In this document: one piece after another, positions 1-56,887 of the stretch
How the letters are laid out: the number at the start of each line of letters is the position of its first letter
How positions within the stretch are numbered: position 1 is the stretch's first letter
IMG/VR virus record: IMGVR_UViG_3300011189_000401
Location: 1 to 56,887 of that record
Strand: one strand, 5' to 3'
Length of the DNA stretch: 56,887 nt
Source: a virus
Translations under genes and position numbers: made by a program
The notes under the pieces: generated by a model
What the model saw: only the letters and a program-made list of their open reading frames with translations
Databases searched by the model: none
What the model was told of the DNA's origin: nothing

Positions 1-188
1 GCATCTATCGGGGCCATATCGTGCCCCGCATATTTCGGATGGTTGAGCGCCGAGTCAATCCCTCCGAGATGAATCGGAGCAGTCGGGACGACAACCGAAG
101 GGCCTACAACCGAAGGGCCTGCTGGCCCCTCATCTCTTTGCCAGGGGAATAGCGCCTCATCACGCTTCGTAAAGTTTGCGTCTGCCAT
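1..188 (-). CDS. Unknown protein, N-terminal part only (cut by window edge)
   Basis: The sequence shows an ATG at 188 with a strong SD (AAGGAG, 6 bases upstream) and an open frame of 62 codons to the window edge. The N-terminus begins MADANFTKRDEALFPWQRDE, followed by a Pro/Val-rich stretch in which GPSVV is repeated because of a tandem 15-bp duplication. I do not recognise the family. It is the last gene visible in the leftward transcription unit and has its own candidate promoter (228-257) overlapping a palindromic site, so it may be controlled separately from the nrdJ block. Confidence 0.75.
   Translation of the reverse strand, partial: MADANFTKRDEALFPWQRDEGPAGPSVVGPSVVVPTAPIHLGGIDSALNHPKYAGHDMAPID
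91..120. repeat. Tandem duplication of a 15-bp unit
   Basis: The unit ACAACCGAAGGGCCT occurs at 91-105 and again at 106-120 with no mismatch. It is in frame in the partial gene and duplicates the peptide GPSVV. Confidence 0.9.
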
Positions 189-227
189 GTATTCTCCTTA
201 TGCGATTGGTCACGCCACGGATGTTAG

Positions 228-257
228 AATATAACCAATAGAATTAACCGGGGTTAA
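228..257 (-). promoter_or_regulatory. Candidate sigma70-like promoter overlapping a palindromic site
   Basis: Reading leftward, TTAACC (252-257, 4 of 6 to the -35 consensus) is separated by 18 bp from TATATT (228-233, 5 of 6 to the -10 consensus), in the 110-bp gap before the gene starting at 188. The -35 hexamer is one arm of the palindrome at 244-257, as expected if a protein bound there blocks transcription. The match is moderate and no start site is known. Confidence 0.4.
244..257. promoter_or_regulatory. Palindromic site TTAACC-GG-GGTTAA (perfect)
   Basis: Intergenic copy between the 27-aa ORF and the gene starting at 188. Its left-reading arm overlaps a candidate -35 element. Confidence 0.85.
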
Positions 258-298
258 TACTGAATTGCCGATACCACCTACCTATTGATTAGGTGTGA

Positions 299-382
299 TT
301 ATTTGGGAGCTACCGCTCCTGATTCGGAAGACGGCGAGCAAACGATGGCGTTATGGATGAAATGCCAGAAATAATACTTCAT
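299..382 (-). CDS. 27-residue microprotein
   Basis: This short ORF begins MKYYFWHFIHNAIVC and ends SGAVAPK. Its ATG at 382 overlaps the TGA of the upstream zincin-like gene, and the sequence before it reads AAAGGAGATCT, a near-ideal SD. This coupling is the best evidence that it is translated. The first 15 residues are aromatic and hydrophobic and the rest is Ser/Gly/Ala-rich. No function can be assigned; a membrane-associated or toxin-like role would be speculation. Confidence 0.55.
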   Translation of the reverse strand: MKYYFWHFIHNAIVCSPSSESGAVAPK

Positions 383-675
383 AGATCTCCTTTGAGTGTG
401 TGTGAGCGGTCGCACGCGTCGCGTATTAAGCTGTAGCACAGACCGTGCTCGCGCATAAATTCGTGGTCTTCGGCCTCGGTCCCCGGTCGCATCTCGCACA
501 GCACGGCGTGTGTCACCTCGTGCGCCAGATGGTCGCGCCACCGGATGGCGTCGGCGTCGACGTAGATCGTCTGGGTCCGGCAGTGTGTCCAGCTGCCGCC
601 GTCGGGTCGGAGGTTCCACCGGTTAACCCCGGTTAACCACACTTGCTGCTTCCGCAGCTCTTGCAGATATAACAA
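379..675 (-). CDS. Small zincin-like putative metallopeptidase
   Basis: A 98-residue protein with the zinc-protease signature H-E-V-T-H (about residues 51-55, context HLAHEVTHAVL), followed by an acidic and His-containing stretch that could supply the third zinc ligand. Such single-domain HExxH proteins are common in phages, but their substrates are mostly unknown. The start is uncertain: TTG at 675 follows GAGGAAGG closely, and a GTG at 640 is an alternative. The N-terminus overlaps the last 14 codons of nrdJ in another frame. In this frame the palindrome at 623-636 encodes L-T-G-V-N, while in nrdJ it provides the stop codon. The stop overlaps the ATG of the 27-residue ORF. Confidence 0.7.
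   Translation of the reverse strand: MLYLQELRKQQVWLTGVNRWNLRPDGGSWTHCRTQTIYVDADAIRWRDHLAHEVTHAVLCEMRPGTEAEDHEFMREHGLCYSLIRDACDRSHTLKGDL
623..636. promoter_or_regulatory. Palindromic site TTAACC-CC-GGTTAA (perfect)
   Basis: Overlaps two genes. It supplies the TAA of nrdJ (635-633), and in the zincin-like frame it reads Leu-Thr-Gly-Val-Asn. Confidence 0.85.
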
Positions 676-3152
676 CCTTCCTCAAACACCACGTTTCCAT
701 CGCCACAGTCATCACAACTTGCATCAGCAGTAGTGCCGTCTCGGACAGCACCTTTGAGGAACATGCGAACGGCGCTAAGCGTCGTACCAATGTAGTCGCC
801 TTCGATGCCTTCCAAGGACTTGATGATACGCGGCAGACCGGCGTTGTGCCGGAGTGCCATTGAGATGATCTTGCCTAAACGGGCGTGATGCTCGTCATCC
901 TTGATGGCGTCAATCTGGTCGAAGACCAAGTCGGTGTCGACTCCTGCTTTGACCAGTAGTTTGCCCACCGATTTTACAGCCCGGTTCAGGGTGACCCACT
1001 CCTTGTCCCCCAGACGATTCGAGTGGACCCAGAATGCAACCGGGTAATCCTTCGTAGAGTCTTCTTTGAGGTAGGACAGCATCAGGTAATACTTGCCGCC
1101 CTCGCGCCTCACAATCTTCATGTCACCACTACTGAACTCATCCGGCAGGTGGACGTTCTTGGTGACCACGTCGTCATCATTGGTCTTCAAATATAGACCA
1201 TGCTCCTGAGCGACGTGTTCTTCCAGTATCTCCAGAAGGCTCTCATAGTCGTTCTCAGGCGTTTCGTCACCTGATACGAGCACACCGTCGCGTGAACCTT
1301 CAACGTACACTGTGACGCCTTTCAGCCCCTTCTCCCACGCTCTCAAGTAGAGTTCACCGACCACCTCCGGCTTCGTGCCTCGTGGTAAATTGATGGTACT
1401 ACTGATTGAATGGTCGATGTACTTCTGTTGGATGGCCTGAAGGTCCACTCGTGCGTTCCAGTCGATCTGGTCGCTGGTCACAAAGTAGTCAGGTAGCTCC
1501 TTGCTGCGAGCTTCTTCTTCTGACATACCGAACACAACCTGAAGGTACTCGAAGTAGTCTTCAACATTGTGGTGATAGACCTTGAAGTGCTCCCAACGGT
1601 CTCCCATCCCGTCAACGCTGTCTGGTGTCCCTTTGTCTTCGTCAGACATCTTGCGCTTCCGTGTGTACGAGTTCCTGAAGACAGGCTCGACGCCACTGGA
1701 AGTCTGCGACTCAATACTCACTGACCCTGTTGGGGCACAGGTGAGTAAGGAGACGTTCCGGCGTCCGACTCTTGACATGCGATTTCGCAAGTCCGCAGGC
1801 AGTCGCTGGATATAGGCGTTGTCCACTTCCTTCTGCCAGTCAAAGAGCGGGAACGCTCCCCGGACTTCGGCGAGGTTGATACTCTCTTCGTAGGCTGCGT
1901 TTCGGAAGACGCGGTAAATTTCTTTGACAGTGTCGAGTCCGTCGTCACCATCATAACGGCGACAAAGACGAGCCAAGCAATCAGCGAGGCCGTGAGTGCC
2001 AAGACCCGTACGTCTCCCTTGTTCGGCTGCATCATATAGCTTCTCCCAAAGCTCCTTTTCATCCGGCGTATCACACGCCTCTTCTCGGATCTTTTCCAGG
2101 GCTTCTAGCTCAAGGTCGACAAGGTCATCGTTCAGGCGCATGGCCTTACGGACGACCAGTGCAAACCGGTCGTAGTCAAACTTTGCGTGAGCGCAGAAAG
2201 GATCTTGAACGAAGTTCTTGAGATTGATCGAGATAAGACGGCAGGAGTCATACGGACTCAGCGGAATCTCGGAGCACGGGTTGGTACTGACGTGGTCCCA
2301 ATACTCCTGAGCCGGAAGCTCCCGCTCAATGTTGTCCCACATGATGAGACCGGGCTCCGCGTTCTCAGTCGCCTGCTTTACGATGAGTTCCCAGAGATCC
2401 CGCGCCTGAATACTCTTGACAACCTCGGGTTCCTCAGCATCCACCGGCCACTGAAGAGTGTAGGCATCATCGGCCTTCACAGCTTCCATGAAGTCATCAG
2501 TGATCTTGACGCTAACGTTGGCCCCGGTGACAGCCTTTTTGTCGGCCTTCATCTCGACGAAACTTGCCACGTCGGGGTGGTTCACGTCGAGCGTAATCAT
2601 CAGGGCACCACGTCGGCCATTCTGACCAACCATGCGGCACACATACGAGTAAAAGTCAGCGAACGACCATGCACCACTGGTGGTACCGGCACTGTTGCTG
2701 ACGCGTTGGCCCTCGGGCCTGAGCTTAGAAATGTCGATCCCTACGCCACACCTGCGTTTGAACAGGTTTGCGAGGTCGCGGCCACGTTCAACGATGGAAG
2801 ACATGTTGTCCTCCGGGCCGTCAATTACAACACAATTGCTAAGCGATACGTTCTTGTAGGGATTACCGACGCCGTACATCGGTGATCCCTGCGGAACAAC
2901 GCAATCAAAGTTATTGAAAAGGTTGAAGATTTGGGTCTCGTCCATCGCCCACTCGCCACCGTGTTTGTACTCGATGCGAGCGAACTCCTTGGCCATGCGC
3001 CGATGCATGTCCTCGGGCGTCCGTTCTACGAACTGACCCTTTTCGTTTCTAAGTGCGTACTTCGTAACAAATACATTGGTCGCTAGCTGGTCGCCGTCGA
3101 AGTATTCCTCCGTTGCTTCCCTTACTTCTTGTTCGGTATATGTCTCAGTCAT
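633..3152 (-). CDS. nrdJ: Adenosylcobalamin-dependent (class II) ribonucleotide reductase
   Basis: An 839-residue enzyme predicted to reduce ribonucleotides to deoxyribonucleotides using coenzyme B12, supplying precursors for phage DNA synthesis. Visible marks are the substrate-site cysteine in LSNCVVIDG (C107), the NPCSEIPLSPYDSCRL motif near residue 290 (the N-x-C-x-E active-site signature), and a C-terminal Cys-rich tail (about 815-838: CDDCG, EGCYICKSCGSSKC) typical of NrdJ, which re-reduces the active site. Length is normal for the family. It needs no small subunit and works with or without oxygen, but depends on host B12. The ATG overlaps the TGA of the 75-aa gene and has no SD, so translation is probably coupled. 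The stop codon lies inside a palindromic site. Confidence 0.95.
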   Translation of the reverse strand: MTETYTEQEVREATEEYFDGDQLATNVFVTKYALRNEKGQFVERTPEDMHRRMAKEFARIEYKHGGEWAMDETQIFNLFNNFDCVVPQGSPMYGVGNPYKNVSLSNCVVIDGPEDNMSSIVERGRDLANLFKRRCGVGIDISKLRPEGQRVSNSAGTTSGAWSFADFYSYVCRMVGQNGRRGALMITLDVNHPDVASFVEMKADKKAVTGANVSVKITDDFMEAVKADDAYTLQWPVDAEEPEVVKSIQARDLWELIVKQATENAEPGLIMWDNIERELPAQEYWDHVSTNPCSEIPLSPYDSCRLISINLKNFVQDPFCAHAKFDYDRFALVVRKAMRLNDDLVDLELEALEKIREEACDTPDEKELWEKLYDAAEQGRRTGLGTHGLADCLARLCRRYDGDDGLDTVKEIYRVFRNAAYEESINLAEVRGAFPLFDWQKEVDNAYIQRLPADLRNRMSRVGRRNVSLLTCAPTGSVSIESQTSSGVEPVFRNSYTRKRKMSDEDKGTPDSVDGMGDRWEHFKVYHHNVEDYFEYLQVVFGMSEEEARSKELPDYFVTSDQIDWNARVDLQAIQQKYIDHSISSTINLPRGTKPEVVGELYLRAWEKGLKGVTVYVEGSRDGVLVSGDETPENDYESLLEILEEHVAQEHGLYLKTNDDDVVTKNVHLPDEFSSGDMKIVRREGGKYYLMLSYLKEDSTKDYPVAFWVHSNRLGDKEWVTLNRAVKSVGKLLVKAGVDTDLVFDQIDAIKDDEHHARLGKIISMALRHNAGLPRIIKSLEGIEGDYIGTTLSAVRMFLKGAVRDGTTADASCDDCGDGNVVFEEGCYICKSCGSSKCG

Positions 3153-3376
3153 TTTTTGGTGTCTTTGGTCTGCTGTGTTGGTGATCTTACCCCAATCGAG
3201 AAGCTATAGCCTCTATCAGAAATGCCAGCCTTACTGGCTTCCTCACGGAAGTTATTCTTCGCCTCCCTGAGTGTTGCGCCCTCCACAACTAATCGCTCAC
3301 CCCTGACCTCGAAGTTCGATTCCACTCGATACCCGTCCCCGTTCGGGACGATCTTTGCTCTATTCGCAAATTTCAT
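3149..3376 (-). CDS. Small basic protein of unknown function
   Basis: A 75-residue protein (MKFANRAKIVPNGDGYRVES...) with alternating beta-type segments followed by a charged helix and a Lys/Thr-rich tail. The layout resembles small phage DNA-associated or accessory proteins, but no family is recognised. The start at 3376 overlaps the stop of the upstream 286-aa gene, and its stop overlaps the nrdJ start, so the three are translationally linked. Confidence 0.7.
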   Translation of the reverse strand: MKFANRAKIVPNGDGYRVESNFEVRGERLVVEGATLREAKNNFREEASKAGISDRGYSFSIGVRSPTQQTKDTKK

Positions 3377-4233
3377 AATTCGTATATCCTCCGTGTGTCG
3401 GCGATCAATTCGCCGATTCTATTCTTTTGCTCCGGCTCCAGTACACGTCGGAAGGTGTAGACAGCCGCCTCAAAATCGTCTAGCGGCTTCCTCAGCGCTT
3501 CCTTGCACTGTTCCTCGACACCCCCACCAAGTGTCTCAAGATTGAGCGTAAAGTTCGGGCATAGCTGCTTGATGGCACACTGTAACCTGTACCAGCCTGT
3601 CAAGCCCCCGAATTTCATATCAAAGTTATGGAAGGGGTGAATACCCTCTCCCATTTCGCGATTGATGATATGAAGATTAGGACATGGAATCAGAAGTCGC
3701 GCCCCGACATCGAATGCATCGATCTTGTTCTTCAGCTGTTGTACGGGGTTTGTTCTAAATAGTTGGTCGACCATTTTACCTAGGTTAACTAGGACGTCGC
3801 GGCCAATGAACTGCGTGGTTTCGAGCACCGGAAGCTCCGTCTCAACGGTCAGCAATCCGATGTTCAGCATGAGCTTGTCTTCCGGTACCTTCTTACCGGC
3901 TGCGTGCTGGACCATGACCCCATAGAAGTGGTCAATCACCCTGAGTTGGTCGATGGTCAACTCTTCGTAGTCGTCGATAAGACGAACGCTCAGCGAGTTG
4001 CTCAGCGTCTCTTCCATTGATTCGAGATGTTCGGGCAGCGACATCCCACCGCCGTCGAACTCATCGGTCTCGATGAGCACATGGATGTCAGACCGCTTCT
4101 CCGGTATCTCACCATAAAAGATAACCTTCGGGTCGCTGTACTTCTCAACAGCGAGTTGACCCAGGTTAATTTCCCGGCGTCTTCTGGTATTGACCAACAT
4201 CTGGAATAGCTCTCTACGCAGTTCCTTTTCCAT
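3373..4233 (-). CDS. Unknown 286-residue protein
   Basis: The protein is soluble-looking, with mixed charge and no membrane segment. Local features are an N-terminal RRELFQMLVNTRRRREI stretch and a C-terminal helix rich in Arg/Glu. No catalytic motif was recognised. The frame is uninterrupted and overlaps genes on both sides (stop over the 3376 start; start inside the end of the Cys-rich gene), which supports its reality. Two palindromic sites lie inside it (3775 and 4156), both in the N-L-G register. Confidence 0.75.
   Translation of the reverse strand: MEKELRRELFQMLVNTRRRREINLGQLAVEKYSDPKVIFYGEIPEKRSDIHVLIETDEFDGGGMSLPEHLESMEETLSNSLSVRLIDDYEELTIDQLRVIDHFYGVMVQHAAGKKVPEDKLMLNIGLLTVETELPVLETTQFIGRDVLVNLGKMVDQLFRTNPVQQLKNKIDAFDVGARLLIPCPNLHIINREMGEGIHPFHNFDMKFGGLTGWYRLQCAIKQLCPNFTLNLETLGGGVEEQCKEALRKPLDDFEAAVYTFRRVLEPEQKNRIGELIADTRRIYEL
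3775..3788. promoter_or_regulatory. Palindromic site, one mismatch (N-L-G-K register)
   Basis: Reads TTTACC-TA-GGTTAA on the plus strand. On the coding strand the codons are AAC CTA GGT AAA. The only change from consensus turns an in-frame TAA into AAA. Confidence 0.65.
4156..4169. promoter_or_regulatory. Palindromic site, one mismatch (N-L-G-Q register)
   Basis: Reads TTGACC-CA-GGTTAA. On the coding strand it is AAC CTG GGT CAA, with CAA in place of the stop TAA. Confidence 0.7.
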
Positions 4234-4630
4234 TCTTCTTGTCCCTCAGATCCTTCAAGATCTTGTAAGTACGATTGTTCTTATGGGCGTAACTCTTGAG
4301 TCGTGCCGTTTGCCGCCAGTCCTGCATCCTCTTGTCAAAGATCACCTTCACACAACGCATAAGCACCTTGTACTCATCTATCTTGCGAAGACAGCGACTA
4401 CAAGGTGCGTCATGGTAGCACTTGATGTCGTCGCAGCGATCAGTGATGAACGCAAAGCTGCGGAAGTTATCGCAAGGCTGGTAGCATCTCGTGATACAAA
4501 AGACCGTGGACATCGTGTGAGGGAACTGGTTGATCGGGCAAGCACATCTGGGAATGTCATCAAAGGACGTGTCTTCGAGCGCTACGTCAATCAACTCCTG
4601 TAACTCCAGCTTTCCCTTTGCCTTCCTCAT
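4214..4630 (-). CDS. Cysteine-rich putative metal-binding protein
   Basis: A 138-residue protein with about ten cysteines arranged as CAC, FCITRCYQPC and CDDIKC...CSRC between residues 28 and 94. This suggests one or two zinc or iron-sulfur sites. The C-terminal third is strongly basic (Arg/Lys-rich), compatible with nucleic-acid binding. The ATG at 4630 has GAGGA six bases upstream. It overlaps the upstream membrane-protein gene by 44 bases and the downstream gene by 20. Family not recognised. Confidence 0.7.
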   Translation of the reverse strand: MRKAKGKLELQELIDVALEDTSFDDIPRCACPINQFPHTMSTVFCITRCYQPCDNFRSFAFITDRCDDIKCYHDAPCSRCLRKIDEYKVLMRCVKVIFDKRMQDWRQTARLKSYAHKNNRTYKILKDLRDKKNGKGTA

Positions 4631-4835
4631 GTCGGTCCTCGATTGCCACCGCTAAAACCCTGACAAGCCGTCTGATACCCGACATGATTGCTGCCGAGAG
4701 CCCTACGATCCAGTACAGCGATGTCACGCCGACGAATTCGACCAGTACAAGGGCACAAACGGCCACCAGTAGGCCAGCAGCAGCAGCCCCAAACGGAATA
4801 AGAACAATGCCTGCAAAAAGTTCGTTGTCTGTCAT
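4587..4835 (-). CDS. Small two-helix membrane protein
   Basis: An 82-residue protein with two hydrophobic segments (about residues 8-32 and 36-53), a short turn between them, and a charged C-terminus (RHEEGKGK). The ATG overlaps the TAA of the resolvase gene in a TAATG arrangement, with AAGGAG upstream. Size and topology would fit a holin-like or other inner-membrane phage protein, but the endolysin is 3.4 kb upstream and not adjacent. The holin idea is therefore only one option. Confidence 0.65.
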   Translation of the reverse strand: MTDNELFAGIVLIPFGAAAAGLLVAVCALVLVEFVGVTSLYWIVGLSAAIMSGIRRLVRVLAVAIEDRHEEGKGKAGVTGVD

Positions 4836-5653
4836 TACAGCTCCTTCAGACGCGCTCGCGCCTCATAGTAGAAATCTTTGTCGTTTTCACTCAATTGTTT
4901 CAGCCCGGACCCACCGCCTCTCGAACCTGTGAACAGGTTGAGGATGGCTTCGAGTTCGTACTGAGGGATTCCCTCTTTTTCAGCGTCCTCTACGATGTCG
5001 TCGTAGCGCATCTTCAAGAGGTCGAGCAGGAATCGGTAGTCCGACTCTTCCTCGTACCACTTGCGCCAGTGCTTGAACATCTCGGCGACCACCGGAATTC
5101 GGGACGCAACTACAGCGGCACCGAATGCATCGGCCTCGTCATCGGTTGTGAACTTGTGCCCCCAGCGGTCAAACACTTCCATAAGGACGTGTGACTTCTT
5201 GGCTTCCGAGCCGCCCGTGGCCACCTTCTTCAGCGTGGACACGTTGGCTAGGACGCAGTACGGAATCTCGTAGTCATCTGCTTCCGCAGCTGAGGTCATG
5301 ATCTCGTACAGCATCCCACCGACTCGACACAGATCCATCATGGAAGAGATGTTGGTCGAGACGGTAACTGCCTCCCATGCAAGGATGCGTGGGGGGTACT
5401 CCCGGATGACCGCTTCCATTCGGTCTCCGATGTATTGAAGGCGTTCACGAGTCGTGCCATCTTTGGCCGCTGTCTCGATCGCCTCGCTGTAGAGCAGACG
5501 TTGTTGGTTGTCTACTACACAGATTCCGACACTCGTCAACGAGAAGTCAAAGCCAACGAAATACTCGTTGCCGTTGTCAAACTTCTCGAAGAGGTCGAAG
5601 TTCTCAAGAACCATCGCCCTCTGCTGTCCCGCGCTCCACTTCACTCTTCCCAT
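4835..5653 (-). CDS. RuvC-like Holliday junction resolvase
   Basis: Predicted to cut branched DNA made by recombination and replication before packaging. The RNase H-like fold shows as VGFDFSLTSVGI (first acidic residue), ILAWEAV (second, Glu) and TTDDEADAFGAA (the C-terminal Asp pair), the spacing typical of RuvC-type nucleases. I prefer the ATG at 5653 (MGRVKWS, 272 aa) because GGAG lies seven bases upstream; a further upstream start at 5689 lacks this. The gene overlaps the zinc-ribbon gene by 50 bases. It belongs with the gp46/gp47-like, RecA-like and SSB genes as a recombination toolkit. Confidence 0.8.
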   Translation of the reverse strand: MGRVKWSAGQQRAMVLENFDLFEKFDNGNEYFVGFDFSLTSVGICVVDNQQRLLYSEAIETAAKDGTTRERLQYIGDRMEAVIREYPPRILAWEAVTVSTNISSMMDLCRVGGMLYEIMTSAAEADDYEIPYCVLANVSTLKKVATGGSEAKKSHVLMEVFDRWGHKFTTDDEADAFGAAVVASRIPVVAEMFKHWRKWYEEESDYRFLLDLLKMRYDDIVEDAEKEGIPQYELEAILNLFTGSRGGGSGLKQLSENDKDFYYEARARLKEL

Positions 5654-5924
5654 TTTCTCGCTCCTTTTTGTACTCTTTCTCTTTATCAAGGAGCTTGCTC
5701 AGATTGGCCGGAATAACAGGGGGTCGATCTCGGTCCTTGCGATTTGGCGCATAGGTGTTCCGAGCCCCTGGAATGATAGGCTTTTCGTTCTGACTTTCCA
5801 CTCCTTTCTTGCAAGATGGGCAAGTGGTCTTGTAACACTGAAACTCGCCGTTGTAGCTCATCTTGAAGAACTTCTTCGTCCTGAATTGTTCACCACAATC
5901 ACATCTGAAATTGACATAGCTCAT
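5604..5924 (-). CDS. Zinc-ribbon protein of unknown role
   Basis: A 106-residue protein. Its N-terminal half has CDCG and CPSCKKG separated by about 28 residues, a two-knuckle zinc ribbon (C-x-C...C-x2-C). The C-terminal half is a charged, probably helical or disordered tail (KEKEYKKERENGK). The ATG overlaps the TGA of the gp46-like gene and follows AGGAG, so it is translated in the recombination operon. A DNA- or protein-binding accessory role is plausible but inferred from position only. Confidence 0.75.
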   Translation of the reverse strand: MSYVNFRCDCGEQFRTKKFFKMSYNGEFQCYKTTCPSCKKGVESQNEKPIIPGARNTYAPNRKDRDRPPVIPANLSKLLDKEKEYKKERENGKSEVERGTAEGDGS

Positions 5925-7837
5925 GCCGTCTCCTGAAACTGTCCTCGGAAATTCTTGTTTTCGTGGATGATCGACTCGCCATTCTCCTTGATAACGTGCA
6001 AGTTGGTATGGCCGTGAAAATAGTCGCTCATCGCCTTCTGGTGTCCGACGAAGATCAAGGTCTTGCCCTCGTTTTGTTCGAGGACAAACTCAAGGACGCG
6101 CTGGATGCCAGCGTCGTCCACTCCGTCAACGGCCTCATCGTCGATGATGAAACCGAGGTCCATCATGTTGTTCAGCGCTGTAGCAGCCGCCTTTGAAATC
6201 CTGGCTTTCTCTCCTTTCGAGAAGATGCCGTATGGGAAATACTTTCCCTTCTTGGACACGTTGGTGAAGACCAGTGATAACTCACTACCGTCCTCTCGGA
6301 GTTGACAGTGGTAGTCCCCATCTGTCATCGCATCGAGGCAGACGTTGATGTTCTCTTGAAGATTCAGGATGAACGAGTTGAACCGTGCCGCCTTCGTCTT
6401 CTTCATCGCGTCTTCGAGCGCATCACATGCGTCGATGTCCGTTCCGGCCTGTTCGATGGAATCCTTCAGGTCGTCGCGTACCCCCTGAGCCTCTGAGAGC
6501 GACGCACGCTTGTCCGTGAGGCTGGCCTGAATGTTGGCCGGTGTTTTCTTCTCCGTGCGCTCTACGCGGCTCATGAGAGCGCTGAGGCGCTTGTCGCAGT
6601 CCTTCACGAACTTCTCAGCCCGAACAAACTTGTCCAGCTTGTTCCCCAGCTTGGTGTACCGGGTAAGCTTGTCACGTCCGGCTTCCACCTCGGCCTCCAA
6701 TTCCTCAATCCTGTCGCTCAGGTCTGAAATCTTGGAGTCGAGCGTCGAGATGTCCACCTCGACATCAACCTTCTTGGCTTGATAGGCGTCCACCTTCTTT
6801 TGGTGCTGGTCGACCTTGGCCTCCAGCTTCTTGGAGTCACCAAGCAGGTTGCCGCAGACATCACACTCACCGGTTGGATTCGTGGTGAGGTTATCCAAGT
6901 TCTCCTTAGCCGACTGCATCGCGGCTTCAATCTTGGCCAGCTTATTCTGCTTACTGGTACGCCTCTTCTTCTGAGTGTCACGCTCCCGGCTCAACCGCTT
7001 CACAGCGGTACTCTTGTCTTCGAGCCCGCCGACCTCTTCCTCAAGCTCCCTGAGTTCCTTCTCAACACCCGGCTTCTTCTTTAGAAGCTCCGTGAACTCG
7101 TCTCGCTCATCTCGTTTGTCGGAGATGTCCGACTCAAGCTGTTCGATCTTCTCGGCCTTTTCTTCTTCAAAGGTTTCGAGTTGATTCTTGTAGTTCTGAA
7201 TGTCCTTCTTCGCGGACGCGATCATCTCGTCACGAGCTTGGAGAAGCTTCATGTCGGAACGCCGTTCTGACTCAAGGTCTCGGCGGCGACTACGCACTTC
7301 CTTAATCCACTTGTCATACCGAGCCGTGTTCAGGATCTCGGACACGACCTTGTTCAACTCGGTCGAAGTCAGTGCGACCAGTGGTTTCCGGTCACTGTCT
7401 GAGTAGGCGCAGTAGTACAACACGTCCTTACTCAGCCCCAGCTTCTCTTCGATGAGCTTCGTGGTTTCTCGCTTCGATGTTGCGTGTGTTCTGTCCTCTC
7501 CGTCCACGCTAAGGAAAACGTTGTTGCCTTCCTTGGGGTGGTTGCGAACACGCCGGACAACAACCTCTTGCCCGTCTACGTCAAAAGTCAATTTAACCTC
7601 GGTAAAGTCGTCGAACTCTCCGATGATATCGTCGCGACTCACGTCTTTGCGAAGGATATCCTCGAAGAGCGCCCAGACAAAGGCCGAACAGAACAGGCTC
7701 TTACCCGCTCCATTCGACCCCTGATTCTGCTCGTCCCGGTTGTCCCCGGTGACGAAGTAGACGCCTTGACCCAGGTTAAGTTCCACATCACTTAACAACA
7801 GGTAGTTGTGGATCTTAATCTGCGTCGGTCTAATCAC
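5921..7837 (-). CDS. SbcC/Rad50-like nuclease subunit (T4 gp46-like)
   Basis: A 638-residue ABC-type ATPase that would pair with the Mre11-like protein at 9701-10780 to resect DNA ends for recombination-dependent replication. Domains in order: N-terminal Walker A GSNGAGKS (residues 40-47), a long coiled coil (about 190-470) with a CDVCG zinc-hook motif near residue 326, then the C-terminal ATPase half with Walker B-like FIIDDEAVDG near 564 and a terminal H-loop (FVGHQ). The start is a GTG at 7837 with a strong AGGAGG six bases upstream. In T4 and related phages the two subunits are neighbours; here they are separated by four genes. Confidence 0.9.
   Translation of the reverse strand: MIRPTQIKIHNYLLLSDVELNLGQGVYFVTGDNRDEQNQGSNGAGKSLFCSAFVWALFEDILRKDVSRDDIIGEFDDFTEVKLTFDVDGQEVVVRRVRNHPKEGNNVFLSVDGEDRTHATSKRETTKLIEEKLGLSKDVLYYCAYSDSDRKPLVALTSTELNKVVSEILNTARYDKWIKEVRSRRRDLESERRSDMKLLQARDEMIASAKKDIQNYKNQLETFEEEKAEKIEQLESDISDKRDERDEFTELLKKKPGVEKELRELEEEVGGLEDKSTAVKRLSRERDTQKKRRTSKQNKLAKIEAAMQSAKENLDNLTTNPTGECDVCGNLLGDSKKLEAKVDQHQKKVDAYQAKKVDVEVDISTLDSKISDLSDRIEELEAEVEAGRDKLTRYTKLGNKLDKFVRAEKFVKDCDKRLSALMSRVERTEKKTPANIQASLTDKRASLSEAQGVRDDLKDSIEQAGTDIDACDALEDAMKKTKAARFNSFILNLQENINVCLDAMTDGDYHCQLREDGSELSLVFTNVSKKGKYFPYGIFSKGEKARISKAAATALNNMMDLGFIIDDEAVDGVDDAGIQRVLEFVLEQNEGKTLIFVGHQKAMSDYFHGHTNLHVIKENGESIIHENKNFRGQFQETA
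7593..7606. promoter_or_regulatory. Palindromic site, one mismatch (F-T-E-V-K register)
   Basis: Reads TTAACC-TC-GGTAAA. On the coding strand it is TTT ACC GAG GTT AAA. It lies only 173 bp from the site at 7766, the closest pair in the window. Confidence 0.55.
7766..7779. promoter_or_regulatory. Palindromic site, one mismatch (N-L-G-Q register)
   Basis: Reads TTGACC-CA-GGTTAA near the 5' end of the gp46-like gene. The codons are AAC CTG GGT CAA. Confidence 0.7.
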
Positions 7838-7845
7838 TCTGCCTC

Positions 7846-7923
7846 CTACCTAATCCAATACGATGCCAGCAATCCAGCGAAGAAGAAAAACCATATCAAA
7901 AAGATGATACGGTCAGTTTCCAT
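7846..7923 (-). CDS. 25-residue single-pass membrane microprotein
   Basis: The ORF METDRIIFLIWFFFFAGLLA (then SYWIR) has a charged start, about 17 hydrophobic residues and a basic end. It fills an otherwise empty gap. Its ATG overlaps the TGA of the 114-aa gene, and its TAG overlaps the SD of the gp46-like gene, so ribosome coupling is likely. It has no SD of its own. The function is unknown. Confidence 0.45.
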   Translation of the reverse strand: METDRIIFLIWFFFFAGLLASYWIR

Positions 7924-8257
7924 TGCTTGGTGCTTGAGGCTTCTGGTTGGGGTTGAGGATGTAGTGCTTGATGAAGTAGCGACCCCGGCTCGTCAACTCG
8001 GGTTGAATCTCGGGGGTCTGTCCACGCTTTCGGTAGTATTCTTTGATGAGGTAGTGCTTGACCAATCCGTTCAGGATGGTTGCGGTCGCGATATACTCTT
8101 CGACCACAAGCTCTTTCTCTTCGTAGGTATCCACGAGAGCCTGAACGTGTTCGTCGGTCAGGTACAAGTGGAGGTGTCTGAGGTGATTGATCTCGATGTT
8201 GTCTCGAAGCGCCACCTGTGTGAAAGATGGTCGTCTAATCTGTCCAACTGCGTGCAT
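7913..8257 (-). CDS. Unknown 114-residue protein
   Basis: The protein is mostly helical-looking, with a His-rich segment (NHLRHLHLYL) and a C-terminus SRGRYFIKHYILNPNQKP ending in a polar tail. The pattern of short helices followed by a basic strand could be a winged-helix fold, but I cannot confirm this. The ATG at 8257 is preceded by AGGAG. It lies between the endolysin and the microprotein and shows no sign of truncation. Confidence 0.7.
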   Translation of the reverse strand: MHAVGQIRRPSFTQVALRDNIEINHLRHLHLYLTDEHVQALVDTYEEKELVVEEYIATATILNGLVKHYLIKEYYRKRGQTPEIQPELTSRGRYFIKHYILNPNQKPQAPSNGN

Positions 8258-8266
8258 CTCTATCTC

Positions 8267-9289
8267 CTAAAAGTAATCCCAGCCATCCCATCGCTTCATC
8301 GTCAGGGTGTCTAGGAAAGATTCAAAACGGTTACTGTCAACTCGGGCCATCTCTCGCAAGACAGCTTCTTCATCATTGCCTACGCTCTGCCATCTGCGGC
8401 GGATGAATCCCTCCATTCCGCTTGAACCACGATGGATACTACCTGAAAACGCCGCTGCTACCATGCGTTCGGACTCAAAACCCAAGTCCTCCAACACAGA
8501 CAGGATTGGCTCAAGGTAGTCCTCTTCGGCCAACTCGCGTTGGATGGCTTTGAACTCAGGCACCTTTGCGAATTCCTCGAACTTGTCCGTCCAAGGTCGC
8601 TCCCAAATGTCAATCCATTCCTCTTGGTCGGTGGCCGGGTTATGGGCCGGTACCTTCTTGACTCGTGGTCCCCGTAACTTCCCGGTCTCCAAACCACTTG
8701 GGCCTTCTCTGGTTACTGTGAGAAGTAGAGCATCCCAAGTGGGGCCGAAGATACTCTTGAACTTCTCGGGGTTCTCCTTGGCGCAGCGCTTCAATAGCTC
8801 ACCAAGACTGCCACCGTCTTGCGTGAACTGGAGGACGCCGAAGCTCAACCCGATGTGGATCTCGCCTTCGGCCCGGTGGTCCTTGAAGTGTCCTCGGAAC
8901 TCACCGTCTTTGTTCATCGCCCCGTATCTGCCACCGGACTCCTTCCCGATGGTCGGCTCCATGACCCGTCGAACTGCTTGTTGCTTCGGTGTAAGTAAGG
9001 AATCGCTCATGATGCGCCATGTTTTCGGTCCAACGATCCCATCTGATACTAGCCCACGAGCACGCTGCCAATTCGTCACCCTCTTAACGAAAGAAGCGGA
9101 CTCAACGGTCGAGAGACGTGTCGTGCCGAGTGCCTTACAGATGTCACATAGACCCCACCCCAGCCTTTCTTGCCAGTACAGGTTCTTGTTGACTTTCTCT
9201 TCGGTCTTATCGTCCAACATATCTCTCTCCGTTGAGTCCGCTGTCTTTACGAGGGTCTTGACAGCCTTTATCAGCTGCGTCAACCACAT
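8267..9289 (-). CDS. Endolysin with peptidoglycan-binding domain
   Basis: A 340-residue enzyme expected to break the cell wall at lysis. Residues about 65-100 (FVKRVTNWQRARGLVSDGIV...) match the PG_binding_1 pattern with its DGIVGPKTW core. The following region (from about 110: GKESGGRYGAMNKDG..., SFGVLQFTQDGG) resembles lysozyme, chitosanase or transglycosylase catalytic domains, with Glu of GKESGG the likely acid. There is no signal peptide, so release would need a holin. The ATG overlaps the stop of the KH-like gene (TAATG) with AAAGGAG upstream. It lies inside the DNA-metabolism block, far from the membrane-protein cluster at 55199-56739. Confidence 0.8.
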   Translation of the reverse strand: MWLTQLIKAVKTLVKTADSTERDMLDDKTEEKVNKNLYWQERLGWGLCDICKALGTTRLSTVESASFVKRVTNWQRARGLVSDGIVGPKTWRIMSDSLLTPKQQAVRRVMEPTIGKESGGRYGAMNKDGEFRGHFKDHRAEGEIHIGLSFGVLQFTQDGGSLGELLKRCAKENPEKFKSIFGPTWDALLLTVTREGPSGLETGKLRGPRVKKVPAHNPATDQEEWIDIWERPWTDKFEEFAKVPEFKAIQRELAEEDYLEPILSVLEDLGFESERMVAAAFSGSIHRGSSGMEGFIRRRWQSVGNDEEAVLREMARVDSNRFESFLDTLTMKRWDGWDYF

Positions 9290-9654
9290 TACTGCTCCTT
9301 TGCTCGTCTCAGCTTGGCCACATTCGTGTCCATGAAGGTCTGAGAATCCCCATTCCCTTTGTTGATGACCACTTTGATATAGCGGTCGTGGGGATAAATC
9401 TGCTGTGCCCGCACGAAGCGCTGAATCATCTTCAGGTTCGCGAGCTTGCGCCCCAGAAAGAGCCCGATGTTCTTCGGGCTCTCGAAGTCCACCTGAACCA
9501 GAAGCCGTTTCTGGTTCTCATCTCCGGTGATCTCGAAGGGCACGTTTGGAATAATCATTCGCACGATGTGAGTCAGGGCCTCCAGCATCTCTTTGTAAGT
9601 GCCAAGGCCGAAACCTTCATCCCGTTCTACTTTGTCCACTGGTTCTGTCGACAT
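9289..9654 (-). CDS. KH-domain-like putative RNA-binding protein
   Basis: A 121-residue protein. The segment from about residue 40 (FEITGDENQKRLLVQV..., NIGLFLGRKLANLKMIQRFV, then RYIKVVINKG) has the strand-helix-G-x-x-G-helix-strand order of type II KH domains such as KhpA/Jag. The loop here is L-G-R-K where the usual form is I-G-K-x-G. A role in binding phage or host RNA is inferred from this resemblance only. It overlaps the endolysin start and follows the Mre11-like gene. Confidence 0.6.
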   Translation of the reverse strand: MSTEPVDKVERDEGFGLGTYKEMLEALTHIVRMIIPNVPFEITGDENQKRLLVQVDFESPKNIGLFLGRKLANLKMIQRFVRAQQIYPHDRYIKVVINKGNGDSQTFMDTNVAKLRRAKEQ

Positions 9655-9700
9655 ACCTAATCCTCAAGTGGTACTGCAAAAAGCGTTGCATCAATATCTC

Positions 9701-10780
9701 CTAATCACGATTGACTTCCTCAAAAATCTCGACTGCTCTCTTCTGGACCTTGCTGCCAACCTTCGCTCCGACCATCTGGGCTCGGATGAGGTCAACGTCC
9801 TTCTGTCCGTTCTCTTCAATGACATCGACCCGTACTTCCTTATCAGAACTGGATTCACGGGACAGTGGAGCAGTCAAACGATAGAAATGTTCCTTGTAGC
9901 CCTCAACCTCGATACGCTGGTCAGCCGTGGCTTCGCCCGTCACTTTCATGACGGTCTGGCTCATGGCTTCGTCAGTCCAATCGGTGCTGAGAAAGTCGTC
10001 TACGTCCATTTTCCTAATGTTGTACTGAACCGGGTTGTCAAGCGTGTTAAGCTCGTACCCGTCTTCAGTAATCACTAGCTCAGTTGCACTACGTTTGTAA
10101 TGCTCACCGAACTTCAGGTCGAAGGGCGCACCAACGTAATGCGCGTCCTCGTGAACTTCTTGTGCCCGGTGGAAGTCCCCTCCCAGACACAGGTCGAAGT
10201 TGGACGTTATTTCTTGACCTAGGTTAACTCCGCTGGGCGACGGCATGCCGTTGTCCAGCATCGCGTTCTTGGTCGGAAAGTGAAACAGCATGACGTTGTA
10301 CTGAGAGCTATCAGCAATTCGCTCATTGGTCTCAGCAATCTGCCGTTCCAACTCATCGTAGTCTGAGATGTACGGGAAGCAGTGGAAGTCCACGCCTCCA
10401 TGTCTTACCATCCGCTGATTCAGGACAACGTTGACGTTGTCCCCGTGTACCAGTTTGTCCGCTGCGCCAAGCACAGTGAACACGTTCCCTTTGTCGAGAA
10501 CGCAGTGGTTCCCCTCGATGAGCAAGGAGAATTTATCAGTCGCGGCGATACATTTGATCAAGTCGTTACTGTACGTCTGTACAATGGGGTCAAGTGTTGC
10601 TGCGTCGGTCCAATCACCGAGAAACAGCAACCCGTCGTAATCTTCTGTCCTCACCTTCTTGCACAGCCATTGAACAAAGTTGGACTGCGCGACAAGGAGG
10701 TGTGAGACTCCCTGTTTGTTGAGGTAGAACTTCGGGTTGCTGTTCGTCAGGTGAAGGTCGCTAAACACGAGATACTTCAT
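9701..10780 (-). CDS. SbcD/Mre11-like nuclease subunit (T4 gp47-like)
   Basis: A 359-residue calcineurin-type phosphoesterase, the nuclease partner of the gp46-like ATPase. The metal-binding motifs are all present in order: FSDLHL (D8, H10), FLGDWTD (near 56), IEGNHC (near 94), LFHF (near 170) and GGDFHR (near 200). The C-terminal 120 residues would hold the partner-binding region. The ATG lies two bases after the stop of the RecA-like gene, with AGGAG 11 bases upstream. Confidence 0.9.
   Translation of the reverse strand: MKYLVFSDLHLTNSNPKFYLNKQGVSHLLVAQSNFVQWLCKKVRTEDYDGLLFLGDWTDAATLDPIVQTYSNDLIKCIAATDKFSLLIEGNHCVLDKGNVFTVLGAADKLVHGDNVNVVLNQRMVRHGGVDFHCFPYISDYDELERQIAETNERIADSSQYNVMLFHFPTKNAMLDNGMPSPSGVNLGQEITSNFDLCLGGDFHRAQEVHEDAHYVGAPFDLKFGEHYKRSATELVITEDGYELNTLDNPVQYNIRKMDVDDFLSTDWTDEAMSQTVMKVTGEATADQRIEVEGYKEHFYRLTAPLSRESSSDKEVRVDVIEENGQKDVDLIRAQMVGAKVGSKVQKRAVEIFEEVNRD
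10214..10227. promoter_or_regulatory. Palindromic site, one mismatch (N-L-G-Q register)
   Basis: Reads TTGACC-TA-GGTTAA inside the gp47-like gene. The codons are AAC CTA GGT CAA (SGVNLGQEI). Confidence 0.7.
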
Positions 10781-10782
10781 TA

Positions 10783-11982
10783 TCAGTCAAACTCCTGGAT
10801 GACTTGTGGGCCTCGTTTCATACACTCCTTTTCGAGAAGCACACGGAACTTCACATCGTTGTGAATGAGCTTGCGTAGCTTCTTCTTCGTGTACTTGCCG
10901 TTCCATTCAGCCAGTTCGTGATCTTCATCCATGTCCAAGTTGTACGTCGAAGCGTACAACCCGGCGACGCCACTCATGTGAGCCGCATCAACCAATGAAC
11001 CGATGTAGTCCAGACCAAGGTTCTCATAGAACCGAATCTCTACTTCACCACTCAAGGCCATCTCCTGTCGGAGTTTCTTGAATCGAATCACGAAAGGCCA
11101 GCCCTTCCGATACTTGACATTGTTGCTCGACCTTTCAGACTGAAAGCTACGGTCGTAACCGCGCTTCAACTCCAGTCTGACAGACGGATAGTATTTCAGC
11201 GCTGAGTCGTGGGCCGGATTGTACTTCTTGTTGCCGTACCCGATGTTGTCCCTGTAGTGATTCGTATACAGGAATAGTACACCAAGTCGTGCGAACTCCA
11301 GTAGGTGGAGTTGGAAGAAGTTGTGTATCTCCGATGCCTTGCCGCCCACTTGCTTGCCGTCCTCGAAGTCGGTGCTCTTGCCTTTGACCTCGCCTTCGAG
11401 CCGTTGCCGGTCTCCGTGCGAGAGCAATGCACCCATCGAGTCAACAGCGATTGCAATTGGTGGCAGTTCTTCGTGAGGGTTATCCCCTGATTTCTCAATC
11501 TTCTCAGCGGCCTCTTTGTAAGGCTTGAGGATTGATTTCACCGTATCGTTAAGCTCTTTCATCGAAAGGATCGGTTTAACTCCGTACGGCAGATCATCGA
11601 CGGTCTCTTTGATGTTACGCTTTCGCAAGAAGCTAGTCGCATAGTCTTCATCAAAGTCCATCTCATAAGTGAGGAAGTAGCTATGACCGCCTCGCTTGAT
11701 GTTCTCTGCCAAAACTTCATAGCAGGTCCGCGTCTTGAGTGCGGACTGTGCGCCATAGATGTCACTGACCCGTCCGTATGGGAAACCCCATTCGGAGTTG
11801 TCGGGTGCGTGCATCATGTGCAAGTCCCAAGACGGATATCCGGTTGAGCAATAACCGGGAATTCCGTAGGTGTCCTGCATTTTGTGGAGTTGCATCATGG
11901 GATGACCCCCGGCACCGGAAACAGACTTGACTACCTCGTCGAATAGTCCTTCCATCAGGTCTTTCGACTTCTTCTTAGCCAT
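10783..11982 (-). CDS. RecA/UvsX-like recombinase
   Basis: A 399-residue protein with the RecA-type core: a start region ending in TGYPSWDLHM (compare T-G-x-x-x-L-D), the nucleotide-binding loop DIYGAQSALKT (residues 75-84), IAIAVDSMGAL as Walker B, and LFLYTNHYRD. It should pair homologous DNA strands for recombination-dependent replication. One oddity is that the P-loop G-x-x-x-x-G-K-T has Leu in place of the second Gly (G-A-Q-S-A-L-K-T). The ATG has CAGGAGA seven bases upstream. A perfect palindromic site lies 18 bp before the start. Confidence 0.85.
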   Translation of the reverse strand: MAKKKSKDLMEGLFDEVVKSVSGAGGHPMMQLHKMQDTYGIPGYCSTGYPSWDLHMMHAPDNSEWGFPYGRVSDIYGAQSALKTRTCYEVLAENIKRGGHSYFLTYEMDFDEDYATSFLRKRNIKETVDDLPYGVKPILSMKELNDTVKSILKPYKEAAEKIEKSGDNPHEELPPIAIAVDSMGALLSHGDRQRLEGEVKGKSTDFEDGKQVGGKASEIHNFFQLHLLEFARLGVLFLYTNHYRDNIGYGNKKYNPAHDSALKYYPSVRLELKRGYDRSFQSERSSNNVKYRKGWPFVIRFKKLRQEMALSGEVEIRFYENLGLDYIGSLVDAAHMSGVAGLYASTYNLDMDEDHELAEWNGKYTKKKLRKLIHNDVKFRVLLEKECMKRGPQVIQEFD

Positions 11983-11999
11983 TTTGTCTCCTGTACTTC

Positions 12000-12013
12000 T
12001 TAACCGGGGTTAA
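12000..12013. promoter_or_regulatory. Palindromic site TTAACC-GG-GGTTAA (perfect)
   Basis: Intergenic copy between the SSB gene and the RecA-like gene, 18 bp upstream of the latter's start. A further CCGGGG follows on the plus strand. Confidence 0.85.
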
Positions 12014-12028
12014 CCGGGGGTCACCTGC

Positions 12029-13156
12029 TCAGTCTGCGAGTTCTTCCTTGATGTCTTCAGCCTCTGCCATGTCATCGGTGCCGAGGACGTCCTCGTCATC
12101 GAAGTCTTCGTCGAAGCTGTCCGGGTCCAGTTCGCCCTCGTCCTCGTCGGCGTCTCCACCGTTGTCGAACTCGGGATCGAAGCTGTGATCCATCTCTTCC
12201 AGATACGCCTTCATCGTCTCCTTGTCGAACTTCTCCAAGGCGATGGCGCGGTCTTCGAGGCTGTCCGACTCCGGCTCGACGTTCTCCATGTCGACACCCA
12301 CTTCGAGTGCCATTTCCAGAAGGGCGTCTGCGTCCGGCTTCCACGACTTCGTCTTGCTCGACGTGGTGAATCGGACGGCGTACTCCTTCTTCTTGATCTC
12401 GCGACCACCGCGACCCGTGAAGGTTCCACCCTCGTTCGAGCGGACGATCTGAAGGAGGTACTTGTCGGGGTTCATCAGCGGATCTTCGTCCTCTTCCACA
12501 GCCTTGATCTCGCACTGCTCGCGGACTTCACCACCGACGCTCTTGTTCGTGCTGACGATGCCGGGGCTCGCGAGAGCCGCTGCCGCCATGTCGTCATCCA
12601 TGTCATCCGGGACCAAGTCTTTGGCCTCCTTCAGACCCTCGGGAGTCGACTTGTCCACGCCAACGATGGCGAGGAAGTCGTCGAGGTGCGCTTTGATCAG
12701 CTTCGCGTCAGACGTGGCGAAGCGCTTGGTCGAGTCGAGCTTGAAGAACGGCGTGAAGTCGATCGCCTGAAACTTGGCGCGATGGTTCTCCATGTCGTTC
12801 TTGAAGGTCTCCTTGTAGATGCCCGGAGCGCAGTCCGTAGCCTTCCAGTGATCCCATGCCGTCTGACAACGGAAGCAGTTGCTGAAGCTCTTGTCGAGCT
12901 TGTAGCCGCCGTCTTCATCGTTGTCCGGGACCGGGTCCGTCCGGCCACATCGGTGATAGGGACCGAAGTGCTCCAGCATGTCCACAACCGGTTCCAGCGT
13001 CTCGCCGATTCCGGGGAACACCCAATAGACGTTGAGTCCGTCGCCAATCTTGAGGCGGTGGTCTTCACCGCCACCCATCGCTTCCGCCTGCTTCTGGCGC
13101 TTCTCAGCGATTTTCTCAGCGAGTTCGTCGTTACGTGTGTTAAACCCTTTAGCCAT
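12029..13156 (-). CDS. Single-stranded DNA-binding protein (T4 gp32-like)
   Basis: A 375-residue protein. The N-terminal basic, Gln-rich segment is followed by a putative zinc site (H68, C70, C94, C97 in PYHRCG and SNCFRCQ) and a long ssDNA-binding core. The last 45 residues or so are almost entirely acidic (DEDEGELDPDSFDEDFDDED), the hallmark tail through which SSBs recruit partners. It sits next to the recombinase and UvsY-like genes, as expected for a presynaptic-filament set. It has its own candidate sigma70-type promoter in the 107-bp gap upstream, fitting a need for high expression, and a strong AGGAG SD. Confidence 0.85.
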   Translation of the reverse strand: MAKGFNTRNDELAEKIAEKRQKQAEAMGGGEDHRLKIGDGLNVYWVFPGIGETLEPVVDMLEHFGPYHRCGRTDPVPDNDEDGGYKLDKSFSNCFRCQTAWDHWKATDCAPGIYKETFKNDMENHRAKFQAIDFTPFFKLDSTKRFATSDAKLIKAHLDDFLAIVGVDKSTPEGLKEAKDLVPDDMDDDMAAAALASPGIVSTNKSVGGEVREQCEIKAVEEDEDPLMNPDKYLLQIVRSNEGGTFTGRGGREIKKKEYAVRFTTSSKTKSWKPDADALLEMALEVGVDMENVEPESDSLEDRAIALEKFDKETMKAYLEEMDHSFDPEFDNGGDADEDEGELDPDSFDEDFDDEDVLGTDDMAEAEDIKEELAD

Positions 13157-13182
13157 TGCTTCTTCTCCTAGTTGTTCGTTGG

Positions 13183-13221
13183 ATACCTAAAAGGTATACC
13201 AAATAGAACTTTGATTTTCAA
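13183..13221 (-). promoter_or_regulatory. Candidate sigma70-type promoter with palindrome at -10
   Basis: Reading leftward, TTGAAA (13216-13221) is followed after 17 bp by TATACC (13193-13198), which is 5 of 6 and 4 of 6 to the consensus hexamers. An inverted repeat ATACCT-AAA-AGGTAT (13183-13197) covers the -10 and start region, a possible operator. It lies 37 bp before the SSB start codon, in an AT-rich stretch. This is the best ordinary bacterial promoter I see in the window. Confidence 0.55.
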
Positions 13222-13263
13222 AAAACGATTAGAACAAAAGGTGTTTCTCAGCAATACGGGGCG

Positions 13264-13833
13264 CTAGTCTTCCAGCAACCCGGTTGCAATCTCGGCCAAC
13301 TTGCCGTCGACCTCTTCGGGGTCCACCGTTTCGATCTCGGTGGTACCGACGACGAGCATCCCGACCTCGATGGCCGACTCGACGGTCTTCTTGGCCGTCC
13401 ACAGGATGTTCTTGAAGGTCTCGATCTCTGCGATCTTCTCCTTGAACTCATCGTACTCGGGCTGCGAACGCATGTAGGCGTCGATGGCAGCGTTGGTCGT
13501 CTTGCCTCCCTCTTTGACCAGCGGGTTGCGGTCGTCTTTGAGGTTGAGGATTCGACCCTGTTCGGCACGCCAGATACGGAAGGCATCCTCGGTGCGCGAG
13601 CAGTATTCCTCAGCGCTGTACGCGAGGTTACAGATGCCTTGCTTGACCTTCAGTAAGAAGGTGAAGACTTCCGTGGGGTGTTCTTCCACAACCCGAAGGG
13701 TGTCGAGAACTTGACCCAGGTTAATAACGCTCGCTTCTCCGTCTTCGTCGATGACGATCTCAAGGTTTTCCTTGACCGCCTCGGGCATGATGTCTTCCAT
13801 GATCTCTCGTGCTTTCAGTGTGTGTCGACTCAT
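13264..13833 (-). CDS. Putative UvsY-like recombination mediator
   Basis: A 189-residue, helix-rich acidic protein. The C-terminal half has the order seen in phage UvsY-type proteins: an Arg/Leu-Lys region (RILNLKDDRNPL), KTTNAAIDAYMRSQPEYDEF, then a helix KNILWTAKKTVESAIEV. Its place between the SSB and the replicative polymerase, near the RecA-like gene, supports a role in loading recombinase on SSB-coated DNA. The match is by pattern only; it is longer than T4 UvsY. Its stop is followed by a promoter-bearing gap. Confidence 0.5.
   Translation of the reverse strand: MSRHTLKAREIMEDIMPEAVKENLEIVIDEDGEASVINLGQVLDTLRVVEEHPTEVFTFLLKVKQGICNLAYSAEEYCSRTEDAFRIWRAEQGRILNLKDDRNPLVKEGGKTTNAAIDAYMRSQPEYDEFKEKIAEIETFKNILWTAKKTVESAIEVGMLVVGTTEIETVDPEEVDGKLAEIATGLLED
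13711..13724. promoter_or_regulatory. Palindromic site, one mismatch (N-L-G-Q register)
   Basis: Reads TTGACC-CA-GGTTAA. The codons are AAC CTG GGT CAA (SVINLGQVL). Confidence 0.7.
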
Positions 13834-16800
13834 TGATATTCCTCCAAATCCATTTCATCCCAGATGACGCGACAGTAGCTTCGCGGACTGTTGAGAACGA
13901 CTTGAACTCGTCCGTTCCATTCGTCCTTCTTGCCAGTCAGTTCGACTAGCTGTCCCTTCCACGGGCGGTGAATGACCCCGTTTTCGTCCGGGCGGTCTAA
14001 GTCCCGGCTCTCGAAGAAACCTGGCCACATCATCACAGTGTGTTCTTCACCTTCATCAACCAATGTCATTCTCGCATACCATCCTCCATTCTTGGTCTTC
14101 TCAACCCTCATGTCCTCGACGTACCCGCCGACAAACATCGCTTGGTCCTTCTTGACCCGCGACAGTCTGCTCTCGGGATACGACTGAACCTTGGGATGGA
14201 ATGGCGCAACCTCTTTCCAAGGCTTCACAATCATGCCGTACGCATCGTTCCGTTCTTGATACCACCGGAATTTGTTGCGATGCGACAGGTCGTAAGGAAT
14301 GCCACCATCCTTACGGCCATTGTCTTTGCGAATCTTGAAGTAGATTTCAGCCACTTCCCAAGGCGGGGCAATAGGGTCGAAAAACCCTGCTTTGATAAGC
14401 TTACCCATGACACCTTTGTGAACCTTCCGAAGATCGCACTCTTCCATCATCTCTTCAATGGAGGTGAATCCCCGGCGTCCGTCCTTGCATAGCTCGCCAA
14501 TGACGGACTGACCGATTCCGTTGATCGCTCGCAAAGGCCAGTAAATCTGGTCTTCGCCCTCGGCTGGTTCAAAGTCTGGCGCATACCCGTATATAGTCGG
14601 GTACACGATCTCGATGCCGTACTGTTTGACCAAATGCTTCAGGTCTTGAGGACTACCTGCGTCCTTTGAGCTATCGCTGTACTTGAGCACAGCGGGCCAG
14701 AACTCGACGTTGTGTCGAGCCTTGATATACGCCTGATAATAGCTCAGCAGCGTGTAGGCCACGGCGTGGCTCTTGTTGAATGAGTATTCGGCGAACGCCA
14801 CGATTTTCACCCACAGGGTCTCCATGAGTTCCTGTTCGTAACCGTTCTCCTTGCCGCCCTCGATGAAGACCTCTTTCCACTTCCTCATCGCCTTGAGCTT
14901 CTTCTTGCCGCAGGCTTTTCTGAGGTAGTCCGCTTGCGAACCGGAGAATCCGGCTATCTCGCGAGCGATCTCCATCATCTGTTCCTGATAGACTAGGAGT
15001 CCGTGTGTCTCACCGAGAACCTTCTTGAGATCCGGGTGATCGTACTCGGGCTCCTTGCTGCCATGCTTGATACGGGCGAAATCCGTGTGAGCATCCGCAG
15101 CAATCGGGCCGGGTCTAACCAGCGCGACCGCTGCAACAAGCTCGTCAAACCTGTCAGGCATCAGGTCTTGGAAGTAGTTTCGCTGAGACCAAGTGTTGAA
15201 CTGGAAGATACCCTGAGTTTTAACCTGGGTAAAAAGCTCCAGTGCCTTCGGGTCGTCCAGCGGGACATCCTCGATTGGAGGAATGTCCACTCCCTTTCGC
15301 TTCTTGATCAGTTGACCGGCGAACTCAGAAACGCTCACGCCTTCAACAGTCAGGAAGTCAAACTTCGGGTGACCAGCGGCCTCACAGTCCTGATATTTCC
15401 ACTGTGAAACCATTGCTCCACTCTTGTGTTCGTAGAGCGGAACGCACTCGTTGAGCGGGAACCTTGTGATAAGCGAGCCACAGGCGTGAACCTGTGTGAA
15501 GGTCACCATCTCTTGAAGAGGCATGATGACGTCCTCGATCCAGTCGCTGTGCATCGCGACGAAATCTTGGAACTCAGCACTGCCTTCGAGCCGTTCTTCT
15601 AGCTCAGCCCGCCCTCGGGCCGTAGCCTTGGCGTGAGTGTTCGAGAGCAGCGCTGTCAGCCTGCCAAAGCTGTACTGAACATGCTTCCCGTTGTTGTCGG
15701 GAATGGCATAACCATTGCTCGCAGCGACCTTCTTAATCGCTGATACAATCTTGAGTCGGCCATAAGCACCGATGTCACAGACGTATTCTTCTCCCCACTT
15801 GTCCTTGATGTGGTGTTTGATTTCATCACGGGCCTCGGCGCTAAAGTCGAGGTCGATGTCAGGCAGGTCGTTTCTATCAGGGTTGAGGAACCGCTCAAAA
15901 ATGAGGCCGTGCCTCAGCGGGTCAACCTTCGTGATGTCTAGTAGATAGGAAACGAGACTGCCAGCCGCACTACCACGCGCAAATCCACGGCCAAGCCCTT
16001 GTTCATCAATGTACGCACACAGGTAACGAATGATCTGGAAGTAATCGAGGTATCCCAGCTGCTCGATGATCTCGAACTCATACTTCAGACGGTCGAGGTA
16101 GACATCGAGGGTGTGCAGGTTATGCTCGAATATCTCCCTCGGTTCCGCTACCGCTGTGAGATACGGTACAGTCTTCTCGTACTCGACTTCACCCTTACTG
16201 GCGTGCTCGAATGCGTAGATATGACTGAATGCGTCCCTGTATGCTTCCAGTTCGTCAAGCGACTGTAGGTACTCGCCTTCGAAAGCGATGTCGGGACACA
16301 GCTTCTTGAGGACGCCTTCACCGATGTATTTCAACAGGTCGCCTTTGACGCTCCCTGTCTCGGTCTCCATCTCGGGCATGTAATACGTCCCGGTCTGAAT
16401 CCTCGCCTGACACTTCTCGGCGATCTCATCCAGATGGCTCATGCACTCGGCATCCAGTTCCTCGTCATAGACGATTTCGTCTCGTGACGGGAGGTAACCG
16501 TTTACCACGGTTCGGGGCAGGTTCTTCGTCATCCTGCCATCACCATCCATCCTGCGAACAATGTCGTAGAGATGAGACTGTCGCGCCTCGGGATAGTGAG
16601 CGTTGAAGGTGTAGACCTTCTTCATATCGAGGCCGCTCACTGCGGCGTTTCGCAGTTTGACCTCCTTGACTTCATCTTCAGCTGCGGGATTCATGCCCAA
16701 GTAGAAGTCATCTCCAAAGATGTTGAAGATATCGTACAGACGTTTCGGCACGTCCAGCTTCGTCGAGTTCGGTTCTACGTCACGTCCCCAACCGTCTTCA

Positions 16801-17213
16801 GTTGGCACGACGCACAGCAGACCTTCGCTGTGTTCCTCGATGACTTCGAGGTCAACCCTTGGCCGGTAGTAGAACCCCCGGCTCTTGTCATTGCTGAAGT
16901 TGTTGAGAGCGATGAGGTTCTTCAGCCCTTCATCATTCTTGGCGTACAGTAGAACGACGCCCCGAATGTTCTCCTTCATCGACTTATTCCGGGTCTCCAC
17001 GTTAGGCGAGACCAGGAACTCCGTTCCTAGAACGGGGTGGATGTCGTTCTTGTCACATTCCTTCTGGAACTCTAGGAGCCCCGCGAGGGTCTGCTTGTCG
17101 GTCAACGCCAGCGTCTCGTACCCGAGTTCCGCTGCACGGTTGACCCACCTCTTCGGCTCCATTGTCCCACTCTTTAGAGAGTAGGTCGAATAGTTCTGCA
17201 AACTCCATATCAT
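13830..17213 (-). CDS. dnaE: DNA polymerase III alpha subunit (DnaE-type replicase)
   Basis: A 1127-residue C-family polymerase, close to bacterial DnaE length, with no intein or break. The N-terminal PHP domain is present but degenerate: the usual H-x-H motif is replaced (LQNYSTYSLKSG) and the next His is Lys (LTDKQTLAG), so metal-dependent exonuclease activity is probably lost. The palm has LPDIDLDFS near residue 454 (two catalytic Asp) and PKFDFL near 618 (third Asp). The C-terminus carries an OB-fold-like segment (AMFVGGYVEDMRVEKTKNG). No clamp, clamp loader or separate exonuclease is seen here, so host beta clamp use is likely. Start ATG 17213 has AAAGGA upstream and overlaps the previous gene. 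Confidence 0.95.
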   Translation of the reverse strand: MIWSLQNYSTYSLKSGTMEPKRWVNRAAELGYETLALTDKQTLAGLLEFQKECDKNDIHPVLGTEFLVSPNVETRNKSMKENIRGVVLLYAKNDEGLKNLIALNNFSNDKSRGFYYRPRVDLEVIEEHSEGLLCVVPTEDGWGRDVEPNSTKLDVPKRLYDIFNIFGDDFYLGMNPAAEDEVKEVKLRNAAVSGLDMKKVYTFNAHYPEARQSHLYDIVRRMDGDGRMTKNLPRTVVNGYLPSRDEIVYDEELDAECMSHLDEIAEKCQARIQTGTYYMPEMETETGSVKGDLLKYIGEGVLKKLCPDIAFEGEYLQSLDELEAYRDAFSHIYAFEHASKGEVEYEKTVPYLTAVAEPREIFEHNLHTLDVYLDRLKYEFEIIEQLGYLDYFQIIRYLCAYIDEQGLGRGFARGSAAGSLVSYLLDITKVDPLRHGLIFERFLNPDRNDLPDIDLDFSAEARDEIKHHIKDKWGEEYVCDIGAYGRLKIVSAIKKVAASNGYAIPDNNGKHVQYSFGRLTALLSNTHAKATARGRAELEERLEGSAEFQDFVAMHSDWIEDVIMPLQEMVTFTQVHACGSLITRFPLNECVPLYEHKSGAMVSQWKYQDCEAAGHPKFDFLTVEGVSVSEFAGQLIKKRKGVDIPPIEDVPLDDPKALELFTQVKTQGIFQFNTWSQRNYFQDLMPDRFDELVAAVALVRPGPIAADAHTDFARIKHGSKEPEYDHPDLKKVLGETHGLLVYQEQMMEIAREIAGFSGSQADYLRKACGKKKLKAMRKWKEVFIEGGKENGYEQELMETLWVKIVAFAEYSFNKSHAVAYTLLSYYQAYIKARHNVEFWPAVLKYSDSSKDAGSPQDLKHLVKQYGIEIVYPTIYGYAPDFEPAEGEDQIYWPLRAINGIGQSVIGELCKDGRRGFTSIEEMMEECDLRKVHKGVMGKLIKAGFFDPIAPPWEVAEIYFKIRKDNGRKDGGIPYDLSHRNKFRWYQERNDAYGMIVKPWKEVAPFHPKVQSYPESRLSRVKKDQAMFVGGYVEDMRVEKTKNGGWYARMTLVDEGEEHTVMMWPGFFESRDLDRPDENGVIHRPWKGQLVELTGKKDEWNGRVQVVLNSPRSYCRVIWDEMDLEEYQ
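15220..15233. promoter_or_regulatory. Palindromic site, one mismatch (F-T-Q-V-K register)
   Basis: Reads TTAACC-TG-GGTAAA inside the polymerase gene. The codons are TTT ACC CAG GTT AAA. Confidence 0.55.
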
Positions 17214-17410
17214 TCCGTGTCCTTTTTGGCCTCTCGTACAATGCCAACTACGTCTTGCCTGTCGAGGTATGTTGCATACACCCGACAGATTCCGCGAGCC
17301 CTCGAATCACACCGAAGGCACTCGGAGTGGTCGGCCTTATAGAGACCGTCGCTCGGTCGACACTGGAGTTCGTTCGAGTCGGTAGTTGGCTTGCTTTCGT
17401 TCGTACTCAT
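17210..17410 (-). CDS. Small cysteine-containing protein, unknown
   Basis: A 66-residue protein with a central CLRCDSRARGICRVY cluster (C-x2-C...C) that could bind zinc, and a polar Ser/Thr-rich N-terminus. The ATG at 17410 follows TGGAGG. The frame overlaps the end of the kinase fusion by 74 bases and its stop overlaps the polymerase start. That context supports a real coupled gene, though overlap with two well-supported genes makes codon use hard to judge. Confidence 0.55.
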   Translation of the reverse strand: MSTNESKPTTDSNELQCRPSDGLYKADHSECLRCDSRARGICRVYATYLDRQDVVGIVREAKKDTE

Positions 17411-18308
17411 AGATGGCCTCCAGATGCGCCACCGTTCGGTCGAGGTCGTTGTTGACCACGGTGTAATCCCAGCCCTCCAAGTCGTTGACTTCGGAAGCAG
17501 CCTTGGTCAGACGGCTGTTGATTTCGAGGTCGGTGCGACCGTCCCCAGCCATCCGCTTCTCCAACTCGTTGAGACTTGGCGGCACCAAGTGAACCCCGAC
17601 GACCTGACCCGGATAGGCTTCCCGGATCTGGTTGAGGCCGTTCTTGTCCACAACTGCGACCGCGTCTTTGCGCTGGAGGAAGATGTCGTCAACGGTCTCG
17701 GATGCGAAGCCGTACAGGTTGCCTGCGTACTCCGTGAACTCCAGGAATTCGCCCTCAATCTTCATGTCCTCCATCTCCCCGAGCGACAGGAAGTTGTACT
17801 CTTCTCCCTCAACTTCGCCATCTCGTGGTGGCCGGGAGGTGTTACTCACCGCAACCTCCAGCCCACCGACCTCTTCGGTCAACAGGTTTGCCACCGTGGT
17901 CTTACCGACGCCGCTAGGGCCAACGAGGCAGACGATAACGCCTTCGTCGACCATGCGCTGACGGAAGACCGGGAGGCCGAGGACGCACGTCTTACCGTGG
18001 CTTGTGGCGCGTTGCCACTCACGGTTTGAACCGGGTGAAGCGCCGTGCAGGCTCAGGAGCATGTCACAGCGGTCAAGCCAGTGAAAATCTTGGTCCATCC
18101 AGTCCTCGTAGCCTCGGGGATGAATCTTGTCCCAGAAGTGGAAGAGGTGAGGGATGAACACCTGGAATCCGAGATCCCGTACTGCGTTGCCGACGCCAAT
18201 TGCTGCCTCAGTACAGGTGTCGGGGTCGGAAGTGTAGGGGCCAGCGATGTACACTGAATCCACGTTTCTCAGGATTGCTTCCGCTCTCATAGCTTGTTCG
18301 GTCATCAT
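17337..18308 (-). CDS. Fusion: deoxyribosyltransferase-like domain plus guanylate kinase
   Basis: A 323-residue protein. Residues about 15-115 (SVYIAGPYTSDPDT..., CDMLLSLHGASPGSNREW) match the DUF4406/nucleoside 2-deoxyribosyltransferase-like fold, including YIAGP and the S-x-G-x-x-x-E segment. From about 122 a guanylate kinase follows: P-loop GPSGVGKT (near 131), VSNTSRPPRDGEVEGEEYNF, and a C-terminal R-L-x-K-A region. The second part would phosphorylate (d)GMP, and the first may act on deoxynucleotide glycosidic bonds. The product would belong to dNTP supply together with NrdJ. Start: ATG 18308, inside or next to a palindromic site whose GAGG may act as the SD; an ATG one codon later is equally possible. 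Confidence 0.85.
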   Translation of the reverse strand: MMTEQAMRAEAILRNVDSVYIAGPYTSDPDTCTEAAIGVGNAVRDLGFQVFIPHLFHFWDKIHPRGYEDWMDQDFHWLDRCDMLLSLHGASPGSNREWQRATSHGKTCVLGLPVFRQRMVDEGVIVCLVGPSGVGKTTVANLLTEEVGGLEVAVSNTSRPPRDGEVEGEEYNFLSLGEMEDMKIEGEFLEFTEYAGNLYGFASETVDDIFLQRKDAVAVVDKNGLNQIREAYPGQVVGVHLVPPSLNELEKRMAGDGRTDLEINSRLTKAASEVNDLEGWDYTVVNNDLDRTVAHLEAIYEYERKQANYRLERTPVSTERRSL

Positions 18309-18321
18309 TAACCTCGGTTAA
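18308..18321. promoter_or_regulatory. Palindromic site TTAACC-TC-GGTTAA (perfect)
   Basis: Fills the junction between two genes. It supplies the TAA of the 117-aa gene (18320-18318) and touches the ATG of the kinase fusion. Confidence 0.85.
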
Positions 18322-18671
18322 TTGAGTTCACGTCGAATCTTTTTGGCATCCGGGGTTTCGATGTTGTCCCGGAAGTATTTCGTCACGTCTTCTTCCAACG
18401 AGTCCACAGCGGTGTAGAACCCGGCGGAATCGTCGTCGTCCTCAGCTGCCTCCAGCTTCAGACGGTCGATAACACCGATTCCATCGGGGAAGTCGACATA
18501 GGCTTCGATCACAAGGAGTCGAATCTCCCCTTTGTAGTAGCCCTCGATGATGTCGCCCTCGACCTTGTCGCCACCCTCGTACATAACGAAAGCCATGTGG
18601 GGTAGCGCTGAGTCCAGCTGGACCTTGAGGTCTTCCATGCTCGTCTGCTCTTGTTCGCCTTCGTCTTCCAT
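18318..18671 (-). CDS. Acidic protein of unknown function
   Basis: A 117-residue protein, strongly acidic at both ends of its first 90 residues (MEDEGEQEQTSMEDL, LEAAEDDDDSAG). A beta-strand-like middle (MAFVMYEGGDKVEGDI, IRLLVIEAYVDF) leads to a basic end. The SD is GGGAG. The ATG directly follows the TAG of the upstream gene, and the stop is provided by the palindromic site. Acidic small phage proteins can be DNA mimics, but nothing here proves that. Confidence 0.7.
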   Translation of the reverse strand: MEDEGEQEQTSMEDLKVQLDSALPHMAFVMYEGGDKVEGDIIEGYYKGEIRLLVIEAYVDFPDGIGVIDRLKLEAAEDDDDSAGFYTAVDSLEEDVTKYFRDNIETPDAKKIRRELN

Positions 18672-18947
18672 CTAGTCTCCCGTTGCACCAGCCGCCGCCT
18701 CGATAAGAGTGCCGTATAGATCAACAACACTCTGGTGTCTCTGACGAAGAGCCACTGCCGCGTTCATCTTAGTAGTATAGTGAATGATTTCCTGAACAGA
18801 TGAGGCGTTTCCCAACTCTTGTTGAAGAAGCGTCTCATAGTCCTTGATGTCTTCAATTAGCCCCTCGCTGTCCTGCTTGTGAATCTTGAACAGGCTGACG
18901 ACGCGCTCTTGTAGTTCCTTCTCTTTCTTCTCAATGCCCTTATTCAT
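18672..18947 (-). CDS. Small helical protein of unknown function
   Basis: About 91 residues (MNKGIEKKEKELQERVVSLF...), with heptad-like Leu/Val spacing suggesting a coiled coil. I prefer the ATG at 18947, which has AAGGGA nine bases upstream. A GTG six codons earlier (18965) is possible but lies almost at the predicted transcript start. It is the first gene after the promoter-like element at 18972-18999. Confidence 0.65.
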   Translation of the reverse strand: MNKGIEKKEKELQERVVSLFKIHKQDSEGLIEDIKDYETLLQQELGNASSVQEIIHYTTKMNAAVALRQRHQSVVDLYGTLIEAAAGATGD

Positions 18948-18971
18948 GCCTTCTCTTCCCTTCACTCTAAC

Positions 18972-18999
18972 AATTGCATAACTCGCCTAACTTTTCCGC
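18972..18999 (-). promoter_or_regulatory. Promoter-like element GCGGAAA-N16-CAATT
   Basis: On the minus strand, GCGGAAA (18999-18993) is followed after exactly 16 bases by CAATT (18976-18972), overlapping the end of the primase gene. Downstream it shares GTGAAGGGAA with the copy at 50939-50966. The same two boxes with the same spacing occur at two other gene boundaries, which is why I call it a promoter. Confidence 0.6.
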
Positions 19000-20078
19000 A
19001 TACGCCCAAGTTTTTTCATTTTTATTCTCAGTCTGTCTCGCTCCCCCTGAGACTTGCGTATGCGGTACTTGAAGTAGGTCAGGAACTGTTCTTCGCTCAA
19101 ATCGTCAGGGTCCATCCCCTTCTCAAACGGGAACCCCATCTGCCAATGCTTCTCGTTGATGCGCAGAATCGAAACCTTCTTGTCAGGAGCGAACTCGCCG
19201 ATCTTGGTCGCTATATCGCGGGCCTTCTTTTCAGTGCCATGATCCAGACAGACAACGATCTCTTCGGCCTTAGTGTCTGCTAGCAACCTGAGTTGGCGCG
19301 GACTAATATTGACCCCAAAGAGACTGGTCGCATAGGCTTCGAAGCTGAGCAGACGAGCGGAGTCAAAGATCCCTTCGCAGACGAACAGGATCTTACCGTT
19401 CTTGACCCTGTCATAATTGTACAGCATTTGAGACAAGATCTTGCCGCTCGGGTTGAGCGTCTTGCGCTCCAACGATCGGTCAACAGCGTAAGCCAGATAG
19501 GCCCGGTCGCCGTCAGACTTTACCTCGAAGAGAACACGCCCTTTGAACTGCCCCATCTGAGGTGGGATGTATAGCTCGTGCTGACTCAAGAAGGTATCAA
19601 CATCGTAGCCCCTGATATCCTTGATCCAACTCTCTACTTTCTCTCGAAGGGGGTGAGCCTTCAGCGGCTTCGAGCCTTGAACCCAGGTGTCAATCGACTC
19701 GTGCTCAGGTTCGACTTCCGAGCGCTTATGTCGGCGCTCAAACTGCTTCTCAAGAACCTGTAAGTCGGCCCTCAGTTCTTCGAGATTGCTCGCCTTTTCT
19801 CCACTGACGATCTCGACGGCTCGCTCAAACGAGACATCGAGGTAGTGCATCACGAACCACTCTACCGAACTACGCCAGTCACAGGTGGCACGCCAGCACC
19901 GGCAGGCCCCGGTAACCGGGTTGAGGTCAAAGACTGCCTCGGAGTTGTTGCCGCCGTGGCAGAACGGACACAGGAACCTGTACTCCACTCCCTGCCCACG
20001 GTTGTGCGCTGTTGCGTCCGGGAAGTGGGCTTCGACAAAGTCGATTATCTTGCTGGTTCTCTTCTCGTTCTGCTCCAT
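18987..20078 (-). CDS. DnaG-type primase
   Basis: A 363-residue primase that would make RNA primers for the phage replisome. The N-terminal zinc-binding domain has CPFCHGG (C37, C40, H41), with C59, C61 and C66 in ACRCWRATC. The Toprim region begins near residue 230 (ILFVCEGIFDSARLL) and continues to IVVCLDHGTEKKA, where the usual D-x-D is L-D-H-G. There is no helicase domain and no long C-terminal helicase-binding domain, so it is shorter than bacterial DnaG. The ATG at 20078 has GGAG seven bases upstream. It follows the methyltransferase and helicase genes in one unit. Confidence 0.85.
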   Translation of the reverse strand: MEQNEKRTSKIIDFVEAHFPDATAHNRGQGVEYRFLCPFCHGGNNSEAVFDLNPVTGACRCWRATCDWRSSVEWFVMHYLDVSFERAVEIVSGEKASNLEELRADLQVLEKQFERRHKRSEVEPEHESIDTWVQGSKPLKAHPLREKVESWIKDIRGYDVDTFLSQHELYIPPQMGQFKGRVLFEVKSDGDRAYLAYAVDRSLERKTLNPSGKILSQMLYNYDRVKNGKILFVCEGIFDSARLLSFEAYATSLFGVNISPRQLRLLADTKAEEIVVCLDHGTEKKARDIATKIGEFAPDKKVSILRINEKHWQMGFPFEKGMDPDDLSEEQFLTYFKYRIRKSQGERDRLRIKMKKLGRMRKS

Positions 20079-20080
20079 AA

Positions 20081-20722
20081 CTACTCCACAGGTCTCAGCT
20101 TGAACTTCTCGGCGGCACGTTTCACATCCTTGCGGGTGCGCCAGACCACATCATCAACCTCAGTCCTCCACAGATCCGTTGCGTACTTGCGCCAAATGAG
20201 CCAGTGATAGTTCGCCGAATCCGTCTTGCCGTCTCGGGTGAACGAGATGCGTGGCAGAATGATGATGTTGTTGGGCGGGCGGTGCTTCAGGAGGTTCTTA
20301 CGATCGTTGCAAGGCTCCAGAAAGCTAGAGCGTACCAAGAAGGCGACACCCTTGCGGGCCACCTTCATAGCCTTCTTGACGAAGTCGGATGCCTTCTTGA
20401 GTTCCCCGTCGATCCGAATGGTGAATGGCGGGTTGGTGATGACCCAATCCGGCTGAATGTACTTCTCAACCGGTGCCTTCAGGAAATCAGTGGTGAGGTC
20501 AGCTTCGAGACTCGGGTCGATGTCATTGGTCTGAATCGGGTGCCCATACGCTCCGAAGACGTTCGCTACACCTCCGTCGCCAGCGCAGGGCTCTAGTACC
20601 CGCGACTTGCGGTTGAACTCATTCACGTCGTAGTCGAGGTATTCATACAGCAGGGCCACCGGGCCCGGTGGGGTGAAATATTGATTGAGATCCTTCTCCT
20701 TATCCGTCATCTCCTTGCTCAT
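20081..20722 (-). CDS. N6-adenine-type DNA methyltransferase
   Basis: A 213-residue protein with the AdoMet-binding motif I VLEPCAGDGG (residues 42-51) and catalytic motif IV NPPF (97-100), the form typical of N6-adenine methyltransferases. The N-terminus (DLNQYFTPPGPVALL) is the motif X-like segment. There is no target-recognition insert, and no restriction enzyme lies nearby, so an orphan protective or regulatory methyltransferase is likely. The start at 20722 lies within the end of the DnaB-like gene (23-base overlap); an ATG four codons later is an alternative. Confidence 0.85.
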   Translation of the reverse strand: MSKEMTDKEKDLNQYFTPPGPVALLYEYLDYDVNEFNRKSRVLEPCAGDGGVANVFGAYGHPIQTNDIDPSLEADLTTDFLKAPVEKYIQPDWVITNPPFTIRIDGELKKASDFVKKAMKVARKGVAFLVRSSFLEPCNDRKNLLKHRPPNNIIILPRISFTRDGKTDSANYHWLIWRKYATDLWRTEVDDVVWRTRKDVKRAAEKFKLRPVE

Positions 20723-22166
20723 CCTTCTTTTTCCTCTTCTTGACGTTGAAACCTGCTACAGTCTCGTATTCCTTTTCTTTCTTCTTCTCTTTGGTAAACT
20801 TCTGCTTGAACTGGTTGATACGGTAGACCTTGTCCTCATCCGCCTCACCAGTCGGGTCTACGCTACCGTTGAACACCTCGTGCCACGGTAGCAACCGGTG
20901 GTTCTTCTCGAAGTAGAAGTAAATAATCTTGTTGTCAGTGGAGTTGTCACGAGTCTTCGTGACCTGAATTTTACCCCGGTTAAGTAGTCTATCCTCGGGG
21001 TCCACGTTGAACATGATGAGGTTGTCGCAGATCCTGGCGATGTCGTAGCTGCCACCGACGTCTTCAGACTTGACGCTGCCGTTTCCAACCGATGACGCCT
21101 TCATGGGCAGGGTACACAACATGATGAGCCCTAGCTCTTCAGCCAGCGCCTTGTTGTCCCAATACACCAAACCCTTGTTCTGCCACCACTGATCGCCTGC
21201 GTCGACCGGAACTTGATGATCCGGTGAGTCAATCGCGACAACATCAATGTCGATGCCACGATCCTCTTTGATTTCCTCGATCATCTGCCGGATGGTATCG
21301 GCAGTAAACTGGCGAGGTGTCACCTTCCCTAAGATGATCTTGCCCCACCCCTCCTTTTGAGCCGTCTTGAAGAATGAGTCACCCTCCGGGTCTTTCAGGT
21401 TGTTCTCATAAAGGGTGTCATATTCGCGATCCAACACGATAGCATCCAGTCTGGACGCTGCTTGGACCTTACGGTTCTCAGCAAACACGTAGAGAACGTT
21501 CATCCCGTTCTCGGGGTGCGCCGCTACGCGAATCAGGTTGGTGAGCAAGACGCTCTTACCGGCGTAGGTCGGACCCGCGACCGCCGTCAGTTCCTCGGGT
21601 TGGATACCACGAGGGAAATACTTCTTGAACGGGCTCATGTTCAAGGCCATCGACATCGTGATAGCAGAAGTCGTTCCCAACTCCTGACGCTCCATCTGTC
21701 GAGTCGACCAGTCCTCACTGTAGTCAAACAACTCATAGTCGCTTTCCTGAGCGTTGATCTCCCGTGAGCGACGCTGTAACTCCGGTAGGACTTGATCTAG
21801 ATCTTCCCCTTGAAGAAGACTGTTGGACATATCGCTCAAGAGACGGAACGCCTCTTGTTCTGCACGAACGTCCTTCAGCTTCTCAAGGGAGAACCCGGCC
21901 CCGACCGTACTCGAACTGGAAAGGGAGTCAACCAGTTCATTCAGCGCCTTCTTATCGTCTGAATCCTTTTTGTCGTCGAGTTGGATGTACTGCTTGACCA
22001 CCTCGGGGGCAGGTGTGTCAACCTTGCTGATTTCCAGCATCGCAGCGTAGAGGTACCTGTAAACTCCTTCCTCAAGGTGCTTCGGTTCCAGCTTGGCACG
22101 CCTGGCCTTCAGTAACACCGACTCGTCTTGCAGACACCCCGTTAGTAGTTTCTTTTCAAGACTCAT
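20700..22166 (-). CDS. dnaB: DnaB-like replicative helicase
   Basis: A 488-residue protein. Residues 1-100 resemble the DnaB N-terminal helical domain (LLTGCLQDESVLLKARR..., RYLYAAMLEIS). The RecA-like core has Walker A GPTYAGKS near residue 197, VVAIDSPDHQ as Walker B, and the C-terminal QVTKTRDNSTD segment with the arginine region. It would unwind the replication fork as a hexamer together with the primase and loader on either side. The start overlaps the stop of the loader gene by 11 bases. Its C-terminus is Lys-rich. Confidence 0.9.
   Translation of the reverse strand: MSLEKKLLTGCLQDESVLLKARRAKLEPKHLEEGVYRYLYAAMLEISKVDTPAPEVVKQYIQLDDKKDSDDKKALNELVDSLSSSSTVGAGFSLEKLKDVRAEQEAFRLLSDMSNSLLQGEDLDQVLPELQRRSREINAQESDYELFDYSEDWSTRQMERQELGTTSAITMSMALNMSPFKKYFPRGIQPEELTAVAGPTYAGKSVLLTNLIRVAAHPENGMNVLYVFAENRKVQAASRLDAIVLDREYDTLYENNLKDPEGDSFFKTAQKEGWGKIILGKVTPRQFTADTIRQMIEEIKEDRGIDIDVVAIDSPDHQVPVDAGDQWWQNKGLVYWDNKALAEELGLIMLCTLPMKASSVGNGSVKSEDVGGSYDIARICDNLIMFNVDPEDRLLNRGKIQVTKTRDNSTDNKIIYFYFEKNHRLLPWHEVFNGSVDPTGEADEDKVYRINQFKQKFTKEKKKEKEYETVAGFNVKKRKKKDEQGDDG
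20970..20983. promoter_or_regulatory. Palindromic site, one mismatch (N-R-G-K register)
   Basis: Reads TTTACC-CC-GGTTAA. The codons are AAC CGG GGT AAA, with AAA replacing a TAA stop. Confidence 0.65.
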
Positions 22167-22980
22167 CGAACCACTTCCTTCGTGTGCGTTTCCTGAACTG
22201 CCCGCCCTTCGAGAAACCGATGATGCGGTAGTTCGTGATTAACGAGTTGTACACTGAGTTCCCGTACCTTCCGAAGAACCCACCCTCTCGTTTCGAGCTA
22301 CCATCATCTTGCTGCACGCGTTTGTGCGGAAAGTTGATATTGGTAGCCATAATGGTGGGCTTCACTTCCTCGGTGCGATGCTTGACGATCTGCTCGAAGA
22401 CTCCGAGAACGTTCTCGGTCACCTTCGATTCCTTGCCTATCTCGTCAATCACGAGGAAGTCGCAGTCCTTGATGTACTGCCACATCTTGCTGGCTTCCGG
22501 CTCTCTGCCGAATTCAGCGTTGTTGTACAGGTTCAGCAGGTCTTTGAACGGAATGCAGTAGCCGCTCAGGCCACGCTCAATCGCCGAGCACAGCATGTGA
22601 ACAGCCGTGATCGTCTTGCCAGTCTCGTTCACTCCAAAGAACACGAACGAAAGCCCGTTGTCGTACACCTCTTGGTTGATACGGTTGACGTACTCGGAGA
22701 ACAGGTCTTCGTACCCCTTCATTGTCCCCGGAGCGGGCATCTCGTCTACAAGGTCGTACTCCTTGATAGTCCGCTCCATGATGTCTTCGTGCATCACCAC
22801 CTCAAGGTCGTGGTACTGGACGTTTGCTTGCCAGAACCGCGCCTTGTATGTGAACTCTCGTGTGGCCTCTTTTCGTTCCTCCTTGTTGCTTTCATCGTAC
22901 TTACCGAAGATCCGCTCCTTGTAGCGAGCGAGCCTTCCACCGTGATAGGACATCAGAAATGGATCGATGCCGTCTGCCAT
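22156..22980 (-). CDS. DnaC-like helicase loader ATPase
   Basis: A 274-residue AAA+ protein with Walker A FFGVNETGKT (near residue 121), Walker B CDFLVIDEIGKES (near 176), sensor I-like PTIMATNINF and an arginine-rich C-terminus. These are the marks of DnaC/IstB-type loaders, and its place directly before the DnaB-like gene supports this role. The ATG at 22980 is preceded by a palindromic site whose GAGG lies eight bases upstream and may double as the SD. Confidence 0.85.
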   Translation of the reverse strand: MADGIDPFLMSYHGGRLARYKERIFGKYDESNKEERKEATREFTYKARFWQANVQYHDLEVVMHEDIMERTIKEYDLVDEMPAPGTMKGYEDLFSEYVNRINQEVYDNGLSFVFFGVNETGKTITAVHMLCSAIERGLSGYCIPFKDLLNLYNNAEFGREPEASKMWQYIKDCDFLVIDEIGKESKVTENVLGVFEQIVKHRTEEVKPTIMATNINFPHKRVQQDDGSSKREGGFFGRYGNSVYNSLITNYRIIGFSKGGQFRKRTRRKWFDES

Positions 22981-22983
22981 CCG

Positions 22984-22997
22984 TTAACCTCGGTTAA
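22984..22997. promoter_or_regulatory. Palindromic site TTAACC-TC-GGTTAA (perfect)
   Basis: Occupies the whole gap between two replication genes. It supplies the stop TAA of the 128-aa gene (22996-22994), and its GAGG may serve as SD for the loader. Confidence 0.85.
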
Positions 22998-23380
22998 AAG
23001 TCCCAGCTTGCTTCGTCGGAGCGTCCCGCGATTTCCAGGCCATCAGCTGCCGATGTGTCGGCACCCTCTGTGATCTGCTCGCCGCGAACGAAAATCTCAA
23101 TCTCGTCTTGCTTTTCCAAGAAGCCCAAGTAATTGCTACGCCTCTTGCTATCCCACTTCAGCCATTCCTTCGTCTTCTCAGTGACGTACTTCATCATCAT
23201 GTCCAGCACCTCATCGAAGCGCGAGGCGTCACGTATCCCCATCGCTTCCGAAGTGTAGGTGAACATGTTCTTGACTCTCCCTTTCTCACCGCGCTTGAAC
23301 TTGAAGGTCATCCCTACGTTCTCGCGGTAAGCGCTGGTGAATCTGGAATACAACTTAGCCAGTCTCTTGCCTCTCAGCAT
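22994..23380 (-). CDS. Unknown 128-residue protein in replication operon
   Basis: The first half is very basic (LRGKRLAKLYSRFTSAYREN..., KFKRGEKGRVKN), the middle is helical (FDEVLDMMMKYVTEKTKEW), and the end is acidic and polar. Sitting between the UvsW-like helicase and the helicase loader, it may bind DNA or a replisome partner, but no family is recognised. The ATG at 23380 has AGGAG upstream, and its stop lies in a palindromic site. Confidence 0.7.
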   Translation of the reverse strand: MLRGKRLAKLYSRFTSAYRENVGMTFKFKRGEKGRVKNMFTYTSEAMGIRDASRFDEVLDMMMKYVTEKTKEWLKWDSKRRSNYLGFLEKQDEIEIFVRGEQITEGADTSAADGLEIAGRSDEASWDF

Positions 23381-23388
23381 ATCTTCTC

Positions 23389-24870
23389 CTATTTCAAAAG
23401 ATCATCTACATCGACATACTCTAACTCGTGCTCTTCAGCCTTGTACGTTCTGATCCGGCGTCGAGCGTGTTTCGCGAACCACGGATGCCCGTTGTCCTGA
23501 AAGTCGACGAATGTGACCGTTTCTTCACGGTCAGTGTTGACCTCGCCGTTGGCCATCTTCTCTTTGCGCAGGATGCGACCAATCTCCTGTTTGGTCTGGA
23601 TACCGGACTTACCGGCACCAGCCTTGATTCCCAGGTCGCAATGAAAGTTCAGCCCCTCGGAGAGCACGGTTCCAAACAGGATAGGCAGGTCGCCCTGCTT
23701 GAACGCCTCGATGTCCTCGTCTCGTGAGTATGAACTTCCATGAGCGAAGGCCATCCCGTCCTTCGGAATGCCGAAGTCGGTGGCCATCATATCCATGAGC
23801 CGTTCACCATGCTCGATCCGTGTGACAAACCCGATGGTCTGACCGTTGTCCTTGAACTCCGACAGCGTCAACTCACAGATAGCCCGGTTGCGGAACTCAT
23901 CGCCCACAATGATCCGGTCGTACTCTTTGTTGTAGGTCAGTGGGTTGGAGTCGAAATACACGTCGTTGCGCACCACTTTGATGAGAGGCCGTGCAAGCCA
24001 CCCAGCGTCGATGAGCCACTTCGTTGATATCTCATGAATGGTAGGGCCTAGGTAGCCCTCCAGAAGTCCGTCTCGGTTACCCTCAGTGCCGTCTGAGCGC
24101 TTGATAGTAGAGGTCTCCGGTGTACCAGAGAACCCGTGGCGTAGCGAAGCGTTCTTGCAGGACTTCGAAATTGAGCGCCATGTGTTCGACTGGAGGTGGT
24201 GAACCTCATCAAAGATAAGGTACTCGACGCTCTCCAGATACTTCTTGATGCGCGCCCGCTTCTTCTTGCCTTTTGACGATGTCAGCGTTTTGTCGATGGC
24301 GACGGTGAACTGCTCGGGTTGCCATAACCCATCACCGATGAACCCCACGGGCTCATCCATGTACTCTTCCAGTTCGCCCCGTAGCTGCTGAGCGAGATCC
24401 TTGGAGTTGATTACGACGAGGGTCTTCTTGCGCCACGTCTTGACCAGCGCAGCCATGATGACTGTCTTACCGGCACCAGTAGCGAGGTCGAAGATACCTC
24501 GTGTCTTCTTGTAACCCCTGACCAATGACTCAAGCTGGTAGTCCCTGAGCTTCAGCGGGTTGCCGCCGATCTCCATGTCATCGAGGTGAAGCTTGGCGAC
24601 ACCCATGTCTGGCATCTTGCGAATGCGCCTCTTGTCCTCGATTTTGTACTCAACGCCAGCACGCTTCATCAGCGTGACGACGCGAGGCAGGAACCCGGTG
24701 AGAAAGCTGCCTTTCTTGGTGACGAAGTATTTGTACTTCGGCATCCTTGGATTGTGCTTGCGCGCCCAGAAGTCATTCTCTTGGCGCAGGTACCTACGAA
24801 GGATCTTGATAAGTTTTGTCGTAACCCCGTTTAGCTGCGACCTGTAGTCGTTAACCTCGATTAAAACCAT
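23389..24870 (-). CDS. UvsW-like superfamily 2 DNA helicase
   Basis: A 493-residue helicase with motif I LATGAGKTV (near residue 131), motif Ia VVINSKDLAQQ, motif II IFDEVHH (near 221), motif III GFSGTPE (near 248) and motif VI QEIGRILRKE. In T4, UvsW remodels branched DNA, removes R-loops and shifts replication from origin to recombination mode; a similar job is inferred from the shared neighbours. It is the first gene of the DNA-metabolism block. Its SD (AGGGG) lies inside the 3' arm of a 14-bp inverted repeat, so translation may depend on where the mRNA starts. Confidence 0.85.
   Translation of the reverse strand: MVLIEVNDYRSQLNGVTTKLIKILRRYLRQENDFWARKHNPRMPKYKYFVTKKGSFLTGFLPRVVTLMKRAGVEYKIEDKRRIRKMPDMGVAKLHLDDMEIGGNPLKLRDYQLESLVRGYKKTRGIFDLATGAGKTVIMAALVKTWRKKTLVVINSKDLAQQLRGELEEYMDEPVGFIGDGLWQPEQFTVAIDKTLTSSKGKKKRARIKKYLESVEYLIFDEVHHLQSNTWRSISKSCKNASLRHGFSGTPETSTIKRSDGTEGNRDGLLEGYLGPTIHEISTKWLIDAGWLARPLIKVVRNDVYFDSNPLTYNKEYDRIIVGDEFRNRAICELTLSEFKDNGQTIGFVTRIEHGERLMDMMATDFGIPKDGMAFAHGSSYSRDEDIEAFKQGDLPILFGTVLSEGLNFHCDLGIKAGAGKSGIQTKQEIGRILRKEKMANGEVNTDREETVTFVDFQDNGHPWFAKHARRRIRTYKAEEHELEYVDVDDLLK
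24851..24864. promoter_or_regulatory. Palindromic site, one mismatch (L-I-E-V-N register)
   Basis: Reads TTAACC-TC-GATTAA. It covers codons 3-7 of the UvsW-like gene, just downstream of the promoter/hairpin region. Confidence 0.6.
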
Positions 24871-24933
24871 TTTAGCCCCTAGGTCCAGTGTCCTTTTATT
24901 CCGTCAATAAAAGAATTGAACCTAGGGGCTAAA
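24871..24933 (-). promoter_or_regulatory. Nested hairpin that would mask the helicase SD
   Basis: Perfect 14-bp arms lie at 24871-24884 and 24920-24933. An inner perfect 8-bp stem lies at 24893-24900 and 24906-24913. The arm nearest the gene contains the SD (AGGGG) and ends next to the ATG at 24870. In a transcript that reads through from the tail genes both arms would be present and the SD paired. A transcript begun at the element at 24914-24941 would lack the 5' arm. Confidence 0.7.
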
Positions 24934-24941
24934 CTTTCCGC
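24914..24941 (-). promoter_or_regulatory. Promoter-like element GCGGAAA-N16-CAATT
   Basis: GCGGAAA (24941-24935), 16 bases, then CAATT (24918-24914). It lies at the boundary between tail genes and DNA-metabolism genes. The start site would be expected near 24905-24910, inside the inner hairpin. The 5' arm of the inverted repeat lies in the spacer and would not be transcribed from here. Confidence 0.65.
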
Positions 24942-24966
24942 TCAGGGCCGAATTTTCTAAATTAGT

Positions 24967-27900
24967 TTAGGACGGCTCGAAGAAGGTGCTGCAATCGTCT
25001 GACTTGGAGGGAACGATATCGCGTGTGTAATCCTGAACATCTGCGAAAATGTTCGGGAAGCGCACAACCTCTAGCTCCATCTTGTGCCACCCTTCTTTGA
25101 TCGACTTGATCATCACCGGTTCCTCTACGATGTCATACGGCGGGTATGTCATCGGCACGAACTGACCGGGGTAAAACGAGATCCCCTTGTCATAACGAGC
25201 CTCACACTTATACGAGATCTTACGAGATGAGTTGACCCGAGCCAGCCGAGTTACCACGTCCCGCGCCACATTTGGCTGGTGGACGAAGTCGGCCTGAACA
25301 CTGAGTTCACTGGCTTGCCCCTTCGCCTTGTCGGCTCTTCGGCAATACTCGTTGTTCGAGGCATTCAGAAGGATTTCACCTTCGAAGGTGTCTGTGATTC
25401 GGTTCTTACGGTATTCGTAGACCACCCGGTTGTACAGGCTTTGATACCCCTGATCGCCCTCACTAATCTTGTTTCCAAGGTTCAAGTTGTAACACAGCGG
25501 GTTGTTCCAGTCCGGCACCTGCTTGATATCCAGGACTCCGAACTGGAGCTTCCCGTCTCGCATGTACCAGAAGAACCCGAACTGGTGACAGATCTCTTCG
25601 ATGAGCTTCGAGCTATTCCAAGGCTGCGTCATGAAGACCGACGCCTCGTAGTGAGGGGTCTGCGCCTTGACCTTCTTGATGTTTGCTCGATCGATCAGTC
25701 GCTCACCAAATGGATACTCTCCATAAGTCGAGATATGATAATCCAGAATATCGAGCGGGTGAACTAGGACGCCGCCGCGCTCGATATACCTGCCTGCCTC
25801 GTCTACCTGTCCGGCAAATGAGGCGTAGAGGACAGATGAGCCCACACCGTTTCTGATAGCGAACCGTCTGTCAAGAGAGCCTAGCTTCCAGTTCCATTCG
25901 CCACCCCTCAGCTTGACGGCTTGAAGCCGCTGGCCGTCACGCGTCTCAGCGGTAGTCACCTTGTGATAGGGGTCGTAAAGCTTGCCTACATACTCAACAG
26001 ACCGGTGGGTCTCCCTCGTATATGGGTCTACAACCTCCCTGTGTTCCTCATAGTGGTTATCCAAGACCTTGGGGAAGGGTGAGTGTACCACATGCTTCTG
26101 TATGCCCCTCAGCTCCCTCTCAGACGGCCCCTCGTTTTCCTTCTTCCCTACCACGATGTCAATATCGGCTGCGCTCTCTACAGCACACTTGTTGGCAGCA
26201 TAGATATACAGGTCGTCACCAGCTGACAGGCTGTTGTTGAGCATCACCTTCTTGCTCACGGCCTGCATCATGGGGACGTTGTATTGGTGGCCGTACGCCA
26301 GTGGGAAATACGAACCGAGGTCAGCCCCGTTCTCGGGGACCGGCTTTCGAACTACCCTGAAATGACGGGCATGGAAATACTTCTCAGCCGTTTCCTCGTT
26401 CTCAAGGTCTGTACCCAACTCATCAATGTCCTTCTCAGTGAGGTCTCCGCGCTTGAACCTGAGCGTATTTACGAAGTCATCCTCGTCCGGCTTGTAGGAC
26501 TCGGTGTAGCTGTACGGATTCTCAGCCGGATCTCCGTTCTCGTCGAGTGCAACGTCTGGCTTCTTCAAGGCTTCATACCGGCTCCCGTATTCAGTGGGCA
26601 CCGAGAAGTAACACCTCTCGAACCAGTTGCCGGAGGTGTCCCGTCTCAACTCGGAGCTAATACAGACGCCAAACTTCCCTGAAGCCTGTCCCAGAAGAGC
26701 CCCGTTGAACTCCTTGTAGTTCACGTTCTCAGGGTCGTTGTACCCCGTTTTGACAACCGTCCCCTCTCTAACAAGACTGGAGAGCGGTCTCATCATGTCG
26801 AATCGCAGCCCTCGCAGCCTGTCTACAAACAGTTCTGCAATGTCATCACCGTTGCCATCTGGCACGAAGAGGTCATCGCCACCGGTCGTGTTGTCAACAT
26901 GGAAGTCGATGTGTCCAACTATGTACTCAGACGATAAGAACTTGAGCGGGTCGTGAGCCTGAAGCTGGCCGTACAGATCTCTAACCGTTGCCCGGTGAGA
27001 CAGCGCGTACTCATGCTTGTCTGACTCAGGAAGTGAATGGTTGTGGATCTCTAGCGCTGCAAACCCCGTTTGATCCATTGTCGCCGCAGCCCCGATGTCC
27101 TCAATCATCTTGAACCTGTAGATCTCCCGGATCTCACTGGTCACCGTCTGGGTATCAGACGTCGGGTCATCGTTATCGAACTCAAGGGTGTAGGTCTGGC
27201 CTGCGTCGATAAAGCCTGTAGACAACTCGGAGTCAGCTTCAGGGTCAAATGGATAGAACCCATTCAGTCTGATGTAGACCCTGTCATAGTTGTCAGTCAG
27301 TGCCCCGTTTGGAACAGGTCTTACGTGACAACCGCTTTCAACCAGTTGTCTGATCTCGGAGAGATAGCCGAGAATAGGGGCCGTATTTGGAAGTTCTAGC
27401 GCAAGCTTGTCGTCGTCATCGCCTCCATCCGGTGAGCCAATGGCCTCGTATGGAATGACACGGTAGTTCCCTTGGTGGGGTTGACCTAGGATAACTTCAC
27501 CGGGGCCTTCAGGGAACAGCTTCTTTTTCTCTCCTTTCATTTCACCGTAGTCACCTACATTGGGATCAAACGTCCACTCAATGAAGTAGTTGCCAACTCT
27601 CTCAGATCCAACGACTCTATCTCTAGGCATATTCAAGATGAGCATGTGGTCACCAAAGCCGTTATTGGCGAGCCTTTTAGCAGTAGTTCTCTTGAAGGTA
27701 GTAGCCCGCTCGTACTCCCCACCGCCTCTGATGACTTCGATCTTGTAGTGGTCACCGGGTTGCCACTCGTTGTTGTAGCCACCTTGAAGCGGCTCGTGAT
27801 AAATCGTCCACGGATCTTCGGGGGACTGGCTACCCAGCTTGGCCCAACTGCCATCATCAATGTTTGTAATGATGGTATTCGGTGCGTCGGTCTGCCAAGC

Positions 27901-28641
27901 GTGCTTAGTCTCAGCGTTCCCCTCCGGGAACGACGTCGTGGGGTCATCATCGGGGTATTCGATGTACGCCAAGAAGTATTCCAGCGGCAAGATAGCATTG
28001 GCCTCTGTCTTGTCACCCTCAACATCCCAATTCTTGAATCTGTCGTTGTAATAGTCTCCGCTACCGTCTTGCCAGTCGGCGACCTCGAACTCAGCTATTG
28101 ACGCTCCACCGTATACAACCGGATTCATCCGGCCACTTGCTACGGTCCAAGGGGAGTCATCATAAGGCGTAAAGTCGAGACCTACGTCGACCTCACGGGG
28201 TGCCATGATCTGAAAATACTGGAATGAACGAGGGGTGAACTTCGACATATAGCCGTCAGCCTTTGCATCCTCGTACATACGCACGGTAAAGCTGAGCACT
28301 CCTTCGCCAAAGTCTACGTCGGTCATGTAGCCCCGGAAGTCGCCTAGCACTTCCTTCCTGTCCTTGACGAAAAAGACTGTGACCTCGGCGGATTCATAGT
28401 CGACGTCACGAAACTCCTTCATGAAGTCGCGTACTCCATCCCAGACACCCACGTTGAGCGTCGGGACCGGGGAACCAGACTCGAAGCCTACCTCCATCTT
28501 AGCTGGCTCAAACTGTGTGACCAGTGGAAGGTAGTTCCCCTCGTAAGACTCGCCCCCGATCGTTTCCTCAATCGTCAACCTGTGAGTGGCGAACCTGTAA
28601 AGCTCGCCGTTCACCTTAATTCTGATTGCGTAATCCTTCAT
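24967..28641 (-). CDS. Tail tip / baseplate hub-like protein
   Basis: A 1224-residue protein. The N-terminal 130 residues are beta-rich (MKDYAIRIKVNGELYRFAT...). The C-terminal part (about 1000-1200) includes NSSKLIEEICHQFGFFWYMR followed by DGKLQFGVLD and YNRVVYEYRKN, the pattern seen in siphophage tail-tip attachment and hub proteins. It is the last gene of the tail block and probably sits at the distal tip, contacting the host envelope. The SD is TGGAGAAG. A weak palindromic-site relative lies at 27481. Assignment rests on order and on this C-terminal pattern. Confidence 0.65.
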   Translation of the reverse strand: MKDYAIRIKVNGELYRFATHRLTIEETIGGESYEGNYLPLVTQFEPAKMEVGFESGSPVPTLNVGVWDGVRDFMKEFRDVDYESAEVTVFFVKDRKEVLGDFRGYMTDVDFGEGVLSFTVRMYEDAKADGYMSKFTPRSFQYFQIMAPREVDVGLDFTPYDDSPWTVASGRMNPVVYGGASIAEFEVADWQDGSGDYYNDRFKNWDVEGDKTEANAILPLEYFLAYIEYPDDDPTTSFPEGNAETKHAWQTDAPNTIITNIDDGSWAKLGSQSPEDPWTIYHEPLQGGYNNEWQPGDHYKIEVIRGGGEYERATTFKRTTAKRLANNGFGDHMLILNMPRDRVVGSERVGNYFIEWTFDPNVGDYGEMKGEKKKLFPEGPGEVILGQPHQGNYRVIPYEAIGSPDGGDDDDKLALELPNTAPILGYLSEIRQLVESGCHVRPVPNGALTDNYDRVYIRLNGFYPFDPEADSELSTGFIDAGQTYTLEFDNDDPTSDTQTVTSEIREIYRFKMIEDIGAAATMDQTGFAALEIHNHSLPESDKHEYALSHRATVRDLYGQLQAHDPLKFLSSEYIVGHIDFHVDNTTGGDDLFVPDGNGDDIAELFVDRLRGLRFDMMRPLSSLVREGTVVKTGYNDPENVNYKEFNGALLGQASGKFGVCISSELRRDTSGNWFERCYFSVPTEYGSRYEALKKPDVALDENGDPAENPYSYTESYKPDEDDFVNTLRFKRGDLTEKDIDELGTDLENEETAEKYFHARHFRVVRKPVPENGADLGSYFPLAYGHQYNVPMMQAVSKKVMLNNSLSAGDDLYIYAANKCAVESAADIDIVVGKKENEGPSERELRGIQKHVVHSPFPKVLDNHYEEHREVVDPYTRETHRSVEYVGKLYDPYHKVTTAETRDGQRLQAVKLRGGEWNWKLGSLDRRFAIRNGVGSSVLYASFAGQVDEAGRYIERGGVLVHPLDILDYHISTYGEYPFGERLIDRANIKKVKAQTPHYEASVFMTQPWNSSKLIEEICHQFGFFWYMRDGKLQFGVLDIKQVPDWNNPLCYNLNLGNKISEGDQGYQSLYNRVVYEYRKNRITDTFEGEILLNASNNEYCRRADKAKGQASELSVQADFVHQPNVARDVVTRLARVNSSRKISYKCEARYDKGISFYPGQFVPMTYPPYDIVEEPVMIKSIKEGWHKMELEVVRFPNIFADVQDYTRDIVPSKSDDCSTFFEPS
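27481..27494. promoter_or_regulatory. Degenerate palindromic site (two mismatches)
   Basis: Reads TTGACC-TA-GGATAA. The codons are ATC CTA GGT CAA (VILGQP). It keeps the stop-avoiding change of the N-L-G-Q register plus one more, so it may be a weak or decaying copy. Confidence 0.35.
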
Positions 28642-28651
28642 AACTTCTCCA

Positions 28652-28665
28652 TTAACCTGGGTTAA
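28652..28665. promoter_or_regulatory. Palindromic site TTAACC-TG-GGTTAA (perfect)
   Basis: Lies between two tail genes. It supplies the stop TAA (28664-28662) of the 1782-aa gene. Confidence 0.85.
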
Positions 28666-31600
28666 GCCTGGGTCACCTTCACAATACGCCCTGCAAGTTG
28701 ACCAAAGGCGAGGTACATATCCCCATCTGGGTCCACCTCGATTGCGTTTACTTGCTCGAACCCTCCAAATGAGTCTACACCGAAGGCGCCGTCTGAGTTC
28801 CAGACCGTTGAACCATCTGCCTTAGAGAGTCGGGCGAAAACAACAGAGTCCGATCCACCACCTGCCACCAAATCATAAGTGCCCACATACACGTCACCGT
28901 GCTTGTCTACCGCCAGCTTAGATGGAACCATGCTCACAGTGAATGGGTCAACAGACCAGTTAGGAGTCCCGGAGGCTGAATACGTGTAGGACTTAGTGGT
29001 GTCAAAGGAAGTAATCACGCCTGTATCGTCGCCCACATATACGGCGTGCGCCGCTCTGTCTACCACGATGGTGGTGATGGTGCCACTGACTGTCCCGAGT
29101 AGAGTAGTGGCACCTGTTTCACGATCTACTTCCCATACTCTATCCATACCGTCTGCGAAGAACACCTCTCCTGTCTCAGACACAGTGATGCAGTACGCGG
29201 AGAAGCCACTGTCTACGTCGATTGGCCACTGACCCGTTGTAATCTCTTCCAGCCAGCTGCCATCACTTGTCGGCTCGAACTTCCTGATAACGGTATCGTC
29301 TATTACGAACAGTTCCTCATCTCCGAGTGTGCTTCCACGCTGGGGGAGCCCATTCTTGTTCCAGACAGCAAACTGTCCTTCACCGAGGCCATAGTTTGCA
29401 ACGGGGACCGCAAAGTGTCCTTCTCCGCTGGCGTCACTGGCTCCAATCGTTCCGTCTTCATCCAGGTAGTAAACAAGAGCTTCAGGTGACAGATCTTGAC
29501 CGGAATTATCGGGGTCTACAGTCACAGAATCAAGCTCCAGAATAGGCCACCCCGAGTTATCGTATCCCCAGAATTCACCCGTCGTTACCACCGTGCCATC
29601 GAGGTCCATCCTCTTGACGCTCTCGCCGTCTGTAAAGGCCAAGAACAGCGTTTCAACTCCATTTTCCTCGCGACTAGTAAGAGTCATTCCTTTGATCGGA
29701 TCGTTGATGTCGAGCAACACCGTCTGCGTAATGGTTGCGCTGGGGAACCCAGCAGGTTCAGAAACAGTGATGGTGGCCGTCTCCGTGCGGCCAACCCTGT
29801 CCACAAAGTCAATCTCGTACTCTCCGTTGTAGCGAGGCGTGAGGATGAACGCAACCTCCCCGGTGATCATACTCTTGGTGAAAATCCACTCCGGGTTGTA
29901 CTCTCCATCTGCGTCATAACCTCTGACATCGAAGTGGTTGTACTCTCCGGTATCAGCGGTGATAGGCATGGAGTTGTCATACGTCACCGTACCCCCTTGT
30001 GCGTCCACACCCGTCACCGTTACTTTCACCTCGTTCAGTGTGTTGACCAGCGATGGGTAAGAAAGCGTGTAGCCCACGATTCCACTCTCTTCGACAAACA
30101 CCGTCATGCTTCTGATATCTGTGTACCCAGCGGTATTAGTCGCCTTGCACTGGACGGTGTAAGTCCCTAAGTCGTTGTACGTATGAGAGATGGCATCGTT
30201 CGTCGATGAACCACTCTGGGTACCCTCTCCGAAGTCCCACTCGTATGAGAGCGTGTCGCCCTGTGGATCGGTAGCGATGACTGAAAAGGTCAACTGTGTT
30301 CCGGGGAGGATCGTCGTTTTGTCAACCGAGATACTTTCAATTACTGGAGTCTTAGCCTTCTTGGTAGGGCTCTTGCCTACAGTCCAATCATGATCAATCA
30401 AGGGGACTTCGATCTCCTTGTAGATCCCATCTGGATCTGAAGAGAAGCCTCCTTCGACCGAGACGTAACGCGTCTCGATACCATCTGTGTGAGCGATGAC
30501 CAAGGGGAATGGCTTCTCTAGCTCGAACATCGAGTTTACCGAGTAAAACAGACGACCGTACTCTTCTGACTCCGGTGGCAGATTGTCAGCCGTCAGCGTG
30601 ATATGAGTGGCCACGCTGCCCTGATACGAAAGCTCAGGCATCAAAAATCCAAAGTCTGATTCCACGAGACCAAAGTTGCTGAACATCTCAGACTCAGATT
30701 CCACGATACAATCAGACCAGTCAATCCAACGGCCAAACACAGCCTCTCCAATCGAACGCCTTGCGGCAGACCCCGGACTCTTGAAGCGGATACCCATGTG
30801 CGTGTGCGCCGATGTGGTCATTCTTTCAGGTACATCAAACGAGGCTGCACTAGCCATCAGGTAAATCTTGTAACCGGAGGGAACCGAAGGAGAGCGATCG
30901 AGCACAATCACTGAATCGAAGCTCTCCTTGATGAGATACTGAGCGTCCCAAGTATTTGTGTCCGGGTTGTGAACCAGTATGCTGTAGCCCTTCAGGGCTC
31001 CTTCTTCAAAGGACTCTTCGATTGTCATACCTGTCCCTTGTGTGAAGCCGGTATGAGTCAACTCCACAGAAGGGAACGTGTATGAGGACACATCGGTGTT
31101 AGACCAACTGGTACCATCGTAGTTGCCGGTGATTAGGTCGAAACCGTAACAGCCCGTCAGGTTGATCATGCTGAGGCAATCGAAGAACTCCATGTTGGAA
31201 TTCTCGAAGACAATCTCTTCGTACCCCTTGTTGGTGTCGAAACGATCTGTGAAGTCGAAGATGGAGTTAGCCATCCCGTTCACAATATTGCCGATGTAGT
31301 TGACACCCCTTGTCGGGCCGTACACAAACTCGTCACCGTCTACCGAAGGAGATCCTCCCCCGCTGAACAAGACCGTGCTACCGTCTGCTAGCTCCACGGT
31401 GTCGCTGTACACCTCCATCCAGTCTACGTCGTCGAAAGCAGATACGTGACCTCGGGTGGTTCCTTCGATATCACCATCTGGTTGCCTGAGCCTCGTCGAT
31501 GTGAACACCGGTTCGTACAGCGGCTCGGTACTGATTTGGATGTCCCCGATGCCAACCTCGACGCCGCCATACCCGTTGCTATCCATGAAGCCGAAAGAGA

Positions 31601-34010
31601 TCTCACCGTTGCCAATCGGAAAGTCACCTGTGTCAGTAAGTTCCTGGGAACTCGGGGTCCATGTGTCAGATCCTAGCTCTCGCCACCACATCATCAACCG
31701 GTCTTCGTTAAGAGACACCATACTTCGACCGTAGTGTAATAAAACCTGATACCCCTTGGTCTCGTCTTGCTCACTGAACACAGTTCCCAGCTTGGTAGTA
31801 CCAGCCGAGTCATAGACCTCTAGCGTGCCCCCATAGGTCATCCTGAGCGTGTAGTCACCTATCTCAGCGATCTTGATGTCACCTGAAGATGGTGCGCTAC
31901 TAAAGTCGCGAAGCTTGAAATTGAATTTGATCTTGTAATGGCCGTAGATACTGCTACTTGAGCGATCCCACGCCGAGAGTAGCCCGGAGCTTCCAGACAT
32001 GGTACCATAGACGTAGTCACCAGAAGACGGTGCCTTGCACCAGTTGAACAGTTCTCCGTCAGCGTCCTCTTCCCACACAGTGTAGGAATTCGCATTCTTG
32101 TTCTGCTCAAAGCCCCACGATGTATGAGGAAGGATGAACCGAGAGGTGTTGAACTGATAGGGCTTAACCTCGGTTAAATTAGCGACAGGCGCTGAAACAG
32201 CGTACCCCTTCAGGGAGGACTTCCTCAGATATTCCTCCCTCTTCGCGGTGAATAAGTTCTGTCCCCTGTAACCGCACGCCGTAAGGTCGTGGAGCACAAG
32301 GTCAATGAAGCCGGTATTCTCCTGAACTCCTTTGGTCTGCATGCCTGAAATAGACCTGTTGACCGGGCTGGAGCAAAAGAGGTAGCGTTCGTGAAACTTC
32401 CCTCCAAACCCGACTGGAAGGACGTCGCTGCTCCCGCCTTTGATGAGGTTGTAATCCACAAAGGTGAACTCGCTGTGGACCATTAGTACGTCTTGCCGGT
32501 TAGGCGGCTCATTACCACCCCTTCCGCACCTCAGAAGCATGAGAAGGCTATTCTTTGTCCTACCGGGGATAACGGATACATCCTCGACCTTGAATTGATC
32601 ATTCGGCATCGAGGGCATACCGTTTCTGGCCCCACCGGATGTCCTGCCGGGCTTGATCTCCCATGAGACACATGGCTCCCAATTCAGGAAGTCACCGTCG
32701 AGGGTCTTCAGGCCCATCAGATAATTTGCACTATCGAGGTTTGTCCTAGTGGAATACGTGTCGGGGTCGCCTCCTTTTAGGATGACGAAGCTACCCATTT
32801 GTTCATCGAAGTACAGATCGAAATTGACACTGAATACGCCGTGATCTCTTTCGGCCTGAGTCATATACTCAGTAGGAGTGAAGTAAGAGAACAGACCGAC
32901 GTAACGATCGGACTCCGCGTATGAATAGTCACTACCGATTCTTGAGAACTGAGCGTAATGACTCTGATTGGTCTCCAGCGACAGGCCACGATCGTATGAC
33001 ACAAACGTTCTCATGTCTCGCAGCTGAGTCTTATCTGAATCGTCCCACTTCGTTCCGTAATAGACCAAGCACAGGGTGTCTGCACCAGCGGCTACTCTAA
33101 GTCTGAAGCCGTGATCCCCATAGGAGCCAATTGGATGGAGTTCGTTTGAGATGGAGTCGCTATCCGGCCTGTCGTAATCCACCCCGAAAGACCCGGTGAC
33201 CTCTTGAGACGAGTTCACCCACTCCACCATGTCAGGATCTGAGGTCTTCCATGTCGCGATGTAGTTCTTATCGTCTACACCCTCTTCGTCGATCCTCTCG
33301 ACGTAGCGGTATGCTACAATCAGTTCATCTCCTAGGGTACACATGTCTGGTGACCCGTGCTGCAACGTAGAGTCGCTGGCCGTCGTCACGCTCACGTCAT
33401 CAATAGGGATGTCGTTGAACTTCCTGACCAAGTCGAACAAATCTGTCTGCTCGTTGTGCCGATATAGACGAACGTGCTGCTTGGACGAATCCCTTGGGTC
33501 TACCATCTCACCCAAGAATAACAACTCTCCTTTGTGCGAGTGAAGCCGGGGGTTATCGATCGATGCCATCACAGACCCGTCGTCATCCCCGGACAGTTTC
33601 AGGCGTCTGTAGTCAACAACTCCTTTGTTACTCTGACCAAGAGTGCCGCCTTCAGACCTCTTCCCAAAGGAATACTTCAGGTCGAAGGGGTCACTGAAAC
33701 TTGACGGCATGACTCCCGACAGGTCGTCTTCCTCGATGTCACTAAGGTCGTCGAAACGGAACCCACTTTGGACAAACGAGCGTGGCTTGACTCGGCGTCG
33801 ATGATCCCCCGCGATGGGGAGCCAGTCATTCTTGCCCTTGAACGTCATATATGTAGGCACCACTCGGCTCAACTCGGACCCCGGAACCACGACGGTGGCG
33901 TCATAGGGGGTACTCGAATCCAGGGGTTGCAACTCGTACTCACCATCGTAAAACTCTTCTTTGTTTACGATGTCGGTTTCAATTGGGTGATTGATGGATA
34001 GTCTTTTCAT
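28662..34010 (-). CDS. Giant tail protein with LamG-like, PKD and propeller-like parts
   Basis: A 1782-residue, almost all-beta protein. Approximate layout: an N-terminal region with repeated sialidase/propeller-like strands; a concanavalin/LamG-like segment at 650-840 (YKIKFNFKLRDFSSA...); a clear PKD domain at 1220-1300 (ISVDKTTILPGTQLTFSV, YEWDFGEG, ISHTYNDLGTYTVQC); and a C-terminal NHL/PQQ-propeller-like section (1480-1782) with repeats such as AVYVGDDTG and DVYVGTYD. Such mixtures bind carbohydrate or protein at the host surface, so a receptor-binding or tail-fibre role is likely. Its ATG overlaps the stop of the preceding 1611-aa gene. Confidence 0.7.
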   Translation of the reverse strand: MKRLSINHPIETDIVNKEEFYDGEYELQPLDSSTPYDATVVVPGSELSRVVPTYMTFKGKNDWLPIAGDHRRRVKPRSFVQSGFRFDDLSDIEEDDLSGVMPSSFSDPFDLKYSFGKRSEGGTLGQSNKGVVDYRRLKLSGDDDGSVMASIDNPRLHSHKGELLFLGEMVDPRDSSKQHVRLYRHNEQTDLFDLVRKFNDIPIDDVSVTTASDSTLQHGSPDMCTLGDELIVAYRYVERIDEEGVDDKNYIATWKTSDPDMVEWVNSSQEVTGSFGVDYDRPDSDSISNELHPIGSYGDHGFRLRVAAGADTLCLVYYGTKWDDSDKTQLRDMRTFVSYDRGLSLETNQSHYAQFSRIGSDYSYAESDRYVGLFSYFTPTEYMTQAERDHGVFSVNFDLYFDEQMGSFVILKGGDPDTYSTRTNLDSANYLMGLKTLDGDFLNWEPCVSWEIKPGRTSGGARNGMPSMPNDQFKVEDVSVIPGRTKNSLLMLLRCGRGGNEPPNRQDVLMVHSEFTFVDYNLIKGGSSDVLPVGFGGKFHERYLFCSSPVNRSISGMQTKGVQENTGFIDLVLHDLTACGYRGQNLFTAKREEYLRKSSLKGYAVSAPVANLTEVKPYQFNTSRFILPHTSWGFEQNKNANSYTVWEEDADGELFNWCKAPSSGDYVYGTMSGSSGLLSAWDRSSSSIYGHYKIKFNFKLRDFSSAPSSGDIKIAEIGDYTLRMTYGGTLEVYDSAGTTKLGTVFSEQDETKGYQVLLHYGRSMVSLNEDRLMMWWRELGSDTWTPSSQELTDTGDFPIGNGEISFGFMDSNGYGGVEVGIGDIQISTEPLYEPVFTSTRLRQPDGDIEGTTRGHVSAFDDVDWMEVYSDTVELADGSTVLFSGGGSPSVDGDEFVYGPTRGVNYIGNIVNGMANSIFDFTDRFDTNKGYEEIVFENSNMEFFDCLSMINLTGCYGFDLITGNYDGTSWSNTDVSSYTFPSVELTHTGFTQGTGMTIEESFEEGALKGYSILVHNPDTNTWDAQYLIKESFDSVIVLDRSPSVPSGYKIYLMASAASFDVPERMTTSAHTHMGIRFKSPGSAARRSIGEAVFGRWIDWSDCIVESESEMFSNFGLVESDFGFLMPELSYQGSVATHITLTADNLPPESEEYGRLFYSVNSMFELEKPFPLVIAHTDGIETRYVSVEGGFSSDPDGIYKEIEVPLIDHDWTVGKSPTKKAKTPVIESISVDKTTILPGTQLTFSVIATDPQGDTLSYEWDFGEGTQSGSSTNDAISHTYNDLGTYTVQCKATNTAGYTDIRSMTVFVEESGIVGYTLSYPSLVNTLNEVKVTVTGVDAQGGTVTYDNSMPITADTGEYNHFDVRGYDADGEYNPEWIFTKSMITGEVAFILTPRYNGEYEIDFVDRVGRTETATITVSEPAGFPSATITQTVLLDINDPIKGMTLTSREENGVETLFLAFTDGESVKRMDLDGTVVTTGEFWGYDNSGWPILELDSVTVDPDNSGQDLSPEALVYYLDEDGTIGASDASGEGHFAVPVANYGLGEGQFAVWNKNGLPQRGSTLGDEELFVIDDTVIRKFEPTSDGSWLEEITTGQWPIDVDSGFSAYCITVSETGEVFFADGMDRVWEVDRETGATTLLGTVSGTITTIVVDRAAHAVYVGDDTGVITSFDTTKSYTYSASGTPNWSVDPFTVSMVPSKLAVDKHGDVYVGTYDLVAGGGSDSVVFARLSKADGSTVWNSDGAFGVDSFGGFEQVNAIEVDPDGDMYLAFGQLAGRIVKVTQA
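32164..32177. promoter_or_regulatory. Palindromic site TTAACC-TC-GGTTAA (perfect, L-T-E-V-K)
   Basis: Inside the 1782-aa tail gene. The codons TTA ACC GAG GTT AAG keep both arms intact without a stop. Confidence 0.8.
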
Positions 34011-37000
34011 TCCGAACTCCTGAGTGTCATCTCAAATTTGTAATACCTCTCTCCGTCATCATCTAGCAACGGAGTGTACGTCGCCCCATCTTCAATGAAG
34101 CATTGGTAGACCTTCTCTTTGTAAGCTCCATTGTTCTCTAAGACCCACACGGCCTTGCGGCTCACACCTACCTCTTTGACCACGGATTGCAGCTTCGACA
34201 GCGTCTTCGCGTCAGTAAGGCTGTACTCTAGCTCAAACTCTTTTCTGAGGCTGTACTTCTTGGGGGTGTAAGGTTGCTCGTCAAACACGAAATTGACCTC
34301 AGTCTCTGCTTCCTGAGAAGCCCCGGTGCCTGCGTCATGGCCGTATTTCAGCGGGACCGACGAAGAACGACCGAAGTCAAACGAGTGCAGCTTGAACTTG
34401 CCTTCGTGAGTATGATAGGGATCAATCCTTATGCCGAGATACCTGTACCCAACGGGGTTATCGAGGACCAACGCTCCACGGTCTGCGAAAATCTCAGCCC
34501 GCTCTCCTTCGAACTTGTAATCGGCATTGGTATCGACCCAGATCGTAGAGCTAAACGACGAGGCGATCTTACCAGCCTTGTTCGCCGAAAGTGGATCAGT
34601 TCCACCTAGGTAGTGAACGAACTCGGAAAAGCGACCTTCCTCGAAGTCTGCCCTGTCAATCTTGATGATACTTCTGTTGACCGAAGGGTAGTTAACCGGG
34701 GTTAATAGATTGCCTGTCTCATACTTGCGAAGGTCGAGGGTATCCACATCGGTCCAGTTGTCACCGATGTTGTTTTTGCCAACAATCGTCACCTCGGGAA
34801 CGTTAGCGCCCGTGATGATGAAGGTGTCAGCCTCAAAGGTCTCAAGACCTGAGTCCTGAGCGTCTGCCCAGATGTGAACAGGTGTGTCGTCTGTGAGCGT
34901 CGTGTAATATCCGTGGACTCGATCCGTCTGAATGTCATGAGTATTTGACAGCACCTTCCTGTCTAGCATCCACCTATCGCTGTCAGACGAGACTTCTCCA
35001 GAAAAGAAGAACTCGAACCCATTTGGCCAGTGGTAGGTGTCTGACACCTTGCTACCCTGTCTTCCCTCGGAAACCCTGTAGGAGTAAACCGGCTCTTGAC
35101 CAGAGTGGCTAAACAGTTTGACATCATTGAAGTCTCTCCACTTCTCTCCATCAAGGACGATTTCCCCGCCAACTCCGACTGCCTCCCCGTTATTCTGTTC
35201 TCCATTAGCGAAGCTCTCATCAAACCCGATTACTTCGCTCAACAGACCGGGAGTCCTGAGTAGTCCCCATCCCATCTCGTGCAACAGGACTGCGTCGGTG
35301 TTATCAACTGTTGAGTTATCAAAGAAGCATGCGAACTCCGTGGCGTGATCGGCACCCGGCGCGCCAATAGTTTGAGCAACGCCGGTCCCCCTCTTGCTAA
35401 CAGCTTTCGTACGGAAGTCATAGGCATGAACGCCCTGAGACCTGTTCGCGTGCTCATTCGTCTTGACGAAGAAGATAGCCCTGAACCTACGACCTCGATC
35501 CTGAGCGTTGTCGTGGTGCTGCACTACGATATGGAAGTCCCGGATATCGGAAGCCCCGAGGCCACATAGTGTACCAACTGACGTCCAGCCTCCATCTCCA
35601 TCTCCGACTCGGCAGTCTACTTGCTTCCCGTTGTAGACCATCCTGCACCTAGCTTCTGTGTGCAGATCTGGTTCCCACTCCTTGACCGCCGTAGCCTCGA
35701 AGATGAAGTTGTTTGCAAAGTAGGTCTCATCCCCTTCTCGCTGCAACCGAGCCGAGAACCTGTAACCAGTAGGGGCCTTGTGCATGCGCTCGCTAACGGC
35801 ATCCAGCTTTCTGGACACCTTGGCTTGATGGATGTCTACGCCATCGTTGTAGCCATTCTCGATACGAGCGGAGTGCCATGTATCGGGATAGGGTCCATCA
35901 ACATGCTCTACCAAGTAGTCTGTATCGTCCTCATACTCAGGCAACCAGACCTCATCCAGTGGCACCCCGAAAGGCGCTTCGTCCTGCATGCAGCTTTGGT
36001 AGATCAACGGATACCTCTTAATAGCGTCCCCAGGTCTTGGATCTTCTGTGCCCAGCGTAGCAACGAGGTAGCCGTCGTCGAGCGTCAGGTGGGCAGACTC
36101 GATACCTAACCCACCGCCGTCAGCCTGCTGGTATGCGTTCCAAACCGGAAGGGTTTGAAAACGGTACAGATGCCCTGAGAAGCGAGCGTAGTCACCGTTT
36201 ACCGCCGTAGTGCCACGGCTGTCACCGAAGTTTGCTCCCTCCCATCTGTCACTCCCTGTGTTGGGGATATAGACCAGCGGCTCTTCTACAGCTGGATCAA
36301 TAACAGCTAGCTCACTGGTTCGCGGCGGGAAGTCTGCCGGAGCGGTAGGATACACGCCTCGTACGGCCAACGAGTAAATCATTCCGTCTGCGCCGTAACA
36401 TGCTGACAATGACTTCAGGTGTGTATACTTCTGGGCATCGTGTCCAACATTTCTGATACCTCCTGAATAAAAGTCGAAATGTCTTGGCAGTGCGACCTCC
36501 CTCCATTCAGAACCGCTGCCAGAAATGATCATGGGGGCGCGATTTCGCTGGTTCAACATAGCAACAAGGACTTCGTCTCGTGATTCATCATACTGCGCCC
36601 GCAGATAAGGGAAGGACGCGGGGTGAGTCGGATGATCCATGCTGGAGTTGATGTAGGACTCGGTGAAAAGCTCATCCATGCTGTACCCGTGGTGGTACAG
36701 ATTTGTAAGAGCCTCAGCCCCGCTTGTCGACTGGATAAACGAGCTTGACACCGGGGAGTAAATGGTGTCCCGACCAGTCTTGAACTCGAAGCCACTCATG
36801 TCGGCACCTTCGGTTGTAAGCTTGGCCGCAAATGTCAGGGGCTCGGAGGAAAGATCTGGGCTCCAAGCCTTTTTCTCGTCAAACTCAGGTGTGAGGATGA
36901 AGTGAACGTTGTCTTCTATTCTTACGGCGTCAAATGCGTTGATGCCAGCGCTATATTCCACGATGTAGCTAGGAAACCTCAGTGACTCCCGCGCCGAGAA

Positions 37001-38842
37001 GGTACCTGCATCAAGATCCAGAACCTTGTAAGCCAACTCACTCGACCGATTCTCCCAGACGTTGTAATCGTCCATCGCCTCGTAGATAAGAGCGACGTTC
37101 CCGTCTAGCGTCTCAACTGCTGCCAGACTGTCACTCCTGAGAGATACATCCAGCGCGCCTCCCATGTACGGTGTCATCGTGTTGTTGCAACGATCGTGAT
37201 GGAACACCACTAGCTCAGCCCTGTACTCCTTGACCTCGAAGAACATCTTGTGGTCTCGAAGACCTTCTGAGTAGTTGCCTTCACCCTCGGGGGTCGCCGA
37301 TGCTGACTCATCGCTGTCGTACCGACTGAGCATGTCAGGCATCGCTGACAGCATGTGGGAGCCTGCTGAACTCCAGAACACCTTGGCATCCGCGTTGGAC
37401 ACGGTGTAGTAATAAACACCCTTGTCCAGTGTTCTGCTGGCAGGAGCAGATGATCCAGTCGGGTCTGAATCTATCACAGCGCCCGTATCAGCACGCCCAA
37501 GCTCCCATGCGGGATCTTCCGAGCTAATAGGGTTGAACCCGAAGTAAATCTGTCTGGACTCAAGGGGCGTGTAGAGCACTCCGTAATAGACCCTATCACC
37601 GCTGTCCATCTCCAGCGTTCTCAGAAACTTGATGGTCCTGTCAGACGTGAACGAGGTACCCAGGTCGTGACTGATACGGCTGAAGTCAAAGTTCTCACCG
37701 TATTGCCTGACACTACCGTAGCCGTCGTTGAGAGCTTCTTCAACGATGAACTCCATCTTCTCGTCGCCCCGCCTCGGAGACGACGCCCTGCCAACACCTT
37801 TGCCACCGGTTGCCTCGACGAAGAGCTTGCTGTCATCCATAGCTGAGCCGTCACATACACACTCGTTGTGCATCTTGACGTTGCCATTGAAGTATTCAGC
37901 CTCTTCGCCAAATTCCTTACATCTGAGATCCGACTGAGCGTCGTCATACAGTTCCTCTACAGGTGATACCGCGAACCTCAGCGGGTCTTCGCCGATAGGG
38001 AGGTCTGTGAATTCGACCTCTGCGGTAGCGGTATCGGTTTGACCTAGGTTAACACCGGTTCCCCATAGGGTCGCCTCCATCGTTCCGGGGTAGGCCGGAA
38101 ACACGTCGTAGTAAAGAGTGGTGCCTACCGATGATGCGAACACCGGAGCCGTGGACGCGTTTCTGGAAGGTAAGTCCAAGTAAGGGATAGCCCTGAACAT
38201 ACCCAGCCTTATCTTTACCTCAGCGCTAGACTGAATGGCCAGCGCAGCATTCATCTGTGTGGCTGTGAATTTAGCTTCAAAAGCCTTGGTAAACTCACCA
38301 TCCTTAACGAACCCGGCCACAAAGTTGCCGCCACCCTTGATGACGATGCGACAATCAAAGCCTGGATCGTCTGAGTAGAAGGTCTTAGTGGTGTTACCCC
38401 CTGCTTCCTCGAACTGGACCCTGAGTTCATACTGGCTTAGATCCATGTCATAGGAGGCTCGGAATTCCAGCCTCTCACCAAACCCTCCTTCATCGAGGGT
38501 AAAGTTTGCATATATGTCGGTGCCACTACTAACACTTATGGGCTCATAGGCCCCCAGATACATGCTAAGCTCTTGACGGTCGTCCTGCACGTTGTAAGCC
38601 GTAGGATACTGCCAAACGGCTGAGTCTAAGCCTCCGTGCGTCTGAAGGTGAAATAGACCACCTCCAAGGGAAGCTACCGTGCCAGATTGCGATGAGAGGT
38701 CAAAGACCCCTTGGTTCGCTACATCCACAAATTCAGTGTCATGGGATCGATCATGTAGTTCCTGATCACTGGTCACCTTGATGTGACCGCCATCAATAGG
38801 AACGATGTTCGTTGTCGGGTAAACCTGACTGCGTACTTTCAT
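34007..38842 (-). CDS. Large tail protein (1611 aa)
   Basis: A beta-rich protein located directly after the tape measure gene, where siphophages encode distal-tail or tip proteins. The last 180 residues or so (FGRSSSVPLKYGHDAG..., KYSLRKEFELEYSLTDAKTL, YYKFEMTLRS) look like a distal-tail-type domain, while the long middle holds many aromatic beta repeats and may be an adhesive insertion. Order and composition support 'tail protein'; a more exact role is not shown. The SD AAGGAGG is strong. It carries palindromic sites at 34692 and 38039, and another lies just upstream. Confidence 0.65.
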   Translation of the reverse strand: MKVRSQVYPTTNIVPIDGGHIKVTSDQELHDRSHDTEFVDVANQGVFDLSSQSGTVASLGGGLFHLQTHGGLDSAVWQYPTAYNVQDDRQELSMYLGAYEPISVSSGTDIYANFTLDEGGFGERLEFRASYDMDLSQYELRVQFEEAGGNTTKTFYSDDPGFDCRIVIKGGGNFVAGFVKDGEFTKAFEAKFTATQMNAALAIQSSAEVKIRLGMFRAIPYLDLPSRNASTAPVFASSVGTTLYYDVFPAYPGTMEATLWGTGVNLGQTDTATAEVEFTDLPIGEDPLRFAVSPVEELYDDAQSDLRCKEFGEEAEYFNGNVKMHNECVCDGSAMDDSKLFVEATGGKGVGRASSPRRGDEKMEFIVEEALNDGYGSVRQYGENFDFSRISHDLGTSFTSDRTIKFLRTLEMDSGDRVYYGVLYTPLESRQIYFGFNPISSEDPAWELGRADTGAVIDSDPTGSSAPASRTLDKGVYYYTVSNADAKVFWSSAGSHMLSAMPDMLSRYDSDESASATPEGEGNYSEGLRDHKMFFEVKEYRAELVVFHHDRCNNTMTPYMGGALDVSLRSDSLAAVETLDGNVALIYEAMDDYNVWENRSSELAYKVLDLDAGTFSARESLRFPSYIVEYSAGINAFDAVRIEDNVHFILTPEFDEKKAWSPDLSSEPLTFAAKLTTEGADMSGFEFKTGRDTIYSPVSSSFIQSTSGAEALTNLYHHGYSMDELFTESYINSSMDHPTHPASFPYLRAQYDESRDEVLVAMLNQRNRAPMIISGSGSEWREVALPRHFDFYSGGIRNVGHDAQKYTHLKSLSACYGADGMIYSLAVRGVYPTAPADFPPRTSELAVIDPAVEEPLVYIPNTGSDRWEGANFGDSRGTTAVNGDYARFSGHLYRFQTLPVWNAYQQADGGGLGIESAHLTLDDGYLVATLGTEDPRPGDAIKRYPLIYQSCMQDEAPFGVPLDEVWLPEYEDDTDYLVEHVDGPYPDTWHSARIENGYNDGVDIHQAKVSRKLDAVSERMHKAPTGYRFSARLQREGDETYFANNFIFEATAVKEWEPDLHTEARCRMVYNGKQVDCRVGDGDGGWTSVGTLCGLGASDIRDFHIVVQHHDNAQDRGRRFRAIFFVKTNEHANRSQGVHAYDFRTKAVSKRGTGVAQTIGAPGADHATEFACFFDNSTVDNTDAVLLHEMGWGLLRTPGLLSEVIGFDESFANGEQNNGEAVGVGGEIVLDGEKWRDFNDVKLFSHSGQEPVYSYRVSEGRQGSKVSDTYHWPNGFEFFFSGEVSSDSDRWMLDRKVLSNTHDIQTDRVHGYYTTLTDDTPVHIWADAQDSGLETFEADTFIITGANVPEVTIVGKNNIGDNWTDVDTLDLRKYETGNLLTPVNYPSVNRSIIKIDRADFEEGRFSEFVHYLGGTDPLSANKAGKIASSFSSTIWVDTNADYKFEGERAEIFADRGALVLDNPVGYRYLGIRIDPYHTHEGKFKLHSFDFGRSSSVPLKYGHDAGTGASQEAETEVNFVFDEQPYTPKKYSLRKEFELEYSLTDAKTLSKLQSVVKEVGVSRKAVWVLENNGAYKEKVYQCFIEDGATYTPLLDDDGERYYKFEMTLRSSE
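34692..34705. promoter_or_regulatory. Palindromic site TTAACC-GG-GGTTAA (perfect, L-T-P-V-N)
   Basis: Inside the 1611-aa tail gene, in the register that avoids stop codons. Confidence 0.8.
38039..38052. promoter_or_regulatory. Palindromic site, one mismatch (N-L-G-Q register)
   Basis: Reads TTGACC-TA-GGTTAA. The codons are AAC CTA GGT CAA (TGVNLGQTD). Confidence 0.7.
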
Positions 38843-38851
38843 TTATCCTCC

Positions 38852-38865
38852 TTAACCCAGGTTAA
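38852..38865. promoter_or_regulatory. Palindromic site TTAACC-CA-GGTTAA (perfect)
   Basis: Intergenic, directly after the hairpin at 38866-38889 and 9 bp before the start codon region of the 1611-aa tail gene. Confidence 0.85.
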
Positions 38866-38889
38866 CCCCGCTGGCCGAAACCAGCGGGG
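38866..38889 (-). terminator. Hairpin after the tape measure gene (possible terminator)
   Basis: Perfect 9-bp GC-rich arms CCCCGCTGG and CCAGCGGGG enclose a 6-base loop, starting 14 bases after the tape measure stop. No U-run follows on the minus strand; the palindromic site comes next. It may therefore be an inefficient terminator, a processing or stability hairpin, or act together with a protein on the site. Confidence 0.55.
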
Positions 38890-38902
38890 CTACCCATCGT
38901 CA

Positions 38903-41900
38903 TTAGTCATCTTTCATGGACTTAGCCAATCGGCTTTTACGGTCCTCTTTCATCTTGGCAAGCTGCTTGTCAATCTCAGTAGCCATCTCACGAGCGTACT
39001 TCTTGTCTTCTCGGCGGTTGCCGGAGCTTCCACCTTCGACCTTCATGTTCACTGTGTAGGTACTGTTATCGACGTACTCATTGTTAGTTCCACCACTTCG
39101 TGTGACGGACTTCGGATCATAAGAGCTAGTTGCAGACTTGTCACCGACCACACCACCATCGTGGTAAACCGGGACACCTTGTAGCTCTTGAAGCTTGGCA
39201 AAATCGAGCTTACCGCTATTGAGTGCATCGAGCGCGCCCCTGCCACCAAGCGCTCTCATTCCGCTTCTGGACAGCACACCTTCACCCTTCTGGGCCAGAA
39301 TTAGCTGTTCCTCTTCGTTGCCTCCAATCATTCCACCTTCGTGGAAGATCCCACCGATACCTCGTCCTAGCATGCCGCCCAGACCAGCGCCAATTGAGCC
39401 GCCCTGAAGGCCACCGACTAGTGCTCCACCGACACCACCGACGATGGTGCCGATAACCGAACCGACCTTCTCGCCGGTCGGGGCATCGCTTGCCATAGCT
39501 TGAATCAGGTTGATCCCAGCCATTGCGATACCAACTGCGGACACCGCTGCTTGCATGGCTCCTTCTGAAGCCCTAGCACCCTGCTCTGCCCCCTGAGCAG
39601 CACGCCTCGTGCCCTTCTTGGCCTCGTCGATAGTCTGGCTGGCGTTCTTTGCAGAACTAGCAACCTGACCAGTCTGTTGGGCCTGGATTTGCTCCAGTGT
39701 GCTTCTCATCTCGATGGCGTTGTCACGCTCCATCTGGAGGTTTACACGCTGGAAGTTTAAGAGTTCAGCCTTGGTTGCCTCAGAAGAAATAGCTGACTCC
39801 GTCGCGCCTTCCCACGCGTACATCATTCCGGCCATCGCCAAAGCAATGGTGACAATTCCACCAGCTGGGCCGTTGCTAAACAAGCCAACGATGATGTCAA
39901 TGATAGATTCGAACACAGCCTTGATGACTACAATGATAATCTCAGGCAGCTTGGCGAGCAACTGCGCGATAAGAGTGGGGATAACCCCAGTAATTGAACC
40001 GAGAATCGTAGGCACCTGTTCGATGATGAGCAGGAAGAAGTCAATGATAAGCGGGAACACCTGTTCAACGATGCGTGGCAGCGCACCAGCAAGTGTTTCC
40101 ACGATTTTAGGCAGGCTATCCTCAAGGGCCGTGATGATACCACTGATAACCTCGGGGAAAGCCTCGATGAAGGAGTCCACGATCTCGGGCAGATTATCAC
40201 TAATCGCCTCAATCATGGTCTCAAAGTTCTCACTGAACTCATTGGTGAATTCCTCGATTGCTCGGGGGAGTTCCTCAATGAACTTCAGGTAGAAGACCCT
40301 CATCCTGTCTGCATCACCACTCAGTGTCATCTCGACGATTCGAGAGATACCGGTTGTGAGCATTCCGGCCATTGACGATGCGGCAGCGGCGAACGCTGAA
40401 CCGAAGACGCTAGTGGCCGAATCGAGGATTTCATAGGTTCTGAGAGCGAACTCATTTTGGATGAAAGCCTCGTCGGGCAATGAATCAAGGAAGCCCTTGG
40501 TCATCTGCTCTTTCGCCATCTTGAGACCGATGTCACCCTCGACATCATCGCTGAACATATCAGTAAGGCTCTTCTTCAACTCGGGGCGAAGCTCATCGAA
40601 CGTCCTGCTAGCAGACTCGGACAAATCCATGCCCATTTCAGTGAGCTTGCCTTTAAGGAAGTCGGTACCAGCTTCAATCAGTCGATCCGAAGCCACGTCA
40701 AGCGCTCCAGCAAACTGGTTCAAGCTAGTCTCAAGGTCTGGTGCTCCAAACAAGCCTTGCGTGAACTGTCCCATGATGCTACTGACAGCCTTCGCGTTGA
40801 ACACCTGTTTGAATGCCTCTCCAAACTGCTCCTTGATGACGTCCTTGGTCTTCTTCAGGCTTTCCCTGTACTGCTTCTGAGCGTCAAGGATGGATTGCTG
40901 ACGTTGCTTCTCAGCGTCCATGATGGAATTGAGGTAGCTGTAATAGGTCGACTCGTTCCGTTGCAGGCCATCGATCGCCGTACTCACATTCCGCTTGTAC
41001 TGCACACGGATGTTTTCTAGTTGCTCGATGTACTGCTCGTACACCTCGGCGTTAGCCTTGGCGAACTCGGGAACGAAGACGCTATCAAAGAAGCTGGAAA
41101 GCGTTTCTCCAGCGTTCTTTGTGAACATCTCCATACCTTCTTGGAGGCTCTGCCAGACGAAGCTGTTATCAATGACATCTGATCCACGATCTTGGAGAGC
41201 TTTACCACGTCCGGCTTCCATCGCGGCAACGCCCATCTGCCAGCCAATGACAGCCTTTGCGGCATCTGCTTCAATACCTCTGACCTTGTCTGTAAGCTCC
41301 CTATCAACATCTTGAGGCTTAGTGGTCTTGGCTACGTCGCTGAGGCTCTTAGTGGTCTTCTCGACCTCCTTCATAGCCTTGCTTGCCTTCTCACTAGTGG
41401 CCCCCATGTCATCAAGGTTCTTTTCGAGGGCCTTGGCCGACTCTCCGGTACCACTAACCTCTTTGGAAGCCTTCGATGCTTCTGTCATGCCAGCCATCGC
41501 CCTACCATCACGGCTTGTTACTTCGTTGGCGATTCGCTGGATGTTGCTGTCAATGTTGCTCAGGTGATCATTTCTGACTGATGCTCGGCCTTCCGCGTTA
41601 CGAAAGATATCCATTCCCTCGCCTTCAAGGTTCTTACGAATCTCTTGGGCGAACTTCTTGGGATCGGTGATACCATCCGGCAGGAAGCTAAGCTGTCGAT
41701 CGCCAATCTCTTTCACCTTGTCGTCAATGACATCAAGCAGCATCTTAATGGCTTGCAGCCCCTCGTCGTCGAACACCATCTTGTACTTCTTTTTAGAGGT
41801 GCTGACTTGCAGTTCTGCGAGCCGTTCAGCTGCCTTCGTCGCCCATTCGAGCGAACCCGTCAGAGCCGTAGGCGAATCCTTGTACAACTTCTGCGCAGTA

Positions 41901-44900
41901 CCGACGTAGGTGTCAAGGGCCTTCTCAGCCTCTTTGACCTCACCTGCGTCAAGGTAACGGGAGAGCTGCCCTTGCGAGCGGTCCAGCTTGAACTGGCGCA
42001 GCTCCCTCAGCCGGTCGTTGACCTTCTCCTGCTCCCTTCTGTACTCTCGGGCTCGATTGGCAACTGTCGCCATCGCGCCATCGAGTTGACCCAGGTTAAC
42101 TCGTCCGCTCCTGACTCCAGCCACGAAGTCATTGACTGCACCCTCGGCATCACCCATCGTCGAAACGATGTCTCTACCAAGTGACTCTGACATCTGACCA
42201 ATAACCCCCATCCTATCGAAGTCCAGGGAGTCGGTCAGGGTGTCATTGATTACGTCTGCGAGTTCATCTGCTTGGCCACCGAGGTGTTCAGACAGCTTCT
42301 CATAGAGATCGATCCGGTTGTCAACGTGTTCGTTGATCTCCTTCTCAGTCTCCTTAGTCTCTTCAGCCAATTTGTTGAATTCCTCCCATACCTTCAGCAC
42401 TTGGTTGTCCAACCGGATCATCTCCGACTGATACTGAGCCATGCTGATACGGTGTTCTTCAGACTTCGCTGTCAACTGCTCTTGACGCAAGACCCTCATC
42501 TTCTCGATGTGGTTGATCTTACGGGCCCAGCCAAGAACCTTGTACTGGACGCCAGCGTGCTTGACCTGTGGATTGAGGATCTTCTCAGTGAGTTCAAGGT
42601 TCTCGAACAACATCTCGTTCTCTTCGCGCACAGCACTGAGTGCCTTGTAGCGAAGCGCGATCAGATCGTTCTGAAGCCCCTTAATCTCCTGAAGCCCTTC
42701 TATGCTAAGGAGGTATTCACTCGCCCTCATGTCGCCATGCGGGCCATTCTTGACGACCTCGTTGAGATCGTCCTGCTTAGCGATAAGCTTCTCGGTCGCC
42801 TTCAATTCTTCGAGGCGAGCGTCCACTGTTTCGTCAAGCTGCCTTGCTTCCTCGGTTACAAGCGACAGGTTTCCTTTCAGATTCCTGTTGGTGATACCGA
42901 TCTGAGTGTTCTTCTCCTGAATAGCATTGATCCCGGCTTGGATCTGGAGAAAGATATTCTTGGCAACCTCGTACTCGTCGGCGGAAAGTTCCGCGTTCTT
43001 TCTGCGGATTTCAAGAAGCTCGAAGCCAGCCTCTAGGGACTTGTCGAACTCTTCCATCGCAAAGTCTGTAGAGTCAGGCGAGAAGTCGAAATTGAGGTCA
43101 TCGATCTTCTTCTGCAAGTCTTCGTTTCCGAGACCTATATCACCGCGAAGCAGTTGCTCCTGTCTCAACTCTTCCCATTTCATATACTGCTTAGCAAGAG
43201 AGTTGAGGGTCTTCTGACGCTTCGCAGCATCATCCATCAGGTCGATGTATTCCCTGAAAATATCATTTCGCCTTTGGTCCAGCATCGTGGTGATCTGGTC
43301 GTTCTGAATCGCATTACGAAGATCCTTGACCTGATCTGCCGTATCACTGACGCCCTGCCCTGCCTTGCTTGCGGCCTCAGAAAATATCTCCGTAAACTCC
43401 CCTAGGCCCTGCATATTGACATTAAACAGACCGGAGTTCTTAGCCATTCTCCCCATGTCGTCAGCTATGTCAGCCGCGTTGTCGGAAGAATCAATCAAGT
43501 TGGCTGAAACGCCTTGTGTAACCTCGACAAGCTCAGAAGCGACAGCTTCGTCGCTCATGTCCTCGACTGCACTCCTGCTGTCTTGGAACGGCTTCATGGC
43601 TTCTTTCAGGATAGGCGTCTTGACGTTCGCCTCCCTGATTCCACGAAGGATCGCACGCTGTGTATTGATCCCCAGCGCCTTCGCTTGATCCCCCATCGTC
43701 TTCTGCAACGCTGGAACATCCATGAGCATCGTGGCCTCGGAATGGATGTCAGCCGAGTCCATAGTAATGAAGTCCCCAAGAACTTTCTCCGTGTCCTTGA
43801 TATCTTCTTTTAGTTCGTTCAACTCATGGCGAATCCTCATGAAGTTCTTCATGGGGACAGGGGCATCCATGATGTCGAACAGCTTGTTGAGCAACGCAGA
43901 TGTTTCACGAACAGGGTCAACTTCGAGCGTCTTCATGACATTGAAGTTGACACCCTCCATCGTCTCAGCAATGCGCAGGATGTTTTCGTGGACTTCCTTG
44001 ACATTGAAGAGCAACCCGTCAACTCCTTCGACGGTGGCCATCTCTTCCACGTTGAAGTACAGCGCGTCTTCAAGCTCTTTTCTAGCTCTTACGACCTCAG
44101 CCGCAGTCTTGCCGCCAACATTATTTAGCAGGCCATTAAGGCGCGCGCTGTACTCTTCCTCCATACCTCTTGCGAGGTCATCGAGCAGACCATCATTCAA
44201 CAATTTCTGAATCTGCTTGCCATGAGTCTTCCATTCCTTGTTGGCCTTATCGCTGACAAGGTTACCAGACGCAGTGATACGCAGATCTCCGACCTTCTTG
44301 ATGTTATCGAGGCTCATCTTCAGCACCTCGATTTTGTCCTGCACATCTTCTATAGGTCGGTCATCCCAGATGTCAGCCCACTCAGCAGCGAAGCTATTCG
44401 CCGCTTCGGACAGCGTGAAGAAAACACTGCTAATCACCCCTTCCTGAGCTTTGAATGCCGAACGCTGCTTACCAAACTGGCGGTCTAACATCTGAGCAGA
44501 TAGACTGATCAGCTTGTCGTTGCTCTCTAGGATGTCACTGTTGATGTTGTTTACTCGCTTGCCTACCTCAACCCGGACCTGCTCATAAATCCTGGGCAAT
44601 TCATTGACAAGGTCTTCATCCGACATCGTCAGAACTTCGTTCTCCATCGAGAGTTCAGCACCGGAATTCTTGAACAGGTCTCTCACTTTATCAGCGGCGA
44701 CACTGGTCTCAGTGCTGAACAACCTCACCTCATCATTGATACTGCCAAGATCCTTCCTGAATTTCTCAAGCTCGTTAGTCTTGGTTGTCATCTTGGCGAT
44801 AGATGCAGCCGTCTCATCAAAGGACTCTTGCATGTCCTCAATTGAGTCGACCATATAGCCAATCGCAGCCACAAGCCCAATCATAGCGACTGCGATGAGC

Positions 44901-47900
44901 CCAACAGCTCCCGCAGACAAGCCCTTGCTAGCAACAGCGGCTCCACCAGTTCTTGAGGCTGCGGCCCTAGCACTGGCTAACTCACTCTCACTCGCGGCAG
45001 CGATTCTAGCCGCCTGAGCTTCTGATAGGTGAGCCTTGGCGTGCCTTTCGGTGACCGCAGCGGATACAAGCAGTGAGTCAATATTAGCGTTTACCGACCT
45101 CTCATGAGTGAAGAGAGCGGCAGTGGAGGTGATGACTGAGCTAACAGCATTCTTCATGGACGTGAACAGAGTTCCGAACACCATGATTAGTGCGCCGATA
45201 CCCTGTGTTAATACGATAGCAGCGCCTCCCCATACAACGAAGTTGGAAATGAGCTTATCCAGCCCAAGCATATCCATCGCCTCTTGGAACTGTTGCAAGG
45301 CATGAGTAATAGAGATCAAGGCTTCTTTAGCAGGATCTAGCCCGTTTCTCATGAACTCAAGCAAAACCTGCTTTGCAGACTCAAACTTTCTTGCAAGCGT
45401 TTCTTTGACGTTCTCAGAAAGGTTCCTGCTTAGACCAGCGGAATCGTCCCTGAGTTCAGTGATAGTGGATTTCACATCGTCTACGTTGCCAGCCAAGACC
45501 TCGAAAGCCTTAGCACCACGCAGTCCGAACAATGAGAAGCTTGCGTTCAAGTCCCTAAGCGTCGTCTCTCCACTTCTCAGCTTCTTGTTGACCTCTTCCA
45601 AGACCGCGAGAAACTGCTTGTCGAGACTCATGTTGGGATCAACTTCAACGTCAAGAGCCTCTTTGAACTGACCAGTCTTAGCAGCGAACTGTGCGAACAC
45701 GCGCTGCAAGGTACGACCAGCCTGACCGCTCTTGATCATGTTGTCGTTCAGGACGGCGAGAAACGCCGAAAGTTCCTCAAACTGGAAGCCTGCAACTTTA
45801 CCAGTTGCGGCAACAAATTTGAGACCCTGAGTCATCTCATCAAGCTCCGCCTGATGGTTCCGGTAGACGGAGGTAAGAACGTCGGAGATACGATTCATCT
45901 TCTGGAGCTTCGATGTCGCGTTGTCCATCGAATCGCCGAAGACGTTGTACATACCAGCCATCGACCGAGTCGTGGCTTCAGCGTCTGCCGACGTGGTTGT
46001 GATGAGTCGCATAGCAGCGTCGAGACCGGCCATTGACTCTTCGAGAGTCAGACCAGCTGAGCCGAACTGTTTGACGACCTCGGCAACTTCCTCAGTTGCC
46101 TCACCGAACTCAATTGCGGTCTCACGAACCCGCGTCTTAACCTCGGTTAACATTTCCTCGAAGTCCTTCGAGGCAGATCGAGCAACAGTCATCACACGAG
46201 CGTATGCGCGACTCTCTTCAAGGATCTCCATGAAACCCATCGACAGACCCATGAGGCCAGCCATGATGAGGGACATAGAGTTGATGAACTTAAAGTTGTT
46301 GCGCACAGAATCAGCAAGCTCCATGCGGTAGAGGCGGAACCCCTTACCGGCGCGCTTGGCCGACTTCTCTACTTTATCAAGGGCGTAACGAGACTTGTCT
46401 ACTCTAGCACCCATCTTACTGAATGCCTTGTTGAGCCTGAGAGCTTGCCTTAGCAGCTTGCTCTCTACCTTGGTCAAATCCTTGCCCTCTCTTTTCATCT
46501 GACGGAAGGTATGGACAACGTAGGCCGTCTTGTCACGCATCTCTTTTGCGTTGCCACCCAGCTTTTTCATCTTCTGGGCACCAACGAGGGCAGCATTGCC
46601 GCCTTGGTCGATAGCCTTGTCGGCCATGTTCATCTCACGGCGCATGCGCGTGATCTGATTCGAGAATTTCGTAATGTCAGATTCAGCATTCTCGAAATCC
46701 TTACCCATAGCGCGAATACTGCCGCGCTTCATGCTAGCTTGCCCGCCAAGCCCACCCACTAGTTGTTTCCTAGCGTTGCGAACTCTCTTTAGTGCGACCT
46801 CTGCCTTGCGGCCAGCTTCAGTAGAGCTTCCACCCATGCGGATGAACTCTTGTTCAAGCTCTTCGATGCTATTCGACAGGCGCTTATAGTCCTTGTCGAT
46901 GTCCTTGGCCGAACGCGCAGCACGCTTGTAGGCACCTGCGGTGTCTATTGTCGCTTCGCCAAGGATCTTCTGGCGAGCGATGAGTTCCTTGGTTTTATTC
47001 TCTACTTTCTTGAGCTTGTCAGAAGCCTTAGCCATCTCGTCGAAGGCGTTGGCTTTCTTTTCAAGGGCGTTCACAGCGCCACCTTTCGACAGCGTGTGCT
47101 CAAGGCCCTTCGCCTCACGGCGGGTGTGCTGGATCTGCTGATCGATCGACTTGTACAGCGACTCGATCATCTCCAGCTTGCGAGCCTCTTTTCCAGACTC
47201 GTCCAGACCCGCGAAGTTGCCGCCGCCGCTAGCTGCTTCAGCTTCGATGGCGCGCTTCCCAATGATCTTTTCTTTCTGGAGCCGAGCAATAGTCGACTGA
47301 GTCTTTTTGAGATCCGACTGGAACCTCTTGATGAGGTCACGGGACTCCAAAAGGGTAGCCTTGTCGAAGATCCCCTCTCGGGTGCGCTTCTGAAGCGCCT
47401 CAAGGGCTTCCTCATTTGTGTCAATCGAGAGATGGAGCTTCTGGTAGTCTCGACGACCTTTCTGAAGCTCGTTGTAGTACGTCTTCAACACGTCACGGTT
47501 TGCCCTGTACTGTTGCTTCTGCTTGTTCAGGGTGGCCAGCGATCGCTCAAGGCTGTGCTCATCCTTCTTGTTCACCTTGATCGACTTCTCGACTTCCTTG
47601 CGACGCTTGTCGATTGCCTTGATCTCAGTCTTGATGGCAGCAATGCGCTTCATGCCCTCTCTGTTGGGCTTGATATTCTGCGCCTGAACCTCCAACTGGT
47701 CGCGACTATTCTTGAGTTGCTTAGACTCATTTTTGAGAGCCCGGACTTGGTCGCGAATCTCGTTGATACCAGACGCAACCCGAGTTCCAGTACGCTCGAT
47801 CGATTTACCAAATGCCTCCATTGAGTGGAGGTCTTGGTTCTTCATCGCCTTGGCTAGTTCTCTACCAGCCTTGGCACTGGTATCACCCAGCTCTTGGAGC

Positions 47901-49180
47901 AAGCCCCTAGCGCGCTTGTCAACACTGATTTGACGCTCGGTGTTCTCGGTCCTCAACTCGATACGCTTAGCCAGTAGCTCGGTAAGCTCAGCGGTCTTGC
48001 GAAGTTCCTGTTGCTGCTTCTTTTCAGGACTGCTTTTCAAATCTCCTTCGAGATCTTGCTTGACCTTCTCCAAGTCCTTGTAGGTTCCGGGATTCTTTTT
48101 GACAACATTTCGCTTCTTCCCGATCTCACTTTGTGCATCCTTGAATGCGCCACCGGGAGCGACCTGCTGCATTGCTCTCTTTTCCAGAGCCAGGATCTTC
48201 TTTAGCTCCTGACGACGACGCTCTAGGGATTTAACCACCTTGTCAGATTGGTTTTTGACGCGCTTCTCTTCCTTGGCAAGATGCTCAACAGCAATGCGTT
48301 GCTTCTTGAGTTCTGAATCTTTCTCAACAGTAGAGTTTTTAATAGCAGCCTTGCGCATCTCTTCATAGCCTTCCTTGGCCTGCTTTAACTCCTTCTGGAT
48401 GTGGTCAAGGCTGTTGCTTTTAATCTCCTTGTTAACCTTGGTTAATTGCTTCTCAGTCTTGCTAACACTGCTGCTGAGATTATCCCAGGTCTTAGTCCAC
48501 TGTCTCGCCTCATTGAATGCAGACTTGTTGGACCGCATTTCCATCTCAACTTCTTCAAGCTCAGCCTCGGTCTTTTTGATAGCCGCGTTGACCTTGCGAA
48601 GCTCAGTGACACCGACGTCACCAACTTCTTTAAGCTGCTTCTGAATCTTCTGGAGGTGAGCAAGAGATCCGCGCTCGATTCCCTTGGTCGAGAACCCTTC
48701 CATGCCGTCAGCGTTCTTGCGGACACCATCGGCGTCGAGATCAGGAGACCCCTTGCCACCACCAGCGCCGCCGCCACTCTTGGACGCCTTGCTGAACTTC
48801 TTACCGGCCTGAGTTGCGTCCTGCTCAAACTGTTGACCGAGCCCCTTCATCCGTTTTTCCATCTTATCAAGCGCCTCTTGAAAGGCACCTACTAAGACGT
48901 TCTCGATCTGTTTGCCGTCGTCTTGGAGCTTCAACTTGACGTTCGAGTTCGCAGCCAAGGTCTTCGACAGACGGTCGATGGCTTGATTGAACATGCCGAT
49001 CAACTTCCTGAACGATTCGAGGCTACTCTTGTCGAACTTGATGTCACCGTCGAAGTCAACCGACTTCAACGCCTTGTCCACTTGGTCAACAACTTTGCCC
49101 AGCTTCTCGGCAACCTTGTTGATGCCCTGTACTTCCTTTACAACTACTTCAACGCCAATCTTGATATTGCTGTTTGCCAT
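38903..49180 (-). CDS. Tape measure protein (3425 aa)
   Basis: A very long helical protein that sets tail length and is ejected with the DNA. Layout: residues 1-950 are Lys/Glu-rich coiled coil; about 960-1280 is the conserved TP901-type tape measure domain, beginning with a membrane-like helix (FINSMSLIMAGLMGLSMGFM) and including TSADAEATTRSMAGMYNVFG and KSGQAGRTLQRVFAQ; further hydrophobic helices lie near 1320 and 1440; then more coiled coil; near 3115 and 3220-3330 are hydrophobic and Gly-rich segments (VGGALVGGLQGG...). The C-terminus is Lys-rich. At about 0.15 nm per residue it predicts a tail near 500 nm. The SD AAGGAGAGG is strong. Confidence 0.95.
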   Translation of the reverse strand: MANSNIKIGVEVVVKEVQGINKVAEKLGKVVDQVDKALKSVDFDGDIKFDKSSLESFRKLIGMFNQAIDRLSKTLAANSNVKLKLQDDGKQIENVLVGAFQEALDKMEKRMKGLGQQFEQDATQAGKKFSKASKSGGGAGGGKGSPDLDADGVRKNADGMEGFSTKGIERGSLAHLQKIQKQLKEVGDVGVTELRKVNAAIKKTEAELEEVEMEMRSNKSAFNEARQWTKTWDNLSSSVSKTEKQLTKVNKEIKSNSLDHIQKELKQAKEGYEEMRKAAIKNSTVEKDSELKKQRIAVEHLAKEEKRVKNQSDKVVKSLERRRQELKKILALEKRAMQQVAPGGAFKDAQSEIGKKRNVVKKNPGTYKDLEKVKQDLEGDLKSSPEKKQQQELRKTAELTELLAKRIELRTENTERQISVDKRARGLLQELGDTSAKAGRELAKAMKNQDLHSMEAFGKSIERTGTRVASGINEIRDQVRALKNESKQLKNSRDQLEVQAQNIKPNREGMKRIAAIKTEIKAIDKRRKEVEKSIKVNKKDEHSLERSLATLNKQKQQYRANRDVLKTYYNELQKGRRDYQKLHLSIDTNEEALEALQKRTREGIFDKATLLESRDLIKRFQSDLKKTQSTIARLQKEKIIGKRAIEAEAASGGGNFAGLDESGKEARKLEMIESLYKSIDQQIQHTRREAKGLEHTLSKGGAVNALEKKANAFDEMAKASDKLKKVENKTKELIARQKILGEATIDTAGAYKRAARSAKDIDKDYKRLSNSIEELEQEFIRMGGSSTEAGRKAEVALKRVRNARKQLVGGLGGQASMKRGSIRAMGKDFENAESDITKFSNQITRMRREMNMADKAIDQGGNAALVGAQKMKKLGGNAKEMRDKTAYVVHTFRQMKREGKDLTKVESKLLRQALRLNKAFSKMGARVDKSRYALDKVEKSAKRAGKGFRLYRMELADSVRNNFKFINSMSLIMAGLMGLSMGFMEILEESRAYARVMTVARSASKDFEEMLTEVKTRVRETAIEFGEATEEVAEVVKQFGSAGLTLEESMAGLDAAMRLITTTSADAEATTRSMAGMYNVFGDSMDNATSKLQKMNRISDVLTSVYRNHQAELDEMTQGLKFVAATGKVAGFQFEELSAFLAVLNDNMIKSGQAGRTLQRVFAQFAAKTGQFKEALDVEVDPNMSLDKQFLAVLEEVNKKLRSGETTLRDLNASFSLFGLRGAKAFEVLAGNVDDVKSTITELRDDSAGLSRNLSENVKETLARKFESAKQVLLEFMRNGLDPAKEALISITHALQQFQEAMDMLGLDKLISNFVVWGGAAIVLTQGIGALIMVFGTLFTSMKNAVSSVITSTAALFTHERSVNANIDSLLVSAAVTERHAKAHLSEAQAARIAAASESELASARAAASRTGGAAVASKGLSAGAVGLIAVAMIGLVAAIGYMVDSIEDMQESFDETAASIAKMTTKTNELEKFRKDLGSINDEVRLFSTETSVAADKVRDLFKNSGAELSMENEVLTMSDEDLVNELPRIYEQVRVEVGKRVNNINSDILESNDKLISLSAQMLDRQFGKQRSAFKAQEGVISSVFFTLSEAANSFAAEWADIWDDRPIEDVQDKIEVLKMSLDNIKKVGDLRITASGNLVSDKANKEWKTHGKQIQKLLNDGLLDDLARGMEEEYSARLNGLLNNVGGKTAAEVVRARKELEDALYFNVEEMATVEGVDGLLFNVKEVHENILRIAETMEGVNFNVMKTLEVDPVRETSALLNKLFDIMDAPVPMKNFMRIRHELNELKEDIKDTEKVLGDFITMDSADIHSEATMLMDVPALQKTMGDQAKALGINTQRAILRGIREANVKTPILKEAMKPFQDSRSAVEDMSDEAVASELVEVTQGVSANLIDSSDNAADIADDMGRMAKNSGLFNVNMQGLGEFTEIFSEAASKAGQGVSDTADQVKDLRNAIQNDQITTMLDQRRNDIFREYIDLMDDAAKRQKTLNSLAKQYMKWEELRQEQLLRGDIGLGNEDLQKKIDDLNFDFSPDSTDFAMEEFDKSLEAGFELLEIRRKNAELSADEYEVAKNIFLQIQAGINAIQEKNTQIGITNRNLKGNLSLVTEEARQLDETVDARLEELKATEKLIAKQDDLNEVVKNGPHGDMRASEYLLSIEGLQEIKGLQNDLIALRYKALSAVREENEMLFENLELTEKILNPQVKHAGVQYKVLGWARKINHIEKMRVLRQEQLTAKSEEHRISMAQYQSEMIRLDNQVLKVWEEFNKLAEETKETEKEINEHVDNRIDLYEKLSEHLGGQADELADVINDTLTDSLDFDRMGVIGQMSESLGRDIVSTMGDAEGAVNDFVAGVRSGRVNLGQLDGAMATVANRAREYRREQEKVNDRLRELRQFKLDRSQGQLSRYLDAGEVKEAEKALDTYVGTAQKLYKDSPTALTGSLEWATKAAERLAELQVSTSKKKYKMVFDDEGLQAIKMLLDVIDDKVKEIGDRQLSFLPDGITDPKKFAQEIRKNLEGEGMDIFRNAEGRASVRNDHLSNIDSNIQRIANEVTSRDGRAMAGMTEASKASKEVSGTGESAKALEKNLDDMGATSEKASKAMKEVEKTTKSLSDVAKTTKPQDVDRELTDKVRGIEADAAKAVIGWQMGVAAMEAGRGKALQDRGSDVIDNSFVWQSLQEGMEMFTKNAGETLSSFFDSVFVPEFAKANAEVYEQYIEQLENIRVQYKRNVSTAIDGLQRNESTYYSYLNSIMDAEKQRQQSILDAQKQYRESLKKTKDVIKEQFGEAFKQVFNAKAVSSIMGQFTQGLFGAPDLETSLNQFAGALDVASDRLIEAGTDFLKGKLTEMGMDLSESASRTFDELRPELKKSLTDMFSDDVEGDIGLKMAKEQMTKGFLDSLPDEAFIQNEFALRTYEILDSATSVFGSAFAAAASSMAGMLTTGISRIVEMTLSGDADRMRVFYLKFIEELPRAIEEFTNEFSENFETMIEAISDNLPEIVDSFIEAFPEVISGIITALEDSLPKIVETLAGALPRIVEQVFPLIIDFFLLIIEQVPTILGSITGVIPTLIAQLLAKLPEIIIVVIKAVFESIIDIIVGLFSNGPAGGIVTIALAMAGMMYAWEGATESAISSEATKAELLNFQRVNLQMERDNAIEMRSTLEQIQAQQTGQVASSAKNASQTIDEAKKGTRRAAQGAEQGARASEGAMQAAVSAVGIAMAGINLIQAMASDAPTGEKVGSVIGTIVGGVGGALVGGLQGGSIGAGLGGMLGRGIGGIFHEGGMIGGNEEEQLILAQKGEGVLSRSGMRALGGRGALDALNSGKLDFAKLQELQGVPVYHDGGVVGDKSATSSYDPKSVTRSGGTNNEYVDNSTYTVNMKVEGGSSGNRREDKKYAREMATEIDKQLAKMKEDRKSRLAKSMKDD
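42086..42099. promoter_or_regulatory. Palindromic site, one mismatch (N-L-G-Q register)
   Basis: Reads TTGACC-CA-GGTTAA inside the tape measure gene. The codons are AAC CTG GGT CAA (GRVNLGQLD). Confidence 0.7.
46137..46150. promoter_or_regulatory. Palindromic site TTAACC-TC-GGTTAA (perfect, L-T-E-V-K)
   Basis: Inside the conserved domain of the tape measure gene (EMLTEVKTRV). Confidence 0.8.
48432..48445. promoter_or_regulatory. Palindromic site TTAACC-TT-GGTTAA (perfect, L-T-K-V-N)
   Basis: Inside the N-terminal coiled coil of the tape measure gene (QLTKVNKEI). Confidence 0.8.
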
Positions 49181-49201
49181 GCCGTCCTCTCCTTTGAGCG
49201 G

Positions 49202-50110
49202 TTATTTATTCCGCTCCTTTTCCATCTCTTCGTGCTCTACTGCACCGTACTCACTCTTGACTACTTTTGAAGCGCGAAAAATCTGGTAGGGCTGATCGGC
49301 AATCCCACCGCTAAAGAACGGCATGTCTGATTTCTCAGCATGATACATTGCTTCCCCGACAACCTTCACCCATTCGTCAATCCATGACACCGGGCACTCG
49401 GGGTATCTGTAGCCGCCAACCATGATGAAACCCTGGCGACCCTTTGGTCCTTTGAGTTCTGTGTTCTGCTTCGCCTCTTCCTCGGCTCTCTTCTGCCGGT
49501 CATGTCGGCGCCTCTTACGCTGCCTACGGAGTTTGTCATTGCCATACGCCTTACGACCCTTGACCCTCTTAGCGGCGACCTGAGCGGCCTCCTGAGCGGC
49601 TGCTACGGCCTTTGCGCGGCGCTTCTCAAGGTAGGAGCGGCGATGCTCCATGCTGTACTCTCCGCAGGGCCGGTTCACGGCCATCCCGCTTTCGAGACAG
49701 TTGTCGCAATCGAATGACTTGAGTTGATTCCTGTTCTCTTCATCCGAACTCCAGTACAAGAACCGGATGAATCCGCGTAGCTTCGAGGCGTCTTCATCAG
49801 ACAGCGTCGTAAGCTCGTGGTAAATGTGTTTCCCGATATTGGACAGCGTCTTCTCGTCAAGCCAGTCACCGTCCATGTGTTCTTTGTACTCGAACTTGGA
49901 CAGGTTCCCGTCTTCATCTTCGGCGTACAGGTTCTCCCAACCGAGCAGGCCGCAGTGTCCAACCTCCATGTAAAGGCTGTTGCCCATCTTCAAAAGGTTC
50001 TGGGCTGCTAAGTCGGCGTACTCACCAACTGTGAGACCTCGGACAAAGAACGTCGCCCCTTCGTATTTGAACTCTCGGACAAAGTCGCCCAACCGTCTCT
50101 TGAAGCCCAT
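49202..50110 (-). CDS. Tail assembly chaperone-like protein (302 aa)
   Basis: Sits immediately before the tape measure gene, the position of lambda gpT-type chaperones. The N-terminal half is soluble (GLTVGEYADLAAQNLL...), with a C-x2-C pair (CDNCLES). The middle is a long Arg/Lys/Ala helix (KRRAKAVAAAQEAAQVAAKR, then RRQRKRRRHDRQ). The C-terminus includes YPECPVSWIDEWVKVV. It has its own SD (AGGGAGG) and ATG, so a frameshift is not needed for expression. The role is inferred from position and general character. Confidence 0.55.
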   Translation of the reverse strand: MGFKRRLGDFVREFKYEGATFFVRGLTVGEYADLAAQNLLKMGNSLYMEVGHCGLLGWENLYAEDEDGNLSKFEYKEHMDGDWLDEKTLSNIGKHIYHELTTLSDEDASKLRGFIRFLYWSSDEENRNQLKSFDCDNCLESGMAVNRPCGEYSMEHRRSYLEKRRAKAVAAAQEAAQVAAKRVKGRKAYGNDKLRRQRKRRRHDRQKRAEEEAKQNTELKGPKGRQGFIMVGGYRYPECPVSWIDEWVKVVGEAMYHAEKSDMPFFSGGIADQPYQIFRASKVVKSEYGAVEHEEMEKERNK

Positions 50111-50128
50111 GCTGCCTCCCTGATACTA

Positions 50129-50167
50129 CAATGGCCCCATCTCCAGTGAAAGGAAATGGGGCCATTG
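50129..50167 (-). terminator. 12-bp hairpin between the chaperone genes
   Basis: Perfect 12-bp arms at 50129-50140 and 50156-50167 (core ATGGCCCCAT / ATGGGGCCAT) with a 15-base loop. They lie in the 75-bp gap just before the SD of the 302-aa gene. There is no U-run, so partial termination, RNA processing or tuning of the ratio of the two chaperones are all possible. Confidence 0.5.
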
Positions 50168-50185
50168 GAAATAGATGCCTGACGC

Positions 50186-50596
50186 TTACTCCGCGTCTTC
50201 GTCCTCGACATCTTCTTCATCTGCGTCTTCTTCTTCGTCCTCGTCCGCACCAGCCGAGCCGAACTTCTCCATCAACTCGTCTTGAATCTCGTCCGGCAGG
50301 TAGTCGAAGCTCTCTTCCGGGTCTTTCGGGTTGAAATCGACCGGGGCACCAGTGGCGTCCACGATCCCCTGCCAACCGGCAAGCTGTTCGAGCACGAGGT
50401 TCAGCGACACCTGATTGCTCTTGAACTTGTTGACGCGACCTTTTTTGTTGAGGCCGACCATTCCATCTCGAATCTTCGCTTTGTCGCGTGCCCGCAGCTT
50501 CACAAGCTGGAACTCGGCGCGGTTCGGATCGTCCGCGTCCTCGGATTCTGGAACGTATGCAACCGGGGTGTTGGGTTTCTGAATCTGAATAGCCAT
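50186..50596 (-). CDS. Tail assembly chaperone-like protein (136 aa, acidic tail)
   Basis: Starts at ATG 50596 (MAIQIQKPNTPVAYV), with AGGAG 8 bases upstream. The core RNAEFQLVKLRARDKAKIRD..., NQVSLNLVLEQLAGWQGI resembles phage tail assembly chaperones, and the last 25 residues are almost all Asp/Glu, as in lambda gpG-like proteins. It precedes the 302-aa gene and the tape measure gene. The reading frame stays open for about 100 further codons upstream of this ATG, with a hydrophobic translation (see the note on 50597-50896). Confidence 0.7.
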   Translation of the reverse strand: MAIQIQKPNTPVAYVPESEDADDPNRAEFQLVKLRARDKAKIRDGMVGLNKKGRVNKFKSNQVSLNLVLEQLAGWQGIVDATGAPVDFNPKDPEESFDYLPDEIQDELMEKFGSAGADEDEEEDADEEDVEDEDAE

Positions 50597-50896
50597 ACTG
50601 TCTTCTCCTAGAAATCGTACTGCTGAATTGAAGTCTGTCACTGCTTCGTCGATTAGAACGCAGAACCAGTAAAAGAATTTTGTTGTTAATTTGATCGAGA
50701 GGGTGTATCGCCCGTCTTGTAACTGTCTTTTAGTTAAGCATAGGGAAGTTTGAAATGCAAACTTTGAGACCCAGCTTAGGACAGCCAGCGGCGCGCAATA
50801 CAGGATAGCTAGAAGCAGAATGCAACGTGCCCGGTGGAACACGGCGATATAAAACGCTAGAAGAGAGATGGCAATTGGGATAACTAATTGGTCGAT
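50597..50896 (-). other. Gene-poor leader: open hydrophobic frame upstream of the chaperone
   Basis: This stretch is AT-richer than its surroundings and has no well-supported gene. In frame with the downstream chaperone it is open from an ATC at 50896 through about 100 codons. The first part translates to a membrane-like segment (VIPIAISLLAFYIAVF, then ILLLAILYCAPLAVLSWV). A near-perfect SD, AAAGGAGG, lies five bases before the ATC, but there is no ATG, GTG or TTG at the right distance. A GTG at 50842 is the first standard start. It may be a decayed gene, a gene with a rare start codon, or a long leader. Confidence 0.35.
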
Positions 50897-50918
50897 AACA
50901 ACCTCCTTTTACAGTCAT
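50730..50918 (-). CDS. Doubtful 62-residue leader ORF
   Basis: This ORF is the first ATG after the promoter-like element at 50939-50966, with AAGGGA four bases upstream. The product (MTVKGGCYRPISYPN...) is rich in Cys, Pro and Ser and does not look like a folded protein. It is listed because its start context parallels that of the gene after the similar promoter at 18972. Confidence 0.2.
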   Translation of the reverse strand: MTVKGGCYRPISYPNCHLSSSVLYRRVPPGTLHSASSYPVLRAAGCPKLGLKVCISNFPMLN

Positions 50919-50938
50919 CCTTTCCCTTCACCTATACA

Positions 50939-50966
50939 AATTGCATAAGTAGGCAAAACTTTCCGC
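50939..50966 (-). promoter_or_regulatory. Promoter-like element GCGGAAA-N16-CAATT
   Basis: GCGGAAA (50966-50960), 16 bases, then CAATT (50943-50939). It directly follows a strong terminator and a perfect palindromic site, so it would begin a new transcript for the chaperone and tape measure genes. Downstream GTGAAGGGAA is shared with the 18972 copy. Confidence 0.65.
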
Positions 50967-50977
50967 TCAGACCCAAA

Positions 50978-50991
50978 TTAACCGAGGTTAA
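50978..50991. promoter_or_regulatory. Palindromic site TTAACC-GA-GGTTAA (perfect)
   Basis: Intergenic, placed between the U-run of the terminator at 50995-51026 and the promoter-like element at 50939-50966. Confidence 0.85.
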
Positions 50992-50994
50992 GGC

Positions 50995-51026
50995 AAAAAA
51001 CCCCGCAGGGGTTACCCTGCGGGGTT
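50995..51026 (-). terminator. Strong rho-independent terminator
   Basis: Perfect 12-bp arms (AACCCCGCAGGG at 50999-51010, CCCTGCGGGGTT at 51015-51026) with a 4-base loop. On the minus strand a run of six T follows. It lies 22 bases after the stop of the major tail protein gene, as is common after a highly expressed structural gene. Confidence 0.9.
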
Positions 51027-51047
51027 AATCCGGGTCAAAGACTCAGA

Positions 51048-53003
51048 TTACTGCTCGACGTCCTCAGTTTGTCCGTTCACGAGGATGCAGATCAGGTCCG
51101 TGGTCTCGTACTCATCGTCCACGATGGCCGTGATAGGCATGTCGCTCTGGATGAAGCTACGGTCGCTGACGACCGGCGTCTCACCGTCAAACTTGCAACG
51201 AGGCAAGATGACGTACTGCTGAGGGAGGATGCCAGTGGCACCAATCTCAGCGCCTTGGGTCTCGGAGATGCATTTGAATTCGAGATAGAAGAAGCTTCCG
51301 TTTTTGAAGCGGTTGTAGTGCTTCCCGTCATCGAACTCCATCGTGAGCGTAGCGCTCACTTCAGCCTGCTCGGCGATGACAGCTAGTCGGTTCTTGGAAC
51401 CGAGGCCGTACTTGTCGGCGTTCAGGTTGTTCTCCAGCGAGACCTCTCCGCTCAGAACCTCTTCGTAATAACCGTCGATGTAGACCATCGACTCGAAGGA
51501 AGTGAGAGGGGCGTCCTTGCCGGTAACCGGGTCGGCCACGACGCGTGGCGTACGGTTGTCAACGTTCGATCCAGCGGGATGGAACATCTCAACTTGAGCG
51601 TTCGCACCAGAGTCGATGGTTCCATCAGCGTTGGAGAGGACCAGCTTGTAAACTTCGTCCTCGTCGGTGTAACCCTTGCCGTCACCAGCGCCAGCCAACA
51701 CCTTCTCGTTGTAGTAGATACCGGTACGCTCACCAATGGTGATCTCGGCGGCGTCCATCTCGGTGCGGCCTACGTCAGCCGGATTCGGGAACGCCTCAGC
51801 GTTCTCAATCAGGATGTAACCGGTAGCATCCACGTCATCCGGGTCACCGATAGGTGACGTAGCCGGGAGGACATCCTCCACGAGCGTCGCCATCGCGTGT
51901 TCCTTCTGACCGAGCAGTGAGGAAGTCGCGGTAACGATGCTGTTGGTCTCGAAGCTCCAAGTGAAGCTCGAACCCTTGCAACCCGTGTACATGAAGACCG
52001 CTGCGTCACGGTCGACCTCGACGGTCAGACCTTCAGGCAGGTAGCGGCCACGCTCGATGTGGTGAGTGAAGACACCGTTGTACTCGGTTTCCTCGTACTC
52101 ATACACGAAGGAGCCCTTCGCGGCCACGAGGTTGGCATTCACAGTGGACACGTCGGCCCATGCAAAGCCTGCGAAACCGAAGACGAAGTCACCGGCTTCA
52201 ACGGGGTTGGTACCCGTGTTGTCAGCGGGGACATCATTGGTGTCAAGGAACAGCTTGACGGTATCGACGTTGCCACCGTCAATCGTCACCTGTACTGCCA
52301 TTTGCCCGGTGTACTTGACCTTCCGACGAGATGGACCGATCTCAAGCAGGCCACCGTTGTCGTTGAATTCAGGTACATCATAGCCACTGCCGTCTGGTCG
52401 AGCAATCGGATAGATGGTGATAGAGGCACCACCGGTCGTCGCATCTTCCGGGTGATCGGAGTCAGTAGGGGTCACGCTGTGAACGTGGCTTCGCTCACTA
52501 CGGGTATAGGTATCGTACTCGTAACCAGTCGCGTCCTTGTCGAATCGGAGCGAGTTGTTAGCACCCGCTCGGTCAACCACTGCGAAGGTGCCGGTTGCAG
52601 CCAGGAATCCACCGGAGTGTTCCTTGGCCAGCGGAAGAACGCCTCGATCCGTGTCCTCACCGACCGCAGTCAAGACGTCATCTTCCATACGACCGTGGAC
52701 TCCACCGTCGCAATTAGGAGCCTTGATGTAGTCACCAAGGGTGTGTCGAATCAGCATTCCGAAGCCGGAAGCTGCTTGCTCAAAGGAGATGTCACCCGAG
52801 ATATCGAGGACACCGGGGATGATGTTATGACGACCACGGTCGCCTCGGATGGCTTCACTCTCAAGCGTCTCTTCCGACGCTGACAGACCTTCCGAAGTGA
52901 ACGCGAGAGCGTGGGTGGGGTTTACGGCCTCACCCCAGATGCTCTCTTCGCCGATAGCAACAGACGCCCTCGCGCCAGTTGCCTGCACTGTATTCTTACT
53001 CAT
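51048..53003 (-). CDS. Major tail tube protein
   Basis: A 651-residue protein. The N-terminus (VAIGEESIWGEAVNPTHAL, FTSEGLSASEETLESEAIRG, then the GVLDISGDISFEQAA region) is the classical pattern of siphophage tail tube proteins. The total length is about twice the usual, so extra beta domains are probably inserted in the middle and displayed on the tail surface. It is followed by a strong terminator and has an excellent SD (CAGGAGG), which fits the most abundant tail protein. Confidence 0.8.
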   Translation of the reverse strand: MSKNTVQATGARASVAIGEESIWGEAVNPTHALAFTSEGLSASEETLESEAIRGDRGRHNIIPGVLDISGDISFEQAASGFGMLIRHTLGDYIKAPNCDGGVHGRMEDDVLTAVGEDTDRGVLPLAKEHSGGFLAATGTFAVVDRAGANNSLRFDKDATGYEYDTYTRSERSHVHSVTPTDSDHPEDATTGGASITIYPIARPDGSGYDVPEFNDNGGLLEIGPSRRKVKYTGQMAVQVTIDGGNVDTVKLFLDTNDVPADNTGTNPVEAGDFVFGFAGFAWADVSTVNANLVAAKGSFVYEYEETEYNGVFTHHIERGRYLPEGLTVEVDRDAAVFMYTGCKGSSFTWSFETNSIVTATSSLLGQKEHAMATLVEDVLPATSPIGDPDDVDATGYILIENAEAFPNPADVGRTEMDAAEITIGERTGIYYNEKVLAGAGDGKGYTDEDEVYKLVLSNADGTIDSGANAQVEMFHPAGSNVDNRTPRVVADPVTGKDAPLTSFESMVYIDGYYEEVLSGEVSLENNLNADKYGLGSKNRLAVIAEQAEVSATLTMEFDDGKHYNRFKNGSFFYLEFKCISETQGAEIGATGILPQQYVILPRCKFDGETPVVSDRSFIQSDMPITAIVDDEYETTDLICILVNGQTEDVEQ

Positions 53004-53022
53004 TTGTTCCTCCTGATAGTTC

Positions 53023-53565
53023 TTACTTCCTAGAGATTGTGCTCATGTCAACGAACGGATAAACGATTTTGATATTGACGTTTGAAACTGACCTCACCTC
53101 GTCGCCCACAAGCCGCCACTTGGGAAAGAGTTCACACTCTTCTAACGAAGGGGAACCGATTACAAATCCGTCGAGATCGAGGTTCCCATCGACAAGCTCA
53201 AACAACCACCATGCGATTTTCCGAAGCTTCTTAGACGCCGCCTTCGTCTCGACCTCGGGGATGATGTACTGAATCTGGCAGTAAAACTCGAACTTGCGTG
53301 ATACTTTGTGGGCTTTGCGCCCGCCGCCCATTCCACCGATGGAGTCACGACTTACACCAAACCCGCTGTTCCAAGCGTACAGTGCGGGCAAGTCAGCCAG
53401 CACAATCTCGTTTGGATTAACGTCATCAAATACGTTGGGTTGGTCCATGAACTTGAGGTAGGGGTCTTCTTCGAACCCTATCTCACACATGCGGATGATC
53501 TCTCTTTCGATATCGTTGATCAGCCCATCCTCGCTGACCTGTAGTGCTCTTCTCGATTTAGCCAT
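53023..53565 (-). CDS. Tail terminator / tail completion protein
   Basis: A 180-residue protein directly upstream of the tail tube gene, where siphophages encode the tail terminator. It has a helical N-terminus (DGLINDIEREIIRMCEIG), a Gly-rich loop (SIGGMGGGRKAHK), beta strands (RKFEFYCQIQYII) and a C-terminal NVNIKIVYPFVD, matching the general fold plan of these small ring proteins. Identification is by position and pattern. Confidence 0.55.
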   Translation of the reverse strand: MAKSRRALQVSEDGLINDIEREIIRMCEIGFEEDPYLKFMDQPNVFDDVNPNEIVLADLPALYAWNSGFGVSRDSIGGMGGGRKAHKVSRKFEFYCQIQYIIPEVETKAASKKLRKIAWWLFELVDGNLDLDGFVIGSPSLEECELFPKWRLVGDEVRSVSNVNIKIVYPFVDMSTISRK

Positions 53566-53569
53566 AGAC

Positions 53570-54310
53570 TTACACCTTGAGTTCCAATTCGTTCAATGCG
53601 TCTACCAGTGGGGCTACAAAACCCTTCCTGACGAAGTTTTCCATCATCTCAGCAATCTGACTCCAGCGGTTGTTGTCGACCTGAAAGATGTCACCCTTGA
53701 GGATTCCCTGTTGTCGGAACCACTCGGTGAACGAAGGTCGACCGTCTCCACCTTGGAAATACAGCCTCGGGAACTCACCCTTGTTCATTCGGAAGCCACC
53801 GGACAGAAGCAGGTTGGTGGTGGAGAAATACTTATTACCTCCGTCGTCAAACGCCTCCATGATGCTGTCGTACATCAAGCCAGTCCAACGCGTGTGGTCG
53901 GTATACTTGATCTTTTTGTCAGCATGGTAGGCAGGATTGCCCTCATTCTTGCTCTTGTATCGAGTGTGAGGGGTGTGCTTCCCGAACTTGTTATCATGTT
54001 TGCTTTGAAGCTTCTCGAACCGCTCCTTCCAGATGTCTTTGTAGACGCTGGCGAGTTGCTGTCGGTAGAGATCGTTCCCATGCGATCCACCGGATGCCCC
54101 TTCGAACATGTCGCGGCGGTTCTTAAAGGCAATACCTGTCTCGAACATATCCTCGTTGACGAAGTTACTACCGAAGGTCTTCTTAGCCTTCCCGATGACC
54201 TCCTTCTTGGCAGCATCGAACTTCTGGTCAATCTTGTCCTTAATGGCCTGCCGCCCCCCATCATTGGAGAACCGCAGATTGAACATTCCGTTGTCTTCTT
54301 TGACTGACAT
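53570..54310 (-). CDS. Neck protein (HK97 gp10-like position)
   Basis: A 246-residue basic protein (FDAAKKEVIGKAKKTFGSN...), with Phe/Tyr-rich middle segments (TRWTGLMYDSIMEAFDD) and a C-terminal ENFVRKGFVAPLVDALNELEL helix. It lies between the connector and tail terminator genes, where HK97-gp10-type neck proteins are found. Its TAA-ATG junction overlaps the stop of the connector gene, so it is translationally coupled; no own SD is clear. Confidence 0.5.
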   Translation of the reverse strand: MSVKEDNGMFNLRFSNDGGRQAIKDKIDQKFDAAKKEVIGKAKKTFGSNFVNEDMFETGIAFKNRRDMFEGASGGSHGNDLYRQQLASVYKDIWKERFEKLQSKHDNKFGKHTPHTRYKSKNEGNPAYHADKKIKYTDHTRWTGLMYDSIMEAFDDGGNKYFSTTNLLLSGGFRMNKGEFPRLYFQGGDGRPSFTEWFRQQGILKGDIFQVDNNRWSQIAEMMENFVRKGFVAPLVDALNELELKV

Positions 54311-55179
54311 TATTGAGTACCAGGGTTGAGTTTGCCGAAGATATCTTCAGTCTGCGCATCACGCTCAGTGTCGGCATTTTCAGCCATCGGAGCGAGGCCC
54401 GGACCCTCACCTTCGACACCCATCTGATCAATGAATTTGGGAAACGCCGCAGCCTCTGGTGGCGCATATCCTTCGGTCTCGATGTATGCCTTGACGTACT
54501 TTTCAGCGCGCTGTTTCCAACGAGCCGCATACGATCTCTTATCGGTGCTCGTTTCTTCTTTGTAGATAGAAGCGAACGTATCTGTGTATAGGTAGTACGC
54601 TGCTAGGTAGGTCGTCGCCACCGCGATAGCAGGTGGCACCGGTCTGGCCGGGTCCGTAGCCGTTGGGTCAAAGTGTCTGACCTCTCCATCCTCATAGTCG
54701 TCAACGGTCGAGGCTGACAACATCGTGTCAACCTGTACCTCGGCGTCTTCAATGTACTTCTCAGCTGCTTCATCTGAGATATGAGGGTCGAACTGAACCT
54801 TGACTTCATCTCCTGCTTCGATGGTCCCGAACCAGCAAGTTGAGGGCAAGGTGATAAGACCGTCTGGCGTCACGTAATCAGATGCGATACTCGCGCCCTG
54901 CGTAAGCAGGAATTCCTGATTAATGTTGTCGACAATCTTGTATGCATTGAACTCGGTAGGACTGGTGAACTTGATGACCAGTCTGAATTTCTTGTCAAAC
55001 GATGGGTCGAACTGGATAGCCTCAAAGTCGAACCCGAAGTCGGGATTGCCGGGTTGCCCTGGAGTGCTACTAGCAGCTTTCAGGTTGACGTTCACGATTG
55101 AGTCGGAAAACCGAATCACCTCGTTGTCACTGGCCTTCAAGATGCGTCTTACTTCGCTCAGCGTGGTATAGGTTGCCAC
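54310..55179 (-). CDS. Head-tail connector-like protein
   Basis: A 289-residue protein. It starts with ATYTTLSEVRRILKAS, like many head-tail adaptor proteins, and has a C-terminal helical half (AVATTYLAAYYLYTDTF, then KRSYAARWKQRAEKYVKAYI) similar to connector cores, with an acidic polar tail. The start is GTG 55179 after a strong AAGGAGG. Assignment comes from gene order (capsid side of the tail genes) and the helical pattern. Confidence 0.5.
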   Translation of the reverse strand: MATYTTLSEVRRILKASDNEVIRFSDSIVNVNLKAASSTPGQPGNPDFGFDFEAIQFDPSFDKKFRLVIKFTSPTEFNAYKIVDNINQEFLLTQGASIASDYVTPDGLITLPSTCWFGTIEAGDEVKVQFDPHISDEAAEKYIEDAEVQVDTMLSASTVDDYEDGEVRHFDPTATDPARPVPPAIAVATTYLAAYYLYTDTFASIYKEETSTDKRSYAARWKQRAEKYVKAYIETEGYAPPEAAAFPKFIDQMGVEGEGPGLAPMAENADTERDAQTEDIFGKLNPGTQ

Positions 55180-55188
55180 GAATCCTCC

Positions 55189-55202
55189 TTAACCCCGGTT
55201 AA
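55189..55202. promoter_or_regulatory. Palindromic site TTAACC-CC-GGTTAA (perfect)
   Basis: Supplies the stop TAA (55201-55199) of the upstream exported-protein gene and abuts the SD of the connector gene. Confidence 0.85.
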
Positions 55203-55645
55203 TCTTGACTCCTTCCTTCTGCCCACTTCCAGAAAAAGAACGACGCTGCCGTAAAGCCTGCGCCCATGACAAAAGTCACGTCAGGATTCTCATACCACTC
55301 TTCGACGGGCTCAGGCTTACGCTTGAACATCTCGTGTGCAAACTCGATCTCATCTCCTTGTCGGACTATGGTATCGGCCTGTATGTCAACGATGCCGTTC
55401 AGGATGAGCGCCTTCTTCTCAAGCGCTTCGTTTTCCTCAACGACCAGTGGGTACTTCCTGTATCTCTTCTGTAGTTCCTTGGACTTCTCCAACGTGGTGT
55501 AGAAGTAGACCTCGTCATCAATGATGATATGGTTCTTTCCACCTTCATCTTCTGGGATGAACTTACACTCCTGTGCCGCCCCCTGAACGGAGGCGAGGAC
55601 GCACAGGGCGATGGCGATGCTAGAAACCAAGTGCTTCCCACGCAT
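55199..55645 (-). CDS. Exported protein with C-terminal membrane helix (spanin candidate)
   Basis: The preferred start is ATG 55645 (MRGKHLVSSIAIALCVL), which has AAGGAG eight bases upstream and begins a clear signal peptide ending near SVQGAAQ; an in-frame start at 55708 lacks these. The mature part is mixed alpha/beta, and a hydrophobic helix (VTFVMGAGFTAASFFFW) lies near the C-terminus. A periplasm-spanning topology like a unimolecular spanin is possible, but there is no proper lipobox. It overlaps the next small membrane gene by 26 bases. Confidence 0.65.
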   Translation of the reverse strand: MRGKHLVSSIAIALCVLASVQGAAQECKFIPEDEGGKNHIIIDDEVYFYTTLEKSKELQKRYRKYPLVVEENEALEKKALILNGIVDIQADTIVRQGDEIEFAHEMFKRKPEPVEEWYENPDVTFVMGAGFTAASFFFWKWAEGRSQD

Positions 55646-55952
55646 CGTCCAACTCCTTGAGAGAGCCGTTGTCAACACTCTTGTCGACCGCAGCTTTCTT
55701 CTCTTCAATGGTCTGAATCTTCTTCTCCACGCCTTCTAGCTCTCGCTGCTTGGACGCCTTCTTGGTCTTATTCCGAGCGATGGCCTCCTTGGCCATGTCG
55801 AGGCGTTTCTCCATTGCCCACTCAGCTACCTTGCGTTCAGCGTCTGTGTCAGACCCCGAAACCACCTTGTAGATCAGGACTGTGGCAATGGCTGCAAAGA
55901 GAGCGAATGTGATCAGATGCCACTTATACTTCAGTATCGCATCTCTAATCAT
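55620..55952 (-). CDS. Rz-like single-membrane coiled-coil protein
   Basis: A 110-residue protein with one N-terminal membrane helix (WHLITFALFAAIATVLIYKVV) followed by a long Lys/Glu coiled coil (KASKQRELEGVEKKIQTIEE). This is the layout of inner-membrane spanins (Rz). With the overlapping exported protein downstream it resembles an Rz/Rz1-type pair, though the outer partner lacks a lipobox. The ATG overlaps the stop of the previous gene and has AAAGGAG upstream. Confidence 0.65.
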   Translation of the reverse strand: MIRDAILKYKWHLITFALFAAIATVLIYKVVSGSDTDAERKVAEWAMEKRLDMAKEAIARNKTKKASKQRELEGVEKKIQTIEEKKAAVDKSVDNGSLKELDDAWEALGF

Positions 55953-56356
55953 TTCGACTCCTTTGCGTACGTTTGAAACAGCATCTTGATGTGCTCCAAC
56001 TTCTCGTTGGCCACTTCTTGGTTGCCGTTCATTCGCTCCATTCTTACTTCAATATCATGGTAAGAGTCATTGAGGTCGCTTCGTTCTTCCGAAGCAGCCT
56101 TCATCCTCTTGTCAACGGTACTAAGCTCCTTGTTGACTTTGTCATCGATCTTGATGACGTCCTCTTCAAGATTGGTTACCCTGTGCTTCAGGGGAGCTAC
56201 ATCCTCCTTGATTACCCTTACATCTTCTCCCAATGTCTGAAGGTCACTACTGGTCGCGAAATGCGTTCCGAGCATTGTCATGACCAACATTAAGGCACCG
56301 AGGATCAGTGCCGAAGGGCTTTTGACGAGTTTTTCTGACAGCGATGTCAGATCCAT
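55949..56356 (-). CDS. Membrane-anchored coiled-coil protein
   Basis: A 135-residue protein with one membrane helix at residues 14-31 (SALILGALMLVMTMLGT) and a charged coiled coil to the end (LGEDVRVIKEDV..., LEEDVIKIDDKV). Together with its neighbours it forms a set of four small membrane proteins; a role in lysis or in virion or host-membrane interaction is inferred from that. The SD AAGGAGG is strong. Confidence 0.7.
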   Translation of the reverse strand: MDLTSLSEKLVKSPSALILGALMLVMTMLGTHFATSSDLQTLGEDVRVIKEDVAPLKHRVTNLEEDVIKIDDKVNKELSTVDKRMKAASEERSDLNDSYHDIEVRMERMNGNQEVANEKLEHIKMLFQTYAKESK

Positions 56357-56367
56357 CTTAGCCCTCC

Positions 56368-56739
56368 TTACATAACTTCATCTTCTTCGATGTCGATTTC
56401 CAGGTCGGTAGCGATCTCCATCTTCTTCTCGATGAACTCACGAAGCCCTTTCAAGAGCCCCTTCATCATCTGGTAAGTGATGGCTGAGACCGAACCAAGG
56501 ATGACTCCGTCTCGTAAAACCTGCCGAACCGACTCCCCCTCTCCTAGAACTGCAACGGCGCATCCGACTACTATGCAGAGAACGCCCAGAACGAAGTCCT
56601 TCCATTCCGGCCAACGTTCCCTTACTTTCATGACCCAAGCCAGCAGTGAAACCAGTGCGAACACCGGCATCATCAGTGCTGGGGAGAAGCCCAATAGATC
56701 GATTGCAACGTCCCAAATTTTAGTGATCACCTCAGTCAT
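56368..56739 (-). CDS. Holin-like membrane protein
   Basis: A 123-residue protein with two clear hydrophobic helices (ALMMPVFALVSLLAWV and FVLGVLCIVVGCAVAVLG), a weaker third (GVILGSVSAITYQMM), and a charged C-terminal tail (KKMEIATDLEIDIEEDEVM). This size and topology match class I holins. It is the first complete gene of the membrane-protein set and directly follows the lysine-rich protein gene. Confidence 0.6.
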   Translation of the reverse strand: MTEVITKIWDVAIDLLGFSPALMMPVFALVSLLAWVMKVRERWPEWKDFVLGVLCIVVGCAVAVLGEGESVRQVLRDGVILGSVSAITYQMMKGLLKGLREFIEKKMEIATDLEIDIEEDEVM

Positions 56740-56763
56740 TTTGTCCCCTTAAAGGGGCAACCC

Positions 56764-56887
56764 TTACTCGTCTTCAGCCTTTTCGTCCTTCTTGTCCTTC
56801 TTGTCCTTCTTGTCCTTCTTGTCCTTCTTGTCCTTCTTGTCCTTCTTGGACTTCTTTGGCTTCTTCTTTGACTTCTTGGAGTCACCC
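56764..56887 (-). CDS. C-terminal end of a lysine-rich protein with KKD repeats (partial)
   Basis: The gene enters from the right edge and stops at 56764. The visible 41 codons read GDSKKSKKKPKKSKKD followed by a tandem K-K-D repeat and an end DEKAEDE. Such a highly basic, probably disordered tail could bind DNA or the capsid interior, but the main domain is outside the window. The coding DNA is a near-perfect 9-bp tandem repeat. Confidence 0.75.
   Translation of the reverse strand, partial: GDSKKSKKKPKKSKKDKKDKKDKKDKKDKKDKKDEKAEDE
56785..56847. repeat. Seven tandem copies of a 9-bp unit
   Basis: GTCCTTCTT is repeated seven times without interruption. It encodes K-K-D per unit on the minus strand and could change copy number by slippage while keeping the frame. 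Confidence 0.9.

Follow-up and report, generated by a model that had tools for sequence, protein, structure and literature searches.

A candidate promoter nested in a ribosome-site-masking hairpin between the tail and replication genes of an uncultured phage

In bacteriophage T4, the e and soc genes have a late promoter inside a stem that masks the Shine-Dalgarno (SD) sequence, and translation from read-through RNA is strongly repressed, about 100-fold in the case of lysozyme (PMC3014915, PMC2988022). In T4 I-TevI and segB and in Aeh1 mobE, a very stable hairpin hides the ribosome-binding site (RBS) on read-through RNA, and a late promoter frees it (PMC2988022). In T4, expression of uvsW is driven by a late promoter (PMC3016281). 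The leader described here, which precedes a UvsW-like helicase gene, resembles those of e and soc in that the SD lies in a stem that only the longer, upstream-started RNA can form, and in that a promoter, here a candidate, lies over the region encoding the 5′ arm, so that RNA started downstream lacks this arm. However, e and soc use TATAAATA late promoters, whereas the candidate promoter here is of another type. Moreover, e and soc are late genes blocked on early RNA, whereas here tail genes lie upstream and a replication cluster downstream, in a phage that is not T4-like. With I-TevI, segB, and mobE, our locus shares a very stable hairpin predicted to hide the RBS on read-through RNA, but those are homing endonuclease genes that invaded early operons, whereas here a core-type helicase heads the operon. 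In IS10 and IS50, RNA started outside the element is the only kind in which the terminal inverted repeat folds, and it then hides the transposase SD, while RNA from the inner promoter escapes. These repeats are transposon ends; the present one is located at a phage operon junction, with no transposase. T4 uvsW belongs to the same broad helicase family, and its time of expression is controlled in T4, but this control is described at the promoter, and an SD-masking hairpin is not mentioned in that description (PMC3016281).

The window, that is, the whole stretch of DNA that was analyzed, is an IMG/VR virus fragment of 56,887 bases from an uncultured phage. Almost all of its genes are on the minus strand. 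In the order of transcription, terminase, head, lysis, and tail genes are followed by the UvsW-like helicase, then by a DnaC-like loader, a DnaB-like helicase, a methyltransferase, a primase, and polymerase III alpha, and finally by a UvsX-like recombinase, SbcCD, and ribonucleotide reductase. Contig L003, which is 99.4% identical and is extended by L093, adds structural genes located further upstream, terminase and head genes among them. The helicase (23389–24870, minus strand), the first gene of the replication cluster, matches PHROG 16 (E = 2e-68) and PHROG 9690 and contains the SF2 helicase domains ResIII and Helicase_C of Pfam. Its best matches are among phage UvsW-type helicases, with about 30% identity to SPO1-type and Bacillus phage helicases, and several distant relatives align from residue 1 of the ATG start (24868–24870). 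The gene directly upstream, on the same strand, encodes a tail protein (24967–28641), and the hairpin lies in the 96-nt gap between the end of this last tail gene at 24967 and the helicase start at 24870. The gene following the helicase has its own SD, TAGGAGA, which overlaps the helicase stop; putative translational coupling of the genes downstream of the helicase is plausible. The parts searched contained no recognizable gene for a sigma factor or RNA polymerase. Tandem CAAGAAGGA repeats, a lysine-rich coding repeat, are found at the very end of the window (56785–56848).

A preliminary description of this leader reported a perfect 14-bp inverted repeat (24871–24884 and 24920–24933) enclosing an inner 8-bp stem, with an SD, AGGGG, in the 3′ arm next to the ATG. 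All three elements are present, and the pairing is more extensive than described. In the minus-strand RNA, the outer stem pairs 24933–24917 with 24887–24871, giving 17 pairs that comprise 14 perfect ones, one G-U, and two more. The 5′ arm (24917–24933) includes the 14-base perfect core at 24920–24933, and its first 7 nt (24933–24927) are also the end of a repeated promoter-like motif; the 3′ arm (24871–24887) directly abuts the start codon. The inner stem and loop (24891–24915) contain the 8-base repeat and form 10 pairs in RNA, 24915–24906 with 24900–24891, one of them G-U, around a 5-nt loop (24905–24901). The two stems, of 17 and 10 pairs, are stacked around a small internal loop. The computed fold of the leader RNA has a z-score of −4.0, and none of 200 shuffles was equally stable. 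No other perfect inverted repeat in the window has arms of at least 14 and a gap of at most 60, and among 100 Markov shuffles only 2 contained any such repeat. Two pairs are G-U in the coding-strand (minus-strand) RNA, and this RNA is for that reason the more stable of the two (−37.7 kcal/mol, vs −32.1 kcal/mol for the plus strand), as expected for an RNA element. The leader has no Rfam match. A reading of the hairpin as an intrinsic terminator was rejected: AUGGUUUUAAUC comes after the stem, there is no U run, and a terminator scan of the minus strand finds none between the tail gene and the helicase.

The strand asymmetry also bears on whether the inverted repeat acts as DNA, namely, as an operator whose two repressor half-sites flank the transcription start. 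The arms do flank the predicted start, and the same phage carries another dispersed palindromic site, TTAACCNNGGTTAA. However, such an operator would have arms 17 long with centers about 46–49 bp apart, and it does not account for G-U pairs occurring on the coding strand only, with the coding-strand RNA being the more stable. The arms match TTAACCNNGGTTAA at a few bases only, and the arm sequence has no further copy in the genome. A looping DNA operator was accordingly judged unlikely, and we give it very little probability.

The dispersed site itself is a 14-bp palindrome with 27 copies in the window at up to 2 mismatches, compared with a mean of 0.94 in shuffles. Examples are at 244, 623, 12000, 18308, 22984, 24851, and 28652, and further ones at 32164, 34692, 38852, 46137, 48432, 50978, and 55189. 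The copies are mostly 1.5–4 kb apart; some are within genes and others in gaps, where they often overlap a TAA stop, and one copy with a single mismatch is found just inside the helicase start. In-gene copies in which the reading frame would run into TAA instead read TCAA or are otherwise altered, as if the site were kept as DNA. The palindrome is reminiscent of the 17-bp dyads described in Corndog-type mycobacteriophages, whose function is not known (PMC4351075). Sister phages (L151, L152, L103, and L104; 59% terminase identity) are without TTAACCNNGGTTAA and carry a diverged form, TTGAACCNNGGTTCAA, with 10 matches (at most 2 mismatches) across four pieces, of which two seem to be near-duplicates (shuffles, 0–0.05 per piece). 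The palindromic site and its presumed binding protein thus seem to have changed together.

The SD of the helicase (24880–24876) is located 5 nt from the ATG (24870–24868) and lies wholly inside the 3′ arm. In RNA starting at 24933 or further upstream, its computed unpaired probability is 0.000, and opening the SD-AUG region costs 15.6–18.5 kcal/mol, vs 3.5–4.1 kcal/mol in RNA starting at 24917–24892. When 31 gene starts of the window were scored with 90 nt of upstream sequence, the helicase start was the most occluded (19.5); the second most occluded start reached 14.1, and the middle value was near 4.5. Many other gene starts of the phage have stronger, exposed AGGAG-type SDs. It had been suggested in the preliminary description that read-through RNA hides the SD and that RNA started further in frees it, and the predicted folds agree with this (about 18–19 vs about 4 kcal/mol). 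Masking in read-through RNA and release in RNA begun inside the hairpin are strongly supported by the modeling, the release holding only if the start lies within 24917–24892.

A promoter had been placed over the 5′ arm and loop. A consensus scan detected no sigma-70-type promoter on the minus strand in the leader, and a weight-matrix scan gave weak candidates only, with a score of 4.4 at the originally proposed site vs 8.5–11.5 for the best of the window. The T4 late promoter TATAAATA was also rejected, as its nearest match in the leader, AATAAAAG (5/8, in the inner stem), is poor. What speaks for a promoter at this position is a repeated 28-nt block and a bipartite match in a sister phage. 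The block, AATTCGGCCCTGAGCGGAAAGTTTAGCC (24927–24954, minus strand), is a candidate upstream promoter element and ends in GGAAAGTTTAGCC (24939–24927). It is followed by a candidate −10-like element, TTTTATTG (24912–24905), which agrees at 6 of 8 positions with TTGTATAG, the corresponding element of a second copy. This second copy, AATTTGGGTCTGAGCGGAAAGTTTTGCC (50952–50979, minus strand, then TTGTATAG at 50939–50932), comes just after an intrinsic terminator (50994–51026, minus strand) with a AACCCCGCAGGG / CCCTGCGGGGTT stem followed by T's. In the window, as in the near-identical contig, the block is confined to these two places, both of them intergenic, and around CTGAGCGGAAAGTTT it scores 20, whereas none of 200 shuffles of the intergenic set exceeded 15. 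Because exact 15-mers are repeated several times across the window, by chance or in coding repeats, the weight of the block rests on both copies being intergenic.

A composite of the two elements, GGAA..TTT.GCC-N-TT.TAT.G, likewise matches the window at these two places only. The helicase copy reads GGAAAGTTTAGCC-N14-TTTTATTG, with a weaker −10-like half than the second copy, GGAAAGTTTTGCC-N12-TTGTATAGGTGAAGGG. In a sister phage (59% terminase identity), the composite matches, among the pieces read, only upstream of the orthologue of gene 50186–50596, where the gap contains GGAACATTTTGCC-N11-TTGTATAGTTGAAGGG; this match came from a looser bipartite form, chosen partly post hoc. The spacing between the elements is thus 14 nt in the helicase copy, 12 in the second copy, and 11 in the sister. 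The block with up to 3 mismatches was not found in the sisters. The contigs of L103 and L104 cover structural genes and contain no helicase, so the comparison is limited to the other promoter copy. A bipartite match at an orthologous position is what one would expect to see of a conserved promoter. From these sequence comparisons, a phage-type promoter that is not sigma-70-like and is nested in the hairpin appears likely. Because its elements overlap the 5′ arm and the inner stem, the RNA is expected to start near 24900, past the 5′ arm. This is close to the 24905–24910 predicted in the preliminary description, although the two estimates rest on different evidence.

Nothing pairs with the second copy, which thus forms no hairpin, and this candidate promoter therefore exists without one. 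At the helicase, the pairing reaches into 10 nt of promoter spacer that differ in the second copy. Therefore, the stem is no by-product of motif conservation, which argues for selection on the pairing itself.

The absence of a detectable sigma-70 promoter, the weak −10-like half, and the differing spacing are also compatible with SD masking that involves no nested promoter. Helicase synthesis would then be low, or regulated by a protein or by temperature, on every transcript, and the block would be a binding site; a helicase SD that is both weak and buried fits this as well. Against such a reading, the bipartite block is also located behind an intrinsic terminator at 51.0 kb and has been preserved at the orthologous site of the sister, as would be the case for a promoter, and we consider this alternative unlikely.

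The leader is present in a single relative, the 99.4% identical contig, where it differs by one base: one C of 24876–24879 is deleted, which leaves the weaker SD AGGG and one bulged base. This deletion could be natural or an assembly error. In this one relative, the hairpin is retained despite the 1-nt deletion in the SD arm, and opening costs 11.8 vs 4.5 for the short RNA. Searches for close relatives with the helicase, polymerase, tail protein, and terminase returned only contigs of about 99% identity, one of which has the leader. The contigs recovered included none with a helicase identity between about 31% and 99%, and scans of helicase C-terminal alignments and of genome contigs revealed no kin with this leader. 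Among about 55 leaders of distant helicases (L010–L088), none has comparable or shared masking; the one with the highest masking value, L024, was rejected as a terminator with a miscalled start. Masking is therefore not ancestral to UvsW-like genes. Elsewhere, the differences from the 99.4% identical contig cluster at 25437–25474, 27368–27407, and 29265–29725, parts of two tail genes, which suggests local hot spots of diversity.

Strong hairpins are also present in intergenic regions between tail genes, at 50129–50167 and 38863–38890, with a 12-bp perfect stem (CAATGGCCCCAT) and CCCCGCTGG/CCAGCGGGG, respectively. Neither has a U run; in a sister, the site that corresponds to 50129–50167 carries a hairpin resembling a terminator. 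Since these two hairpins mask no SD, intergenic hairpins in this phage may have other roles.

The helicase hairpin could be a processing site for RNase III or a similar enzyme, or an mRNA-stability element, in read-through RNA. Cleavage within the stem would split the tail mRNA from the replication mRNA, and the overlap with the SD would be incidental or relieved by cutting. For a phage processing site, the two stacked stems (17 and 10 pairs) would have sufficient length to serve such an enzyme, and the existence of hairpins between tail genes that do not mask an SD points in the same direction. However, processing accounts neither for a 3′ arm that contains the SD and runs precisely up to the ATG nor for a 5′ arm that begins in the repeated promoter-like block. 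We assign this possibility a low probability.

We propose that the promoter nested in the ribosome-site-masking hairpin acts as a translational insulator between the tail and replication operons. We estimate the probability of this mechanism at roughly 0.55, on the basis of the computation (the stem, the burial of the SD, the energy difference, and the repeated motif), two promoter-like copies, and one orthologous copy. If, as we infer, transcription reads through from the tail genes, the resulting RNA would carry both arms, fold, and bury the helicase SD, and the helicase would be translated from it barely or not at all. Such untranslated RNA may be prone to Rho polarity, possibly shutting off downstream genes too. 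The phage-type promoter, if active, would start RNA near 24900; without the 5′ arm, the stem could not form, and the SD would be usable.

The preliminary description interpreted the leader as a timing switch like those of e and soc. The logic of SD masking and release does correspond to these T4 genes, but the T4 late promoter is missing, and a role in timing is not supported, as the candidate promoter type also precedes tail genes. Insulation from tail read-through is the safer reading because it accommodates the observations and makes no assumption about which operon is expressed first. Were the helicase operon early, the arrangement would run in the opposite direction to that in T4. It is a more doubtful, tentative suggestion that a late-to-early insulator evolved independently outside the T4 lineage, blocking replication proteins from structural-gene read-through, the reverse of T4, by means of a new non-sigma-70 phage promoter class (GGAA..TTTWGCC - TTKTATWG).

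The novelty is modest: the logic is already known, and what is new is the setting, ahead of replication genes in a phage that is not T4-like. For a phage group of which no cultured member was found here, the finding would provide a promoter motif as well as a leader that lends itself to testing. If the proposal is true, the nested-promoter RBS hairpin would be a general, independently evolved solution for phages with all genes on one strand, in which one operon may run into the next without making its proteins.
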